This document shows, piece by piece, positions 1 through 64,000 of a DNA stretch of 64,000 nt. Source of the DNA: Dehalococcoidia bacterium. Lineage in GTDB: Bacteria; Chloroflexota; Dehalococcoidia; Dehalococcoidales; UBA2162. The notes below the pieces were generated by a model, which did no database searches, was not told where the DNA came from, and was given only the letters and a program-made list of their open reading frames with translations. The stretch lies in NCBI GenBank assembly GCA_011191975.1, contig DUFA01000116.1, forward strand, positions 42,634-106,633. The letters run 5' to 3'. Every line of letters starts with the position of its first letter. The stretch's first letter is position 1. A program made the position numbers and the translations under genes.

Positions 1-1
1 C

Positions 2-1027
2 GCAGAAAAGTCACGCCTGAAACTGGTCGCTACAAACCTTGAAATGGCCATTAGTTACTGGATAGGTGCTAAGGTTGAAGAGGAAGGCACTATAACGGTA
101 CCGGCGCGTCTTCTGACTGAATTCGTCGCTTCACTTCCCAATGAAAATATAGATATAGAACTTTCATCCCGAACAAAGACACTGAGTTTAAAATGCGCAA
201 GGTTTGAGGCAAGGATAAGCGGTGTCGATGCAAAGGACTTTCCGCCAATTCCGAATATCGATGAGGGTATCAAGACCAAACTGGACGTGGATACACTTGG
301 CAAAGGAATAAGTCACGTTGCGTTTGCCGCGGCAACAGAAGAATCAAGGCCGGTTCTTACTGGAGTTGATGCCCGGTTCAATAAAGATCAACTAGTCCTG
401 GCGGCTGCCGATGGTTTCCGGCTGGCTGTTTATAAACTCAATCTTTCACAATCCGTGAATCAACATGCCGAGGTAATCATTCCGGCCAGGACTCTCAACG
501 AGCTTAACCGTATGATGACGGATGAAGAAGAGGGCGTGGATGTTACTATCAATCCGAACAAGAGCCAGGCTTTGTTCCGACTGAAGAATACCGAACTTGT
601 TTCTCAGCTTGTTCAGGGAACATTTCCTCAGTACGATCAGCTTATTCCGCAGAGTCATACTACCCGTGTGACCGTGGATGTAGCCGATTTCCTGAGAGCA
701 ACAAGGACAGCTTCAATTTTTGCCAGGGACGGCAGTGGGATAGTCAGGCTTGTGGCGGCTTCTGATGGTGATGGTGCACCCGGTAAGTTGACCATATCTG
801 CCCGTTCCGAAGAGATTGGGGATGACGTTGGTGAGATCGATGCTGCCGTGGAAGGTGAGGAAATGAAGATAGCCTTTAACGGTAAGTATCTTATCGACGT
901 TTTAAATGTATTGACAGAGTCACAGGTAATCCTCGAAACGACCAATTCGTCCAGTCCCGGCGTTATCCGCCCGGTTGGCTCCGATAACTATGTCCATGTC
1001 GTAATGCCGATGTTTGTCCAGTGGTAA
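2..1027 (+). CDS. dnaN: DNA polymerase III beta subunit (sliding clamp), 5'-truncated by the window edge
   Basis: Frame is open from base 2 (AEKSRLKLVATNLEMAISYWIGAKVEEEGTITVPARLL...), DnaN-like to the C-terminal HVVMPMFVQW. Confidence 0.93.
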   Translation, partial: AEKSRLKLVATNLEMAISYWIGAKVEEEGTITVPARLLTEFVASLPNENIDIELSSRTKTLSLKCARFEARISGVDAKDFPPIPNIDEGIKTKLDVDTLGKGISHVAFAAATEESRPVLTGVDARFNKDQLVLAAADGFRLAVYKLNLSQSVNQHAEVIIPARTLNELNRMMTDEEEGVDVTINPNKSQALFRLKNTELVSQLVQGTFPQYDQLIPQSHTTRVTVDVADFLRATRTASIFARDGSGIVRLVAASDGDGAPGKLTISARSEEIGDDVGEIDAAVEGEEMKIAFNGKYLIDVLNVLTESQVILETTNSSSPGVIRPVGSDNYVHVVMPMFVQW

Positions 1028-1050
1028 TAGTCTAGTACAGTAATAAATAT

Positions 1051-1079
1051 GGGGAGATACTGATGTATCTCCCCTTTCT
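1051..1079 (+). terminator. Intrinsic terminator after dnaN
   Basis: ggggagatac-tgat-gtatctcccc followed by ttt; 10 bp perfect stem. Confidence 0.75.
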
Positions 1080-1113
1080 GTTTGAACCATCTTGTGCATT
1101 GGAGAACAGTGAA

Positions 1114-2076
1114 ATGGATAATAATGCAGACGTAATCAACTGGCTGCTGGAGGAAGAGAATCCTTCCATTCGGTACCGGACGTTGACGGAGTTGCTTGAC
1201 AGGTCGCCGGATAATCCGGAAGTTGTGCAGGTCAGGGAAAAGATTCCGTCGAGTGCCGCCGTGACGAACATCCTGGACCGGATGCACCAGGACGGATACT
1301 GGTTATTCAAGAATGCTTCGAAAGGAATATATATCGGAGATGGCGTCGAGTATTCAGATTTCAACACCACTCATTTCTGCCTGGCGTACCTTTCCGAACT
1401 GGGTATGACCGGAGAACATCAGCAGGTGCATAAAGCCGCAGATAGGTACCTCTCGCTTCAACAGGACGACGGTGATTTCCTGCGTCATTTTTCCTGTCTC
1501 TATGCCTATAATATCCGTACCTTTGTCAGACTAGGATATCGAAATGATCCGCGGGTACAGAAAACGATCGACCTGATGCTTAGGAAAGAACGACCCGATG
1601 GCGGCTATCTCTGCGATATGCACGAAGGGAAGTACAAGACGAAAGCTGTGAAAAGCTGCATACGCGGCAGCGTCAAGGCCTTGCTTGCGTTCGCCGAACT
1701 TCCGGAATACTATCAGCACCAGCGGTGCAAGGACCTGGTCGATTACTTCCTGCGGCGTGACTGCCTGTTCCGTACCGGTGACCCTTCTCAACCTATAAAT
1801 AACGATGTCATTACTACGAGATTCCCGATAACCTGGCGGGCTAGTATGGTAGAAATCCTCTACGCCCTCAGCAAACTCAGTTACGGTTCAAGGAAAGAGG
1901 TATCCCGGGCATGGGAACTGCTGGAGTGGAAAAAAGATTCACAGGGACGGTACATCCTCGACTGGACACCGTCCCAGGTAAGGAAGATATTCAACGTAGG
2001 TAAGCGGAACGAGCCTAACAAGTGGGTCACGCTTTATGCGTTGTTGGCGGTGAAGGCGAGGGATGAGGTTAAATAA
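1114..2076 (+). CDS. Prenyltransferase/terpenoid-cyclase-like alpha-alpha barrel hypothetical protein
   Basis: ORF MDNNADVINWLLEEENPSIRYRTLTELL...; the upstream ATG at 1063 lies inside the dnaN terminator, so the start at 1114 is preferred. Confidence 0.65.
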   Translation: MDNNADVINWLLEEENPSIRYRTLTELLDRSPDNPEVVQVREKIPSSAAVTNILDRMHQDGYWLFKNASKGIYIGDGVEYSDFNTTHFCLAYLSELGMTGEHQQVHKAADRYLSLQQDDGDFLRHFSCLYAYNIRTFVRLGYRNDPRVQKTIDLMLRKERPDGGYLCDMHEGKYKTKAVKSCIRGSVKALLAFAELPEYYQHQRCKDLVDYFLRRDCLFRTGDPSQPINNDVITTRFPITWRASMVEILYALSKLSYGSRKEVSRAWELLEWKKDSQGRYILDWTPSQVRKIFNVGKRNEPNKWVTLYALLAVKARDEVK

Positions 2077-2165
2077 CTTTCTTGTTTGGTTTCTGGATAC
2101 CGACTTTCGTCGGTATGGTAGAATATAAGAGTATGTGAATTATTTTCTGTATAGAGGAATTAAAT

Positions 2166-2408
2166 ATGGCAGAAACAAAGGTTTTTCAAGTAATCAGAAA
2201 TGGAATCGTGTTTGAATTGCAATCAGAACAGGAAGGTGGTTACACGATTTCAGTCCCTTCATTACCCGGGTGTATTTCCTGCGGGAATACCTTCGAAGAA
2301 TCGATCGAGATGATAAAAGACGCAATAGCCGCCTGGCTTGAAGTAGCCAGGGAAGAAGGGCTTCCAGTTCCCGAGCAATTTGAAAAACTACAACTGACTT
2401 CTCTCTAG
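2166..2408 (+). CDS. hicB: HicB family antitoxin (type II TA)
   Basis: 80 aa, GGYTISVPSLPGCISCGNTFEESIEMIKDAIAAWLEVARE typical HicB/UPF0150; directly upstream of a HicA-like ORF. Confidence 0.9.
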   Translation: MAETKVFQVIRNGIVFELQSEQEGGYTISVPSLPGCISCGNTFEESIEMIKDAIAAWLEVAREEGLPVPEQFEKLQLTSL

Positions 2409-2416
2409 ACGTTGTT

Positions 2417-2644
2417 ATGAGTGCAAAACTTCCGGTTCTCAAGCCAGATGAAGTTATATCGGCACTGGAGAAAGCAGGTTTCTCAGTAAAGCGACAGACC
2501 GGGAGTCATGCAGTTCTCTTCAAACCGGGTATACCTCGTCCGATAACCGTTCCGGTGCACAAAGGAGATGTCCCAACCGGCACCTTACGGGCTATCATCC
2601 GACAGTCAAACCTCACAATCGACGAATTTATTGATCTCCTGTAA
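2417..2644 (+). CDS. hicA: HicA family toxin (mRNA interferase)
   Basis: 75 aa, LKPDEVISALEKAGFSVKRQTGSHAVLFKPG...VPVHKGDVPTGTLRAIIRQSNLTIDEF; HicA/YcfA pattern with GSH motif. Confidence 0.92.
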   Translation: MSAKLPVLKPDEVISALEKAGFSVKRQTGSHAVLFKPGIPRPITVPVHKGDVPTGTLRAIIRQSNLTIDEFIDLL

Positions 2645-2651
2645 CAAACTT

Positions 2652-2789
2652 CTCTGTATTGATTGGAAGCACCACACACCGACCAAGGTATGGAAACTGT
2701 TCACCGTAGGCAAATGCAACGAACCTAACAAACGGATTACAGTTTATGCGTTGTTAGCATTGAAGGGAAAATTAAAATTAGTGTTATAA
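2652..2789 (+). pseudogene. Remnant of a second copy of the 1114..2076 gene (C-terminal tail only)
   Basis: CIDWKHHTPTKVWKLFTVGKCNEPNKRITVYALLALKGK matches LDWTPSQVRKIFNVGKRNEPNKWVTLYALLAVKARDE of 1114..2076. Confidence 0.75.
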
Positions 2790-2805
2790 TAAGAAAAAGA
2801 ACATA

Positions 2806-2865
2806 TGTGATGAACATTGTCCGTGTGGAAGTGGTTTGAAATTCACGTATTGTCATGGAAAGTAA
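2806..2865 (+). pseudogene. SEC-C zinc-binding motif fragment
   Basis: Frame reads CDEHCPCGSGLKFTYCHGK*; canonical CPCGSGxKxxxCHG, no start codon, upstream in-frame TAG at 2779. Confidence 0.6.
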
Positions 2866-2987
2866 TGACTTTTACCTTACTAAAAGGACGTCGGAAAAGT
2901 CAATATTTCCTAAGATATTAAATAACCGGAATTAGCTGTAAGAAGAATTTTGGGTAAACTGTCTACGCAATCTTTTACTAAAAGGAT

Positions 2988-3842
2988 CTAAGTCTGGTCT
3001 TTTACATCGATGCCGGCGATATTTATCAACTTTGTTAATCTATCAACCAGTTCGTTAGACTGAGTCGTCACTTCTTCATAGGCTTTGAGTAGCTTTTGTC
3101 TTATTTCATTTTCTTCTTCATCCAAGTCACCATAGAATTTTAACTTCTGAATACGTGTATTTAACCTGTTAATAGATTCTTCGGTAGTGGATATCATTTT
3201 CTCTGTGTCTTTTGTAGCTTTCACTGCAGAGAGTAACAATGGTCTACCACGAAAATGATCTTTTTCATTGTAGACTGTGTCCGTAAAGAATAGTTCAGCA
3301 CTCTTGAGATGAGTTGAAGTTTCCTTTATTTTCATTGCAGTTTCACGAAATAGCGAAAGTAATTCACCGATATTTTCCGCGATTAGATCAGAGAGATTCA
3401 GTCCATATATTGCTATATCCGTCTGACGAATGACATTGTCAAGGTCAATGTAATTTAACATAAGTTCTCGTCTAATGCTTATCAATGAATCTAAAATAGC
3501 ATTGCCTTTTCGGAAGGATGCCAACATTACGATAAGGAAATAAATCACAGCAATTAGAATGGCTATTCTAATTTCAATTACGTTTATCGGCGGATAATAA
3601 TTCAATAGAGCACTGATATACTGCCATATATACACAGGGAGAATAGCAAGAGCTAATAAATTTGCGATATTACTGAACTTATTAGAGCGTGAATTAGAAC
3701 GAATCGGGAATTTTATCGTTACTAAGACAAAAACCATTATAATTATTAATATACTTGCAGAAAGTCCGATTATTATAAATATAGTAAAAGCTTTTGGAAC
3801 AAGATCTTTAAACTCGAGAGCAATAGAAAAATATAAATACAT
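2988..3842 (-). CDS. Hypothetical membrane protein with C-terminal coiled coil (possibly 3' part of a frameshifted gene)
   Basis: TM segments then a helical, charged C-terminus; overlaps 3773..4171 in another frame. Confidence 0.55.
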   Translation of the reverse strand: MYLYFSIALEFKDLVPKAFTIFIIIGLSASILIIIMVFVLVTIKFPIRSNSRSNKFSNIANLLALAILPVYIWQYISALLNYYPPINVIEIRIAILIAVIYFLIVMLASFRKGNAILDSLISIRRELMLNYIDLDNVIRQTDIAIYGLNLSDLIAENIGELLSLFRETAMKIKETSTHLKSAELFFTDTVYNEKDHFRGRPLLLSAVKATKDTEKMISTTEESINRLNTRIQKLKFYGDLDEEENEIRQKLLKAYEEVTTQSNELVDRLTKLINIAGIDVKDQT

Positions 3843-4171
3843 TGTAACAATGAAAGAATTATACTTAATTTGGTTTTACCTAAATGGTCTTGCCCGAAAA
3901 ATCTTGGATTAGTACGAATTGGTAAACTAGTACTAGTTGTAAACTGGATAAGAGTGTCAATAAAGGTTTTTACTAGAAAAGTAATAAAAAGGATAGCAAA
4001 AATTGTGCTTAAGGAGTAAATATCTTCTTCAAATTCGTTTAGTAATAACCAAAAAAGTGAAGCAATACTACCCATTATTGCCCATTTAGTCCATCCTGGT
4101 TGATGAATTTCATTCTGTAGAGTATTTATTTCTGAGTCGATATAATTAAGAAATGTTTGATTATCTTGCAT
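3773..4171 (-). CDS. Hypothetical membrane protein (possibly 5' part of the same gene as 2988..3842)
   Basis: 132 aa with about three hydrophobic segments. Confidence 0.5.
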   Translation of the reverse strand: MQDNQTFLNYIDSEINTLQNEIHQPGWTKWAIMGSIASLFWLLLNEFEEDIYSLSTIFAILFITFLVKTFIDTLIQFTTSTSLPIRTNPRFFGQDHLGKTKLSIILSLLQCIYIFLLLSSLKILFQKLLLYL

Positions 4172-4409
4172 AAGTAAAGTGATTCCATATCGATATTACG
4201 TATGGGAAATTATATTACATTGTTGAACAAAAATAAGATATATTGCTAATAATATCTATCACTAACGATGAATAGCTTAAATCTAGAAAAATTCTTCGTC
4301 ACTTGGCCAATCGTACGTAATAGAAATTGAACATCTCAGAGTCTGTTCGATGGCTATTAACTGGATTAGCATTAATAGTGATCTTGCTTTTAATCGTTTC
4401 TACCATTAA

Positions 4410-5714
4410 CTACTCCAGCTTCCTTAACGTTGGCAGGAAAAACATGGCTCCGATGGATGCAAGTAGGAGGACCATGGAAAAACTACCGAGTGCCCAGGGA
4501 GTTCCAACTGCCTCGGCAATCATACCGGCGATAAACGTGCCGAAGCTGGTCAGGCCGAACTGCATCAGGTAAATGCTCATGACCCGCCCGAGGTAACGGT
4601 TGTCCACGTAGTACTGGAGCAGGGTATTACTGAGTGTCATGCGGCCTGTCTGCCCCAGGCCGACCAGCACGATGAACGCCAGTGAGAGGGACCATGATTT
4701 CGAAAAAGAGAACACGGAGAGGGCTATTCCCAAGAGAATGCCACTGGCAAGCATCATCACGCCCCGTTTTTTATTAGGCAGCGACGCAAGAACGATTGAG
4801 CCCAGGATAGAACCGATTCCCGCCACGCTCAGGAGGATACCCATCCCGCTGGCGCCGACCTTAAGGATATCCTCAGCGAAGATCGGCATAAGCATTCCGT
4901 ACGGCATGGAGAGAAAGACCACGATGAGCGAGAACATCAGGATAAGGAAGATGGGCTTATCGTGACGTACATATTTTAAACCTTCCTTGATATTATCTAT
5001 CGCCCTGGTAGTCACCGATGCCACAACGCTTGTTTTGGGCAACAGCACGAAGCACACAACGGCAAGCAGATAGGTGCCAGTCATGGCGTAATAGACTGCG
5101 GCGAAACCGATAGCGTCGATCAGGAAGCCGGTAATCGCTGGGGCGATAATCTGCAGTGTGTTCATGCCCATGGTGTTAAGCGAAATGGCGTTCATCAGTT
5201 CTTCTTCGCTGACAATTTCACTGATAATTGCCTGTCTGGAAGGCATCATCAGTCCCATCGTAGCTCCCTGTAACAGGGAGGTAACAATAAGGATCCACCA
5301 GGATTCTGGGTTCTCAGTACTCATATAGCCGATGTGCAGGGCAATGGCGACTGCTAGTGATACTACGGCTGAAACAGCCTGGCCGATAAGCAGGACATAC
5401 TTCTTCTGGACGCGGTCGGCAATGACCCCGCCGTAAAGCGAGAAGATCAGCATGGGCACGGCATTGGCGAAAGACATGATGCCGAGGATGGCAGGAGAAC
5501 TGGTAAGACGGTAGATAAGCAGGGAACGGGCAAGGTTCTGCATGTTCATGGCAGCCATTTGCCCCATCATTCCGCCGTAATAGATGCGGTATATAGGATT
5601 TTTAAAAGAGGTGAAGGTGCGCAGTTTCCCTAATGAGAAACCGGTTGTTCTGGAGACAGAAATCCCGCTTTCCTCACCGTCAGACGGATTACTGCCGGGA
5701 CGTTTATACATCAA
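4410..5714 (-). CDS. MFS transporter (EntS/MFS_3-like exporter)
   Basis: 434 aa, FKNPIYRIYYGGMMGQMAAMN...GGVIADRVQKKYVLLIGQ; MFS signature. Confidence 0.88.
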   Translation of the reverse strand: MMYKRPGSNPSDGEESGISVSRTTGFSLGKLRTFTSFKNPIYRIYYGGMMGQMAAMNMQNLARSLLIYRLTSSPAILGIMSFANAVPMLIFSLYGGVIADRVQKKYVLLIGQAVSAVVSLAVAIALHIGYMSTENPESWWILIVTSLLQGATMGLMMPSRQAIISEIVSEEELMNAISLNTMGMNTLQIIAPAITGFLIDAIGFAAVYYAMTGTYLLAVVCFVLLPKTSVVASVTTRAIDNIKEGLKYVRHDKPIFLILMFSLIVVFLSMPYGMLMPIFAEDILKVGASGMGILLSVAGIGSILGSIVLASLPNKKRGVMMLASGILLGIALSVFSFSKSWSLSLAFIVLVGLGQTGRMTLSNTLLQYYVDNRYLGRVMSIYLMQFGLTSFGTFIAGMIAEAVGTPWALGSFSMVLLLASIGAMFFLPTLRKLE

Positions 5715-5850
5715 ATAACAGATCAGCTTTCATACTTAGTAATTTGTGTATGGGGGAAAGCCAGGAGTTCAACGCGGGGAGGTTTTCTCTCTACAATTTC
5801 CAGTATATACCTATGGTAAGAAATGTACAAAAAATTACAAAATATGTGCA

Positions 5851-5882
5851 GAAAAAGAGGAAGCATACTTGCTTCCTCTTTG
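5851..5882 (-). terminator. Intrinsic terminator of the URO-D-like gene
   Basis: agaggaagcatacttgcttcctctt stem; T-run on the minus strand. Confidence 0.65.
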
Positions 5883-5931
5883 TACTAGTGAGTTTCGTTT
5901 AGACTACACCCACCCTACGTTTAAATCAATA

Positions 5932-7335
5932 TTACTTATACTGGCCGTATTTTCTGGCTGCTTCGACCATCGCCTTAACGTTTTCCGGTCTGGCGTAGTC
6001 CGAGGCACTGCCGGGACCGAGGATAAGGCCACCGCCCTTGCCGACCACCTCGATTAGTTCTTTACAGTGCGCGTCCACTTCCTCCGGTGTGCCTGCCTGG
6101 AGTATCGTCGGGGGCACGCCTCCCTGGATGCACATGCGGTTGCCGATTATCTCCTTGGCCCTGAATACATCGGTGAGTTCGCAGTGGAATACCATCTTCC
6201 CCTTCGGGAAGTCCAGCAGGTATTCGAGACGCTGATCCCAGATACCTTCGAAGAATGGGGAAAGGATACAGCCCAGTTCTATCGTTTTCATCATGGCTGT
6301 CTTGAGGGTAGGCCAGTAGAATTTCTCGAAGTCTTTCACGGACATGAATCCATCCGAACCGCGGTGCAGGGCTATGAATAGCCTCGGCGGATTGCCGTTG
6401 ACATCAGGAGAGAACGGTCTTGCCCTGGCCATCCGCCACTCTAATAACATGTCGCAGGCAGCCAGGAGTTTATCCGGGCACTGGTACATATCCAGCATGG
6501 TGCCCCTCATACCCCTGAGAAAGTCGGAGATCGTATCGAAAGGAGCTCCGCCGACCGGGACACCTCCGCCGCTGCCGGTCATTCCTCTCATTATAGAGCT
6601 GCCGAAACCGCCGGCGCCGATGTACTCCGGAGGGAATCCAAGCTCCATCATCTCATTACTGAATTCTTCCTGTTCCCTGTTCAGCCTTTGCTGTTCTTCG
6701 TTCACTTTGATTAATACGTCGCCTATCTTCCTGAACTCAGGTGAAGCGAAGATTGCAGCGAGTCCCTGGATACCGAAACCGCCTATCGCGTCTTTAAACG
6801 GAGGTAGCTTGGGAAGGGGCGCCAGCAGCCCGTACACGCGGGGCAGATAGTACCGAAGGGCGAAATCGGAGGGATCGTTCAGGAATATATCGTATTCATC
6901 CTGTTTCATGTATTCGCCTTCGATAAACTGGTAAGGTGTATCAGGGGGTAATGAGCCGCCGGGCCAAGCAGCGGTCCTTGAGTCCAGCAGTTCCAGGATG
7001 GTGCCAGAATTGGCGAACAGACCGATTCCGCCGGTGTCTGCATCCATTTCCAGCGCCGTCAGCAGGCTGGCCATACGATAGGCGTTGTGGTCGTAATACA
7101 TCGTCGAAAGCGGAAGTCCGGCATACTTTACCGCGAAGACATTGGTCTGGATAGTGACGGGGACCCTGTCCGGTATTTTCAGCTGGGCGGCATCAGCCAT
7201 TCTCAGATCTTTTTCCCGCAGCAGATCCTTTAAACTCTTGCCGTTCTTCTGCTCGAGATCATCCTTTGCCTTGATAATGCGTTTACGCAGGTTCTCTTTA
7301 ACAGCTGCATCAATTGTCATGAAAGACTCCTCCAA
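5932..7335 (-). CDS. Uroporphyrinogen decarboxylase (URO-D) family protein
   Basis: 467 aa, ...DRVPVTIQTNVFAVKYAG...FHCELTDVFRAKEIIGNRMCIQGGVPPTILQAGTPEEVDAHCKELIEVVGKGGGLILGPGS. Confidence 0.85.
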   Translation of the reverse strand: MEESFMTIDAAVKENLRKRIIKAKDDLEQKNGKSLKDLLREKDLRMADAAQLKIPDRVPVTIQTNVFAVKYAGLPLSTMYYDHNAYRMASLLTALEMDADTGGIGLFANSGTILELLDSRTAAWPGGSLPPDTPYQFIEGEYMKQDEYDIFLNDPSDFALRYYLPRVYGLLAPLPKLPPFKDAIGGFGIQGLAAIFASPEFRKIGDVLIKVNEEQQRLNREQEEFSNEMMELGFPPEYIGAGGFGSSIMRGMTGSGGGVPVGGAPFDTISDFLRGMRGTMLDMYQCPDKLLAACDMLLEWRMARARPFSPDVNGNPPRLFIALHRGSDGFMSVKDFEKFYWPTLKTAMMKTIELGCILSPFFEGIWDQRLEYLLDFPKGKMVFHCELTDVFRAKEIIGNRMCIQGGVPPTILQAGTPEEVDAHCKELIEVVGKGGGLILGPGSASDYARPENVKAMVEAARKYGQYK

Positions 7336-7475
7336 AAATATGTTTTTATTAGTGATATAAATGCGTATAGTCTATCGTTAGCTACAGTACATGTCAAACC
7401 AAGATGATTGACAATAAGAAGGCATCTAAATAAGATAGACTATCTCAAAATGATACGAGTGGTTAAGGAGATATT

Positions 7476-8978
7476 ATGGAAAAATCACTGATCATCATCG
7501 GTGGAGGACTCGCTGGACTGGCAGCGGGATGTTACGGTCGTATGAACGGTTACCGCACATCTATCTTTGAAATGCATAATATAGCCGGCGGGGTCTGTAC
7601 CGGCTGGAAACGCAAAGGTTATACGATCGACGGTTCGATGAATACACTGATGGGTACTCGACCGGGGACAGGTTTTTACAGGTTCTGGGAGGAACTTGGA
7701 GCTGCTCAACAATGGGAGATATGTAATCACGACCAGTATATTCTCCTGGAAAATGAAGAAGGAAAGATTTTTACCATGTATGTTAATGCCGACCTTCTCG
7801 AGCGGGAGATGATGGAGTTCGCGCCGGAGGACGAGGAAGTTATACGGGAATGCTGCAAGATAATCAGGAAATGTAAAAATGTTGAAATGCCGGTAGATAA
7901 GCCACAGGAACTGTACAACGTGTTAGATTACATTAAGATGTTGAAGATGCTACCCAAAATGATGCCGGTACAAAAGTGGATCGGGATCTCATCGGCTGAA
8001 TATAACAGACGATTTAAAAATCCATTCATGAGAAAAGTATTCGGCATCCATCCCGAAGCTGAAATGCTTGAAATGCCTGCGATTGCTATCTTCTCCCAGC
8101 TTGCCGGGATGAAGCAGAAAGACGGAGGTTATGTCATCGGCGGAGCTCTGGCGCTGATCAGCTATATCCAGCAACGGTATCTTGACCTTGGCGGTGAACT
8201 GAATCTCAAGACGAAAGTTGAGAAGATCCTGGTGGAAAACGATAAGGCTGTGGGGGTAAGGTTATCTGATGGTACGGAACATCGTGGCGATATCGTTATC
8301 TCTGCAGCCGACGGCCATGCCACCATCTACGATATGCTGGAAGGCAGATACATCAACGACAAGATACGCAGCTATTACGAGGATCTCCCGTTACGCGAGC
8401 CGCTGGTATACATCGGGCTGGGAATAAACCGTAAGTTCGACGAGGTGCCTTCTACTACAGAAGGTCTTCATTTCCCTCTCAAGGAACCTATAGTTGTAGC
8501 TGGCAAGGAATTCAACACGCTTGGTGTACAGATATTTAACTTCGATCCTACGATGGCACCTGAGGGGAAAACTGTGATCAGAGTGTACTTCATCACCGAT
8601 TATGATTACTGGGAGAATTTGTACCAGGAACCGGAGCGGTATAAAGCTGAAAAGGAACGAATAGCAGATGAAGTGGTTGCACGACTCGATGACCGTTTTC
8701 CCGCTCTGGCTGACCAGGTAGAAATGCGAGATGTTTCAACCCCGATGACCTGGGTTCGGTATACAGGTAATTGGCGGGGAGCCTATGAAGGATGGATGAT
8801 GACACCCAGGACTATGATGCACCAGTGGAGTAAGACACTACCCGGCTTGGATAATTTCTACATGGCTGGACAATGGGTCGTTATCGGCAGCATGCCTACC
8901 GCGGTTATGTCCGGACGTCATACCATACAGATGATCTGTAAAAAGGATAAAAAGAAGTTCGTTACCAGTACGCCATAA
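7476..8978 (+). CDS. Phytoene desaturase-like NAD(P)/FAD-dependent oxidoreductase
   Basis: 500 aa, N-terminal SLIIIGGGLAGLAAGCYGRMNGYRTSIFEM Rossmann; CrtI-like GGVCTGWKRKGYTIDGSMN. Confidence 0.88.
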   Translation: MEKSLIIIGGGLAGLAAGCYGRMNGYRTSIFEMHNIAGGVCTGWKRKGYTIDGSMNTLMGTRPGTGFYRFWEELGAAQQWEICNHDQYILLENEEGKIFTMYVNADLLEREMMEFAPEDEEVIRECCKIIRKCKNVEMPVDKPQELYNVLDYIKMLKMLPKMMPVQKWIGISSAEYNRRFKNPFMRKVFGIHPEAEMLEMPAIAIFSQLAGMKQKDGGYVIGGALALISYIQQRYLDLGGELNLKTKVEKILVENDKAVGVRLSDGTEHRGDIVISAADGHATIYDMLEGRYINDKIRSYYEDLPLREPLVYIGLGINRKFDEVPSTTEGLHFPLKEPIVVAGKEFNTLGVQIFNFDPTMAPEGKTVIRVYFITDYDYWENLYQEPERYKAEKERIADEVVARLDDRFPALADQVEMRDVSTPMTWVRYTGNWRGAYEGWMMTPRTMMHQWSKTLPGLDNFYMAGQWVVIGSMPTAVMSGRHTIQMICKKDKKKFVTSTP

Positions 8979-9015
8979 AGATCATTCACTAGAAGAAATT
9001 TGAAGGACAAGTACC

Positions 9016-9420
9016 ATGACAAGACTAAACATAGAAGTTTCAATTTGGATTGCGTGCTCTCCTGAAAGAGTTTGGAATTATCTGTGTGATGTTTCAAATG
9101 AAGTATTATGGCGTTACGGGGTACTTTTTGCAGAATGGATTACAGATCCACCACGTGAGATTGGTTCGATTGGTTATCACTTTATCCAAGGCTTGGGAGA
9201 CTATCCTTGGAAAGTGGTTGAGTTGAAAGAACCGGAACACATGAGTTGGGACGTATTAGCTGGTAGATTTAAGGGAGCTCGAGCTGGGTATCGGATTTCA
9301 CCTGAGGATGCTGGTAGTCGCATGACTATCTATGTGAATGCAAATCAAAATATGTTTCTGAAAATTATGGTTCTTGTATTGAAAGGCTTCTTTAAACGCC
9401 AACTTGTTGGTGACCTGTAG
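9016..9420 (+). CDS. SRPBCC (START/polyketide cyclase-like) family protein
   Basis: 134 aa, IEVSIWIACSPERVWNYLCDVSNEVLWRYGV...GSIGYHFIQG. Confidence 0.78.
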   Translation: MTRLNIEVSIWIACSPERVWNYLCDVSNEVLWRYGVLFAEWITDPPREIGSIGYHFIQGLGDYPWKVVELKEPEHMSWDVLAGRFKGARAGYRISPEDAGSRMTIYVNANQNMFLKIMVLVLKGFFKRQLVGDL

Positions 9421-9484
9421 AGGTTGAAAGCTATCTTGGAAGTCAAGACATCGTGAAATCAATCATTTAATCCTGATATTTATA

Positions 9485-9512
9485 GGGAGAAGCATTTGCT
9501 TCTCCTTTTTCT
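9485..9512 (+). terminator. Intrinsic terminator
   Basis: ggagaagcatttgcttctccttttt. Confidence 0.75.
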
Positions 9513-9584
9513 TTGACAAATTCTGGAGGGTTTATTAATGTAATAGTGCGAAATTTCAATAATGTGATGTAAGGAGTACGATAA

Positions 9585-11351
9585 ATGGAAGACAGAGTCT
9601 ACCGGTGTCTTAATCCGGTCGGAATGCAGCCGCCGGTAAAGACATTTCCGCTGGCGCCGCGTCTCGATACACTGGATGGAAAGACCATCCATATGAGTAT
9701 CTGCGGTGAAGCGGATATCTGGGTGCCGCTGGAGAAAAAACTCAAGGCAGGATATCCCAACGTAAACTGGACGGTGAAGAAACGATATCATATCGTCCCG
9801 ATGGAACTCTCCGAAGAAGAGAGGAAGACCACCGATGCTGTGATACTCGGTGTATGCTGGTGACATGGCGCTGTTAACAGGCAGTTGCCTTACTTAGCAA
9901 GTCTTGAGAAGGAAGGTATCCCTACAATCCTTATCAATTTCAATGAAGAAACCTGTAAGGTAGAGCATGACTCGACCATACACGGTATTCCCAAACTCAG
10001 GCACATCGTGGCTTCAAGAAATTCTGTCGGAGGAGTCAGCGAGGCTGAGATACTCATACAACCTGTACTCGATGCTCTGATAAGACCGTTGACCGATGAG
10101 GAACAAAAAGGCGGTCTTTGGGCGCCTCACGAGCCGAGGATATTATTCGAAGGAACACTCCCCGAGGCAGAGGAATTCTATAACCAGACTGAAAAAATAC
10201 CCGGTATGCTGAACGCACCGTTTGCCAGGTACACCGACGGTCTACCTGTAGTTATCCCCACCGAGGAACGGGTTGAAACGATGTTGAAAGGCACCAGCCA
10301 TAAACCTGACGAGTTGATAACCTTGCAGCGGGATATGGAAATGCCGGGATTTGGCGTGGTCGAATCGACAATGATCAGGAAAAAAGGCGACGTGATCCGT
10401 TTCATGCCAATGTACCGCACTGCCACGGTAGAGCAGGTTGCCGTCAATGCCGTGATGGCAGGCTGCAAACAGGAGATGTTTCCGGTAGTACTGGCAATTG
10501 CCGAATCGGGCGGCGGTACTGGTGACGGACGAGGTGCTGGCGGTGCCTTCATCATCAGCGGTCCTATCTACAAAGAGATAGGCATGAACGTGACCAACAG
10601 CATCTTCGGTCCAGGCAACCCGGCTGCAAAAGCGATTGGTCGTGTTGGCAGTATCCTGTGGCGTAACCTTGGCGGTTACAAGGAAACGGTCACCACTATT
10701 ACCACTCTAGGTAATCCCATCGTGAACGGCGGCTTTGTCATTGCCGAATATGACGAAGGACTTCCGAAGGGCTGGAAAGGCCTTAACGAGGAGTTGGGTT
10801 ATAGGAAGGATGAGAGCATAGTTATGCCTCATCCGGGAGGACTGATAGGTGAATGGGGTATCGGGCAGCAGAACGCTCCCGGTGTGTATCGCTCGCTCCA
10901 GAGGACAGGGCATGGCGCCATTGCCAGGTTCCTTGACGTCAAGGGTATTCCCGGACCGCACAACTACCTTGAATATCTTACAAAGGGCGCCTGGGCAACC
11001 AGAGATGGTGGATTTACATTGGTAATGCCTCCGCAGGTAGCACAGGACCTGTGTGACTACGGATTCAAGACAAAGCAGGAAGTATACGAGTGGATATGGA
11101 AACGGAGTTTCGAACCGGTAAGTGAGTTCAGAATGCGTGGTATGCAAGACTTCATTACTAATGGTTGGCTCGGGATTGAAAAAACTTCGGGAAAGCCATG
11201 GAAAGAATTGCCTAACGACTACATGGTTCCCGCCGGAGGAGACAATCCCTTTGACAGTTACAATATACTTCTCTGCAACATGGAGGAAACGGCAGTTGCA
11301 CGATTCGGCGGCGGTCACGGACCAGCCTACAGTATTGATGCTTGGCGATAA
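9585..11351 (+). CDS. Putative selenoprotein: UGSC-like N-terminal domain fused to an about 400-aa uncharacterised domain; TGA at 9861..9863 predicted to encode Sec
   Basis: ORFs 9585..9863 and 9885..11351 share a frame, split by one TGA: ...DAVILGVCW-[TGA]-HGAVNRQLPYLASLEKEGIPTILINFNEE. Strong RBS (aaggag) before ATG 9585, none before TTG 9885; N-terminus LNPVGMQPPVKTFPLAPRLDTLDGKTI resembles UGSC-family proteins. Confidence 0.8.
9870..9898 (+). promoter_or_regulatory. Candidate bSECIS hairpin downstream of TGA 9861..9863
   Basis: Upper stem AGGC/GCCU (9879-9882/9887-9890) with apical loop AGUU (G 21 nt after UGA), lower stem GCUG/UAGC (9870-9873/9895-9898). Confidence 0.55.
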
Positions 11352-11375
11352 ATGATATAGGGAAATAATCAGACT

Positions 11376-11408
11376 AAAAAGGGCGAATCGTATGATTCGC
11401 CCTTTTTC
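11376..11408. terminator. Bidirectional intrinsic terminator between convergent genes
   Basis: aaaaagggcgaatcgtatgattcgccctttttct. Confidence 0.85.
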
Positions 11409-11425
11409 TTTGCGGATTTTCTTTA

Positions 11426-11881
11426 TTAGTCTTTATTCTGTGGGATAATTTTAAGATCGATGAAACCAGCTTCTTTTCCATCAACCTTGAGACCGTACTC
11501 CGGTGTCATCGGGGCGTTCACGAAGAAGAACGGAGTACCTACCCTTGTATGCCTTATCGGACAATGAATAAGTCCAGCCGGTAGGAACAGAGCGGTGGTC
11601 CGGTTGATAATATATTTTTCTCCTTCTTCACCAAGATGAAGTTCGGTCTCCGCATCATAGGCGGTCAGGTCATCGGTGCAAGGGACCCAGAGCATGATCT
11701 GGTCGAAATCGTGGGAATGAGGAGGTTCGAGTCCTTCGAACGGTACGCTGACATGGGTAAACCTTATCTGGAAATTAATATCCTTATTATCGAGCGTGTG
11801 CATAATCATATTCTTGAACGGGGGATAGGTGGTTTCATGGATTATTTCGTTGGTAAAAAGATCAGCGTATTTTCCTTTCAT
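11426..11881 (-). CDS. Cupin-fold-like hypothetical protein
   Basis: 151 aa, FEGLEPPHSHDFDQIMLWV...LFLPAGLIHCPIRHTRVGTPFFFVNAPM; cupin-like metal and beta motifs. Confidence 0.6.
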   Translation of the reverse strand: MKGKYADLFTNEIIHETTYPPFKNMIMHTLDNKDINFQIRFTHVSVPFEGLEPPHSHDFDQIMLWVPCTDDLTAYDAETELHLGEEGEKYIINRTTALFLPAGLIHCPIRHTRVGTPFFFVNAPMTPEYGLKVDGKEAGFIDLKIIPQNKD

Positions 11882-11947
11882 GTTTATCTTCTCCTTACGT
11901 ATTATTTGAGATGGTTTGTCCTATTATCGGTGAAATGGAGATAAAAT

Positions 11948-12139
11948 TCAAACGTTATCGGAGTGCTGTTCAAGTTTTACAATTGCTATTATATTGTGGC
12001 GTCTGCTACTCCATACCTTGTCGATCCATATCAGAATCGTTAAGAAAACTCCGCCGGTAAGATAACCTCCTGTGATGTCACTTGGCCACTGAGTTCCAAG
12101 GTACACAATTGATACAACGAGGAATAATAGTAAGGTTGT
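11948..12139 (-). pseudogene. C-terminal remnant of a PAP2-superfamily phosphatase
   Basis: Minus-strand frame ITILTTLLLFLVVSIVYLGTQWPSDITGGYLTGGVFLTILIWIDKVWSSRRHNIIAIVKLEQHSDNV*; PAP2 C-terminal xYLGxHWPSDxxxGY motif, no start codon. Confidence 0.6.
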
Positions 12140-12147
12140 AAGGATGG

Positions 12148-12867
12148 TTATTTTACAGCAATTTGAATTCCGGCAGCGCCGAAAAATAATGGCTCGTAAT
12201 CAACTCTACTGAAGCCGGCTTGCATCAGTATTTCTTTAATTTCGTCGGGTTTATAGAAACGCATTGCTGATTCAGCCAGGTAATTGTAAGCGCCTTTATT
12301 GCCGGAAATGAAGGCGCCGATTTTCGCTACATAAAATCGAAGGTAGATATGAAACAATTTCCTTATCAGCGATGATTTCGGCTGGCTGCTTTCAACAATC
12401 ACAAACCTTCCGCCGGACTTGATAATTCTGAATATCTCAGCTAGATGATCCGATATTCTGGGATTCCTGTAGGTTAGATTTCTAAAAGCGAATGATATTC
12501 CGACACAATCGAAACTCTCATCCTGAAAAGGCAGCTGGGAAGCATCACCGATTATAAGTGACGGTTTATCAACAAGTAATTCAGTTTTCTGAACGGCAAT
12601 ATCAAGCATCAACCTGCTGTAATCAAGGGCATATATCTTTGTATTAGTATCCTTTACCAGAGATACAGTATGAGCAAGGTCACCGGTACCGCAGCAGATA
12701 TCAAGAACACTTTCAGGGGAGTGTGTCAGGCACGCTTGTGCAGCTTTGTTTCGCCATTTTTTATCCAGTCCCAGGGTCATGAGTTTGTTAAGGAGATCAT
12801 AATGACGCGGGACGGTATTGAACATTTCGTAGAGGGGTCTGGTCATACTACCTCGAGTATAGCACAT
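12148..12867 (-). CDS. ubiE: Demethylmenaquinone/ubiquinone C-methyltransferase family
   Basis: YEMFNTVPRHYDLLNKLMTLGLDKKWR...VLDICCGTGDLAHTVS; UbiE/MenG motif I and fold. Confidence 0.88.
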   Translation of the reverse strand: MCYTRGSMTRPLYEMFNTVPRHYDLLNKLMTLGLDKKWRNKAAQACLTHSPESVLDICCGTGDLAHTVSLVKDTNTKIYALDYSRLMLDIAVQKTELLVDKPSLIIGDASQLPFQDESFDCVGISFAFRNLTYRNPRISDHLAEIFRIIKSGGRFVIVESSQPKSSLIRKLFHIYLRFYVAKIGAFISGNKGAYNYLAESAMRFYKPDEIKEILMQAGFSRVDYEPLFFGAAGIQIAVK

Positions 12868-12901
12868 CGAGTGATGGACATATAAATATACGGTGATGTG
12901 T

Positions 12902-14185
12902 TTACTTAGTTTTAAATTGGTTGACCAGAGAAGTCAGGTTCCGTACCTGATGGTTGAGTAATGCCGGACCGAGAGCAAAAAGGACAACGGCTGTACCTCC
13001 AATAACAAGTGCCCAATGGGCGCCGATAGCATTGGCTATTGCGCCGGCTTGCATTCCTCCCAGGGGAAGAATACTCCAGGTCATGCTATAGAATCCCATC
13101 ACTCTCCCACGCATATTATCCGGCACCATTAACTGTAATGAGGTCATAATGGCTATCATGTATATGGAGCTGCATACTCCGACTATGAACATCAAGGTCA
13201 ATGCCAGAGGGAAAGAACCTACAAATTGTGACGTGACGGCAAATGTTGCAACGGTTATCCCGAACAGAACTGCACCGCCTATTACCCGTAATCCTTCGTG
13301 TCCCAGGTTACTCCTTGATCCCAGGAAAAGGGTGATGAGTAGAGCTCCAAGACCGCTGAGGCTGAGTAATTGTCCCTGTCCTTCAGCTCCTACTTTCAGG
13401 ATATCTACAGCAAATACCGGCATCATGGTCATATAAGACATGCCGAAAAAACTGTTAAAGAAGGTCATCCCGATAAGGAAGGTAAAAATAAAGTTATCCT
13501 TGATAAACTTCAGTCCTTGTGCCAGGTCTTTAAAAGGGCTGGTAGAAGGGCGTTCTTTAGAAGGAGGTACGTTAAGACGGATCATAACAACCGCCATCAT
13601 CACGAAACCGGTGGATCCCAGGTAGAAAACAGTAGAAGTACCCGCAGCAGATATGATGAAACCGGCGAGTGCCGGAGCGACGATGCGGACACCCTGCCAG
13701 ATAGCCGAATTCAAAGCGACGGCACTGGTCATTACTGATGGAGTTATGAGTGTCGGGTATATAGCCTGGCGTGCCGGCTGGTCGAAAGCATTAACAGCGC
13801 CGGAACAAAAGGCAATGGTGAGAACATGCCACACTTCTACCTGGTCAAGCAGCGTTAATGTAGCCAGTATGGCGATAAGCGCAGCATTGAGGATCTGAGT
13901 GCTGAGAATAAGTATTCGACGATTAAACCTATCTGCAACGACACCTCCGACAAGATTCAGTACTATGGCTGGGATTGCTTGGGCAAGACCAACATAGCCG
14001 AGGAAAAGTGGGGATTCGGTCAGTTCATAGATAAGCCAGAGTTGGCCGAACTGGAACATCTGGAATCCGGTAACTGAAGCCAGCGTGCCAAACCAGTAAT
14101 TACGGTAATCCCGATACCGGAGAGCAGGAGGTAAAGTAAGTAATTTCTTCCAGCGGGACTGAAATTGCCGGGTGTTATTAGACAA
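12902..14185 (-). CDS. MFS transporter (EntS/MFS_3-like), paralogue of 4410..5714
   Basis: 427 aa, RYRDYRNYWFGTLASVTGFQMFQFGQLWLIYELTESPLFLGYVGLAQAIPAI...GGVVADRFNRR. Confidence 0.88.
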   Translation of the reverse strand: MSNNTRQFQSRWKKLLTLPPALRYRDYRNYWFGTLASVTGFQMFQFGQLWLIYELTESPLFLGYVGLAQAIPAIVLNLVGGVVADRFNRRILILSTQILNAALIAILATLTLLDQVEVWHVLTIAFCSGAVNAFDQPARQAIYPTLITPSVMTSAVALNSAIWQGVRIVAPALAGFIISAAGTSTVFYLGSTGFVMMAVVMIRLNVPPSKERPSTSPFKDLAQGLKFIKDNFIFTFLIGMTFFNSFFGMSYMTMMPVFAVDILKVGAEGQGQLLSLSGLGALLITLFLGSRSNLGHEGLRVIGGAVLFGITVATFAVTSQFVGSFPLALTLMFIVGVCSSIYMIAIMTSLQLMVPDNMRGRVMGFYSMTWSILPLGGMQAGAIANAIGAHWALVIGGTAVVLFALGPALLNHQVRNLTSLVNQFKTK

Positions 14186-14582
14186 TTCGTAACTTCTTTA
14201 TAATATAGATTTCATCTGGTATTAATGAATTAATACTACATTTATAAAATCCAAGAATCAAATTGACATCTACATTTTACCCGGTAGTCATCACTATCGA
14301 TTTCATATATTCAGTTCTCTCCTTTTCATCAAACCCAGGCAATTTGGGATTTAATTTATTTCGGTTTTATAGCAACACAGGTGTAAACGGAAAAAATAAT
14401 AGTGAAACATGTTGCACTTTTAATTTCGTTTGTTTATCGTATTGTATTATCTTATGTTCAGCACTTTATCATCAGATTAATAGACGCATATCCGGTAGAT
14501 ATGGGGTATGGTCAGGCACAGACTAGCTAACAGTATGCACAAGGTGTTTGTACCCATGTACATAGAAAAAGGAGGTTAAGGA

Positions 14583-16454
14583 ATGCATGTATCGAATCAG
14601 AAGAGTCCTTTCGCGCAACTTTACGCTCTGCCTGTTAATGAGATTTCTCTGACATCCGGATTCTGGCAGGACAAACAAGAGATCAATTTTCGTGTTTCTC
14701 TCCGTACCGGATTTCAGAACCTTCGTGACCACGGTAATTTGGAAAACTTACGACTTGCTGTCGGGAAAGGTAGCGGCGAATTCAAGGGACCTCAATTTAT
14801 GGACTCCGATATATATAAATGGATTGAAGCCGCAGGATACTACCTGAGTACTCATGCGGATGAGGGGATCTCGGCGATGGTTGATGAAGCTATTTTACTG
14901 TTGGAAGAAGTCCAGCAACCTGACGGATACCTGAATTCATACTGGCAATATGTACGTCCGGGGCAGAGGTGGACAGATCTGGATACAGGACATGAGCTAT
15001 ACTGTGCCGGACATCTGATTGAAGCCGCAATTGCTCTGTCTCGAGGTACCGGTGACAAAAGACTGCTGACCATTGCAAAGAGGGTTACCGATAACATACT
15101 GGAAACCTTCGGAGAAGATAAACTTGTAAAAACAGGTGGACATCCGGAAATAGAATTAGCTCTTGTAGAGTTATCCCGGGAAACAGGTGACGAAAAGTAT
15201 CTTAAACAGGCGGAATTTTTCATCAACCAGCGTGGTCGCGGAGTAATGGGTGGAGGTTTTCGACGATTTGGTCCGTCATATTTTCAGGACAGAATACCAG
15301 TACGGGATGCGGGAGAGGTTGAAGGGCACGCAGTACGGCAACTTTATTTAACTTCGGGCGTGACTGACATTTATATGGAGACAGGAGAAAAAACCTTACT
15401 CGAAGCTATGAAACGACTCTGGAAGGATATGACGTTGCACAAAATGCATATAACAGGCGGCTTCGGAGCCCGACATACCGGAGAGTCTTTTGGTGAGCAA
15501 TATGAGTTACCGAGTGACCGGTGTTACTGTGAAACCTGCGCCACAATCGCAGCTATTATGTGGGCCTGGAGGATGTTGCTGGCTACCGGTGAATCGGAAT
15601 ATGCCGACCTTATAGAGCGATGTCTTTATAACGGATTTATGAGTGGGATATCTTTCGACGGGAGTCAATATTTTTACGTGAATCCTCTCCAGAGTAAGGG
15701 TGGTATAGGAAGAGTCGATTGGTTCGATTGTGCTTGCTGTCCACCTAATGTAATGCGTTTGATCGCGATGGTGCACAACTATAGTGTTACCAAAAATCAA
15801 AAAGGAATACAGATCCACCAGTATATGCCTTCGATCATTAATACGCAGATCGATAAGAAGAAGGGCGTATCATTGAAAATCGAGACAGGCTATCCATGGA
15901 ACGGAGACGTCAAGATTACAATACAACATTGTGATATGGAACCATGGACACTCTCTTTACGAGTACCACCATGGAGTTCGGGTATCGGGATTACAATAAA
16001 TGGTGATATACAGGAAGTCAATAATGCTGGAGGTTATTTATCAATTAATCGTGCGTGGAGTAAAGAGGACATTGTTGAATTGAGTATTATAATGCAGCCG
16101 CACGTGATTAGAGCAAATCCAAAAGTTGATGCAGTGCGAGGAAGTGTTGCGTTAGAGTACGGGCCCTTTGTTTACTGTCTGGAAGAGATAGATAATCCCG
16201 GGATTAATCTGCTTGATGTGCAAATTGATCCTGATGTGAGAATAGAACCGGTTTGGCGGGATGATTTATTTAACGGAATCACGATTCTTAACCTGACCGG
16301 AAAGGTGTTCGAGGGAGATATTAGCGAATTGCCACTTTATACCATGTATGGAAAAAAGAACGTGTTAAAAAATATCAATCTTATCGCCGTTCCATATTAT
16401 AACTGGGCAAACCGGGGTAGTGGACAGATGCGGGTATGGATTCCCGTAGTTTGA
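14583..16454 (+). CDS. Glycoside hydrolase family 127 / beta-L-arabinofuranosidase-like (DUF1680)
   Basis: 623 aa; GH127 pattern incl. CYCETCATIAAIMWAWRMLLATGESEYADLIERCLYNGFMSGISFDGSQYFYVNPL and DCACCPPNVMRLIA. Confidence 0.9.
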   Translation: MHVSNQKSPFAQLYALPVNEISLTSGFWQDKQEINFRVSLRTGFQNLRDHGNLENLRLAVGKGSGEFKGPQFMDSDIYKWIEAAGYYLSTHADEGISAMVDEAILLLEEVQQPDGYLNSYWQYVRPGQRWTDLDTGHELYCAGHLIEAAIALSRGTGDKRLLTIAKRVTDNILETFGEDKLVKTGGHPEIELALVELSRETGDEKYLKQAEFFINQRGRGVMGGGFRRFGPSYFQDRIPVRDAGEVEGHAVRQLYLTSGVTDIYMETGEKTLLEAMKRLWKDMTLHKMHITGGFGARHTGESFGEQYELPSDRCYCETCATIAAIMWAWRMLLATGESEYADLIERCLYNGFMSGISFDGSQYFYVNPLQSKGGIGRVDWFDCACCPPNVMRLIAMVHNYSVTKNQKGIQIHQYMPSIINTQIDKKKGVSLKIETGYPWNGDVKITIQHCDMEPWTLSLRVPPWSSGIGITINGDIQEVNNAGGYLSINRAWSKEDIVELSIIMQPHVIRANPKVDAVRGSVALEYGPFVYCLEEIDNPGINLLDVQIDPDVRIEPVWRDDLFNGITILNLTGKVFEGDISELPLYTMYGKKNVLKNINLIAVPYYNWANRGSGQMRVWIPVV

Positions 16455-16557
16455 AACAGTGTAAATTGATTTTCCGGAGGTGATTCTTTATCATTGACTC
16501 ATAAACATATGGGAAATCACAGAGCTGTGAATACATAATTAACAGGAGGAAGAGGAT

Positions 16558-17574
16558 TTGAAGGCAGTAATTGTTGAAGAAATTGGGAAAGCAGTACTAA
16601 AAGAGATGCCACTGGCAGATCCCGGCTTCGAAGAGGTTAAGGTTAGAATCGCATATTGTGGTGTCGGAGCATTTGATCCGTTCATCATCACCGGTGAGAT
16701 AGCATTACCGCTGCCGTGGAGACTTGGATACCAGGCTTCAGGTATCATCGAAGAACTCGGTCCGGGCGCGCTTGCAAGAGGGCTGAAAGTCGGTGACAGA
16801 GTGGCTTTGGACCAGTATCGTTATTGCGGCTCCTGTTACAATTGTATGCACGACCGGGAGACTTTCTGCGAAAGAAGAGATTATCCGTATGGATACCTTG
16901 ATCAGATGATGGCTGAATACATCGTCGTTCACCAGAGACAGGCCTGGAAACTGCCTGATTCCATTTCACTTGAAGAAGCTACTCTTACCGAGAATATCGG
17001 AGCCTGTTTACCCGCTATGGACCTGGCACCGCCCAAGATGGGCGACAGCATCCTGGTTATCGGTTCCGGTACTTGCGGCAGCATCATTGTCCAGTTAGCC
17101 AAACTCCAGGGCGCGAAAGATCTTACCGTTGTTGAACCGGTGTCATTCAAGCGAGACCTGGCCTTGAAGTTAGGAGCCAAGCACGTTATCGATCCGAAAA
17201 ACCAGGACTGGGTGGCTGAAGCATTGAAGATAAGTCCACGCGGTTTCGATCGAGTAATAGAAGCTTCCGGCTATTCGGAAATGCTACCGCAATGTATTGA
17301 CTTGGTTGCGCAATGCGGCAAAATCGTTCTGTTCGGAGTTTACCCGGATAATCCGAAACTGGATTATGATGTTCACAAAATCTGGTTTAAAGAAGCTAGT
17401 ATCCATGGTGTTTTTGGTCAGTCCAACCTGTTCCCGAGAGCCGTCGATATGCTGGAAAGCCTTGATCTGAAATCGATGATGGATGGCCCGACATTTCCGT
17501 TGGAAGACTTCATGAAAGCGATCGAAGCGCATAAGACTGGTCAGTATGCCAGGGTTCTTGTTAAGTGTACTTAG
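16558..17574 (+). CDS. Zinc-dependent alcohol dehydrogenase (MDR superfamily)
   Basis: 338 aa, CGVGAFDPFIITGE...GDRVALDQYRYCGSCYNCMHDRETFCERR...VIGSGTCGSIIVQLAKLQGAKDLTVVE. Confidence 0.88.
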   Translation: MKAVIVEEIGKAVLKEMPLADPGFEEVKVRIAYCGVGAFDPFIITGEIALPLPWRLGYQASGIIEELGPGALARGLKVGDRVALDQYRYCGSCYNCMHDRETFCERRDYPYGYLDQMMAEYIVVHQRQAWKLPDSISLEEATLTENIGACLPAMDLAPPKMGDSILVIGSGTCGSIIVQLAKLQGAKDLTVVEPVSFKRDLALKLGAKHVIDPKNQDWVAEALKISPRGFDRVIEASGYSEMLPQCIDLVAQCGKIVLFGVYPDNPKLDYDVHKIWFKEASIHGVFGQSNLFPRAVDMLESLDLKSMMDGPTFPLEDFMKAIEAHKTGQYARVLVKCT

Positions 17575-17599
17575 GGTAAATTTTTCAAATGACTGTAAA

Positions 17600-17627
17600 A
17601 GGAGAGTAGTTCTACTCTCCTTTTTTT
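17600..17627 (+). terminator. Intrinsic terminator
   Basis: ggagagtagttctactctccttttttt. Confidence 0.85.
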
Positions 17628-17825
17628 GTGATATGGCTTGACATTGAGTGTTTCGTAGAGTAACCTATTGTTCTCTATACTAAGTCTACCGGGACGAATG
17701 AGTTGTCGAAAGACGATAAAGATAAAGTGAAGGAAATATTTGCAGAAACAATCCGGTTAAATATTTTTTTATGGAACCGGATTTTGAGATATCGCAATAC
17801 AACTGAATAAGTAACGGAGGTAGAT

Positions 17826-18302
17826 GTGATGTCTGAAAGGATTTTAATACCCCTGGATGGTTCAAGATCGAGTGAAGCTGCCATATACCAGGTAATGAAT
17901 TTACTATGTGATATAAATCCGACAGAGACAACGGAGATCATATTGATGGAGGTAATAAAACCGCCTGTGAAACATATTCCTGTGGAAGGCGGTACGGTGG
18001 ATATACCTGTCGAGGAAGCTGAACTGGAGTTACTCAAAGATAAAGCATACCAGTACCTCAAAGAAACGACGGGGAAATTGAAATTGATGGGTGTGAGTGT
18101 TTCCTGCGAAGTGATTGTCAGGCGGAATAATGAAAGTACCGCAGATGCAATAATCAGAGCTGAAAATGAGTTGAAAGGAAATCTTGTTGCCATATCCCTA
18201 CCCGGAAAACACGGATTGAGACACTGGACTACCCATCGTACTGCAGAGAAGGTACTTGATCATGGCAGCGTTCCTGTGATTATGGTAACGACACGCGATT
18301 AA
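17826..18302 (+). CDS. Universal stress protein (UspA) family
   Basis: RILIPLDGSRSSEAAIYQVM...GLRHWTTHRTAEKVLDHGSVPVIMVT. Confidence 0.85.
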   Translation: MMSERILIPLDGSRSSEAAIYQVMNLLCDINPTETTEIILMEVIKPPVKHIPVEGGTVDIPVEEAELELLKDKAYQYLKETTGKLKLMGVSVSCEVIVRRNNESTADAIIRAENELKGNLVAISLPGKHGLRHWTTHRTAEKVLDHGSVPVIMVTTRD

Positions 18303-18327
18303 GAAAAATATTACTATACGTAGTTAT

Positions 18328-18356
18328 GGAGAGCACTTGTGTCTCTCCCTTTTTTG
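18328..18356 (+). terminator. Intrinsic terminator
   Basis: ggagagcacttgtgtctctcccttttttg. Confidence 0.75.
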
Positions 18357-18379
18357 TTTGCGGTGATTTATATCACATC

Positions 18380-18406
18380 TTGACAATGGTATCCTGCTGG
18401 TATAAT
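18380..18406 (+). promoter_or_regulatory. katG promoter, extended -10 type
   Basis: ttgaca ... TGgTATAAT. Confidence 0.5.
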
Positions 18407-18424
18407 CTTATCATCCAGTGCTGA

Positions 18425-20638
<2,214 letters not shown>

Positions 20639-20682
20639 TCGTAGTTTCTCTCCGGTTACCCGTTTTTTAGATTGTCAAATAC

Positions 20683-20714
20683 AAGTGAGGTTGGGTATCT
20701 ACCCAACCTCACTT
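20683..20714 (+). terminator. Perfect inverted repeat after katG (terminator-like)
   Basis: aagtgaggttgggtatctacccaacctcactt, 14 bp perfect stem. Confidence 0.55.
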
Positions 20715-20746
20715 AGTTTGCTGTAATAATAGACGTACCGCATAAT

Positions 20747-21538
20747 ATGAATTATAGTTGTGGTGTTATGAATCGGTTTCCAACCATATATCAAGATGTC
20801 AATGAAGCGATATACGCGTTGCGGAGTGGCGCCAGAGAAGTACTCGGTGAATATTATACCGGTATGTACCTGTATGGATCACTGGCACTTGGAGGGTTTG
20901 ATCCCGGGCGAAGTGATATCGATCCGTTGATAGTAACGAGTGAAGAGTTACCGGATAATGTCATTTTCGAACTGGAAGTTATGTATAAGCGTCTTTATAC
21001 AAGCGGACTGGAATGGGCGAAGAAGATGACAGGTTTGTGTATTCCACTAGAAGACCTGCGAATTTACAGGGAGACTGGCCCAAAGAATCAGATGTTTAAC
21101 AGAGAGGAGTTCCTTGTGGATCGACCGGATAATGATTGGATCTTTCATCGTCATGTCCTTTACAAGTGTGGGATTGTAATCGATGGTCCTCCGTTAAGGG
21201 ATATTATTGAACCGATACCTCCGGAACAACTGAAAGAAGTTGCGTTTATGTTTCTACGTGACTGGGTGCTGTTGACTTATGAAGATGACATATTTCAAGG
21301 AGAAGGTCACCAGGCGTATTTTGTGTTGACGGTATGCCGGTGTCTGTATACGTTAAAAAACGGCGATGTAACGACGAAACGTAAATCGGCGGAATGGACG
21401 CTTGAACATGTTGATGGTAAATGGTCGGACCTTATACGGCAGGCAATGGACTGGCGTTATGGTGATCCTGCAGGAGATATTCCTCAGACGCAGAAGTTCA
21501 TGCGTTATATTATGGCTAAGGCCGGTGTAATGGTTTGA
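20747..21538 (+). CDS. Nucleotidyltransferase / aminoglycoside adenylyltransferase-like (DUF4111) protein
   Basis: YLYGSLALGGFDPGRSDIDPLIVTSE nucleotidyltransferase GS...DxD motif. Confidence 0.75.
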   Translation: MNYSCGVMNRFPTIYQDVNEAIYALRSGAREVLGEYYTGMYLYGSLALGGFDPGRSDIDPLIVTSEELPDNVIFELEVMYKRLYTSGLEWAKKMTGLCIPLEDLRIYRETGPKNQMFNREEFLVDRPDNDWIFHRHVLYKCGIVIDGPPLRDIIEPIPPEQLKEVAFMFLRDWVLLTYEDDIFQGEGHQAYFVLTVCRCLYTLKNGDVTTKRKSAEWTLEHVDGKWSDLIRQAMDWRYGDPAGDIPQTQKFMRYIMAKAGVMV

Positions 21539-21613
21539 ACATTAATACAGCCTATTGACAGGTTGAAGCCTAAAACATACACTTATTAAAATACACGCTT
21601 AAGGGGTATTTCA

Positions 21614-22027
21614 ATGATTTGTCCGGTATGCAAGGCGGATATGATTGTTGTGGAGTATCACGATATAGAACTGGATATGTGTGCCGAATGTAAGGGAGTG
21701 TGGTTCGATTCTGGTGAACTGGAATTAATGTTGAAGACTCACCAGGCTGAAGGTATTGACGAATTTCTTGAAGAAATGAGGAACTCTACCGATGCGAAGA
21801 CCGATGAGAAAAAGCGGAAATGTCCTATATGCGGAAAGAAGATGGATAAAAAAGACGTCGGTAAGGAGCCGGAAGTTCTTGTCGATACTTGCGATCGGGG
21901 ACATGGATTGTGGTTCGATGGTGGAGAAGTTGTGCAGCTCAGCCACCAGTTCAGTTCCGGGACGATCGGTCACCCGGATAATCCGGCGGTAGGATTTCTA
22001 GAAGAATTTTTCGGAACACCTGAATAA
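21614..22027 (+). CDS. TFIIB-type zinc-ribbon protein
   Basis: MICPVCKADMIVVEYHDIELDMCAECKGVWFDSGELE... and a second CPICGKKM...CDRGHGLWFDGGE. Confidence 0.85.
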   Translation: MICPVCKADMIVVEYHDIELDMCAECKGVWFDSGELELMLKTHQAEGIDEFLEEMRNSTDAKTDEKKRKCPICGKKMDKKDVGKEPEVLVDTCDRGHGLWFDGGEVVQLSHQFSSGTIGHPDNPAVGFLEEFFGTPE

Positions 22028-22069
22028 TTGACATAAAGTTTCTGATAAACCTTAAGGAGGTACGGAAAA

Positions 22070-22636
22070 GTGATTGCTTTATGGGTGATATTGGGATTAA
22101 TAGTAATCGGTATACTCTGGATAATAGGTATATATAATGGTCTGGTACGACTTCGGAACGAAGTAAAGAATGCATGGGCGCAGATAGATGTCCAGCTTAA
22201 ACGTCGCTATGACCTTATTCCCAATCTGATCGAGACGGTTAAAGGGTACATGACTCATGAGCGTGAAACGCTGGAAGCCGTTACGAATGCCCGTAACGTA
22301 GCCCAGCAGGTATCAGATTCTGCCGGAGCGGGAGAACGGGCAAAGGCTGAGAGTGAACTCAGCAAGGCCCTGTCACGGTTGCTGGTAACCGTGGAAGCGT
22401 ATCCGGACCTGAAAGCCAACCAGAATTTCCTTGCCCTCCAGGAAGAATTAACATCAACGGAAAACAAGATAAGCTTTTCACGACAGTATTATAACGACTC
22501 AGTACTCAGATATAACAACAAAACGGAAATGTTCCCGTCGAATTTCGTGGCCAGTATGACTGGGTTTAAAGCCAGCGAATTCTTCGAAGTAGAACTGGCT
22601 GCGGAGAGGGAAGCTCCCAAGGTAAGTTTCAGTTAA
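22070..22636 (+). CDS. LemA family protein
   Basis: IGIYNGLVRLRNEVKNAWAQIDVQLKRRYDLIPNLIETVKGYMTHERETLEAVTNAR. Confidence 0.93.
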   Translation: MIALWVILGLIVIGILWIIGIYNGLVRLRNEVKNAWAQIDVQLKRRYDLIPNLIETVKGYMTHERETLEAVTNARNVAQQVSDSAGAGERAKAESELSKALSRLLVTVEAYPDLKANQNFLALQEELTSTENKISFSRQYYNDSVLRYNNKTEMFPSNFVASMTGFKASEFFEVELAAEREAPKVSFS

Positions 22637-22653
22637 TATAGAGAGTTATTTAC

Positions 22654-23856
22654 ATGTGGGAACAGATACGATCTAACAGAAGAAGGTCGGTAGTACTGGT
22701 GATTGCCATGGGACTGATACTCCTGGCGATCGGCGGGCTTCTAGGCTACGCTTTTATGGATAGCGCTGAAGCTGGACTGGTAATTGCCGGGATAATCTGG
22801 GTAATAATGAGTCTGGTGGGATACTTCCAGGGCGATAGTATCCTGCTGGGTCTTTCAAGAGCCAGGAAAATAGGACCGGATGACCATCCAAGGCTTTATA
22901 ATATCGTTGAGGAAATGAAGATAGCCTCGGGACTCGAACATATGCCAAGTATTTACATAATAGATGATCCCGCTTTGAACGCGTTCGCCACAGGCAGGGA
23001 TCCAAAAAGGGCGTCAGTGGCTATTACCTCCGGGTTGCTGAACAAACTGAATAGGGACGAACTCCAGGGGGTCATCGCTCATGAAATAGCGCATATAAAA
23101 AACCGAGATGTGCTGCTGATGGCAATGACCAGCGTGCTGTTAGGGACTATTGTGATTCTAGCATGGTATGGTTCACGTATTATGCTGTTCAGCGGCGGTG
23201 GAAGGTCTAGGAGTTCGTCACGTGGCGGAGGTGGCAATGCACAACTTATCGTTATGGTAGTAGCAATAGTACTCGCAATACTGGCGCCGATTCTTGCTCA
23301 GCTTATTTATTTTGCCATCTCAAGAAAAAGAGAATATCTAGCTGATGCGTCTTCAGCTCTGTATACACGATATCCCGAAGGACTGGCATCGGCACTGGAA
23401 AAACTTGGAAAATCGACAGGCCAACTGCAATCGGCAAACAAAGCCACTGCTCCTATGTATATTGTAAATCCATTTCGTAAACAGGGGGTACAATTCAGTA
23501 ATCTATCAAGCACTCACCCGCCTCTCACGGAAAGGATAAATATTCTAAGGAAAATGGCAGGAGCGACTTATATCAACTATGATGAAGCGTACCGTGAGGT
23601 TCGCCACGGACGCAGGGGAGTGATTCCTGCGACGGGACTGGTCGACGAAAATATTCCGCTGCCGCTCAACACAACTGTCTCAAAGGTTAACGATCCTGAT
23701 GAGAAGCAGCGTATACGAGAGACATCTGCTGTATTACAGCGACTTGGTGGGTACAAGACACTGGATTGTGACTGCGGTGCCAGGTTAAAACTTCCGCCGG
23801 GATTTACTCAGGGGACTCTTACCTGTCCGCGATGCGGAAGACGACACTCAGTTTAA
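22654..23856 (+). CDS. htpX: M48 family metalloprotease (HtpX-like) with C-terminal zinc ribbon
   Basis: GVIAHEIAHIKNRDVLLM HExxH; C-terminal CDCGARLKLPPGFTQGTLTCPRCGRRHSV. Confidence 0.9.
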   Translation: MWEQIRSNRRRSVVLVIAMGLILLAIGGLLGYAFMDSAEAGLVIAGIIWVIMSLVGYFQGDSILLGLSRARKIGPDDHPRLYNIVEEMKIASGLEHMPSIYIIDDPALNAFATGRDPKRASVAITSGLLNKLNRDELQGVIAHEIAHIKNRDVLLMAMTSVLLGTIVILAWYGSRIMLFSGGGRSRSSSRGGGGNAQLIVMVVAIVLAILAPILAQLIYFAISRKREYLADASSALYTRYPEGLASALEKLGKSTGQLQSANKATAPMYIVNPFRKQGVQFSNLSSTHPPLTERINILRKMAGATYINYDEAYREVRHGRRGVIPATGLVDENIPLPLNTTVSKVNDPDEKQRIRETSAVLQRLGGYKTLDCDCGARLKLPPGFTQGTLTCPRCGRRHSV

Positions 23857-23943
23857 ATATATATTTATCACCTGGTATTCAAGGCGATAACATTTCGATT
23901 TCAGGTCCTGCAATTGGTGCAGTACGAAATGGATATAGTCTAA

Positions 23944-25080
23944 GTGGTAGGCAAACAAAGGCTATCGAGTGTTGTAAGACCTATCGTTGGGTTATTGTTT
24001 CTGTATCTATTCCTCGTAGGTATAAGGCTTATTGGCCATTCATTTAGCCTTTTCGGTCATGATTTTTACGAACAGCTAATAAATATATATTCAAATCCGT
24101 TTGCCGGCTTATTTACAGGAATCCTTGTAACAAGTATCATTCAAAGTTCATCCACTACGACATCTCTGGTAGTGGGACTGGCAGGAAGCGGTGTTATCAC
24201 GATTGAGTCGGCTGTTCCAATCATTATGGGTGCGAACATGGGAACCACTGTTACCAGTACTCTTGTGTCTCTGAGCTTCCTGACAAGGAAAGAGGATTTT
24301 CGAAGGGCGTTTTCGGCCGCAACAATGCATGATTTCTTTAACATGTTCACGATAATTATATTTTTCCCTCTGGAAATCACATTTCACATAATACAGAAAT
24401 CAGCAACGTTTTTTACAGAGCTGTTCCAGGGAGTGGGTGGTGTTACCTTAGTCAGTCCCCTGAAATATTTAATCGATCCTGTCGTACAGTCCATAACCGA
24501 TATATTGCTGAGAATTCCACGAATACCCGAAACAGCGGTGGGTATTATACTTCTTGTTCTGTCGTTAATTATGATCGTAATTACTCTTGTTTATCTTGTG
24601 AAATTATTACGTTCAATGATAGTAAACCAGGCAGAAAATATGATTGAACGATACCTTTTCAAGAACACTTTCACTGCGTTTTTACTCGGCTTGTTACTTA
24701 CAGCAATCATCCAGAGTAGTTCGGTTACCATTTCTCTGGTTGTTCCCCTGGTGGCGGCGGGATTATTGAATATCAAGTTAGCGTATCCATTCGTACTGGG
24801 GGCTAATATCGGGACTACTGTGACAGCGATTCTGGCATCTCTCGCAGTCGTGGGTGAAGGTGGGCTTGAAGGAGTCGGAATGGCAGGATTGACAGTAGCC
24901 TTCTGTCATCTGCTATTCAATTTATACGGTGTGGTTGTATTCCTGCCCTTACGACGTATTCCGCTGTTCTGCGCTACACATCTTGCGGATCTAGCAGCGA
25001 AATCCAGGATATGGGCATTCGTTTTTATCACGTTTATATTTTTCCTGATTCCTTTAATGCTGGTTTTTATAACAAGGTAA
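23944..25080 (+). CDS. Na/Pi cotransporter family protein (NptA-like)
   Basis: Duplicated SIIQSSSTTTSLVVGLAGSGVI / AIIQSSSVTISLVVPLVAAGLL and GANMGTTVT / GANIGTTVT motifs. Confidence 0.9.
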   Translation: MVGKQRLSSVVRPIVGLLFLYLFLVGIRLIGHSFSLFGHDFYEQLINIYSNPFAGLFTGILVTSIIQSSSTTTSLVVGLAGSGVITIESAVPIIMGANMGTTVTSTLVSLSFLTRKEDFRRAFSAATMHDFFNMFTIIIFFPLEITFHIIQKSATFFTELFQGVGGVTLVSPLKYLIDPVVQSITDILLRIPRIPETAVGIILLVLSLIMIVITLVYLVKLLRSMIVNQAENMIERYLFKNTFTAFLLGLLLTAIIQSSSVTISLVVPLVAAGLLNIKLAYPFVLGANIGTTVTAILASLAVVGEGGLEGVGMAGLTVAFCHLLFNLYGVVVFLPLRRIPLFCATHLADLAAKSRIWAFVFITFIFFLIPLMLVFITR

Positions 25081-25126
25081 TTTTCACGAATACGTTTTAT
25101 CCACTCCGGTAATTCTCATATATTCA

Positions 25127-25288
25127 TTATTCATTCACTTCATCTTTTTTCGCTTTAATTATCTCTTCAAGTTCTTCTTCAAGTTCCTCTAACTGCATCC
25201 ACATAGACGGGGGCACAGAATGTGCCGGCCACCTGGCTTTGAGATCGGCTATTTTTTCTTCTATTTCTTTGATTTTATCTTCGGTCAT
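25127..25288 (-). CDS. Small helical hypothetical protein (53 aa)
   Basis: MTEDKIKEIEEKIADLKARWPAHSVPPSMWMQLEELEEELEEIIKAKKDEVNE*, absent from the supplied ORF list; RBS ggagag upstream. Confidence 0.6.
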   Translation of the reverse strand: MTEDKIKEIEEKIADLKARWPAHSVPPSMWMQLEELEEELEEIIKAKKDEVNE

Positions 25289-25458
25289 CCGGTCTCTCCT
25301 TGTTGAATAATAGAAATCGTGTTTTCAACTTTAGCTTTTTCTTACGATTCTGTAAAGAAATACAGGTTTTTGATGCTGTCACATAATTGACTGATATATA
25401 TACAGCTAACTATAATGGCAGGCAATAGGATATAGTGAAATAGCAGGAGGTTATCCCT

Positions 25459-25935
25459 GTGGTAGAGAAGATACTTGTCCCAATGGATGGTTCAAGGAAA
25501 TCCTTGAAAGCTCTGTCTTACGCCATAGACGCAGCAAAATGCTTTAACGGGAGTATCGTGATACTAAGGGTTATTACTTTATCGATGCTGGAAATGGCAT
25601 GGAATTCTCCCAGCAGTGGTGGACCGATAATCAAGCAGGATTTTCTCAAGGAAGCAGACAGGCGCGATAAGAGGACAATATCACGTGTCCGCAAATATCT
25701 GCGTGATAAATTGAAGGCTGTGACAGATAATGGTCTGGAGGGATCGTTCAGGGTGATGGTAGGTGATCCGGCTGATTCGATCAAGCAGTGTTGTCAAGAA
25801 GAGAAGATCGATCTCATAGTCATGAACGCTAATAACAGGGGCTGGCTGAAAAGGGCGATTTTGGGAAGCGTAACCGATGAGATTCTCAGAACTTCTTCAG
25901 TACCGGTGCTTGTTTTAAGACCGGGAAGAAAGTAA
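25459..25935 (+). CDS. Universal stress protein (UspA) family
   Basis: KILVPMDGSRKSLKALSYAIDAAKCF...GSVTDEILRTSSVPVLVLRPG. Confidence 0.88.
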   Translation: MVEKILVPMDGSRKSLKALSYAIDAAKCFNGSIVILRVITLSMLEMAWNSPSSGGPIIKQDFLKEADRRDKRTISRVRKYLRDKLKAVTDNGLEGSFRVMVGDPADSIKQCCQEEKIDLIVMNANNRGWLKRAILGSVTDEILRTSSVPVLVLRPGRK

Positions 25936-25985
25936 CTACGCAACAGAAATACGATTCTACTCTCAAGTCATAGAACGTATATAAT

Positions 25986-27767
25986 TTGAATAATCTTGAT
26001 CTAATATTAACCGTGCTTGTTCTGCTGGGAGCTTTCGGGCTTTTCGTATCCGGCAAAGTCAGAGTTGATCTGGTTGCCATATGTGTTTTGGTAGCGCTTC
26101 TTATTCTGAGACTTATCACTCCCGAGGAAGGTCTGCGAGGTTTTGCTAATCCTGCGACTGTAACAATCGGCGCCATGTTCGTAGTGGGAATGGGACTGGT
26201 ACGTACCGGTCTGGTCCAGCAGGCTGCAAAATTGATAGACAGACTAGCTGGTAAAGGGGAAACCCGCCTGATATTCGTACTCTGTGTCATTACTGCTGCA
26301 CTTTCTGCTTTTTTGGTGAATACAGCGGCGGTTGCCATCCTGATACCCGTTGTCATCACTTTAACTGCAAAGCGAAAGATTTCATCGTCTCGAGTTCTGA
26401 TTCCTCTGTCTTTTTCCAGCCAGTTTGGAGGAGTATGTACCATAATAGGTACTTCGACTAATATGCTTGTTAACGGGATTAGTATCGGGCGTGGGATGGA
26501 ATCGTTCTCGTTTTTCGAGTTTGCACCACTGGGACTGGTTATGGTCGCAGCTGGAATAGCTTATCTCCTTGTAACCAGCCGGTGGCTGTTGCCGAAACGA
26601 AAGGGCGAAGCGGACCAGGTAGACAAATACCGGCTGGCAGATTACCAGGCGGAACTCCAGGTGCTGGGAGACTCAATACTCGTTGGCAAGACATGGGAAG
26701 AAAATAAAATACCAAAAGACAGCGGCGTGGAATTAACCAACCTGATGCGTGAAGGTAAAGTCGTTTCGCGACCTAAAAAGACCAAGATAAGACCGGGTGA
26801 CCTGCTGCTGCTTAATGGTCACATTGACAGGATAATCGAGATGGAAAACACGTACAGTCTCGAAATGCTGCTGAATGCGCGTTCGGTCGATAATGACCAC
26901 CAACACAGTATCCGTCTTGTCGAGGTTCTTATACCACCGCATTCAAATTTGATCGGTCATACCATACCGGATTCCAGCTTTTTTCGCAGATATCAACATC
27001 CTGTACTGGCGATTCAGAGACGGGGTACAACGCTGAAAGAAAGGCTTGCCGATATTAAGCTGGAGAGTGGTGATACGTTGTTAGTTCACGGGCATGAGGA
27101 TGATATTCAGCGGTTAATGAACTCACCTAACGTTATCGTTACAAATGAAGTAACAGGACTGAATATCCGGAAGAATAAATCCGCGGTGGCAGTTATCGTG
27201 ATGCTGGCGGTGGTTGTGCTGGCAGTAACCGGGATTGTACCCATTATGGTTGCTGCCATTATCGGCGCTCTGGGAATGATACTGACACGGTGTGTTACGA
27301 TCGAGGAGGCCTACAATTCGATCGATTGGAAGATAATCTTTTTACTGGGAGGGATTATACCACTAGGGGTAGCAATGGAGAATAATGGAGTGGTACAGGC
27401 GCTAGCGGATGGTATCCTGCAGCCACTTATTTCATTCGGACCTGTTGCTGTTCTCGCTGTAATCTATATAGTCGTAGCTTTTCTCACCGAGGGGATGTCA
27501 AATAACGCTGTTGCGGCGATAATGGCGCCGATAGCATTCACCCTGGCGGGTATCATGGAGGTTGATCCGCGACCGTTCCTGATTGCGATAACTTTTGCTG
27601 CATCGACCAGCTTCGCTACACCGATAGGCTACCAGACAAATACGATGGTCTATTCGGCAGGAGGATACAAATTTACAGATTTTGCGAAGATAGGAATTCC
27701 GTTAAACCTTGTTTACTGGGCTCTGGCAATACTACTGATTCCGATGATCTGGCCGTTTAACGGCTAG
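25986..27767 (+). CDS. SLC13 family permease with RCK/TrkA-C domains
   Basis: 593 aa; VNTAAVAILIPVVITLTAKRK, TrkA_C-like central domains, SNNAVAAIMAPIAFTLA. Confidence 0.88.
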   Translation: MNNLDLILTVLVLLGAFGLFVSGKVRVDLVAICVLVALLILRLITPEEGLRGFANPATVTIGAMFVVGMGLVRTGLVQQAAKLIDRLAGKGETRLIFVLCVITAALSAFLVNTAAVAILIPVVITLTAKRKISSSRVLIPLSFSSQFGGVCTIIGTSTNMLVNGISIGRGMESFSFFEFAPLGLVMVAAGIAYLLVTSRWLLPKRKGEADQVDKYRLADYQAELQVLGDSILVGKTWEENKIPKDSGVELTNLMREGKVVSRPKKTKIRPGDLLLLNGHIDRIIEMENTYSLEMLLNARSVDNDHQHSIRLVEVLIPPHSNLIGHTIPDSSFFRRYQHPVLAIQRRGTTLKERLADIKLESGDTLLVHGHEDDIQRLMNSPNVIVTNEVTGLNIRKNKSAVAVIVMLAVVVLAVTGIVPIMVAAIIGALGMILTRCVTIEEAYNSIDWKIIFLLGGIIPLGVAMENNGVVQALADGILQPLISFGPVAVLAVIYIVVAFLTEGMSNNAVAAIMAPIAFTLAGIMEVDPRPFLIAITFAASTSFATPIGYQTNTMVYSAGGYKFTDFAKIGIPLNLVYWALAILLIPMIWPFNG

Positions 27768-28214
27768 CTATTGTCTATCCATAATATCTTGTGCCCATTT
27801 AGCGGCTCGTTCGTATTCACCTTCGACAAGTGGACCTTTTGTTCTGGAAACGTAGAATCCTTCCGGCTTAATTACAGACGTACCTCCCTGTGATTTAAGC
27901 CGTTTTTCGATTTTACCCGCGGCAAAACCGAATATCTTTACCCAGGTCGCCGGGAATCTGGTATCGAATGCGGCAATCTTAACATCTTTGAGAGTAACTG
28001 CCCTGATATTGTCAAGGAATTCCTTCATCTTTGGAGTAGGCCTACCACCGTATGTGGGCGAACCAACAATCAGGAGTTCGATCGATGTAAGGTTAGCAGG
28101 TCCTGCATTCTCTGCTTTTACCACTTTTGCTTCGCTACCAATTGCTTCACCCATGGATTTGGCGATTTCCTCCGTGTTACCGTAGACAGAATCATATATT
28201 ACGAGAGTTTTCAT
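27768..28214 (-). CDS. Flavodoxin family protein
   Basis: LVIYDSVYGNTEEIAKSMGEAIG...LLIVGSPTYGGRPTPKMKEFLDNI. Confidence 0.9.
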   Translation of the reverse strand: MKTLVIYDSVYGNTEEIAKSMGEAIGSEAKVVKAENAGPANLTSIELLIVGSPTYGGRPTPKMKEFLDNIRAVTLKDVKIAAFDTRFPATWVKIFGFAAGKIEKRLKSQGGTSVIKPEGFYVSRTKGPLVEGEYERAAKWAQDIMDRQ

Positions 28215-28373
28215 GCTTTACCTCCGGAAATCTACCTACAGTGTACCTATTGCATTTTAGTCAGGCAATACCTACTGAGAAAATAATCGTTATGACCTTA
28301 ATCACATATCCGGTATTGGATTCGATATATGATAAAGGTACAGAGATAAACATCGTGCAGGGGGGAAGAGGTT

Positions 28374-29162
28374 GTGAGGGTAGTATTATCTCTATTTTTA
28401 CTGGTATCAACATTCACTATTATTACAACGAACGGATGTGGTAATACCGATTTTCGGACTGAGGAGGGGAAAACAATGGCAGAAAGTGTAAGTCCCGTGT
28501 CAGACAGTAATATGACCGGGGGATATAAAACGGCAACCGTCGCTCTTGGCTGATTCTGGGGGCCTGACTCCCGTTTCGGGAGTATGGAAGGAGTGATCCG
28601 GACACGGGTAGGATATGCCGGAGGAACCGAACCTAATCCTACCTATCATAACATCGGAACTCATAGCGAAACCATCCAAATAGACTTTGATCCTGAGATT
28701 GTATCTTATAAAGAGTTGCTGGACGTATTCTGGACAGCGAACGCTGCATACCCGTCTCCATATTCCAGGCAATATAATTCCATAATTTTTTATCATGACG
28801 AAGAACAGAAACAACTAGCAGAGAAATCCTATATAAAACGACTAGACGAGAGACCGAATACCATCTCAACCGAGATAATTCCTTATGCAGGTTTCACTTA
28901 TGCAGAGTTATATCACCAGAAATATTATCTTCAGGTTGAGCAAAGACTACTCCAGGACGCTTTGAGTAACCGCGATGATTTTGAAGGATTCATGTTCTCA
29001 ACTACGGCTGCAAGATTGAATGGATACGTAGGTGGGTATGGTGATCCGGCTACTCTTGAGAAGGAACTTGAGAGTTACGGGCTTTCAGAAAAAGGAGAAA
29101 AAATTTTGCTGGAGATAGCTGAAAGAGGATTACAACATGCCTGCCCTACTCCTGTGAACTAA
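28374..29162 (+). CDS. msrA: Peptide-methionine (S)-S-oxide reductase MsrA, selenoprotein; TGA at 28551..28553 encodes catalytic Sec; probable N-terminal lipoprotein signal
   Basis: In-frame: GTG 28374 MRVVLSLFLLVSTFTIITTNGCGN...(ATG 28476) MAESVSPVSDSNMTGGYKTATVALG[TGA]FWGPDSRFGSMEGVIRTRVGYAGGTEPNPTYHNIGTHSETIQIDFDPE; canonical MsrA has GCFWG at the TGA. Confidence 0.9.
28567..28583 (+). promoter_or_regulatory. Candidate bSECIS hairpin of msrA
   Basis: ACUCCCG-UUU-CGGGAGU, 7 bp perfect stem, loop about 20 nt after the UGA. Confidence 0.75.
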
Positions 29163-29189
29163 TCTATAACACGTTCTGAGAGATCCTTC

Positions 29190-29215
29190 AGCGGAGAGTA
29201 ATTTCACTCTCTGCT
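29190..29215 (+). terminator. Terminator-like hairpin after msrA
   Basis: agcggagagtaatttcactctctgcttt. Confidence 0.6.
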
Positions 29216-29239
29216 TTCAAATTTTGAACATATTGCAGA

Positions 29240-30163
29240 TTACTTAATCGATTCTAACCTTTTCTGAAATTCCTCAACAGTAAAACGATGTTCCTGTGTA
29301 CCCAGGTATTCGACGGCGAAAGACGCACAGGCGCTGCCCATAGCGGCACATTCGATTATATCCAGCTTTTGAACCAGACCTTTAATGAGTCCTGATCGAT
29401 AGCTGTCGCCGGCACCGGTGGGATCGACTGCTTTTTCTAACTTTACAGCCGGGACTGCAACAATACTGTCGTAGGTACAAATCCTCGAACCCTGTTCGCC
29501 TAGCGTGGTGATGATTATCTTTACTAGCTTGAGAATACCATCTCTATCCAGTCCCGTCTTTTCCATAATCATTTCAAGTTCGTAGTCGTTGGATATCAGG
29601 ATATAGGCACCATCGATACATTTTAAAATGGATTCCTTGTAGAAGCTGGTCAACTGCTGACCGGGATCGAATATGTACCTGATACCTCTCGATTTATATT
29701 CCTGACATAGTCCGACCATATCATCAAGGTTACCAGGAGCGACAATTGCGATGGTGTCTTCGGGATCGAGTTGATTAAGATTGAAACTCACTTTATGTTT
29801 CATCGCACCGGGATTGAAACCGGTGATCTGGTTATCGGACTGGTCAGTGGTAATATAAGCACAGGCAGTCAGTTCGTCATCGATAATCCTGATGCCTTTG
29901 CAGGTAATATTGTTCTCTTCAAGCCATTCGTAATAACGGTGGTAGTCTCTACCGATTGTCGAGAGGATTATAGGTTTTTCACCCAGTAAAGATAGGCTGT
30001 AGGCAATGTTTCCGGCTGTTCCACCGAATTTTTCCGTAAGGCTGTTGACTGTAAATGCTACATTTAATACATGTATTTTGTCGGGAAGGATATGGTCGGA
30101 AAATTTACCGGGAAAGTCCATTATCCTGTCATATGCCAGAGAACCTGAGATAAGTATATTCAT
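29240..30163 (-). CDS. PfkB family carbohydrate/nucleoside kinase
   Basis: GGTAGNIAYSLSLLGEKPIILSTIGRDYH ... KAVDPTGAGDSYRSGLIKGL. Confidence 0.9.
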   Translation of the reverse strand: MNILISGSLAYDRIMDFPGKFSDHILPDKIHVLNVAFTVNSLTEKFGGTAGNIAYSLSLLGEKPIILSTIGRDYHRYYEWLEENNITCKGIRIIDDELTACAYITTDQSDNQITGFNPGAMKHKVSFNLNQLDPEDTIAIVAPGNLDDMVGLCQEYKSRGIRYIFDPGQQLTSFYKESILKCIDGAYILISNDYELEMIMEKTGLDRDGILKLVKIIITTLGEQGSRICTYDSIVAVPAVKLEKAVDPTGAGDSYRSGLIKGLVQKLDIIECAAMGSACASFAVEYLGTQEHRFTVEEFQKRLESIK

Positions 30164-30371
30164 TGAGATACCTTTCTGCTGATTTTACCCTTGGTTTTAA
30201 TTATTCACAACACCTGAATATTCTGGCATCTGGGAGGTGATAAGTCAATCATGGTTTACTCGTCCCAGAGATTGACTTTGTTTCGGTACAAGATTAAGAT
30301 TTTAGCAATCAGAAAGCTTCTGCATGTAGTTATGAGTTTACTTAAATACATTTTTCACAGGAGAATGAATT

Positions 30372-31538
30372 ATGGAAAGTGAAGATAAGGTTTATCGCGA
30401 TTTACAACAACACCTCGATTCCGGACCGGCGGGATTTCAGGCTTCCGATACAGGCGCGGATATCAAGCTGCTGAAACACCTGCTTACGCCTGAGGAAGCC
30501 AAGATCGCCACACTGCTGTCTACGATTAGGTGGGAGTCCCCCAGACAGATATATAAACGGGTCAGGAAAAGCGGCATCGATATGACCCTTAATGAACTTA
30601 TAGAGAAACTTGACCACATGGTCTATAAAGGTACCATCGTCGTTCATAGCGAGGGTTTCGGTGAAAGACGTTATAAGAACGTGGGAGTTTCGGCCGGGGG
30701 CATGATAGATTTCCAGGTGAACCGATTGACAGATGAATTTATCGAGGACCTGGATAAATACCACGAAGAAAGCTTTGCCAGGAGGAGTGAAGGCGGACCG
30801 CGAAAAAAGATGATACCCCAGCTTCGAGTTATCCCGGTCGAAAAGAGTATTCCCCGGCCTGAAAAAACTCCTATTGCTGTTTATGATGACGTCAGGTACC
30901 TTATCGAGCAATCTCCCGGTCCTTTTTCAGTGGCGAACTGCGTCTGCCGCCAGACAAAGGACCTTCAGGGAAAATCCTGTCAATACTCAGATATCAGGGA
31001 AACCTGTCTGCAGATAGGCCCTGACCATGCCCGTCAGTACATAGAGATGGGCAGGGGACGTGAGATTACAAGAGAAGAAGCGTTCAAGGTTCTGGATAGA
31101 GCTCGTGATGCGGGTTTTATATTACAGCCGGAAAACTCTCTAAAACCGGAGAATATATGCTGCTGTTGCGGTGATTGCTGTGGACCGCTGGCTGCGGCCA
31201 AGAATTCGCCCAGACCGGCTGACATGTATACATCAAATTATTACGTTGTGGTTGACTCAGGAGTGTGTGCCGGGTGTGAAATATGTGTCAGTCGCTGTCA
31301 GATGGACGCCAGGATAATGAAAGACGGGAAGTCGACTGTTGATATGGATAGATGCATCGGCTGCGGCAATTGCATCGTTACCTGCCAGTCCGGAGCAAGC
31401 AGGTTGATTCTAAAAGAACAGCAGAATGTCCCGTTCAAAGATAAAGATGATACCTTCATGCATATCATGGCGAACAAGCTGAGTGGATGGGACATGTTCA
31501 AGATGAGAATGAAAATGCAGCTGGGTATGAAGGTATAG
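30372..31538 (+). CDS. 4Fe-4S dicluster-binding protein with additional Cys-rich motifs
   Basis: CAGCEICVSRCQMDA and CIGCGNCIVTCQSGA ferredoxin motifs; NCVCRQTKDLQGKSC and ICCCCGDCCG upstream. Confidence 0.88.
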   Translation: MESEDKVYRDLQQHLDSGPAGFQASDTGADIKLLKHLLTPEEAKIATLLSTIRWESPRQIYKRVRKSGIDMTLNELIEKLDHMVYKGTIVVHSEGFGERRYKNVGVSAGGMIDFQVNRLTDEFIEDLDKYHEESFARRSEGGPRKKMIPQLRVIPVEKSIPRPEKTPIAVYDDVRYLIEQSPGPFSVANCVCRQTKDLQGKSCQYSDIRETCLQIGPDHARQYIEMGRGREITREEAFKVLDRARDAGFILQPENSLKPENICCCCGDCCGPLAAAKNSPRPADMYTSNYYVVVDSGVCAGCEICVSRCQMDARIMKDGKSTVDMDRCIGCGNCIVTCQSGASRLILKEQQNVPFKDKDDTFMHIMANKLSGWDMFKMRMKMQLGMKV

Positions 31539-31562
31539 TTAGATTAATCAAGCGAGTACGTT

Positions 31563-31985
31563 ATGAGTATGCGTTTTAAATTGTACATCTCTATAATATT
31601 CCTTTGTATAGTGTTGTCGGCGATATCAGGTTGCGGTAAAGATGAATATAATATTGGAGAAGAGTTTTCTCTAAGTATTGGTGAAACGGCAACGTTTAAA
31701 GGAGAACAACTACGTATACAGTTTTTGGAAATAATTGAAGATAGCAGATGTCCCAGAAATGTAACCTGTATCTGGGAAGGCAGAGTGGTTGCGGTTATTG
31801 AAGTATTCCTGGGAGGTGAATTGCAGCAAATCATGTTAATTGAACAGGGACTATCTGATATGTCTGTGAAAGAACAGATCGGAGAATATGAGGTGCTTTT
31901 TAGAATCTTGCCTTATCCTGAAGACGCTGAGATACAGATATCACCGGATGAATACTATTTGATGATGACGGTAAATAAGAATTAG
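31563..31985 (+). CDS. Hypothetical lipoprotein
   Basis: MRFKLYISIIFLCIVLSAISGCGKDEY signal with lipobox. Confidence 0.65.
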   Translation: MSMRFKLYISIIFLCIVLSAISGCGKDEYNIGEEFSLSIGETATFKGEQLRIQFLEIIEDSRCPRNVTCIWEGRVVAVIEVFLGGELQQIMLIEQGLSDMSVKEQIGEYEVLFRILPYPEDAEIQISPDEYYLMMTVNKN

Positions 31986-32147
31986 GTTAAGAATCATTGA
32001 ACGAAAAATCTTGATATTTTGACATGCAATATCAGTTATCGTAGATGTTCATTTTTCACTATAACAAGTACATGAAAATAAAAAGTATCAATAGCTATAC
32101 TATCATTAAAAGGACATCATTATTAACCGGACAATGGGAGGATGCCA

Positions 32148-32345
32148 ATGAAAGCCAAATGTAAAAAGTGTGATCGTGAGTTCAGTGACCAGCCTAACGA
32201 GTATCCAGGTAAAGTGTATGTTCATAAAGACGAAGTCCTTTGCGAGGATTGCCTTATAAACATGGGTGTTTTACCCGATCACGCTGATTCCGAACATACT
32301 CGTCTAATTACCGAGGTTGAGTTATACACTACTAGGCTAATATAA
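32148..32345 (+). CDS. Small zinc-ribbon-like hypothetical protein
   Basis: [40 protein letters not shown] gggagg upstream. Confidence 0.65.
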
Positions 32346-32439
32346 CTAATTAAATCCTGTAAATAGAGAAGTTGTGATGTATTTTTCTTGAACTCGACAC
32401 CTTTGTGTATTTCACTATAAATTCAGTTGTTCCTCATAT

Positions 32440-33612
32440 ATGAAAGTAGATTATATGGGAAAAGTGGATAGGCAATACTATATCGACTGGTTACGTTTGA
32501 TGGCAGTATTTCTCCTCTTCTTCTTTCATACCGCCTGTATCTTTCATCCATGGAATGATTTCTACGTCAAGAATGATCCAGCGAGCCCGTTAATTACTTA
32601 TTTATTTGTATGGTCGGTCGGTGAATGGCACATGAGTCTGTTTTTCCTGCTAGCCGGCGCCTCTACGTATTTTGCTTTGCAGAAGCGAAGCAGTACTGAA
32701 TATGTTAAAGAACGCTTCAAACGACTTCTTATCCCTTTAATCTTCGGAATTCTGCTACTCATTCCACCACAATCTTATCTTGGGCTACTCAACCACTCAG
32801 ATTACTCGCAGTCCTTTCTTGCCTGGCTACCTAACTTTTTTCACATGCAAACTGAAGACATGAGTGGATTTTTTCTCGGTGGATTTACTCCTGGACACCT
32901 GTGGTTTATTCTTCACCTGTTTCTATACTCGTTGATCGTATTACCGCTATTTCTGTTTCTAAGGGGTGAAGCAGGAAACCGCTGGACAAAACGGATAACG
33001 AGCTTATTAACTAAATCTCCTGTGCTTTTCCTGATATTTCCTACGCTACTTGTACCGATTAGTAAATTTCCCTGGGTAGCCGGAGGTAATCCACTGTTTT
33101 ACATTACGTTCTTCATCATTGGTTTCATATTGATGTCAGATCAACGCTTAATGGATAAAATTGATGATTACAGGCTGTTGTTACTGCTTCTGGGTGTTAT
33201 ACCACTGGCAGGCTCTAACATCCTTGTTGGAACAGATTTATGGCCTTCAAATCTGCCTGAATGGGTTGATAACGCTGTAAATGAATACCGGAATGCCTTC
33301 GTTCCCTGGTTCCTTATCCTTGCCTTGCTTGCTTATGGAAAACGCTTCCTGAACTTCAGTAACAGGTTTCTTATATATTTTTCTGAAGGAGCCTATCCGA
33401 TATATATACTGCACAACACAATCATTATCATAATTGCCTTCTTTGTGGTTCAGTGGGGGACTAGTGTCGGAGTAAAATATACGGTTATAATAATACCCTC
33501 ATTTTTCGTGACTGTACTAATTTATGATCTTTTAGTCAAGAGAACAAACATAACCCGTTTTCTATTTGGGATGAAGTCTCGACCTAAGACTCTAGATGAA
33601 CCTGCAAGCTAA
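32440..33612 (+). CDS. Acyltransferase family membrane protein (acyltransferase 3 / MdoC-like)
   Basis: RQYYIDWLRLMAVFLLFFFHTACIFHPW...GHLWFILHLFLYSLIVLPLF. Confidence 0.88.
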   Translation: MKVDYMGKVDRQYYIDWLRLMAVFLLFFFHTACIFHPWNDFYVKNDPASPLITYLFVWSVGEWHMSLFFLLAGASTYFALQKRSSTEYVKERFKRLLIPLIFGILLLIPPQSYLGLLNHSDYSQSFLAWLPNFFHMQTEDMSGFFLGGFTPGHLWFILHLFLYSLIVLPLFLFLRGEAGNRWTKRITSLLTKSPVLFLIFPTLLVPISKFPWVAGGNPLFYITFFIIGFILMSDQRLMDKIDDYRLLLLLLGVIPLAGSNILVGTDLWPSNLPEWVDNAVNEYRNAFVPWFLILALLAYGKRFLNFSNRFLIYFSEGAYPIYILHNTIIIIIAFFVVQWGTSVGVKYTVIIIPSFFVTVLIYDLLVKRTNITRFLFGMKSRPKTLDEPAS

Positions 33613-33752
33613 CAGTTAATCCGGCTGAATATATTAGTTTTGGTCTCATAAACTCTGAATGTTGATTGGGACAGTAGGTACCTGTTGAGTCGTATATTTT
33701 ACTTTTTGAGGTTTGAGTAATAATAAAATATGACTTCATTCTATCTTAATGC

Positions 33753-33781
33753 TTGACAGTGACAGGGAAATGGTTTACTTT
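33753..33781 (+). promoter_or_regulatory. Sigma70-type promoter of the metG leader
   Basis: TTGACA-17 bp-TACTTT. Confidence 0.6.
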
Positions 33782-33787
33782 GGAACT

Positions 33788-33985
33788 GAACTATATAGTT
33801 ACTCTTTAAGGAAGGAAGTTTGATAGTGCCGAACTGGATTGCACAATATAGTCTTAAAGCGGCATCAGTTATGATGATGCCTCGGGCTTGGTGTCTCGCC
33901 AGTTCGGGGAGCATGCGCATGTAGTTTCTTCAACTGGTGATACTTAACCAAGCCCATGAGTATAACACTCATGGGCTTTTTGTTA
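33788..33985 (+). ncRNA. Structured leader RNA / attenuator candidate upstream of metG
   Basis: Helices 33829-33837/33899-33907 (CCGAACTGG/CCAGTTCGG), 33861-33867/33875-33881 (GGCATCA/TGATGCC); GGGCTTGG (33884-33891) complementary to CCAAGCCC (33948-33955), which overlaps the terminator stem. Confidence 0.55.
33950..33985 (+). terminator. Intrinsic terminator upstream of metG
   Basis: aagcccatgagt-ataac-actcatgggctt followed by ttt. Confidence 0.8.
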
Positions 33986-34018
33986 TTTGAATTAATAAAC
34001 ATTAATGAGGTAATAAAG

Positions 34019-35464
34019 ATGAATAAAGTATATATAACAACGACCATACCATACGTAAATGCGAAACCGCATATAGGACATGCACTCGAGTTTGTACAGG
34101 CTGATGTACTGGCACGGTATTACCGACAAACAGGTAGTAACGTTCGGTTTCAGACCGGAACGGATGAAAACGCTTTAACTAATGTGCTGGCTGCAAGAGT
34201 TCAAGGAATCGAACCGCAGGAATTAGTGAACCGAAACTCAGCTTTTTTTCAGAATCTGTGTGAAGCTCTGAAGATATCTAATGACGAATTTATCCGAACG
34301 ACAGAAAAGAGACACGAAGGAGCAGTCCAATATTTCTGGACACAATTAAATCCCGAAGACTTATTCCTGAAATCGTACAGCGGTTTATATTGTACAGGAT
34401 GTGAGGATTTCTATCTTGAAAGGGATTTGGTTGATGGAGTCTGTCCTGATCATGGCACGAAACCGGTGATTGTAGAAGAAGAGAATTACTTTTTCCGTTT
34501 GTCTTCATATCAACAGCAACTCGCAGAGCTGATTTCCTCTGGTAAAATTCGAATCTATCCTGAAACACGAAAAGAGGAAATTTTGAATTTCATCCAGGGA
34601 GGATTACATGACATCAGCATTTCTCGATCGACAAAACGTTCAGGGAATTGGGGTATAAGAGTTCCTGGAGATCCATCACAGGTTATTTATGTCTGGATCG
34701 ATGCATTAATTAATTATCTTTCCGGGATAGGGTATGGTAATTCCAACAGATGGAAATCGTTCTGGAATACCGGTACGAAGAAGGTTCACGTGATAGGAAA
34801 AAATGTGTGGAAATTCCATGCCGTTTACTGGCCGGCATTGCTAATTTCGGCAGGTCTACCCGTACCTGACGAAATAGTTATTCATGGGTTTTTAACCGAA
34901 AAAGGTCAGAAGATAAGTAAGTCAAAAGGAAAAACTATTGATCCGATTACTCTCATTGATCAATACGGGCCTGATGCGGTCAGGTATTCATTATTGAGTA
35001 ACGCTTCGCCGTTTAGTGATTGGGATTTTAGCACGGAAAAACTCGAAGCATCCCATAACAATAACCTGGCAAATGGGTTGGGTAATTTGATCAGTAGAGT
35101 GACAACGTTGTGTCATCGTGCAGGATACGGTCGATACGAAGACCGATCAACTATTTCTGATTTTAAAGGTATCCATGACGTGATACAGAGCTATTCATAT
35201 GAAAAAGCTCTTAAGATCATTTGGGAAAAGATAACGAAAATAAATCAGGATATTGACAGGAAGAAACCCTGGGTATTATTAAATGAAGGAAAACTACCGG
35301 AGCTCAGAGCTCGACTGACTGAATGGTTGAATGTAATATCAGGTATCAGGTGCGCCTTATCACCTTTCCTTCCTGACACAAGTGAAAGAATCTCGGGAAT
35401 ACTTTCGCAAAATCCTATAATACCTGCACCTGTGTTATTCCCGAAGATAAAAACTGATCTTTAA
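34019..35464 (+). CDS. metG: Methionyl-tRNA synthetase
   Basis: MNKVYITTTIPYVNAKPHIGHALEFVQADVLARYYRQTG (HIGH), CTGCEDFYL, KISKSKG (KMSKS-like). Confidence 0.95.
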   Translation: MNKVYITTTIPYVNAKPHIGHALEFVQADVLARYYRQTGSNVRFQTGTDENALTNVLAARVQGIEPQELVNRNSAFFQNLCEALKISNDEFIRTTEKRHEGAVQYFWTQLNPEDLFLKSYSGLYCTGCEDFYLERDLVDGVCPDHGTKPVIVEEENYFFRLSSYQQQLAELISSGKIRIYPETRKEEILNFIQGGLHDISISRSTKRSGNWGIRVPGDPSQVIYVWIDALINYLSGIGYGNSNRWKSFWNTGTKKVHVIGKNVWKFHAVYWPALLISAGLPVPDEIVIHGFLTEKGQKISKSKGKTIDPITLIDQYGPDAVRYSLLSNASPFSDWDFSTEKLEASHNNNLANGLGNLISRVTTLCHRAGYGRYEDRSTISDFKGIHDVIQSYSYEKALKIIWEKITKINQDIDRKKPWVLLNEGKLPELRARLTEWLNVISGIRCALSPFLPDTSERISGILSQNPIIPAPVLFPKIKTDL

Positions 35465-35607
35465 ATTGAGAGGTAAAATATAGAAATAATCCTGTAGGGG
35501 TATTACGATATCAGACATATATCTTAAACCGGGAAATGGTTGTAGGCATAGCAAGATAACTAATTCAGAACGTTACTTTTTTTATTGAATCTCTGTGTGC
35601 TGTAAGA

Positions 35608-36276
35608 TTACGATCCCTGGCGGCTTTTCAGTTGATTCTCTAGCCAGGAATACCAGGCTTCCATGCCTTCACCGGTTTTTGCCGATATGGGATAAATCTC
35701 CGTTTTTTCATTCAGCCCTTTCACGGCGCTGACGAACTCTTCCATGTCGAAATCTAGTAACGGTGCCAGGTCGTTCTTACTTACCAGGACGACATCCACT
35801 TCGGTAAACATGAGGGGGTATTTATATGGCTTATCATGGCCTTCCGGAAGACTGAGCATCATTACTTTCTTCTGTTCGCCGAGGTTAAACTCCGCGGTAC
35901 AGATGAGATTACCTACGTTTTCTACGAGCAGCAGGTCGATATCATCGAGGGGAAGATTGTTAAGTCCCTGGCTGACCTGGTTGGCATCGAGGTGACAGCC
36001 ACCGGCGGTATTTATCTGGACTACCGGTATTGACTTTTCGTTGATTTTATCGGCATCGACAGATGAAGCAACATCACCCTCGATAACACCGATTCGTGTT
36101 TTATCTTTCATGTCGTCGATGGTCTTAAGGAGCAGGGTGGTTTTACCAGCGCCTGGCGACGACATTATATTAATCATCAGGATGTTCTTTTTCTCCACAA
36201 GGTCGGTGTTTTCTTTTGCCCTGACGTCGTTCGCTACCAGGATATCTTCTTTGATCGTTAATACCTTTACTGCCAT
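35608..36276 (-). CDS. hypB: Hydrogenase nickel incorporation GTPase HypB
   Basis: NIMSSPGAGKTTLLLKTIDDMKDKTRIGVIEGDVASSVDADKI...NTAGGCHLDANQVSQGL; lacks an N-terminal His-rich stretch. Confidence 0.93.
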   Translation of the reverse strand: MAVKVLTIKEDILVANDVRAKENTDLVEKKNILMINIMSSPGAGKTTLLLKTIDDMKDKTRIGVIEGDVASSVDADKINEKSIPVVQINTAGGCHLDANQVSQGLNNLPLDDIDLLLVENVGNLICTAEFNLGEQKKVMMLSLPEGHDKPYKYPLMFTEVDVVLVSKNDLAPLLDFDMEEFVSAVKGLNEKTEIYPISAKTGEGMEAWYSWLENQLKSRQGS

Positions 36277-36450
36277 TTTATTACCTCATTTCCTGCCTGA
36301 TATAGTCGGCAGATATATGCTTTAAAAGATTATACGCGATGATAAAAACGGTTTCAATGACGTTGTGTTTATTCGTCGGTTGTAAATAGCTATAATGGCA
36401 TAGTCAAGACGATAACGAGAGACAACATTAATATTTACTGAGAGGAAAGA

Positions 36451-37176
36451 TTGGGAAAGAAGCGGATAGATAACCTGCTGGTTGACAGGGGACTTGTTGA
36501 AAGCAGGTCGAAAGCCCAGGCAATGATAATGGCTGGTGATGTTACGGTTGATGGAAACATTATCCGGAAAGCTGGAACGCTAGTGAGTCAGGATGCTGAG
36601 ATATTAATGGCTGAACCTCCTCCATTCGTCAGCCGTGGCGGACTGAAACTAGACTATGCTCTGGATCAATTCAACCTTGATGTAAAAGGCATCATTGCAG
36701 CAGATATTGGTGCATCAACCGGCGGATTTACGGACTGCCTGCTAAAGCGGGGGGCGAGCCGTGTCTATGCAGTCGATGTCGGGTACGGTCAACTGGACTA
36801 TCGTTTAAGGCAGAACTCCCGGGTCATAGTGATGGACAGAGTGAATGCCCGGAACACACCGGATATACGGGAAAAACTCGACCTGGTGGTTATTGATGTT
36901 TCGTTTATCTCCGTGCAGAAGGTTATACCGGCGGTAGCAGGAGTGCTTAAAGATAGAGGCAGTATTATTGTGCTGGTTAAACCTCAGTTTGAAGCGAAGC
37001 GAGAAGAAGTAAGTAAAGGAGGGATCATCAGGAAACCGGAGGTACATGCCAGAGTGTTGGGGCGATTTGTGAAATGGGTGACAGACAACGGATATAGATT
37101 AAAAGGACTGGTCGGGTCACCGATAGAGGGGGCTTCGGGAAACCGGGAATTCTTAGCCTGGATACAATTGACATAA
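36451..37176 (+). CDS. tlyA: TlyA family rRNA 2'-O-methyltransferase / hemolysin
   Basis: KKRIDNLLVDRGLVESRSKAQAMIMAGDVTVDG S4 domain; IGASTGGFTDCLLKRGASRVYAVDVGYGQLDYRLR. Confidence 0.93.
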   Translation: MGKKRIDNLLVDRGLVESRSKAQAMIMAGDVTVDGNIIRKAGTLVSQDAEILMAEPPPFVSRGGLKLDYALDQFNLDVKGIIAADIGASTGGFTDCLLKRGASRVYAVDVGYGQLDYRLRQNSRVIVMDRVNARNTPDIREKLDLVVIDVSFISVQKVIPAVAGVLKDRGSIIVLVKPQFEAKREEVSKGGIIRKPEVHARVLGRFVKWVTDNGYRLKGLVGSPIEGASGNREFLAWIQLT

Positions 37177-37177
37177 A

Positions 37178-37939
37178 ATGAAGTTTGAGGGTATTGTACT
37201 AAACGTCGATGAGATAGACATAACCGGTAGATTATATTTACCGGATGATGATAGATCTGTGTATTCGACGGTATGCATCTGCCACGGAATACCGTCGGGA
37301 AATCCAGTCAATCCAGATGACGGCGGATATCCGCTGCTGGCTGAACAGATCTGCAGCAGGGGATATGCTGTGTTCATCTTTAATTTCAGAGGTGCCGGAA
37401 CCAGCGGCGGAAACCTTGATATGTACGGATGGACGAGAGATCTAAATGCCGTAATCGATTACCTGTATCAGAGACCTGAAATTGATAATTCATTTGTGTC
37501 GCTATTAGGATTCAGTGCTGGTGCAGCTGTTTCCGTTTATACGGCAGCTCACGACATGAGAGTAACTTCGGTGGTTGCCTGCTCCTGCCCTGCCGAATTT
37601 GGATTCCTCGATCCGGAAAGTGCCCTGGAAAGATTTAGAAATATCGGCACTATCAGAGATAGAGACTTTCCAGATTCAATAAGCAAGTGGGCAGAAGGTT
37701 TCAAGACAGTAAGGCCTATTAATTATATCCATGACATTTCACCAAGACATGTTGCCATTATTCACGGAGAAGATGATGAAGTTGTGAATATCAGTCATGC
37801 CTACCGGTTGTACGATAAAGCAGGAGAGCCGAAACGGTTACGCACCATCCCAGGTGCCGGTCATAAGCTGCGGAATAACGCACAGGCATTGGAGAAAGTA
37901 TTTGAGTGCCTGAGTTTTCTGGATTCACGGATAGAGTAA
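37178..37939 (+). CDS. Alpha/beta hydrolase
   Basis: CICHGIPSG...IFNFRGAGTSGG...LLGFSAGAAVSV; HGEDDEVVN. Confidence 0.88.
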   Translation: MKFEGIVLNVDEIDITGRLYLPDDDRSVYSTVCICHGIPSGNPVNPDDGGYPLLAEQICSRGYAVFIFNFRGAGTSGGNLDMYGWTRDLNAVIDYLYQRPEIDNSFVSLLGFSAGAAVSVYTAAHDMRVTSVVACSCPAEFGFLDPESALERFRNIGTIRDRDFPDSISKWAEGFKTVRPINYIHDISPRHVAIIHGEDDEVVNISHAYRLYDKAGEPKRLRTIPGAGHKLRNNAQALEKVFECLSFLDSRIE

Positions 37940-38004
37940 AATCCTTAATGAAAGATTGGTTAAATTGACCCTAGTCTGATAGAGGTTTATAATTAAGGTG
38001 GACT

Positions 38005-39465
38005 TTGGTAAGTCGAGGAGTTGAGGAAGGCAGATTTTTGCACACTGACTTACACGAAAGCTGCGCAGTCGTTGGAATTTTTTCTCCTGATGAGGACGTA
38101 GCCAGACTTACCTTCTTCGCACTTTTTTCCCTCCAGCATCGCGGCCAGGAAAGCGCCGGTATTGCCACATCCGACGGTGAAATTATATCTTATCACGGGA
38201 ATATGGGTTTAGTCTCACAGGTATTCGACGAGGATTCACTCAGTCAACTTATCGGCCATATCGCCATCGGTCACACCCGATATTCAACGCGGGGTTCCAG
38301 TAAGTTATATAACTGCCAGCCTATCATCGTCGGTGAGGGACGAAATACTATAGCAGTAGCGCATAACGGCAACATTGTAAACGCAGAAAATCTCCAGGAA
38401 TCTCTGAAAAGCCAGGGATACGTGTTTCATACTTCGACTGATACAGAAATAATAGCAAACCTGATACTTTCTTCTCCGGGCGATAGCTGGGTGGACAAGA
38501 TCAGGTATACTATGCATCGATTGAAGGGTGCCTATTCACTGACCATCCTCACGGCTGACACACTATTCGCTGTACGTGATCCACTTGGAGTCAGACCTTT
38601 GTGTATAGGAAAGATAAACGGTGAGGGCTATGTTCTTGCCTCTGAAACCTGTGCTCTCGATCATATTGGTGCCGAGTTTATACGTGAAATCGAGCCAGGA
38701 GAAATAGTTACAATCGACGCTACCGGCATGAAGAATTATAAAGAAGTGTCGGAAAAACATGCATTGTGCGTGTTTGAATTCATATATTTTGCCAGACTGG
38801 ATAGCAAAATATATGGTAAGTTGCTTTATCAGGCCAGGCAAAATATGGGCGCAACAATGGCTGAAGAACATCCCGTAGATGCCGATCTGGTGATGGGAGT
38901 ACCGAGTTCAGCCATAGCAGCCGCAACCGGTTATGCGCACCGGTCAGGAATACCACTTGCGGAAGGATTGGTACAGAATCGATATGTTGGCCGTACTTTT
39001 ATTGAACCTGACCAGCGTATTAGAGACCTTGGTGTACGAATAAAATTCAATCCTCTTCCGCAGGTACTTGAAGGTAAAAGGGTAATAGTGGTAGACGACA
39101 GTATCGTACGCGGTACAACAACACCACATTTGATAAAAATGATTAGACATTCCAGCGCAAAAGAGGTACATATGCGTATCTGCGCTCCTCCAATCCGGTT
39201 TCCCTGCTTCTTTGGCGTTGATATGGCTACACGCTCAGAACTTTTAGCGGCACAGAAATCTATACCTGAAATCTGCGAATTTATCGGGGCAGATTCCCTC
39301 GGATATTTAAGTGTCGAAGGCCTAATTAAGTCTATCAGCCTTCCGAAAGACAAATTTTGTCTTGCCTGTTTTACCGGTGAGTATCCTATACCGGTACAGG
39401 TGGAAATGGATAAACTGGCTCTGGAAACTACCGACGATGATTCCTTCAGCACACGACTACGGTAA
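38005..39465 (+). CDS. purF: Amidophosphoribosyltransferase
   Basis: CAVVGIFSPDEDVARLTFFALFSLQHRGQESAGIATSDG...VIVVDDSIVRGTTTPHLIKMIR. Confidence 0.96.
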   Translation: MVSRGVEEGRFLHTDLHESCAVVGIFSPDEDVARLTFFALFSLQHRGQESAGIATSDGEIISYHGNMGLVSQVFDEDSLSQLIGHIAIGHTRYSTRGSSKLYNCQPIIVGEGRNTIAVAHNGNIVNAENLQESLKSQGYVFHTSTDTEIIANLILSSPGDSWVDKIRYTMHRLKGAYSLTILTADTLFAVRDPLGVRPLCIGKINGEGYVLASETCALDHIGAEFIREIEPGEIVTIDATGMKNYKEVSEKHALCVFEFIYFARLDSKIYGKLLYQARQNMGATMAEEHPVDADLVMGVPSSAIAAATGYAHRSGIPLAEGLVQNRYVGRTFIEPDQRIRDLGVRIKFNPLPQVLEGKRVIVVDDSIVRGTTTPHLIKMIRHSSAKEVHMRICAPPIRFPCFFGVDMATRSELLAAQKSIPEICEFIGADSLGYLSVEGLIKSISLPKDKFCLACFTGEYPIPVQVEMDKLALETTDDDSFSTRLR

Positions 39466-39594
39466 TATTTTCGCTTTTTTAGACTTCCATTTATATTACA
39501 TCACATTAAAGTATCCCCGAATACCTCTTGACAGGTTCATCCTTCTGAAAGTAGACTTTGCTATACCAAAATATTGCGGAGGAGGGGTACTGAT

Positions 39595-40986
39595 TTGATA
39601 GTAGATTTTACCAAACTGGACAGAGCTTTCACGCCGAAATGCCTGGTGGTAGTTGGTGGTAATCCGCACTGGTTATGGCTTCGTGACCAGAAAAATTTTC
39701 AAGGAAAACTCTACTCGGTACAGGTAAATCCGGAAACTATAAAAGATATTGAAGCAGCAGGCATTACTAACTTTACGAGTGTACGTGACGTGCCTGAACC
39801 GATCGACCTGGTGATAGTGTCCGCGCCGAGGAAAGCGGCTGTTGATGTCCTGAAAGACTGTATAGCTGCGGATGTGGCAGCGGCACACTATTTCACGGCT
39901 GGTTTCTCGGAGACAGGTGAAGAAGAAGGAATTGAAATAGAACGGCAACTAAAGGAAATTGCTGATGCAGCTAATTTTCATTTGATCGGTCCTAACTGCA
40001 TGGGTATATATAACCCGAAGATCAGTCTAGGCCAGATTGTCTGGGATAATTCAGGTCCATTTTCACCGGTAGGAATAATATCTCAGAGTGGCACTCATAC
40101 AACTACTCTCGGTCAACGAGCTCATCTGCAGGGGATCAGTATCCGCAAGGCGGTTAGTTTCGGGAATGGTATTGTGTTGGATTCTTCCGATTATCTTGAA
40201 TATTTTGCTTATGATTCTGAGATTGAAGTAATAGGAATGTACCTTGAAGGTGTGAGGGACGGAAAGAAGTTCACGAAAATTCTTAAAGAAGTAGCAGCGA
40301 GAAAACCGGTGGTAATTTGGAAAGGCGGCAGATCTAAAGAAGGCGAACGTGCTATATCGTCTCATACGGGGTCGCTTGCTGTCTCAAATGATATCTGGGA
40401 CGCAGCTGTCAGGCAGTGCGGAGCGATCAGTGTCTCTACGATGGAGGAACTTGTCGATACTATCAAAGCTTTACTTTACTTTCCTCCGGTACGCGGTACA
40501 AGGGTAGGTATTGCAGGTGGTTCGGGCGGACAGTCCGTAGCTATAGCCGATGGCTTTGCTTCGGCTGGTTTAATCTCTCCGACACTTTCGGGCGAATCTT
40601 ATCGGGAATTGAGTACATTTTTAACATTGATAGGTGGTGGTTACAGGAACCCGATCGATACTGGAAGCCAGCCGCGGAATAAGATTCCGCAGATAATGGA
40701 AGTACTGGACAGAGATGATAATATCGATAACCTGGTATTACTTACCGGCGCACGATGGGGAATGACGGAAACTCCGAAAATAGATATCGAAACCATGGCT
40801 GATATTAAACAGAAATCATCAAAACCGGTAATGGCTATTGTTGCTTATTCAACTCCGGAAGAGATGCAGGGTTCAATGGACGCGATGATGTTGTTCCAGG
40901 AAAAAGGAGTGCCAGCCTTTCCCACGATCGAACGCTGTGCAAAAGCTTTAAAAAACGCGTACGATTATTACAGCTTTAAAGGGTAA
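39595..40986 (+). CDS. ADP-forming acyl-CoA synthetase alpha-like (CoA-binding plus succinyl-CoA ligase-like domains)
   Basis: LVVVGGNPHWLWLRD...GPNCMGIYNPKISL...ISQSGTHTTTLGQRAHLQGISIRKAVSFGNG...SHTGSLA. Confidence 0.82.
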   Translation: MIVDFTKLDRAFTPKCLVVVGGNPHWLWLRDQKNFQGKLYSVQVNPETIKDIEAAGITNFTSVRDVPEPIDLVIVSAPRKAAVDVLKDCIAADVAAAHYFTAGFSETGEEEGIEIERQLKEIADAANFHLIGPNCMGIYNPKISLGQIVWDNSGPFSPVGIISQSGTHTTTLGQRAHLQGISIRKAVSFGNGIVLDSSDYLEYFAYDSEIEVIGMYLEGVRDGKKFTKILKEVAARKPVVIWKGGRSKEGERAISSHTGSLAVSNDIWDAAVRQCGAISVSTMEELVDTIKALLYFPPVRGTRVGIAGGSGGQSVAIADGFASAGLISPTLSGESYRELSTFLTLIGGGYRNPIDTGSQPRNKIPQIMEVLDRDDNIDNLVLLTGARWGMTETPKIDIETMADIKQKSSKPVMAIVAYSTPEEMQGSMDAMMLFQEKGVPAFPTIERCAKALKNAYDYYSFKG

Positions 40987-40997
40987 TAAGGCTGATT

Positions 40998-41537
40998 TCA
41001 GGACTGTTCCTGAGGGAGGGGCTGTCCCAGTTCCCAGTCGGTACGGAGTATCTCCATGAGTATGAAGTGATACTTACCGCGAGTTGATTCTCCGTATGTG
41101 TTAAAACCGCATTTCTGAAAGCATCTCTGGGCACGGTCATTCCAGTTCAGAGTTTTCAGATATATCCGGTGAATCCTTGTAGTGTTGAAAATATGGTTTA
41201 CCAAGGTAGTGACAGCGTCTGATCCATAACCTCCGTCCCAGTAATCGCGATTTCCAATCATGATACCAAGCTCGGTTTCACCTTTAACCTCATCGAAATT
41301 GTAATATGAGCAATTACCAATGTGTTCACCATCGATAGTGTCGATAGCAAACCGTTTCCCTGATGAGTAGTAATAACGTAACTCACTGGTATATTCTTCT
41401 AAATATTCGGTATAGGGCATGCGAAGTACAGGTGCGGCGTCGAGTCGAGCTAACTCCGGATCGGTTTCCCATGAGTAATCTTCCCATGCATCGTCGGTTC
41501 TCTTATTACGTAAAACAACCTTGGTACTGATAATCAT
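40998..41537 (-). CDS. GNAT family N-acetyltransferase (RimJ/RimL-like)
   Basis: ELGIMIGNRDYWDGGYGSDAVTTLVNHIFNTTRIHRIYLKTLNWNDRAQRCFQKCGF. Confidence 0.9.
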   Translation of the reverse strand: MIISTKVVLRNKRTDDAWEDYSWETDPELARLDAAPVLRMPYTEYLEEYTSELRYYYSSGKRFAIDTIDGEHIGNCSYYNFDEVKGETELGIMIGNRDYWDGGYGSDAVTTLVNHIFNTTRIHRIYLKTLNWNDRAQRCFQKCGFNTYGESTRGKYHFILMEILRTDWELGQPLPQEQS

Positions 41538-41555
41538 TTCGGACGTTCTACCTCT

Positions 41556-42494
41556 TTACATTCGGAAGGATAAAGGATCATCGGATGCGTCGATATTTTG
41601 AAGAGCTTCTTCAGCAGCTTCTTTTACAGCATCATTCTGGCTTTCAAGGCATAGTTTCAGACACTCCCTGGCTGACAGGCTGCCTATTTTACCGAGTGAT
41701 TGTATGGCTGCCATCCGAACATCAATGTCATCATCTCCGTTAGCCAGTCTTATTAATGAAGGTACAGCCTTTTCGTCTTCCAGTTCTCCGCAAGCTCCCA
41801 CTGCTTCGTATCTTATCTCAGGATCATCATTGTCCATCTGTTCCAGGAGTACAGGAAGCCAGGATGAGTCACAACTTTTTCCCATTGAGTATAGTGCGCT
41901 GATTACAAGATCAGGATTATTACTATGATAGGCATTGTTGATAGCATCCCTGACATCCGGCATACTTAACGGAGCAGCAGATTCGAGGACGCGTCTAATA
42001 ACATCTGCCGATTTGTTCCTGTCATCTATCGCTCCAAGGAGGGCTTCCCGTATTTTTTCTGTATTCTGTTCCCGGAGCTTTCCTAGTTCTGCCAGTATGG
42101 CATACTTACCCAAGGCTATTGCGGCGGTAGATTGCACCTTATCAGATTCGTCTTCTTCAAGGAGTTTGATGAAAGGATCTATCAGGGAAGTGTCTTCATT
42201 CTCCCAGAGTCCTTCGATAGCCATAGAACGGATATTTTCCTCGGGATCAGAGAGACAATATCTGAAAATTGTATCGAAATTTAACTCAATGTTTTCTTCA
42301 GCTAATTCCGAGAGACGGCTGATTGTTTGAATCCGGCGTTCAGTTTCTAACGTATCCCAAACTTCTCTGAAGAGTTTCATTTCACTCGGGCTAAGCCCAG
42401 ATAATTCGGTAAGAGTGGTATTACCGGGGATTTCTTCACCTTCAGCTAACTCGTGTATAGCTTTGCTGGTAGACTTGCGTAAGGAAGAATCCAT
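41556..42494 (-). CDS. HEAT-repeat protein
   Basis: Repeated DDPEIRYEAVGACGELEDEKAVPSLIRLANGDDDIDVRMAAIQSLGKIGS units. Confidence 0.88.
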   Translation of the reverse strand: MDSSLRKSTSKAIHELAEGEEIPGNTTLTELSGLSPSEMKLFREVWDTLETERRIQTISRLSELAEENIELNFDTIFRYCLSDPEENIRSMAIEGLWENEDTSLIDPFIKLLEEDESDKVQSTAAIALGKYAILAELGKLREQNTEKIREALLGAIDDRNKSADVIRRVLESAAPLSMPDVRDAINNAYHSNNPDLVISALYSMGKSCDSSWLPVLLEQMDNDDPEIRYEAVGACGELEDEKAVPSLIRLANGDDDIDVRMAAIQSLGKIGSLSARECLKLCLESQNDAVKEAAEEALQNIDASDDPLSFRM

Positions 42495-43312
42495 TAACCG
42501 TCATCCTCGTAATAAAAGTCATCGTCACCTTCGACATCACCTTCATCCTGTTCCCAGATCGGTTCTGTAAAAAGGTCGATATATTCTTCCATGGCTTCGG
42601 CGGCGAGTTGCTTCATCTTGGTCTTTGTCTCATCGGCAACCTGTGAAATTTCAAAGGTATCTATCTTGATACCGAGCATCTCCGGCAGAACTCCAAGAAT
42701 AGCGTAGGCTGCAATCGGATTCTGTATCCTGGTGGTATATCCCGGTACTTCAGCAAGAAGGCAGATACCTTCGATATTTCTTTCCTTTGCAACACCCAGG
42801 AGAAGTCCGTTCAATCCCGAGATCTGTAAATTACCTTTATGATTGAGATCACGTATTTTTAATTCTTCAAGTATTTCAGGCACGGTGGCTACTCCCCAGA
42901 CGCTGGGTTGCTCGGTGTGATGAATACGGGTAATGGCTGCAGCGCAGGTATATACACGCTTTGCTTGAAATCTGAGACCTACATCGAGTACAGCATTGGC
43001 CAGTTCATAGGCATTCGTTGCTGGTTGGTCTTCGCCGATAAAAAGGATGATGTCACTCCCTCTATCAGGATTTTTCCAGTAAGAGAAAGTATTCTTGGGG
43101 AACTGGGGTGCTTCGACGACGTTATCCCTGACCGCTACACCGATTGGATCGAAAAATCTAGGAGCATTTATCTCTCCAAGTTTTTTAAATTCCAGTTTCT
43201 TTTCCAGGTAGTTTGCTACAAGTATGGATACGTGACCGATTCCCGGCCATGCGGCTATCATATTCGGCTTGTTTAATTTGGGTCTGGCGGTAATTTTTAC
43301 CGAATCATTCAT
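42494..43312 (-). CDS. PAC2 family protein (proteasome assembly chaperone-like)
   Basis: MIAAWPGIGHVSILVANYLEKKLEFKKLGEI...GICLLAEVPGYTTRIQNPIAAYAIL. Confidence 0.88.
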   Translation of the reverse strand: MNDSVKITARPKLNKPNMIAAWPGIGHVSILVANYLEKKLEFKKLGEINAPRFFDPIGVAVRDNVVEAPQFPKNTFSYWKNPDRGSDIILFIGEDQPATNAYELANAVLDVGLRFQAKRVYTCAAAITRIHHTEQPSVWGVATVPEILEELKIRDLNHKGNLQISGLNGLLLGVAKERNIEGICLLAEVPGYTTRIQNPIAAYAILGVLPEMLGIKIDTFEISQVADETKTKMKQLAAEAMEEYIDLFTEPIWEQDEGDVEGDDDFYYEDDG

Positions 43313-43388
43313 CTAATCATACCTGTAATTTCTGGTTTTTCAGAGTGGAAGGAATTTCTCATAAAAGCAGGTTCTCTTCAGGAGAGTC

Positions 43389-44687
43389 TTATTTACTCGA
43401 TACCGATACGCTGGAGAAGTAGATGGGTGGAGTTTGTAGTATGCCACCAACCCATACTGTTTCGCTTCCTATAGCGGCAACACGATTTAGTACCTTGTAT
43501 ACGTTCCCTGCCACCATTGTATCTTTTACTCTACCTACTATTTTACCATTTTCTATCTTATAACCTAAGAGTACGTTACCGCTGAAATCTCCACCAAGAG
43601 TATTACCTTGTCCGGCTCCCATTAGATACTCAACAACCAAACCTTCTTGAATGTCGGCAACCATATCATTAAAGGTGGTTTCACTTGCCGAGACAATAAA
43701 TGCACTGACTGACGGTGAAGGCAGACTACCGTGTCGTTCTCCACTGCCGGTGCTTTTTTTCCCGGCAAGGGCAGCGGTCTGGAGATCGTAGAGGAAATTC
43801 GAGACCACGCCGTTTTCAATAAGAGGAGTTCTCTGGCTGGCTATCCCTTCATCATCACAAGGCCGGCTAGCCGGTTGAAAATCAATTGTCGGATCATCAA
43901 ATATGGAAAGATTAGTATCGAAAGCTTTATCACCAAGCTTGTTTACCAGCGGAGAAGAACCCTCAAGTACGAGTTTTCCGTTGAGACCTGCCATGAGTGG
44001 TTGTACCAGCGCGCTGGCTACACCCCTGGGAGTAAAGATAACTGGTAATTCACCTGTCTTGATAGATGTATTGTTTCTGGAAAATTCAAGTTGCTGGAGT
44101 ACGATTTCGGTTATCCCGGAAATATCATTGATCGGGTGGCAGGAACTTTGTCCTTCGCCAACAAACAGCATGTCGGTTCCACGTATAAGCTGCCCCTCGA
44201 CACTAAGACTGAATAAACTCTTCCTGTACTCTGCCTGACCTCCTCTTGAGTTAATCAGTCGTACGGAAACCGTACCTTTACTGATACTAGCTTCACATTG
44301 GAGTTCCAGAGTGGTTTCTCGTACAGAGGAAATCATTTTTTCGCCGAGTTCAGTCATTTCTTCGGTAGAAACTCTGCGTATAGCCGGATCATAGGTGACG
44401 ACTTTGGGGTATGAGTCTGGGGAAGGAAACTCGAATTCAGCTTTCATGCCGAATTCTGCGGTTTCGACTGCTGAATCGACTATGTTCCTGCTCTCTTTCA
44501 GGTTGGTTGCCGTGGCGTATCCTATTCTGCCGTTTTTTATAATTCGCAGGGCAACATTCGTACTCTGTTTACTCTGGACATGCTTAAGTCGGTTGGCTTC
44601 GAACTGTACAGGAGTAGTTTCGGAGGTAATACAGAATACTTCAGCTTCTTCGGCTACCTTTTTAGCTTCGTTAAGAATTCTTTCCAC
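43389..44687 (-). CDS. pmbA: TldD/PmbA family metalloprotease subunit (TldE/PmbA)
   Basis: GRIGYATATNLKESRNIVDSAVETAEFG...TGSGERHGSLPSPSVSAFIV. Confidence 0.9.
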   Translation of the reverse strand: MERILNEAKKVAEEAEVFCITSETTPVQFEANRLKHVQSKQSTNVALRIIKNGRIGYATATNLKESRNIVDSAVETAEFGMKAEFEFPSPDSYPKVVTYDPAIRRVSTEEMTELGEKMISSVRETTLELQCEASISKGTVSVRLINSRGGQAEYRKSLFSLSVEGQLIRGTDMLFVGEGQSSCHPINDISGITEIVLQQLEFSRNNTSIKTGELPVIFTPRGVASALVQPLMAGLNGKLVLEGSSPLVNKLGDKAFDTNLSIFDDPTIDFQPASRPCDDEGIASQRTPLIENGVVSNFLYDLQTAALAGKKSTGSGERHGSLPSPSVSAFIVSASETTFNDMVADIQEGLVVEYLMGAGQGNTLGGDFSGNVLLGYKIENGKIVGRVKDTMVAGNVYKVLNRVAAIGSETVWVGGILQTPPIYFSSVSVSSK

Positions 44688-46064
44688 TTAATTTCCTCCA
44701 ATCAGGCAGTTCTGGATCCTGATATGCGGACTCCCATTAGATACAGGAAGAGGAGCTTGTCCTCCTTTGCCACAACCTCCGCCCTGATTCATATCGAGAT
44801 CGTTACCGATAGCATCTATGTTCATCAGGGTTTCGAATACATTCCCAGTAAGAACTACTGGTCTCATTGTCTCCGCTATTTTCCCGTTTCGTATCATATA
44901 AGTCTCGCCGGCTGAAAAGGTGAACATCTCCATACTGGTGGTACCGCCGAACCAATTCTTTACATAAATACCTTCTTTGATATCTCCGATCATATCTTCG
45001 AATGATGTGGTCCCCGGTTCTATATAGGTGTTCGACATTCTTACTATAGGTGGGAAACGATAATTAATCGCCCGTGCATTACCGGTAGGTTGTTCGCCCA
45101 TTTTCGTGGCGGTTTCCCTTGAATGAAGTCTGCCCGTTAATTTTCCTTCCCTGATCAGGTAGGTTTTGGTAGCGGGAGTCCCTTCATCATCATACTTATA
45201 GGATCCGCGAAGTCTGGGGACAGATCCGGAATCCAGTATATTCAACTCAGGTCTTCCGAATTCCTTGCCTATTGTCATCAATTCGGTCATCTGCTGGTTC
45301 TCATACACAAAATCTGCTTCGGAGAGGTGTCCGAAAGCTTCATGAACGAAAACGCCGGCGAGGACGGGATCCAGTACTACCGTGTATCTGCCGCCTTTAA
45401 CCTGGGGAGCTGAAAGCATTTCAACCGCACGTGCCGACATCTCTCTTACTTTATCATCAAGCTCCTGAATCGTGGTGATGTCACCCCTGCTACCAATACT
45501 CAATCCGACCTGCTGGACTTCACTTCCATTAGTAGCGATAGCCGTTAACCTCAGGGTTACATCCATTCGTTCCTGATCGATATAACTGCCTGCTGTATTG
45601 AAGAAAATAGACTTTTTCTGACCGTCTCCGTAATTTATCGTGGATGTCTGAATGCCTTCTGTTCCCCAGATTATTTCATTATAACCGTCAAGGAACTCTT
45701 TTTTTTCAGAGAGAGGGATTAGCACCGGATTTTTTTCGATGCCGGCTGAAACAGTATCAACGAAAGGTTCAATATCGCCAAGTTTGATATTCTCACCAGT
45801 GACGATTTTTGCCTGGTTTACGGCTGATTCCACTCTTCTGGGAAGATTGCTGAGACTGTTAAAACTGACGAATCCCCAACCTCCGTTAACCAGTGCCCGG
45901 ACATTACCACCAACCGAAGTTCCCTTATTAATGGACTCAAGTTTTTTACCGCGGTATGAAATATAGCTGGATTGGGTTTCTTCTAGGTGGACTTCAATAT
46001 AGTCGGCTTTATATTTCTTCAGAGTATCTGCAAGTTGATGTCCAATAATATCGATATGTGCCAT
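44688..46064 (-). CDS. tldD: TldD family metalloprotease subunit
   Basis: VHEAFGHLSEADFVYENQQ (HExxxH) and GCGKGGQAPLPVSNGSPHIRIQNCLIGG. Confidence 0.94.
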   Translation of the reverse strand: MAHIDIIGHQLADTLKKYKADYIEVHLEETQSSYISYRGKKLESINKGTSVGGNVRALVNGGWGFVSFNSLSNLPRRVESAVNQAKIVTGENIKLGDIEPFVDTVSAGIEKNPVLIPLSEKKEFLDGYNEIIWGTEGIQTSTINYGDGQKKSIFFNTAGSYIDQERMDVTLRLTAIATNGSEVQQVGLSIGSRGDITTIQELDDKVREMSARAVEMLSAPQVKGGRYTVVLDPVLAGVFVHEAFGHLSEADFVYENQQMTELMTIGKEFGRPELNILDSGSVPRLRGSYKYDDEGTPATKTYLIREGKLTGRLHSRETATKMGEQPTGNARAINYRFPPIVRMSNTYIEPGTTSFEDMIGDIKEGIYVKNWFGGTTSMEMFTFSAGETYMIRNGKIAETMRPVVLTGNVFETLMNIDAIGNDLDMNQGGGCGKGGQAPLPVSNGSPHIRIQNCLIGGN

Positions 46065-46203
46065 TGGTACGAACTCCCTTGAAGAAAATAGGCGAAGTTG
46101 CTACCTGATTATAGCAATTCAGTACGAATTTGAAAAACAACCAGAAGGGGGCATAGTTTATACAGAACGCCCCCTTAAGTTTATTTACTATGGGAGAATT
46201 AGA

Positions 46204-47484
46204 TTAACTTCTTTCTACTATCATAGCCATACCCTGACCTCCACCGATGCAGAGAGTGGCCAGACCGTAGCGATGATTCTTGCGTGCCATTTCATGAAGT
46301 AAAGTAACGATAATCCTGGCACCGGTACAGCCGATAGGGTGTCCAAGCGAAATACCACCACCCAGCAGGTTGGTTTTATTCAGATCTATATCGAGTTCCC
46401 TTATCACTCCGAGTGATTGGGACGCAAAGGCTTCATTTAGTTCGATGTAATCAATATCATTCAGGGTCAGACCTGCCAGTTTAAGGGCTTTCTTGGCTGC
46501 AGGTACAACACCCAGTCCCATGTATGCCGGGTCAACACCGCCCGAAGCATAAGATTTTATGGTTGCCAAGGGCGTAAGACCGAGTTCATTTGCTTTTTCC
46601 GCAGACATGACCACCAGGGCTGCTGCCGCGTCGGTGATAGCGGATGCGTTGCCTGCAGTAACTCCGCCGTCAGGTCTGAAAGCCGGTCTCAGCTTGCCGA
46701 GAGCTTCCATAGAGGTTTCTCTGGGATGTTCGTCTACTTCGAACATTACCTTTTCGCGTTTGACAGTAATTTCTACAGGTATAATTTCTTCTTTCAGAAC
46801 ACCGGACTTTGTTGCAGCTAATGCCCTGTTGTTACTCTCAAGGGCGAACTGATCCTGCTCTTCACGGGTGATACCGTACCTTACCATTATATTTTCGGAG
46901 GTAATTCCCATATGATAGTCATAAAATTTTTCCCAGAGGCCGTCATGTACCATGCCATCTACTAATTGTACGTTGTTCATCCTGGCTCCCCAGCGTGCCG
47001 CAGGCAGGTAGTAGGGAATCTGACTCATATTTTCCGTACCACCGGCTACAATTACATCGACATCACCGGCTTTAATCGCCTGGGCTGCCAGCGCTACTGA
47101 TTTCATCCCGGATGCGCACACCTTGTTGACCGTGAACGCATTGATTTCTTTTGGTAAACCAGCATAAATCATTGCCTGACGGGCGACATTCTGTCCCTGA
47201 CCTGCCTGGACAACGTTACCCATGATTACCTCGTCAATCTCAACTTCCTTCAGAGAATCATCCCAATCGGCGTACTTTTTTTCCAGTTCGATGACGCCAT
47301 CTTCTTTAATAGCGTCTGGTGCGTTTTCGATGGATTCTTGTTTAGCAATGGGTTTTAGACCGGCTTTCTTCAAAGCACTTTTTATAGTAATGGCTCCCAA
47401 CTCAGTTGCCGGGACATCCTGCAGTGATCCGCCAAAATTCCCTATAGCAGTCCTCACACCGCTAACAATAACCGCTTCTCCCAT
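46204..47484 (-). CDS. Acetyl-CoA C-acetyltransferase (thiolase) with N-terminal-half insertion
   Basis: [70 protein letters not shown]. Confidence 0.95.
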
Positions 47485-47511
47485 ATTTATCTCCTTTATT
47501 TTTTGTTTGCA

Positions 47512-48369
47512 CTATTTATTGTAATCGTAGAATCCTTTTTTAGTCTTCTGTCCCAGCCATCCTGCAGCTACCATTCTTCTTAACAGGTTAGGAGCTATAT
47601 AACGGGGCTCTTTCAGAGTTTCATATATACCGTCCGCCATATCAAGTACGATATCATTGCCAATAAGATCGGCAAGCTCTAACGGACCCATCGGGTGATT
47701 CAAACCGAGTTTTACGGCCGTATCGATATCTTCTTTCGTAGCAATACCATTTTCGAGAAGGGTAACAGCATTCAGCATAAAGCCTACGGCAAGCCTGTTT
47801 ACAATGAATCCGGGTGTATCCGGAAGAGCTACAACTGTTTTACCAAGTGACTCGATGAATTTAACACAGGTTTCCGCTGTTTCTTCACTTACGGTGATAG
47901 GTTTGATTATCTCGACGAGTTTCATGGCAGAAACGGGATTGAAAAAGTGTAGACCTATTACCTTTTCAGGCCGCTTTGTTGCCATTGCCATGTCGACCAG
48001 GGGTAATACGGAGGTATTGCTGGCTAAAATAGCGCCTGCTTTACAGATACTGTCAAGTTCGGTGAAAGCCTTTATCTTGATATCCAGTTCTTCGGCGGCG
48101 ACCTCAATCACCAGATCGCAGTCATTAAAATCTTTTATATCGGCAGTTCCTTTTATCCTGGCAATAGCTGCGTCCTTGTCTTCCTGTGACATTCTTCCTC
48201 GTTCGACACTTCTGGCAAGGGCAGCGTCTATAGTGCTTATTGCCTTGGCTGCCCGTTCTTCGCTTCTGGAAGAACCGATTACTTCATACCCGGACTGTGC
48301 GCATACCTGGGCGATACCGCGCCCCATTGTTCCGGTAAAGCCAAGAACACCAACTTTCTTGATTTCCAT
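47512..48369 (-). CDS. 3-hydroxyacyl-CoA (3-hydroxybutyryl-CoA) dehydrogenase
   Basis: KKVGVLGFTGTMGRGIAQVCAQSGYEVIGSSR...GLHFFNPVSAMKLVEII...NHPMGPLELADLIG. Confidence 0.95.
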   Translation of the reverse strand: MEIKKVGVLGFTGTMGRGIAQVCAQSGYEVIGSSRSEERAAKAISTIDAALARSVERGRMSQEDKDAAIARIKGTADIKDFNDCDLVIEVAAEELDIKIKAFTELDSICKAGAILASNTSVLPLVDMAMATKRPEKVIGLHFFNPVSAMKLVEIIKPITVSEETAETCVKFIESLGKTVVALPDTPGFIVNRLAVGFMLNAVTLLENGIATKEDIDTAVKLGLNHPMGPLELADLIGNDIVLDMADGIYETLKEPRYIAPNLLRRMVAAGWLGQKTKKGFYDYNK

Positions 48370-48398
48370 AATCGTATCTCTCCTTACTATATGATCTA

Positions 48399-49163
48399 TT
48401 ATTTTGCTTTGAAATCAGGTTTTCTCTTTTCAAGAAAAGCCGAAGCTCCTTCTTTATAATCTTCAGTATTCAGAAGATAATCGAAGAAGGAGCCTTCAAG
48501 CTGTAATCCGTCTTCAAGGGGCATATTGTAGCCCCTGAGCATAGCTTCTTTTGCAGCCCTGACAGCGAGAGGACCAACCTTACACAGGGCTTTCGCCCAT
48601 TCCATTGCTTCGGGTATTAGATTTTCTCTCGATACTACCTGGTTGATGAGTCCTATCCGGTAGGCTTCATCAGCAGTTAACTGTTTACCCATAAGGACCA
48701 TCTCGGCTGCTTTTGCCCAGGATATCATACGAGGGAGTCTTTGAGTTCCACCCCATCCGGGTATTACCCCGAGTGTTACCTCCGGTGTGCCGAATCTGGC
48801 TTTATCACAGGCTATCCTCAAATCACAGGCAAGAGCTATTTCCATCCCGCCACCGAGTGCGACACCGTTAACAGCGGCAATAAGAGGTTTATACAGGTCC
48901 AGCCCATACTTCGGAGCAGAAGGCCAGTAGAGATGGTGATTTTCCTTCATATAGGGCAGGGTTTCCGAGACATCAGCTCCAGCACAGAATGCCTTTTCTC
49001 CGCTGCCGGTGATAATCCCTACCCATGCTTCCGGGTCATCACGTAGTTTAATAATCGCCTCATTTAACTCTTTCCACGTTTGCACATTTATCGCGTTATG
49101 AGCTTCGGGACGGTTGATGGTAATGATAACGATCCTATCTGATTTCTCATAGTCAACAGACAT
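48399..49163 (-). CDS. Enoyl-CoA hydratase/isomerase family
   Basis: ITINRPEAHNAINVQTWKEL...AVNGVALGGGMEIALACDLRIACDKARFGTPEVTLGVIPGWGGTQRLPR. Confidence 0.95.
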   Translation of the reverse strand: MSVDYEKSDRIVIITINRPEAHNAINVQTWKELNEAIIKLRDDPEAWVGIITGSGEKAFCAGADVSETLPYMKENHHLYWPSAPKYGLDLYKPLIAAVNGVALGGGMEIALACDLRIACDKARFGTPEVTLGVIPGWGGTQRLPRMISWAKAAEMVLMGKQLTADEAYRIGLINQVVSRENLIPEAMEWAKALCKVGPLAVRAAKEAMLRGYNMPLEDGLQLEGSFFDYLLNTEDYKEGASAFLEKRKPDFKAK

Positions 49164-49290
49164 AATGAGACTCCTTGATAAAATATTACGGAAATTCGGG
49201 TTGGGATTACTGCGTTGATTTTAACAAAGCCCTATTTCACTGTCAAGCTGAACGTGCTTGTTGTGTGCCTGATTCGAAGAGGTTAAGGTA

Positions 49291-49548
49291 TTATCCCCAG
49301 ATGCTGAAAGCACCTCCAACAGCGAGCATGATGATTCCGATAGTGACTGCTATCCAGCCGCCTGCCTGAAGAGAACCAAATTGAGGCCGTCTCGGCCAAC
49401 CTTCAAGGAACTCCCTGGTGTCCTGGCGGCTGGATATCGATTCGTAATAGTGTTTTTCCTCGCTTTTACCCCAGAAAAACGCGCCCAAACCTAGAAGTAT
49501 AAATACACCGCCGATTATCATGAGTGTAGTCAAATCATTTTGAGGCAT
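49291..49548 (-). CDS. Small two-TM hypothetical membrane protein
   Basis: 85 aa, two hydrophobic segments. Confidence 0.6.
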   Translation of the reverse strand: MPQNDLTTLMIIGGVFILLGLGAFFWGKSEEKHYYESISSRQDTREFLEGWPRRPQFGSLQAGGWIAVTIGIIMLAVGGAFSIWG

Positions 49549-49611
49549 TTTTAACCTCCTATTAGGAGAGGTTATTTAGCCAACTATATATACTTCCAGG
49601 ATATTTTGCAA

Positions 49612-50100
49612 CTATGTCAGTTCCACTTTCGCTCCGGCTTCTTCCAGCTTGGCTTTCGCGGCAGCAGCATCATCCTTATTCAGGTTTTCTTTTACGGTGT
49701 TAGGTGCGCTTTCAACCAATTCCTTGGATTCTTTCAATCCAAGCGCAGTAAGTTCCCTAACTACCCTGATAACGGCAATCTTGTTATCGCCGATCTCTTT
49801 CAAGATGACATTGAACTCGGTTTTTTCCTCCTCTTCTTGGGCTGGTCCGGCTACTTCAGTCGGTGCGGCTGCGGCTACTGCTACCGGTGCTGCGGCAGTT
49901 ACGCCGAATTCTTCTTCAAGTGCTTTAACAAGTTCCGCCAGTTCAAGTACTGTCATATTCTTGATCTGATCGATAATACTGTCACTTGAAGTAGATTTCT
50001 TCGCTGCTTTCTTTGCAGGAGCTTTTTCTGCTTTTGGTTTTTCCTCAGCTGCCGGAGCTTCTTCGGGTTTTTCCTGGGTCTTTGTTTCTTCGTCTGCCAT
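49612..50100 (-). CDS. rplL: 50S ribosomal protein L7/L12 (with Ala/Lys/Glu-rich N-terminal extension)
   Basis: [35 protein letters not shown]...[39 protein letters not shown]...[33 protein letters not shown]. Confidence 0.94.
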
Positions 50101-50101
50101 A

Positions 50102-50626
50102 TTAATTTTCCTCCAGTTTTTGAATTTGGGCCTGTAATACTCCAAGTAAGCCCCTTATGGGACTGGACAGGCAATTGACAAGCCCTGATATTGGGCTGTT
50201 CATTCCACCCAGCATCTTGGCTATTAACTGCTCTCGCGTCGGTAGGGTGGACAGAGAGGTAACCTGTTGTGGCGTAAGAACGGTATCCCCGGTGAACCCA
50301 CCTCTTATTTCGATGTTGATCCGGGATTCGCGCATGAAGGCTGCAAGAGCCTTGGCCGGGGTCGTGATGTCATCGTAGCCGAAAGCTATTGCTATCGGGC
50401 CTACCAGCGACTCTACCAGGTCTTCCTTGCCTGTTCTTGTAGCGGCGAACCGAGCCAGGGTGTTTTTAACTACTTTGTAGTCGCCACCGGCTTCCTGAAT
50501 TTTTCTTCTTACGGCGGTTAACTGGGTAGTGCCAAGTCCCCTGTAATCGGTCAGAATACCGATGGTGCACTTATTGAATTCTTCTTCGATACCATCGATC
50601 ATCTTTGCCTTTTTTTCTTTAGACAT
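50102..50626 (-). CDS. rplJ: 50S ribosomal protein L10
   Basis: [36 protein letters not shown]; adjacent to L12. Confidence 0.95.
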
Positions 50627-50639
50627 AATCTGTCTCCTA

Positions 50640-50832
50640 ACTTCCTCCGGGATAACTCAATAAAAAAGCCCTTGTGTCGACTTCACAAGGACCATTGCCA
50701 TACTACGCAATAAATATAACCGGTAAATTACATAGTATCGAGCTCTGAATTATCCTTGGCAGGTACTATATTAAGTCTGTTACGACACCCGCTGTCTCGG
50801 GATATATTATTCAATTGTTATAATTATACCAT
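50640..50832 (-). promoter_or_regulatory. L10-leader region of rplJL with promoter -10 (TATAAT on the minus strand near 50820)
   Basis: About 190-nt untranslated leader with -10 ATGGTATAATTATAAC and attenuator hairpin; position matches known L10 autoregulatory leaders. Confidence 0.6.
50661..50690 (-). terminator. Attenuator terminator in the rplJ (L10) leader
   Basis: Minus strand CCTTGTGAAGTCGACACAAGGGCTTTTTT upstream of rplJ. Confidence 0.75.
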
Positions 50833-50845
50833 AAATCGCGGTAGA

Positions 50846-51256
50846 TTAAACCTTCTGGAATTCGTAAGCTATTTTTCCTTCGCCTGATTTAACAGGAACA
50901 ACTTTTACTGCTATTCCGGGATTGATATCGTTTTCATCAACATCTTTACTTATCCGGCCGAACACTCTTAATCCATCGAAATCCGCAATCGCCAGCGTGT
51001 AAGGTGCTTCATCTTCGAATCCTGAAGGACCGTATTGGACAATGGTATAGGTCACCAGTTGCCCGGTATCAGCTATCTCGAACCATTCAACATCACTATT
51101 GAGACAACTTGGGCAATCCATTTTCGGTGGGAAATAGGCTGAACCGCATTTCTTACACCTGGTAGTCATTACCTTTCCTTGTTCCAGGTAGTTTATGAAT
51201 TCTTCTGTCTTTGCCTCGGTTGTAAAACTGACTGTACCAAAGTTTTCAAAACCCAT
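50846..51256 (-). CDS. OB-fold/zinc-ribbon (DUF35-type) thiolase-associated protein
   Basis: MTTRCKKCGSAYFPPKMDCPSCLNSDVEWFEIADTGQLVTYTIV...PYTLAIADFDGLRVFGRI. Confidence 0.9.
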   Translation of the reverse strand: MGFENFGTVSFTTEAKTEEFINYLEQGKVMTTRCKKCGSAYFPPKMDCPSCLNSDVEWFEIADTGQLVTYTIVQYGPSGFEDEAPYTLAIADFDGLRVFGRISKDVDENDINPGIAVKVVPVKSGEGKIAYEFQKV

Positions 51257-51260
51257 ATCT

Positions 51261-52412
51261 CTATCTCCTGAGAATTATCACGTTACCGTACTGACCGACT
51301 CCACCGATATTATGTATCAGTCCTGTCTCTGCATCCTTAACCTGAGCTTCTGAGGCTTCACCCCTGAGCTGGCGGACAATGGTTCTTACCTGTGAACCAC
51401 CGGTTGCTCCGATAGGATGCCCTTTCGAAAGCAGACCACCATCTACATTAACGGGTATACTGCCATCGGCATAGGTCTGTTTTTCTTCTATCAACTGAAC
51501 GCCTTTGCCGGGCTCGGCAAAACCAAGGTCTTCGTAAGCAAGGAGCTCAGAGATAGTAAAGCAATCGTGTACCTCGGCTACATCGATGTCCCGGGGTGTA
51601 ACTCCTGCCATTTCGTATGCCTGATGCGCGGCATCCTGTGCGCAGGCGAGTCCGGTAAGTGATTTTCTGCCAGACATTGTCATGGTGTCAGTAGCAGCAC
51701 CCATACCGGCAACCCAGATCGGTGTTTTACAGACACTTTTTGCCACGTCGGCACTTGCCAGGATTATGCAGGAAGAGCCGTCTGCATTGGCGCAAGCATC
51801 ATACATTTTCAATGGAGACGTGATAGGAGCAGAATTCATAATATCCTGCAGAGTGAGTTCTTTCCGGTAGGTTGCCTTGGGATTTTTTGCTCCGTAACTG
51901 GCATTCTTAACCCTTATTTTGGCGAGCTGCTCTTCGGTAGTGCCATAAGTTGCCATGTGAGCACGGGCGAACAGGGCATATCCTCCGGGCATTGTGATAC
52001 CAAAAGGTGATTCCCACATGATGTCGGCTCCTCTACCCATTACTTCGGCTGCTTCACGAGAGGATAATTCAGACATCTTCTGGAAACCGATAACGGCTAC
52101 CACTTTATGGAGACCTGATTTAATCAGTGACCAGGCTACTCTCAATCCGGTCGTACTGGATGAGCAGACCGTTTCAACGTAAAACGCCGGTTTGGGAGTG
52201 AGTTCCAGGTACTCAGAAATGAGTCCGGACGGTGTTCGCTGCTTGTCGTATTCAGGGGCTGAACAGGTAATGGAAGCATCAATATCTTTATTTTCAATAT
52301 TGATGTCCTCCATAGCTTCTTTAAACGCATCGAAACAAAGTTCTCTGATATTCACCTCGCACTTACGGGAGAATACACTCTGTCCGACTCCTATGATTGC
52401 AACGTCATCCAT
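51261..52412 (-). CDS. Thiolase family protein (SCP-x-type acetyl-CoA acetyltransferase)
   Basis: DVAIIGVGQSVFSRK...VETVCSSSTTGLRVAW...AEVHDCFTISELLAYEDLGF...GGLLSKGHPIGATGGSQV. Confidence 0.93.
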   Translation of the reverse strand: MDDVAIIGVGQSVFSRKCEVNIRELCFDAFKEAMEDINIENKDIDASITCSAPEYDKQRTPSGLISEYLELTPKPAFYVETVCSSSTTGLRVAWSLIKSGLHKVVAVIGFQKMSELSSREAAEVMGRGADIMWESPFGITMPGGYALFARAHMATYGTTEEQLAKIRVKNASYGAKNPKATYRKELTLQDIMNSAPITSPLKMYDACANADGSSCIILASADVAKSVCKTPIWVAGMGAATDTMTMSGRKSLTGLACAQDAAHQAYEMAGVTPRDIDVAEVHDCFTISELLAYEDLGFAEPGKGVQLIEEKQTYADGSIPVNVDGGLLSKGHPIGATGGSQVRTIVRQLRGEASEAQVKDAETGLIHNIGGVGQYGNVIILRR

Positions 52413-52495
52413 AAAATCTCTCCTATGATACTATCGTAATCAAGCGTAATTAGCTTTCAGCGCTGGTTTTGTTGTGGATTGTATACCCGGTAGTT

Positions 52496-53209
52496 TTAAC
52501 TGGCCTTAAGTGCAAGCATTGGTCTCAGGTCAAGTTTAATACCCGGTCCGCTGGACGTCGAGATGGACGCTGTTTTTATATACTGGCCTTTAGCTCCACT
52601 CGGTTTGGCTTTAACTATCGAGTCGATAATCGCTGTAAGGTTTTCGAGAAGCTTGTTTTCATCGAAACTTATCTTACCAAGGGGCAGGTGGATAATTGCG
52701 GTGCGGTCGAGCTTGAATTCTACTCTGCCTTTTCGTGCATCTGAAACGGCTCTCTCTATGTCACTTGGTGGTACTACGGTTCCTGATTTCGGGTTGGGCA
52801 TCAGCCCTTTCCTTCCGAGCACTTTACCGAGTTTACCAACCTTTCCCATCATATCCTGAGTGGCTATTGCAGTTTCGAAATCGACCCAGCCTTCTTCGAT
52901 CTTCTTAATAATATCATCGCTTCCCACATAATCCGCTCCCGATTCTTCGGCGACCTTGGCTGCTTCACCCTGAGCGAAAACGAGGACACGAACTTCTTTA
53001 CCCAGTCCGTATGGTAGCAAGGTTACACCACGTACCTGTTGAGTAGCATTACGCGGATCGAGCCCCATTCTAAGATGGAGTTCAACAGTCTCATCGTATC
53101 CTGCATAAGACATCTGTTTGGCCAGCGAGATAGCTTCTTCAGGAGAATATAGCTTTGTCTTGTCCACCTTTTTTACTGCTTCCTGGTATTTCTTACCACG
53201 TCTAGTCAT
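52496..53209 (-). CDS. rplA: 50S ribosomal protein L1
   Basis: [79 protein letters not shown]. Confidence 0.96.
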
Positions 53210-53210
53210 T

Positions 53211-53636
53211 TTATGATTCCACCTCGATTCCCATACTTCTGGCGGTTCCCGCAATTATTTGCTCAGCTCCCTCTATACTGGTCGAATTCAGGTCCTTAGC
53301 TTTAACCTCGGCAATCTCACGGAGTTGCTTTCGGGTTAATACGCCTACTTTTTCCCGCCCTGTATCGCTGGCTCCTTTTTCAAGGTTCAGGGCTTTTTTA
53401 ATCAAGTCTGCTGCCGGAGGCATTTTGGTTATGAAAGTGAATGACCTGTCTTCGTATACAGTAATCTCGGCCGGGATGATAGAACCTGCCTGTGATGAAG
53501 TGCGTTCATTGTACTCCTTACAGAATTGCATTATATTTACCCCGTGCTGACCAAGGGCTGATCCGACCGGAGGTGCCGGGTTGGCTTTCCCTGCCGGAAT
53601 TTGTAGTTTAATAATTGCTTGAACCTTTTTTGCCAC
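53211..53636 (-). CDS. rplK: 50S ribosomal protein L11
   Basis: [40 protein letters not shown]. Confidence 0.97.
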
Positions 53637-53672
53637 TTTTCTCTCCTGGCTGAATAATAATATTGTCTTACT

Positions 53673-54209
53673 TTATAGTTTTTCCACCTGTAGAAAGTCG
53701 AGTTCCACGGGTGTCTCGCGACCGAATAATGAAAGAAGCACCTTTACTTTTCCCTTATCTGCCGCTATTTCGTCTACTATTCCAACGAAATCAGTAAATG
53801 GACCATCCGTTACCCTGACGCTTTGACCTTGCTTGAAGCCAACCTTTACTTTCGGAGTCTCGGTATCCATCTGTTTTAGAATCTGATTTACTTCATCTTC
53901 TTTCAGTGGAACCGGTTTATTACCGCTGCCGACAAATCCGGTCACTCCAGGGGTGTTCAATACAGTGTTCAGGCTCTGGTCACTTAGTTGCATCTGGACA
54001 AGGACATAACCAGGAAGAATCTTTTTCGCCACGGTGCGTTTCTGCCCCGCCCGGACTTCAACCTCTTCCTCAGTAGGAACGACAACCTGGAGGATTTCCT
54101 CTCCGGAGTCGATAAGTTTGATGCGTTGCTCCAGGTTTTTTTTCACCCTATCTTCATGCCCGGAATAGGTATGAATGACAAACCATTTAATTTCTTCTTT
54201 ACTTACCAT
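53673..54209 (-). CDS. nusG: Transcription termination/antitermination protein NusG
   Basis: KWFVIHTYSGHEDRVKKNLEQRI...PGYVLVQMQLSDQSLNTVLNTPGVTGFVG...VRVTDGPFTDFVGIVDE. Confidence 0.96.
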   Translation of the reverse strand: MVSKEEIKWFVIHTYSGHEDRVKKNLEQRIKLIDSGEEILQVVVPTEEEVEVRAGQKRTVAKKILPGYVLVQMQLSDQSLNTVLNTPGVTGFVGSGNKPVPLKEDEVNQILKQMDTETPKVKVGFKQGQSVRVTDGPFTDFVGIVDEIAADKGKVKVLLSLFGRETPVELDFLQVEKL

Positions 54210-54293
54210 TTATGCGTTCACTCGGGATTAACATTACTCACCCGGAATCACTTGAATCGATAGTGCCTGATTAACCGGGGATAATTCTCTTAA

Positions 54294-54530
54294 TTATCCA
54301 CCACCGATAAATACTTCGTTAACAAGCTTGGTGAATCCGAAGTCAAGCACGCCCAGTAACAGGGCCATGACAACCGTTACAAGCAAGACCAGGCCTGTCA
54401 AGTATATTAGTTCACGTCTGGAAAGCCAGGTGACTTTTTTCATCTCAGCAACAATATCGCTGAAGATATTCGTTCTTGCTTTAGTGCTGGTGCCTTTCTT
54501 TTTTACGGCGGAGCTGCTTCGTTGTTTCAT
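54294..54530 (-). CDS. secE: Preprotein translocase subunit SecE
   Basis: IFSDIVAEMKKVTWLSRRELIYLTGLVLLVTVVMALLLGVLDFGF. Confidence 0.93.
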   Translation of the reverse strand: MKQRSSSAVKKKGTSTKARTNIFSDIVAEMKKVTWLSRRELIYLTGLVLLVTVVMALLLGVLDFGFTKLVNEVFIGGG

Positions 54531-54583
54531 TACTGTGGATTATTTCTCAGAAAAATCAGCATTATAGAGGTATTCTGAAAAAC

Positions 54584-54754
54584 TTATCTTACCTCCCTGT
54601 GAAGCTGGTGAGTACGACACCGGGGACAATACTTATTCAATTCTATCCTCTGGGTATCGTTTCTTCTGTTTTTTGTGGATGTGTATGTTCTTTCCTTACA
54701 CTCGGTGCAGGCAAGATTTATTATAATTCTGGCTTCTGTTTTCTTTTTTGCCAT
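54584..54754 (-). CDS. rpmG: 50S ribosomal protein L33
   Basis: MAKKKTEARIIINLACTECKERTYTSTKNRRNDTQRIELNKYCPRCRTHQLHREVR*; missing from the supplied ORF list. Confidence 0.93.
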   Translation of the reverse strand: MAKKKTEARIIINLACTECKERTYTSTKNRRNDTQRIELNKYCPRCRTHQLHREVR

Positions 54755-54850
54755 TTCTTCTCAAAGGACTGCTGAAACAGCCCTGCATGGACCGTTTCAG
54801 CATGTCAATGTCGTCTCCCTGTATACAATTATTTGGTAATTAAGGATAAT

Positions 54851-56056
54851 TTAAGCGATTACCTTACTGACAGTTCCCGCTCCGACGGTTCTGCCGCCTT
54901 CACGGATAGCGAACCTGGTACCTACTTCAAGAGCAACCGGGTAAATTAACTTGATTTTCATATTGATCCTGTCACCAGGTATTGCCATTTCAATGCCTTC
55001 AGGCAGCTGGATCTCACCAGTAACATCGGTAGTCCTTATGTAGAACTGCGGTTTATACCCGTTAAAGAACGGAGTGTGTCTACCGCCTTCTTCCTTACTC
55101 AGAATATAAACCTCGGACTCTGCTTCTGTATGCGGTTTGATAGAACCAGGGGCGGCAAGAACCTGACCTCTTTCGATTTCATCACGATCGACACCCCTGA
55201 GAAGAATTCCCACGGCGTCACCGGGTTCTGCATCATCGAGGATTTTATGGAACATTTCGAGACTTGTAGCAACCACTTTTCTGGCTTCGTGGTGAAGACC
55301 GACAATCTCGATTTCATCACCTGGTCTAATGACCCCTCTCTCAACTCTGCCAGTCGGAACTGTACCTCTGCCCTTGATGCTGAATACATCTTCAATCGGC
55401 ATGAGGAAAGGCTGGTCTTTCGGTCTGACCGGAGTAGGAATATAGTTGTCAACAGCATCCATCAGGTTCCAAACGCTGCCACACCACTGGCAATCTCTGG
55501 AACCGCAACCGCATTCGAGAGCTTTAAGAGCACTTACCCGTATTACCGGAATTTCATCGCCGGGAAAGTTGTACTCACTGAGAAGTTCTCTGACTTCCAT
55601 CTCGACGAGTTCAAGGAGTTCTTCGTCTTCCATCGCGTCGACTTTATTGAGGGCTACAACAATGCTGGGTACTTCCACCTGTCTTGCCAGTAGAATGTGT
55701 TCTCTTGTCTGAGGCATAACGCCGTCATCAGCGGCTACTACCAGGATCGCACCATCCATTTGGGCAGCGCCGGTGATCATGTTTTTAATAAAATCCGCGT
55801 GACCCGGACAGTCGATATGAGCATAATGCCTTTTCTCAGTTTCGTATTCGACATGAGCGATAGCAATCGTCAGACCGCGTTCTCTCTCTTCCGGTGCGTT
55901 ATCAATACTATCGAACGAACGGTAACCAACGTTGGGATTGGTCTTTGACAGACACAATGTGATCGCCGCGGTAAGAGTCGTCTTGCCATGGTCAACATGA
56001 CCGATAGTCCCTACGTTACAGTGCGGTTTAGTACGTTCGTATTTCTGTTTAGCCAT
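54851..56056 (-). CDS. tuf: Elongation factor Tu
   Basis: [18 protein letters not shown]...[39 protein letters not shown]; four-Cys insertion [14 protein letters not shown]. Confidence 0.98.
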
Positions 56057-56077
56057 TTCTTCCTCCCTTTAATCTAA

Positions 56078-56149
56078 GCCCACAACCAGATTCGAACTGG
56101 TGACCTCGTTCTTACCAAGAACGCGCTCTACCGGCTGAGCTATGTGGGC
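56078..56149 (-). tRNA. tRNA-Thr (GGT)
   Basis: GCCCACATAGCTCAGCCGGTAGAGCGCGTTCTTGGTAAGAACGAGGTCACCAGTTCGAATCTGGTTGTGGGC; loop TTGGTAA. Confidence 0.95.
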
Positions 56150-56212
56150 AACTTGCTATATTATACAGACTATTATATTCGTATGTCCAGCCCGGACTAC
56201 TCATTATTACAG

Positions 56213-56300
56213 TGGTGGAGAGGGCAGGATTCGAACCTGCGAAGCCCGTCAGGGCGACAATTTTACAGACTGTTCCGATTAACCACTCCGGCACCTCTCC
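56213..56300 (-). tRNA. tRNA-Tyr (GTA), CCA encoded
   Basis: GGAGAGGTGCCGGAGTGGTTAATCGGAACAGTCTGTAAAATTGTCGCCCTGACGGGCTTCGCAGGTTCGAATCCTGCCCTCTCCACCA; long variable arm. Confidence 0.95.
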
Positions 56301-56331
56301 AGATTACCCCCGTGGATCCCCTGAAACACTA

Positions 56332-56403
56332 GCCCGAGAGGGGATTCGAACCCGCTAACCTACCGATTACAAGTCGGTTGCGCTGCCATTGCGCCACTCG
56401 GGC
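56332..56403 (-). tRNA. tRNA-Thr (TGT)
   Basis: GCCCGAGTGGCGCAATGGCAGCGCAACCGACTTGTAATCGGTAGGTTAGCGGGTTCGAATCCCCTCTCGGGC; loop CTTGTAA. Confidence 0.95.
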
Positions 56404-56537
56404 ATATTTTACCATATTCTGTTGTTAAATGGTGAAAATCCGCAAGAATAGAGTTCACGAATGCCGATACGGACAAACCTGAACCAGTCCCCCAGCCAAC
56501 ATCACCTAGAAAATACACCGAAGAGTAATAACAGTGT

Positions 56538-56567
56538 ATTATAGATACTATTTACATAAAAAGTCAA
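56538..56567 (-). promoter_or_regulatory. Sigma70-type promoter of the tRNA-tuf operon
   Basis: Minus strand TTGACT-18 bp-TATAAT. Confidence 0.65.
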
Positions 56568-56816
56568 GATTAGTGGAACGGGTATTTATCTGTCTTGTTC
56601 AGCCGGGATTTGAGGAACATCCGTCAGATATTGCCGAAATTAATCCTTTTATCATTCTTATGCGAAATGAATATATGTCGTCTACGCTAAATCACAATTC
56701 GCAAGTACGCAAATATTATTATTAGACGGAGTATCAAATTTCGTATTGATAAATAAACTCAAATATGACATTATTATGTACTATTTATATATGAATACCT
56801 TCTGAGGTGTTGGGGA

Positions 56817-57728
56817 ATGAAGATTAACAGATTGCTGGAGATATCCCTTTTGTTACTAAATAAAGGTACCGTGACGGCAAAGGAACTGGCGGAAAGGTTC
56901 GACGTATCTACCAAGACAATATATAGAGATGTAGATATTCTTTCTACAGCCGGTATCCCGGTCTATACCAACAAGGGTAACGGTGGAGGTATATCTATCT
57001 TGGAAAATTACTCAATCAACAAGACTGTGCTAACCGATGGTGAACGTGACAGTCTGTTACTGGCACTCAAAACTCTGCAGTCTACGAAATACCCGGAAAT
57101 AGATACTGTACTGGACAAGATTGGTGCAGTATTTAAAAATTCTTCTGCTGCTGACTGGGTGGATGTAAGCTTTTCACCATGGGGTTCGGGTCCTAATGCG
57201 GAAAATAAACTGCTTAATATTAAAATGGCGATTTTGGGTTGCCATGTTATTACCTTCGAATATATAAATGCAAACGGGATTAAAAGTCAGAGGACCATTG
57301 AGCCGTTACAGCTTAGATATAACGGTCAAGCCTGGTATGTGAGTGCGTATTGCCGAACACGACAGCAGGTTCGAATTTTCCGACTGTCAAGGATTAAAAA
57401 TCTCATAGTGACCGATAGTATCTTTACCAGAAGACCAATCGGAAATGCGGTCGATGAAGAACCAGAACCACTGCCTCAAAGAAACGTAGTCCTGAAACTG
57501 AGATTTCAGCCGGAACACCTGTACAGGGTGTTCGACGATTATGATGAGGAGAGAATCACGAGAAATCGAGATGGAACATATGATGTGATGGTAGCCTTTC
57601 CGGAAGATGAATGGGTGTACGGGTATATATTGTCCTTTGGTAACTACGTCGAAGTACTTGAGCCGCAGCACATTCGGGATATTGTTACAGACAGAATGAA
57701 AAAAACTCTGGCACTATACGAAAATTAG
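56817..57728 (+). CDS. HTH/WYL-domain transcriptional regulator (YafY family)
   Basis: RLLEISLLLLNKGTVTAKELAERFDVSTKTIYRDVDILSTAGIPVYTNKGNGGGI...WYVSAYCRTRQQVRIFRLSRI. Confidence 0.92.
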   Translation: MKINRLLEISLLLLNKGTVTAKELAERFDVSTKTIYRDVDILSTAGIPVYTNKGNGGGISILENYSINKTVLTDGERDSLLLALKTLQSTKYPEIDTVLDKIGAVFKNSSAADWVDVSFSPWGSGPNAENKLLNIKMAILGCHVITFEYINANGIKSQRTIEPLQLRYNGQAWYVSAYCRTRQQVRIFRLSRIKNLIVTDSIFTRRPIGNAVDEEPEPLPQRNVVLKLRFQPEHLYRVFDDYDEERITRNRDGTYDVMVAFPEDEWVYGYILSFGNYVEVLEPQHIRDIVTDRMKKTLALYEN

Positions 57729-57796
57729 TTCTAATATGACATGCTATTGTCAGGTTACCTGTGAGATAGTTTATATATCAAGACAAGGAGGTAATC

Positions 57797-57946
57797 ATGG
57801 CTGAAGTAAAGTATGTGGAAAAGGGTAAACCGGGAAAGACCTGCACTGACTGTAAGAACTATAAGGATAAAGACGGGACAACTGGAGATTGTTATGGGCA
57901 TGAAGTACTGGCTGCTGGAAGCTGCAACCTGTTTGAGAAGAAGTGA
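57797..57946 (+). CDS. Small four-Cys protein (49 aa)
   Basis: MAEVKYVEKGKPGKTCTDCKNYKDKDGTTGDCYGHEVLAAGSCNLFEKK*; RBS aaggaggt; missing from the ORF list. Confidence 0.75.
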   Translation: MAEVKYVEKGKPGKTCTDCKNYKDKDGTTGDCYGHEVLAAGSCNLFEKK

Positions 57947-57967
57947 TTAAACATCAAGGATAATGAA

Positions 57968-58438
57968 ATGGAACCAAAAATATATGAAAAAGAAGCAATG
58001 ATAATCGCTGGCGTCTCAGGGAGCGGTGATGAGACCGGTAAAGTATGGGGAGACTACATGAAACTCGAGAAACTCAATCCACTAAAGAATACCGTTGAAG
58101 AAGTTGGATACGAAGTAAGGACGTATCCAGGTGGTGTTGGACCAGGCTATATACACATAGGGATGAACGTAACTGACACAAGTGTACCCCCTGAGTACAA
58201 ATGCCTTTCCATACCAGCTTCTCTCTACGCCGAGTTTCTTATTTTTCCTGCCAGAGGGTATGGGAGTAGCAATGAAGAGATGGATACGTGGCTTTCCGAT
58301 AACACTGATAAATATACCCAGAGATATTTGAATGGCAACCCATATGGTATCGAAGTATATGATGAAAGGTTTAAAGGAAATGACGATCCGGAATCAATAG
58401 TCGGAATGCTTATTCCTATAGAGATTGTTAAAGAATAA
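57968..58438 (+). CDS. GyrI-like / effector-binding (AraC_E_bind) domain protein
   Basis: 156 aa, EPKIYEKEAMIIAGVSGSGDETGKVWGDYMKLE...GIEVYDERFKG. Confidence 0.65.
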   Translation: MEPKIYEKEAMIIAGVSGSGDETGKVWGDYMKLEKLNPLKNTVEEVGYEVRTYPGGVGPGYIHIGMNVTDTSVPPEYKCLSIPASLYAEFLIFPARGYGSSNEEMDTWLSDNTDKYTQRYLNGNPYGIEVYDERFKGNDDPESIVGMLIPIEIVKE

Positions 58439-58516
58439 TTCTTAATTTTCTGGTTAACCATGTATAAAATATATTAGGGAACCTCTGATTAACATCACCG
58501 AATATCGGCCAGGACA

Positions 58517-58614
58517 TTCCTCTCCCTTGACGGGAGAGGCTAGGTGAGGGTGAAAAGTAACGATTTACGGGTAGCCCCCTCACCCTGACCCTCTCCCGCG
58601 GTGGGGAGAGGGAA
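58517..58614. repeat. Palindromic intergenic repeat (REP/MITE-like)
   Basis: ttcctctcccttgacgggagaggctaggtgagggtga ... cccctcaccctgaccctctcccgcggtggggagagggaa; near-symmetric inverted ends. Confidence 0.7.
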
Positions 58615-58630
58615 CTTTTTCAAAGGTTTC

Positions 58631-59632
58631 CTAGATATAAGACTCTGCTAGTTCGAAGTACTTCCCCGCGGTTTCAGTGATCTCTGCTATCTGATCTTCC
58701 GAGATATTTGGAATATCCAGTTTCAAACTTTCTATTCTGCCGCGGTAATAGGCACGATAGCACTTGTAAAAGTTTAGTATTTCGGGCAGGTCATTATCAC
58801 CTGTGATTGACAGGTAGGCATCGACAAAGGTATGGGAAAGGTCGGTCCTGCCGTACCAGTCAAGGTCCATTGCCAGGAAAGCGACTTCCGAAGCTACGTC
58901 ACCATATCTCAGGCTGTCATTATATTCAATGCAGTCGAATATATATATATCATCAGCAACGCAGATATGTTTTACGCGTAAGTCACCGTGGCAGTCACGT
59001 ATTTTACTGTCGGCGATTCTCTCATAGAATAGTTCGGTATTGTTTTCAATAAAGCTATTGGTATAGTCCTTGATAGCACGGTACCTTTTCTGTGATATCG
59101 TTTTACTGATGTATCTGATTGAGTCAATGAAATTTTCTTCCGTCCCGGTGAGTATGAATTCGATATCACCGTAGTCGCTTATTGTTTCCGATGTTGCGGC
59201 TTTTCCATGAAATTCAGCCAGTTTTCGAGCGATGTCATGCATCACGCTACTTGAAATGCCATCGGTATCCAGGAGGGTACTCAGCATAGAGCCTACGGGC
59301 ATCTGTTTCATTTTAACAGCGTACTCAAGCGTTTTACCTTTACCCTCTACCGACAGCCCGTCCTTACCTTCGACTACAGGTACAGTGTCAAGGTAGATAT
59401 CAGGGCACAATCGGCGGTTCAACGAAACTTCACGGTTACAATAAAAACGGCGTTTTGCGAGAGTGGTATAATCCAGGTATCCTGGATCGACCGGTTTTTT
59501 TATCTTATAAGCAAAATCACCGGTGAGGAAGACATATGATGTAGAAGTCTGTACCAGTTTGATATCTGATGGTGTACCGGAATAACAATTGGGATTTAAT
59601 AACGCTTGTACCAAATCAGGAGGTTCAGACAT
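58631..59632 (-). CDS. Aminoglycoside phosphotransferase-like kinase (COG2187-type)
   Basis: YVFLTGDFAYKIKKPVDPGYLDYTTLAKRRFYCNREVSLNRRL...DCHGDLRVKHICVADDIYIFDCIEYND. Confidence 0.85.
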   Translation of the reverse strand: MSEPPDLVQALLNPNCYSGTPSDIKLVQTSTSYVFLTGDFAYKIKKPVDPGYLDYTTLAKRRFYCNREVSLNRRLCPDIYLDTVPVVEGKDGLSVEGKGKTLEYAVKMKQMPVGSMLSTLLDTDGISSSVMHDIARKLAEFHGKAATSETISDYGDIEFILTGTEENFIDSIRYISKTISQKRYRAIKDYTNSFIENNTELFYERIADSKIRDCHGDLRVKHICVADDIYIFDCIEYNDSLRYGDVASEVAFLAMDLDWYGRTDLSHTFVDAYLSITGDNDLPEILNFYKCYRAYYRGRIESLKLDIPNISEDQIAEITETAGKYFELAESYI

Positions 59633-59782
59633 AAATAAGATAAACTACCCTCATTCACGAGTTATTATCAGGTTATTATAACAATTTTTCTCAGCTGATG
59701 AACAATATCATTAACTACGGGATACAGTATTAGTAACTGTCATGAGAAAATATAAAGGAGATTGACGCAGCTATAGCCGAAA

Positions 59783-59875
59783 TCAGGCCGGGATCTCGCC
59801 TGCCTTTCTCTTTGCTTCCAGTTTCTTCTTTTTCTTCTTCTGTTTTTTAAGTGCGACTTTCTTTGTTTTGTTCAT
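59783..59875 (-). CDS. Very short Lys-rich ORF (30 aa)
   Basis: MNKTKKVALKKQKKKKKKLEAKRKAGEIPA*. Confidence 0.35.
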   Translation of the reverse strand: MNKTKKVALKKQKKKKKKLEAKRKAGEIPA

Positions 59876-59906
59876 TTCTCCTGACAAACCATTCTATTAA
59901 TTATTC

Positions 59907-60107
59907 TTAATGTTTAGTCTGGTATTCACTGACAAATCTGCCGAATGAACGATCGTAGGTTTTCTCGACTTCCTGAGAAAACGCACAGGCGGGTAATTCT
60001 TCGTGCTTCAGGTGATACGATATGCATTCACAGCATTTTCCTTTCCTGGAGCAGGATGAATACGTACACGGGCAATTGTCTATGTTCTTCTCCAGGCTGC
60101 ATTCCAT
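59907..60107 (-). CDS. Small Cys-rich protein (DUF6485-like)
   Basis: MECSLEKNIDNCPCTYSSCSRKGKCCECISYHLKHEELPACAF. Confidence 0.75.
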   Translation of the reverse strand: MECSLEKNIDNCPCTYSSCSRKGKCCECISYHLKHEELPACAFSQEVEKTYDRSFGRFVSEYQTKH

Positions 60108-60122
60108 CCGGATTATACCTCT

Positions 60123-61148
60123 TTATAAATACCTTCTTCTCATATTATCGGAAAGTTCGGCCAGTAATTCAAGGGCTCTACCGGCGGCATCGATTGACAT
60201 GGATGCTAACGAGCAACTTGGAGTCAAGAGACTCTGCTTAACAAGCTGGTCAAACTTAATACCGTTCCTGGTGAAAGGAGCCATGGCTTCTTCCAGACGA
60301 TCTTTCAAGCTGGAAACGGTTTCTCCTGCGAGTGGTTCTTCATCGTTGGCTACAATGCCCCAGGCAATCACGCCACCCCTGTCAATGAACTTTTTCACCT
60401 CGGCAGGATAGAGAGTGAGAGATTCGGAGTAATTGTAGGTATCAAAATTCAGTATATCGATGCTGGTCTCCAGCAGTACCGACCAGTCGGTATTGCCGCA
60501 GCAGTGCACTCCCTTCAATCCTGAGATTCCTCCCAGCACCTCTTCCATCAATTTAACTACCTTTTCTCGTGAGACCGAGAAAAAAGCCGAACCGAAGGAG
60601 ACCATGTAGGGTTCATCGAGAAATATGATGGTGTTTTTCGATAGTTTTTTGAGGACATTCTCCATCCAGGCTGCTTTAAGCCTGAGTAACCGGGCAGCGG
60701 CGTCTCCGAGGACATCATCATAAATCACGGATTTCCTGTTTTCATCGGTAACCGTCAGTCCCCAGCTTACCGGACCGGTTACCTGACCTTTAACAGCCTT
60801 AGGTGAAAGGCTGTCCATACCCAGGAAATAATGGAGACCCGCGGCGTATTCGGGACTGATGGCGTACTGCTTGAAATCGTTTTCAATGTAGGCGCTGTAG
60901 AGATTTTCAAGCTCCTTGCCTTCCGATTTAGTTTTATCGACGTATATTTTGTTATTTTCAACTACCACGCCAGGGAATCCCTCGCTGTACTGGACATACA
61001 TATTCTCCAGGAAGGAGCGTTCCGGCAGTTGCGGCCAGGCCGGGATATCCTTCAGGTAGTGTGCTATCTGGTTGCATGCCGATGCCGCGTCTTCCTGGGG
61101 CATGCTTCCTATTATCGTCGGCAGACAGCCGAAATTCATATCTGGCAT
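60123..61148 (-). CDS. URO-D / cobalamin-independent methionine synthase (MetE C-terminal)-like protein
   Basis: CLPTIIGSMPQEDAASACNQIAHYLKDIPAWPQLPERSFLENM...KGVHCCGNTDWSVLLETSIDILNFDTY. Confidence 0.8.
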   Translation of the reverse strand: MPDMNFGCLPTIIGSMPQEDAASACNQIAHYLKDIPAWPQLPERSFLENMYVQYSEGFPGVVVENNKIYVDKTKSEGKELENLYSAYIENDFKQYAISPEYAAGLHYFLGMDSLSPKAVKGQVTGPVSWGLTVTDENRKSVIYDDVLGDAAARLLRLKAAWMENVLKKLSKNTIIFLDEPYMVSFGSAFFSVSREKVVKLMEEVLGGISGLKGVHCCGNTDWSVLLETSIDILNFDTYNYSESLTLYPAEVKKFIDRGGVIAWGIVANDEEPLAGETVSSLKDRLEEAMAPFTRNGIKFDQLVKQSLLTPSCSLASMSIDAAGRALELLAELSDNMRRRYL

Positions 61149-61198
61149 TATATAATAATCCTTTTTTAACCTTCGAAATTCTTTAAATAGTGTAACAT

Positions 61199-61312
61199 AA
61201 AATCCCCCTCACTCTCCCTTTACGAAAGGGAGAAGTAACAATGCTTTTTCAGCATCAAAGGATGTTTTAAGCTGTGTTTCCCCTTTGTCAAAAGGGGATT
61301 ATGGGGGATTTT
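61199..61312. repeat. MITE-like inverted-repeat intergenic element
   Basis: AAAATCCCCC ... GGGGGATTTT 10-bp perfect termini with internal inverted repeats. Confidence 0.7.
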
Positions 61313-61326
61313 CAGTTAGTATTGTA

Positions 61327-62187
61327 CTACAGGTATTTCCCGAATATCATCTCGAGTTTCTTTTTCTGCTCTTCAGGCATTGCTTCGGGAGAAGTGACGA
61401 ACGCTGTCTGCAACGCGGTGGGGCAGGGACATACCCGCTTCTCCGGTATGCGGCTGATAGATTTCTTGATTATTCCCTTTGCTATATCAACATTGTGGTG
61501 CATAATACCCAGTATTACATCAACTGTTATCGCCTCGGCGCTTTCCCACCAGCTGTCATAGTCTGTAACGCAGCCAATAACTGCGTAGCAGATCTCAGCT
61601 TCTCTCGCCAGCTTTGCCTCCGGCAGGGTGGTCATTCCTATCAGGTCGGCGCCCCAGGACCTGTACAGCCGGGACTCGGCGCGGGTTGAGAAAGCAGGAC
61701 CTTCCATTACTACGAAGGTCCCGCCCTTATGGACAGTCGTTCCTGTTTCCCTTGCAGATTCATGCAGAATATCACTCAGGACAGGGCAGAAAGGATCGGC
61801 AAACGGAATATGACCGACTATTCCGTCGCCGAAGAACGTACTTTCTCGCAGGCGTGTACGGTCTATTACCTGGTCGGGGATTAGCAAATGTCCCGGTTCT
61901 ATCTCCTTCTTGAAGCTGCCGGCGGAGCAGGATGCGATAATATGTTCCACGCCAAGTGATTTCATGGCATAGATATTCGCCTTGTTCGGAAGTTCAGAAG
62001 GTGATAATTTATGCCCTCTACCGTGTCTCGAAAGGAAGGCTATCCCTGTTCCCTCGAGTTTACCGACTATGAAACTGTCGCTGGGTTTACCGAACGGGGT
62101 ATCGATACTGACTTCCTCGATATCCGTCATTCCCTCGATATTATAAAGCCCGGTTCCCCCGATAACTCCGATTTTCGCTTCAGGCAT
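61327..62187 (-). CDS. mtnP: S-methyl-5'-thioadenosine phosphorylase
   Basis: KIGVIGGTGLYNIEGM...FLSRHGRGHKLSPSELPNKANIYAMKSLGVEHIIASCSAGSFKKEIEPGHLLIPDQVIDRT. Confidence 0.94.
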   Translation of the reverse strand: MPEAKIGVIGGTGLYNIEGMTDIEEVSIDTPFGKPSDSFIVGKLEGTGIAFLSRHGRGHKLSPSELPNKANIYAMKSLGVEHIIASCSAGSFKKEIEPGHLLIPDQVIDRTRLRESTFFGDGIVGHIPFADPFCPVLSDILHESARETGTTVHKGGTFVVMEGPAFSTRAESRLYRSWGADLIGMTTLPEAKLAREAEICYAVIGCVTDYDSWWESAEAITVDVILGIMHHNVDIAKGIIKKSISRIPEKRVCPCPTALQTAFVTSPEAMPEEQKKKLEMIFGKYL

Positions 62188-62240
62188 TGAGTTCCTCCTA
62201 GCGGTTATATGTAGATTTTAAGCTGTACTATTCTTTATAG

Positions 62241-62260
62241 ATTCCCGCCTTCGCGGGAAT
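62241..62260. repeat. Short palindrome ATTCCCGCCTTCGCGGGAAT (REP-like)
   Basis: Imperfect palindrome, hairpin with CTTC-type loop. Confidence 0.5.
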
Positions 62261-62286
62261 GGCATGTTGATCTCATATACGGAAAT

Positions 62287-62496
62287 TTAGCCAATTTCTA
62301 TCCCGAGTTCTTTTATTATTTCATCCATAGGAGTTCTCTTTTTCCTGGAATTCCTCTGTTCTTTCAGTTTTTCGATAATTTCCTCTCTAACTTCCAACCC
62401 CTCATCAGGATCACCGAAAATTTCCTCCAGTTTGGCTTCGATAGTTTCTTCTATCAAAGCTTTAAACTGTTCTATAGTCAGTTCCTTGATTTTCAT
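62287..62496 (-). CDS. Small acidic/basic helical protein, antitoxin-like (orphan)
   Basis: MKIKELTIEQFKALIEETIEAKLEEIFGDPDEGLEVREEIIEKLKEQ. Confidence 0.6.
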   Translation of the reverse strand: MKIKELTIEQFKALIEETIEAKLEEIFGDPDEGLEVREEIIEKLKEQRNSRKKRTPMDEIIKELGIEIG

Positions 62497-62580
62497 CTCC
62501 TGCCCTCCACCGGAATATACTGACTATTATATATGATGCGGGGGATCAACTTAACCTGCTTCCCCTTATAAATCCGTAAT

Positions 62581-62970
62581 TTACGCCCAAATTTCCTGCC
62601 ACCGAAATGGTAATAGCTCTTTCAGTGGTAATGTCTTATTCTCACTTAACACGATTGCCGTATCAATATTTGATTTATTTACCTGATAGATCAGTTCCCT
62701 GCATCTACCACAAGGCGGGGCAATCTCTTTCTTTTCATTAACAGCTACGATCATGGTGATTTCTGACTCTTTATGTTTCAACATTTCAGCAATAGCCGAA
62801 TGCTCGGCACAAAAACCAAGGCTACAGGAACAATCTATACATACACCTGTGTAAACGTTGCCCGCTTTTGTCGTCAGTGCCGCTCCTACTCCACCACTGG
62901 TGCAATCATCACTCGATCTGTAATGCCCGACCACTTCGTACGCTTTGTTTATCAAATCATTTATTTCCAT
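62581..62970 (-). CDS. Cytidine deaminase-like protein
   Basis: GVCIDCSCSLGFCAEHSAIAEMLKH...APPCGRCRELIYQ; HAE-like and PCxxC zinc motifs. Confidence 0.88.
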   Translation of the reverse strand: MEINDLINKAYEVVGHYRSSDDCTSGGVGAALTTKAGNVYTGVCIDCSCSLGFCAEHSAIAEMLKHKESEITMIVAVNEKKEIAPPCGRCRELIYQVNKSNIDTAIVLSENKTLPLKELLPFRWQEIWA

Positions 62971-63989
62971 CTCTTTATACCCTCGTGAAAAGGCTCTCTG
63001 ATTATACCACGCTCGGTGATGATGGCGGTTATGTAGCGGTGGGGGGTGACGTCGAAAGCGGGATTTTCTACTGATGTGTTATCAGGTGCTGTCTGCACTC
63101 CCTGGAAATGGGTAATCTCTTCCGGATTTCGCTCCTCGATCGGGATATCGTCGCCGGTTTTCAGCGAGGTGTCGATTGTGCTGAACGGGGCGGCGATGTA
63201 GAAGGGGATATTATGTTCTTTTGCCAGCACCGCCAGGGTGTAGGTGCCTATCTTGTTGGCAGTGTCGCCGTTGGCGGTTATCCTGTCGGCTCCGGTAATT
63301 ACGCAGTCGATCCTGCCCTGGCTCATCATGTATCCTGCCATGGAGTCCGTTATCAGTGTCACAGGCACGCCGGCCTGCTGTAACTCCCAGGTGGTCAGCC
63401 GGGCTCCCTGGAGCAGGGGACGGGTCTCATCAGCGTAGACACTCACGTTCTTGCCCTGCTCTTTTGCCCTGATTATTACGCCCAGGGCAGTACCGTAGCC
63501 GGTAGTAGCCAGCGGTCCGGCATTGCAGTGGGTGAGAACGGTGAAACCGTCTTCGATAAGTTCAGCGCCATAGTCGCTGAGTTTTTCCGTAGCTTCCGCT
63601 TCCTCATTGTGAATTTTCACTGCTTCATCTACAAGAGCCTGCTTAATCTCTTCCACCGTGCCTGCTGTCCCGGCGACTTTATCCATTCTCTCGACGGCGA
63701 AGAACAGGTTCCTGGCGGTAGGTCTTGTTGCAGCGACAGTCCGGCTGACAACCTGGTATTCTTTTATAAATATATTGTTGAACTCAGATTTTATCTTTAA
63801 CGCACCGAGAGCAATCGCATACCCTCCGGCTACGCCGATAGACGGCGCGCCGCGGACTACCAGTTGCTTGATTGCAGTGCATACTTCAAGGTAATCATGC
63901 GTCTCCAGGTATACTTCCTCGAGCGGAAGTCTCGTCTGGTCGAGGATCTTTATCCTATTACCAAGCCATTCGATAGGTTTGACTGCCAT
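62961..63989 (-). CDS. mtnA: S-methyl-5-thioribose-1-phosphate isomerase
   Basis: IEWLGNRIKILDQTRLPLEEVYLETHDY...VRGAPSIGVAGGYA...THCNAGPLATTGYGTALGVI. Confidence 0.95.
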   Translation of the reverse strand: MAVKPIEWLGNRIKILDQTRLPLEEVYLETHDYLEVCTAIKQLVVRGAPSIGVAGGYAIALGALKIKSEFNNIFIKEYQVVSRTVAATRPTARNLFFAVERMDKVAGTAGTVEEIKQALVDEAVKIHNEEAEATEKLSDYGAELIEDGFTVLTHCNAGPLATTGYGTALGVIIRAKEQGKNVSVYADETRPLLQGARLTTWELQQAGVPVTLITDSMAGYMMSQGRIDCVITGADRITANGDTANKIGTYTLAVLAKEHNIPFYIAAPFSTIDTSLKTGDDIPIEERNPEEITHFQGVQTAPDNTSVENPAFDVTPHRYITAIITERGIIREPFHEGIKRWK

Positions 63990-64000
63990 TTAGCTGCGCA

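Follow-up and report, generated by a model that had tools for sequence, protein, structure and literature searches.

A divergent UGSC-family fusion gene with a predicted selenocysteine, an altered active-site motif and many copies in one Dehalococcoidales family

INTRODUCTION

The glycine and proline reductase proteins GrdB and PrdB (PF07355) carry selenocysteine (Sec, U) in a UxxC-type motif and perform reductive chemistry on small substrates. The UGSC proteins, represented by the profiles PF24696 and NF041046, rank among the most abundant selenoproteins of aquatic metagenomes, and in ordinary members the Cys at +3 is presumably the partner of the selenol; neither the literature surveyed nor the structure collection searched yielded functional, structural or biochemical data for them. 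A fusion of UGSC to a second domain, termed Unknown_1, was reported by Zhang and Gladyshev in 2008 from the Global Ocean Sampling selenoproteome (PMC2398784). In the haloarchaeal plasmids examined here (Natrinema, Haloterrigena), the UGSC half and the second-domain half are adjacent genes.

The locus described here lies in a window of 64,000 nucleotides, the whole stretch of DNA that was analyzed, from a Dehalococcoidales genome. With the UGSC family (PF24696/NF041046) it shares the N-terminal domain, the LNPxG and APRLDxLxGK region, the Sec position and a hairpin after the TGA, but it has U-[HSPT]-x-A in place of UxxC, low profile scores and a large clade-specific expansion. Like the UGSC/Unknown_1 fusion (PMC2398784), it joins a UGSC domain to a second domain with a conserved Cys, provided that our identification of the second domain is right, whereas its clade lacks the resolving Cys of UxxC. 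The two-gene CGSC system of the Natrinema and Haloterrigena plasmids has both domains in identical order in adjoining genes, but there the active-site residue is Cys rather than Sec, CxxC is kept and the products are two polypeptides.

RESULTS AND DISCUSSION

A single in-frame TGA in a divergent UGSC gene

The frame at 9585..11351 (+) opens with ATG 9585, closes with TAA 11349-11351 and is broken by TGA 9861-9863 alone, in the codon context GGT GTA TGC TGG TGA CAT GGC GCT GTT AAC. Under the standard code it is read as a 92-aa ORF followed by a 488-aa ORF that starts at TTG 9885 without an upstream ribosome-binding site; with the TGA translated, the predicted product has 588 residues including U93. 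The preliminary description had recognized two same-frame ORFs split by one TGA, the first with a good ribosome-binding site and ATG, the second with only a TTG, and each of these observations holds. For the window's TGA-terminated ORFs that span 90 codons or more, reading through the stop adds 495 codons here, against 79 for the runner-up. The features of the locus are as follows.

9571..9576, + strand: ribosome-binding site AAGGAG, 8 nt 5' of the ATG, read from the sequence
9585..11351, + strand: whole predicted selenoprotein gene, product of 588 residues including Sec93; all 52 full-length clade homologues have their TGA at this codon
9606..10016, + strand: UGSC domain, residues 8-144, with a Rossmann-like alpha/beta fold in the model (Pfam PF24696; AlphaFold2; Foldseek)
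9855..9857, + strand: Cys91 codon of CWU, the partner first proposed for Sec; conserved in 27/52 only
9861..9863, + strand: TGA predicted to be read as selenocysteine, residue 93 (frame, clade alignment, homologue comparison)
9870..9872, + strand: Ala96 codon, site of the resolving Cys in UxxC relatives; Cys in 0/52 of the clade and 19/19 UxxC relatives
9878..9891, + strand: SECIS-type hairpin, stem AGGC/GCCU, apical loop AGUU at 9883-9886, 19 nt 3' of the TGA; matches the bSECIS model (PMC13188914)
10131..11348, + strand: C-terminal domain of no known family, probably Unknown_1 (Zhang and Gladyshev 2008); no Pfam, NCBIfam or PDB match, a separate neighbouring gene in haloarchaea
10464..10466, + strand: Cys294 codon in VMAGC, proposed partner of Sec93; invariant, 52/52

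Residues 8-144 matched Pfam PF24696 at 27.5 bits (cut-off 25), a match found in 25/25 members of a broad alignment, and profile-profile comparison with stand-alone UGSC domains gave 100% probability (E 1.6e-46). The NCBIfam UGSC equivalog NF041046 scored 22.7 bits against a cut-off of 125, which places the protein on a distant branch of UGSC and not within that equivalog. On sequence grounds the protein is a divergent branch of the UGSC superfamily; the earlier proposals of a UGSC-like N-domain, of a TGA at the family's Sec position and of a variant motif there (U-H-G-A, with Cys at +3 in none of the 52 clade members) are all borne out. UGSC matches occurred in 32 of 301 sampled Chloroflexota genomes, nearly all of them with one TGA and in both stand-alone and fused forms, and a search of viral contigs for relatives returned none.

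Kinship with GrdB/PrdB (PF07355) was also considered, the two families being alike in a UxxC-type Sec motif and in small-substrate reduction. Comparison with hhalign gave a probability of 0.3-0.8%, a moderate negative because the GrdB-family set was small and mostly selenium-free; with no detectable profile homology, the protein is not filed with the glycine or proline reductases.

Evidence for selenocysteine insertion at TGA 9861

Judged from the gene and its homologues, the product of 9585..11351 is almost certainly a genuine selenoprotein. A TGA occupies the Sec site in 52/52 distinct full-length clade members from three genomes, with no other in-frame stop in any of them, and the recurrence of the identical codon excludes chance. 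Sec-less homologues carry Cys at this position (Natrinema GDCGSC, Haloterrigena GDCGSC, Variovorax GACGSC and Neorhizobium GHCSTC), and the expectation of Sec or Cys at the site, put forward in the preliminary description, thus stands except for a few distant homologues with Met, Leu or Ser. The dN/dS ratio is equally low 5' and 3' of the TGA (~0.05-0.1), with dN ~0.1 and dS >0.9 on both sides. Components of the Sec machinery were found in the same genome, namely, tRNA-Sec (68 bits), SelB (337 bits), SelA (569 bits) and SelD (371 bits), all exceeding curated cut-offs, and the earlier suggestion to look for selA, selB, selC and selD is answered by the presence of all four. The genome's own selD (L197, G000:C145:1586-2506) carries one in-frame TGA, so that SelD is probably a selenoprotein too.

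TGA 9861 is followed, 19 nt on, by a hairpin whose loop is AGUU. The published bSECIS model places a G within the first two loop positions at 16-37 nt from the UGA (PMC13188914), and the AGUU loop fits it, with G second and then U at a distance inside that range. Most clade members have AGGC-AGUU-GCCU or GGGC-AGUU-GCCC and some have GGAAC-AGUU-GUUCC, with a covariation score of 0.291 versus 0.171 for shuffled alignments (0/500 shuffles reaching it; 19 double-change cells). The hairpin folds more strongly than synonymous recodings of the same segment (mean energy z -1.63; control segments -0.34 to +0.24), a signal comparable to that of the UxxC relatives (z -1.93), and for Leu in the loop 50/50 members use TTG, a codon with 13.6% usage in these genes. 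In two members, L142 and L146, Ala-Ala replaces Leu-Pro, yet a register-shifted hairpin, AGGCA-GGC-UGCCU, is retained, which is a natural test of selection on the hairpin; the outer stem pairs poorly in one clade member, L089. Decoding of UGA 9861 by SelB and Sec-tRNA, aided by the hairpin, is a strongly supported prediction.

Loss of the resolving cysteine and an invariant cysteine in the fused domain

In a tree of 74 fusions, all 52 variant members group together as a single clade (SH-aLRT 100), whose stem is very long at 1.55 changes per column. Nearly all of them share the motif U-[HSPT]-x-A, one having Thr, and Cys96, at +3 of Sec, is found in none of the 52 as against all 19 UxxC relatives. 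A Cys two residues before Sec occurs in 27 of the 52, the others having Ala, Val, Ile, Thr or Ser, and this patchy conservation of Cys91 leads us to reject the C-W-U redox pair that had been suggested at first. The only Cys invariant in the clade (52/52) is C294, in the VMAGC motif of the second domain; in the UxxC fusions of the same set, the position is mostly Ala (17/19) and Cys in 2/19. In the 74-fusion set, no Sec-bearing fusion lacks both candidate partners, Cys96 and Cys294, while neither is present in the three full-length paralogues that have Leu or Ser in place of Sec. These three (L058, L061 and L064), which lie in tandem at G000:C41:33028-37977, are possibly non-redox members.

As far as the surveyed literature shows, the combination of variant motif, invariant C294 and large expansion is new. 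The absence of the resolving Cys from an entire clade reveals which residues can be dispensed with and directs attention to a specific second thiol, located in the fused domain.

A proposed interdomain pair and its closest rival

Since every Sec-bearing fusion of this set has Cys96, Cys294 or both, we propose an interdomain Sec93-Cys294 pair, and we give a probability of about 0.5 to the whole statement that the protein is a two-domain UGSC selenoenzyme with this cross-domain pair and with paralogues for different substrates. In the N-terminal domain, which is Rossmann-like in the model, Sec93 would sit where the helix that follows the third strand begins, whereas the substrate pocket and Cys294 are both predicted to come from the C-terminal domain. 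In this clade, which lacks Cys96, Sec93 would form and break a selenylsulfide with Cys294 as a small organic substrate is reduced or cleaved, and the 12-23 clade copies per genome may be paralogues for different organic-acid, amino-acid or CoA-thioester substrates, as the gene neighbors suggest.

The structural part of this proposal draws on an AlphaFold2 model that is good for the N-domain, where most ten-residue blocks between residues 21 and 175 reach pLDDT ~75-92, and poorer thereafter; the second domain, modelled alone, reached pLDDT 42 and was unusable. The N-domain model alternates strands and helices (34-40, 43-56, 61-67, 77-82, 85-89, 94-109, 114-119, 120-132, 140-143 and 150-166), the third strand preceding Sec93 and the next helix following it. 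Foldseek ranked flavodoxin-, CheY- and cobalamin-domain-like structures highest in the PDB, with no E value under 1e-3. Neither this model nor its PDB matches support the thioredoxin fold that the literature assumes for the UGSC family, and the model argues against it.

An alternative to which we give somewhat less than even odds holds that Sec93 works without an internal partner, either as a selenolate nucleophile or recycled by an external thiol or thioredoxin, Cys294 being structural or substrate-binding. No partner Cys is conserved within the motif, and Cys294 is also present in UxxC relatives and in Met variants, which means that a link to Sec is not required; the occurrence of Cys294 alongside UxxC or CxxC in other lineages likewise suggests that it may have another role. 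Fusions with Met at the Sec site, in Sporomusa termitida pSPTER (L165, GDMGTS) and Vibrio europaeus pVEu (L169, ADMGTS), retain Cys294 with neither Sec nor Cys at 93, which counts against the pair. Moreover, because the 52 members fall in one clade with support of 100, Cys96 may have been lost, and Cys294 kept, just once in their history, without repeated covariation. What speaks against a Sec93 with no internal partner is that Cys294 is invariant where Cys96 is lost, the position being mostly Ala in the Chloroflexota UxxC fusions.

The fused second domain and its two-gene relatives

The fused domain (residues ~183-588) had no match in Pfam, NCBIfam or PDB, and a search by sequence for homologues of solved structure found none. 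The arrangement of UGSC followed by the second domain is common to this clade and to the UxxC fusions, and the domain is probably the Unknown_1 of Zhang and Gladyshev. The claim of an undescribed fused variant in the preliminary description therefore holds for the motif, but the fusion itself was published in 2008 (PMC2398784) and occurs widely in Chloroflexota.

In haloarchaea the downstream half is indeed an independent gene, a possibility that had been raised for this locus, but in the cases inspected it adjoins the UGSC half; this adjacency indicates a two-subunit or fusion system and does not refute read-through. The halves being fused or directly adjacent across Bacteria and haloarchaea, the two domains probably cooperate, whether in one chain or not. 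The same separation lends some support to the view that TGA 9861 is a true stop and that the 488-aa frame is translated alone, which we nevertheless judge very improbable: the haloarchaeal split falls at the domain boundary, whereas TGA 9861 breaks the UGSC domain itself; the identical codon is TGA, never TAA or TAG, in 52/52 members; homologues have Cys there; a covarying hairpin is present; and TTG 9885 has no ribosome-binding site.

Copy number and integrity of the genes

The genome holds 17 full-length clade members including the gene at 9585..11351, each with exactly one TGA in the same column, and 18 with TGA when one partial member is counted. Together with ~13-14 UxxC-type fusions with TGA, this amounts to ~30 Sec genes of one superfamily, an upper estimate given the 8.3% contamination of the bin. 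Within the same Dehalococcoidales family, clade copies with TGA number 23 in G002 (3% contamination) and 12 in G004 (1% contamination), and these counts at low contamination indicate that the expansion is real; the clade thus spans three genomes at 12-23 copies each. Set against the largest reported whole bacterial selenoproteomes, with 57 and 63 genes over all families (PMC13188914), ~30 Sec genes of a single superfamily per genome represent a very large share. Ordinary annotation would probably miss such genes, which the standard code splits into two wrong ORFs and which score below the NCBI UGSC cut-off. A 70-codon family relic with a TAA (L047, G000:C163:8532-8741) is probably a decayed copy.

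That relic, together with the contamination and the many contigs of the bin, is what could favor an assembly error or a decayed gene at 9585..11351, an explanation of negligible probability in view of the identical TGA in the independent assemblies G002 and G004 and of purifying selection on both sides of it. Equally negligible is a genome-wide reassignment of TGA to a standard amino acid, for although TGA is rare as a stop (2/32 checked window genes), the GH127 gene at 14583..16454 ends in TGA directly after its last domain, the frame at 9585..11351 is the single long TGA read-through in 64 kb, and the genome has complete Sec machinery.

Genomic context and biological implications

Recurrent neighbors of the relatives include family-5 solute-binding proteins, CoA-transferase III, acyl-CoA synthetase and MATE transporters, the last assigned by reading of the sequence with no profile match. 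Upstream genes in the window encode a flavin amine-oxidase-type protein, a polyketide-cyclase-like protein and a URO-D protein, and plasmid homologues adjoin FAD oxidoreductases, isocitrate lyase/PEP mutase, CoA transferase and aconitase X. These neighbors suggest a role in organic-acid or CoA catabolism. A small protein of ~90-107 aa and no known family recurs beside clade genes (L012:6826-7149, L013:8880-9152).

Among the plasmid relatives, the Met-site fusions L165 and L169 come from two unrelated bacteria and both adjoin genes for aconitase X and DUF126, which may hint at the ancestral function. The conjugative IncP plasmid p2-T1 of Acidovorax sp. T1 (L166, NZ_CP021650.1, ~69303-70463) carries a UGSC-type fusion with an in-frame TGA and the motif GDUGSC; since its record shows no more than a short hypothetical protein at that place, annotation seems to have overlooked a selenoprotein gene carried on a plasmid.

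A further and more doubtful reading, which we regard as unlikely although worth stating, is that the clade represents a lineage radiation in which the resolving thiol moved from UxxC to a Cys of the fused domain, creating an interdomain Sec93-Cys294 site in 12-23 substrate-specific copies per genome. If this radiation were true, one selenoprotein superfamily would serve as a catabolic toolkit of an anaerobic Chloroflexota family.
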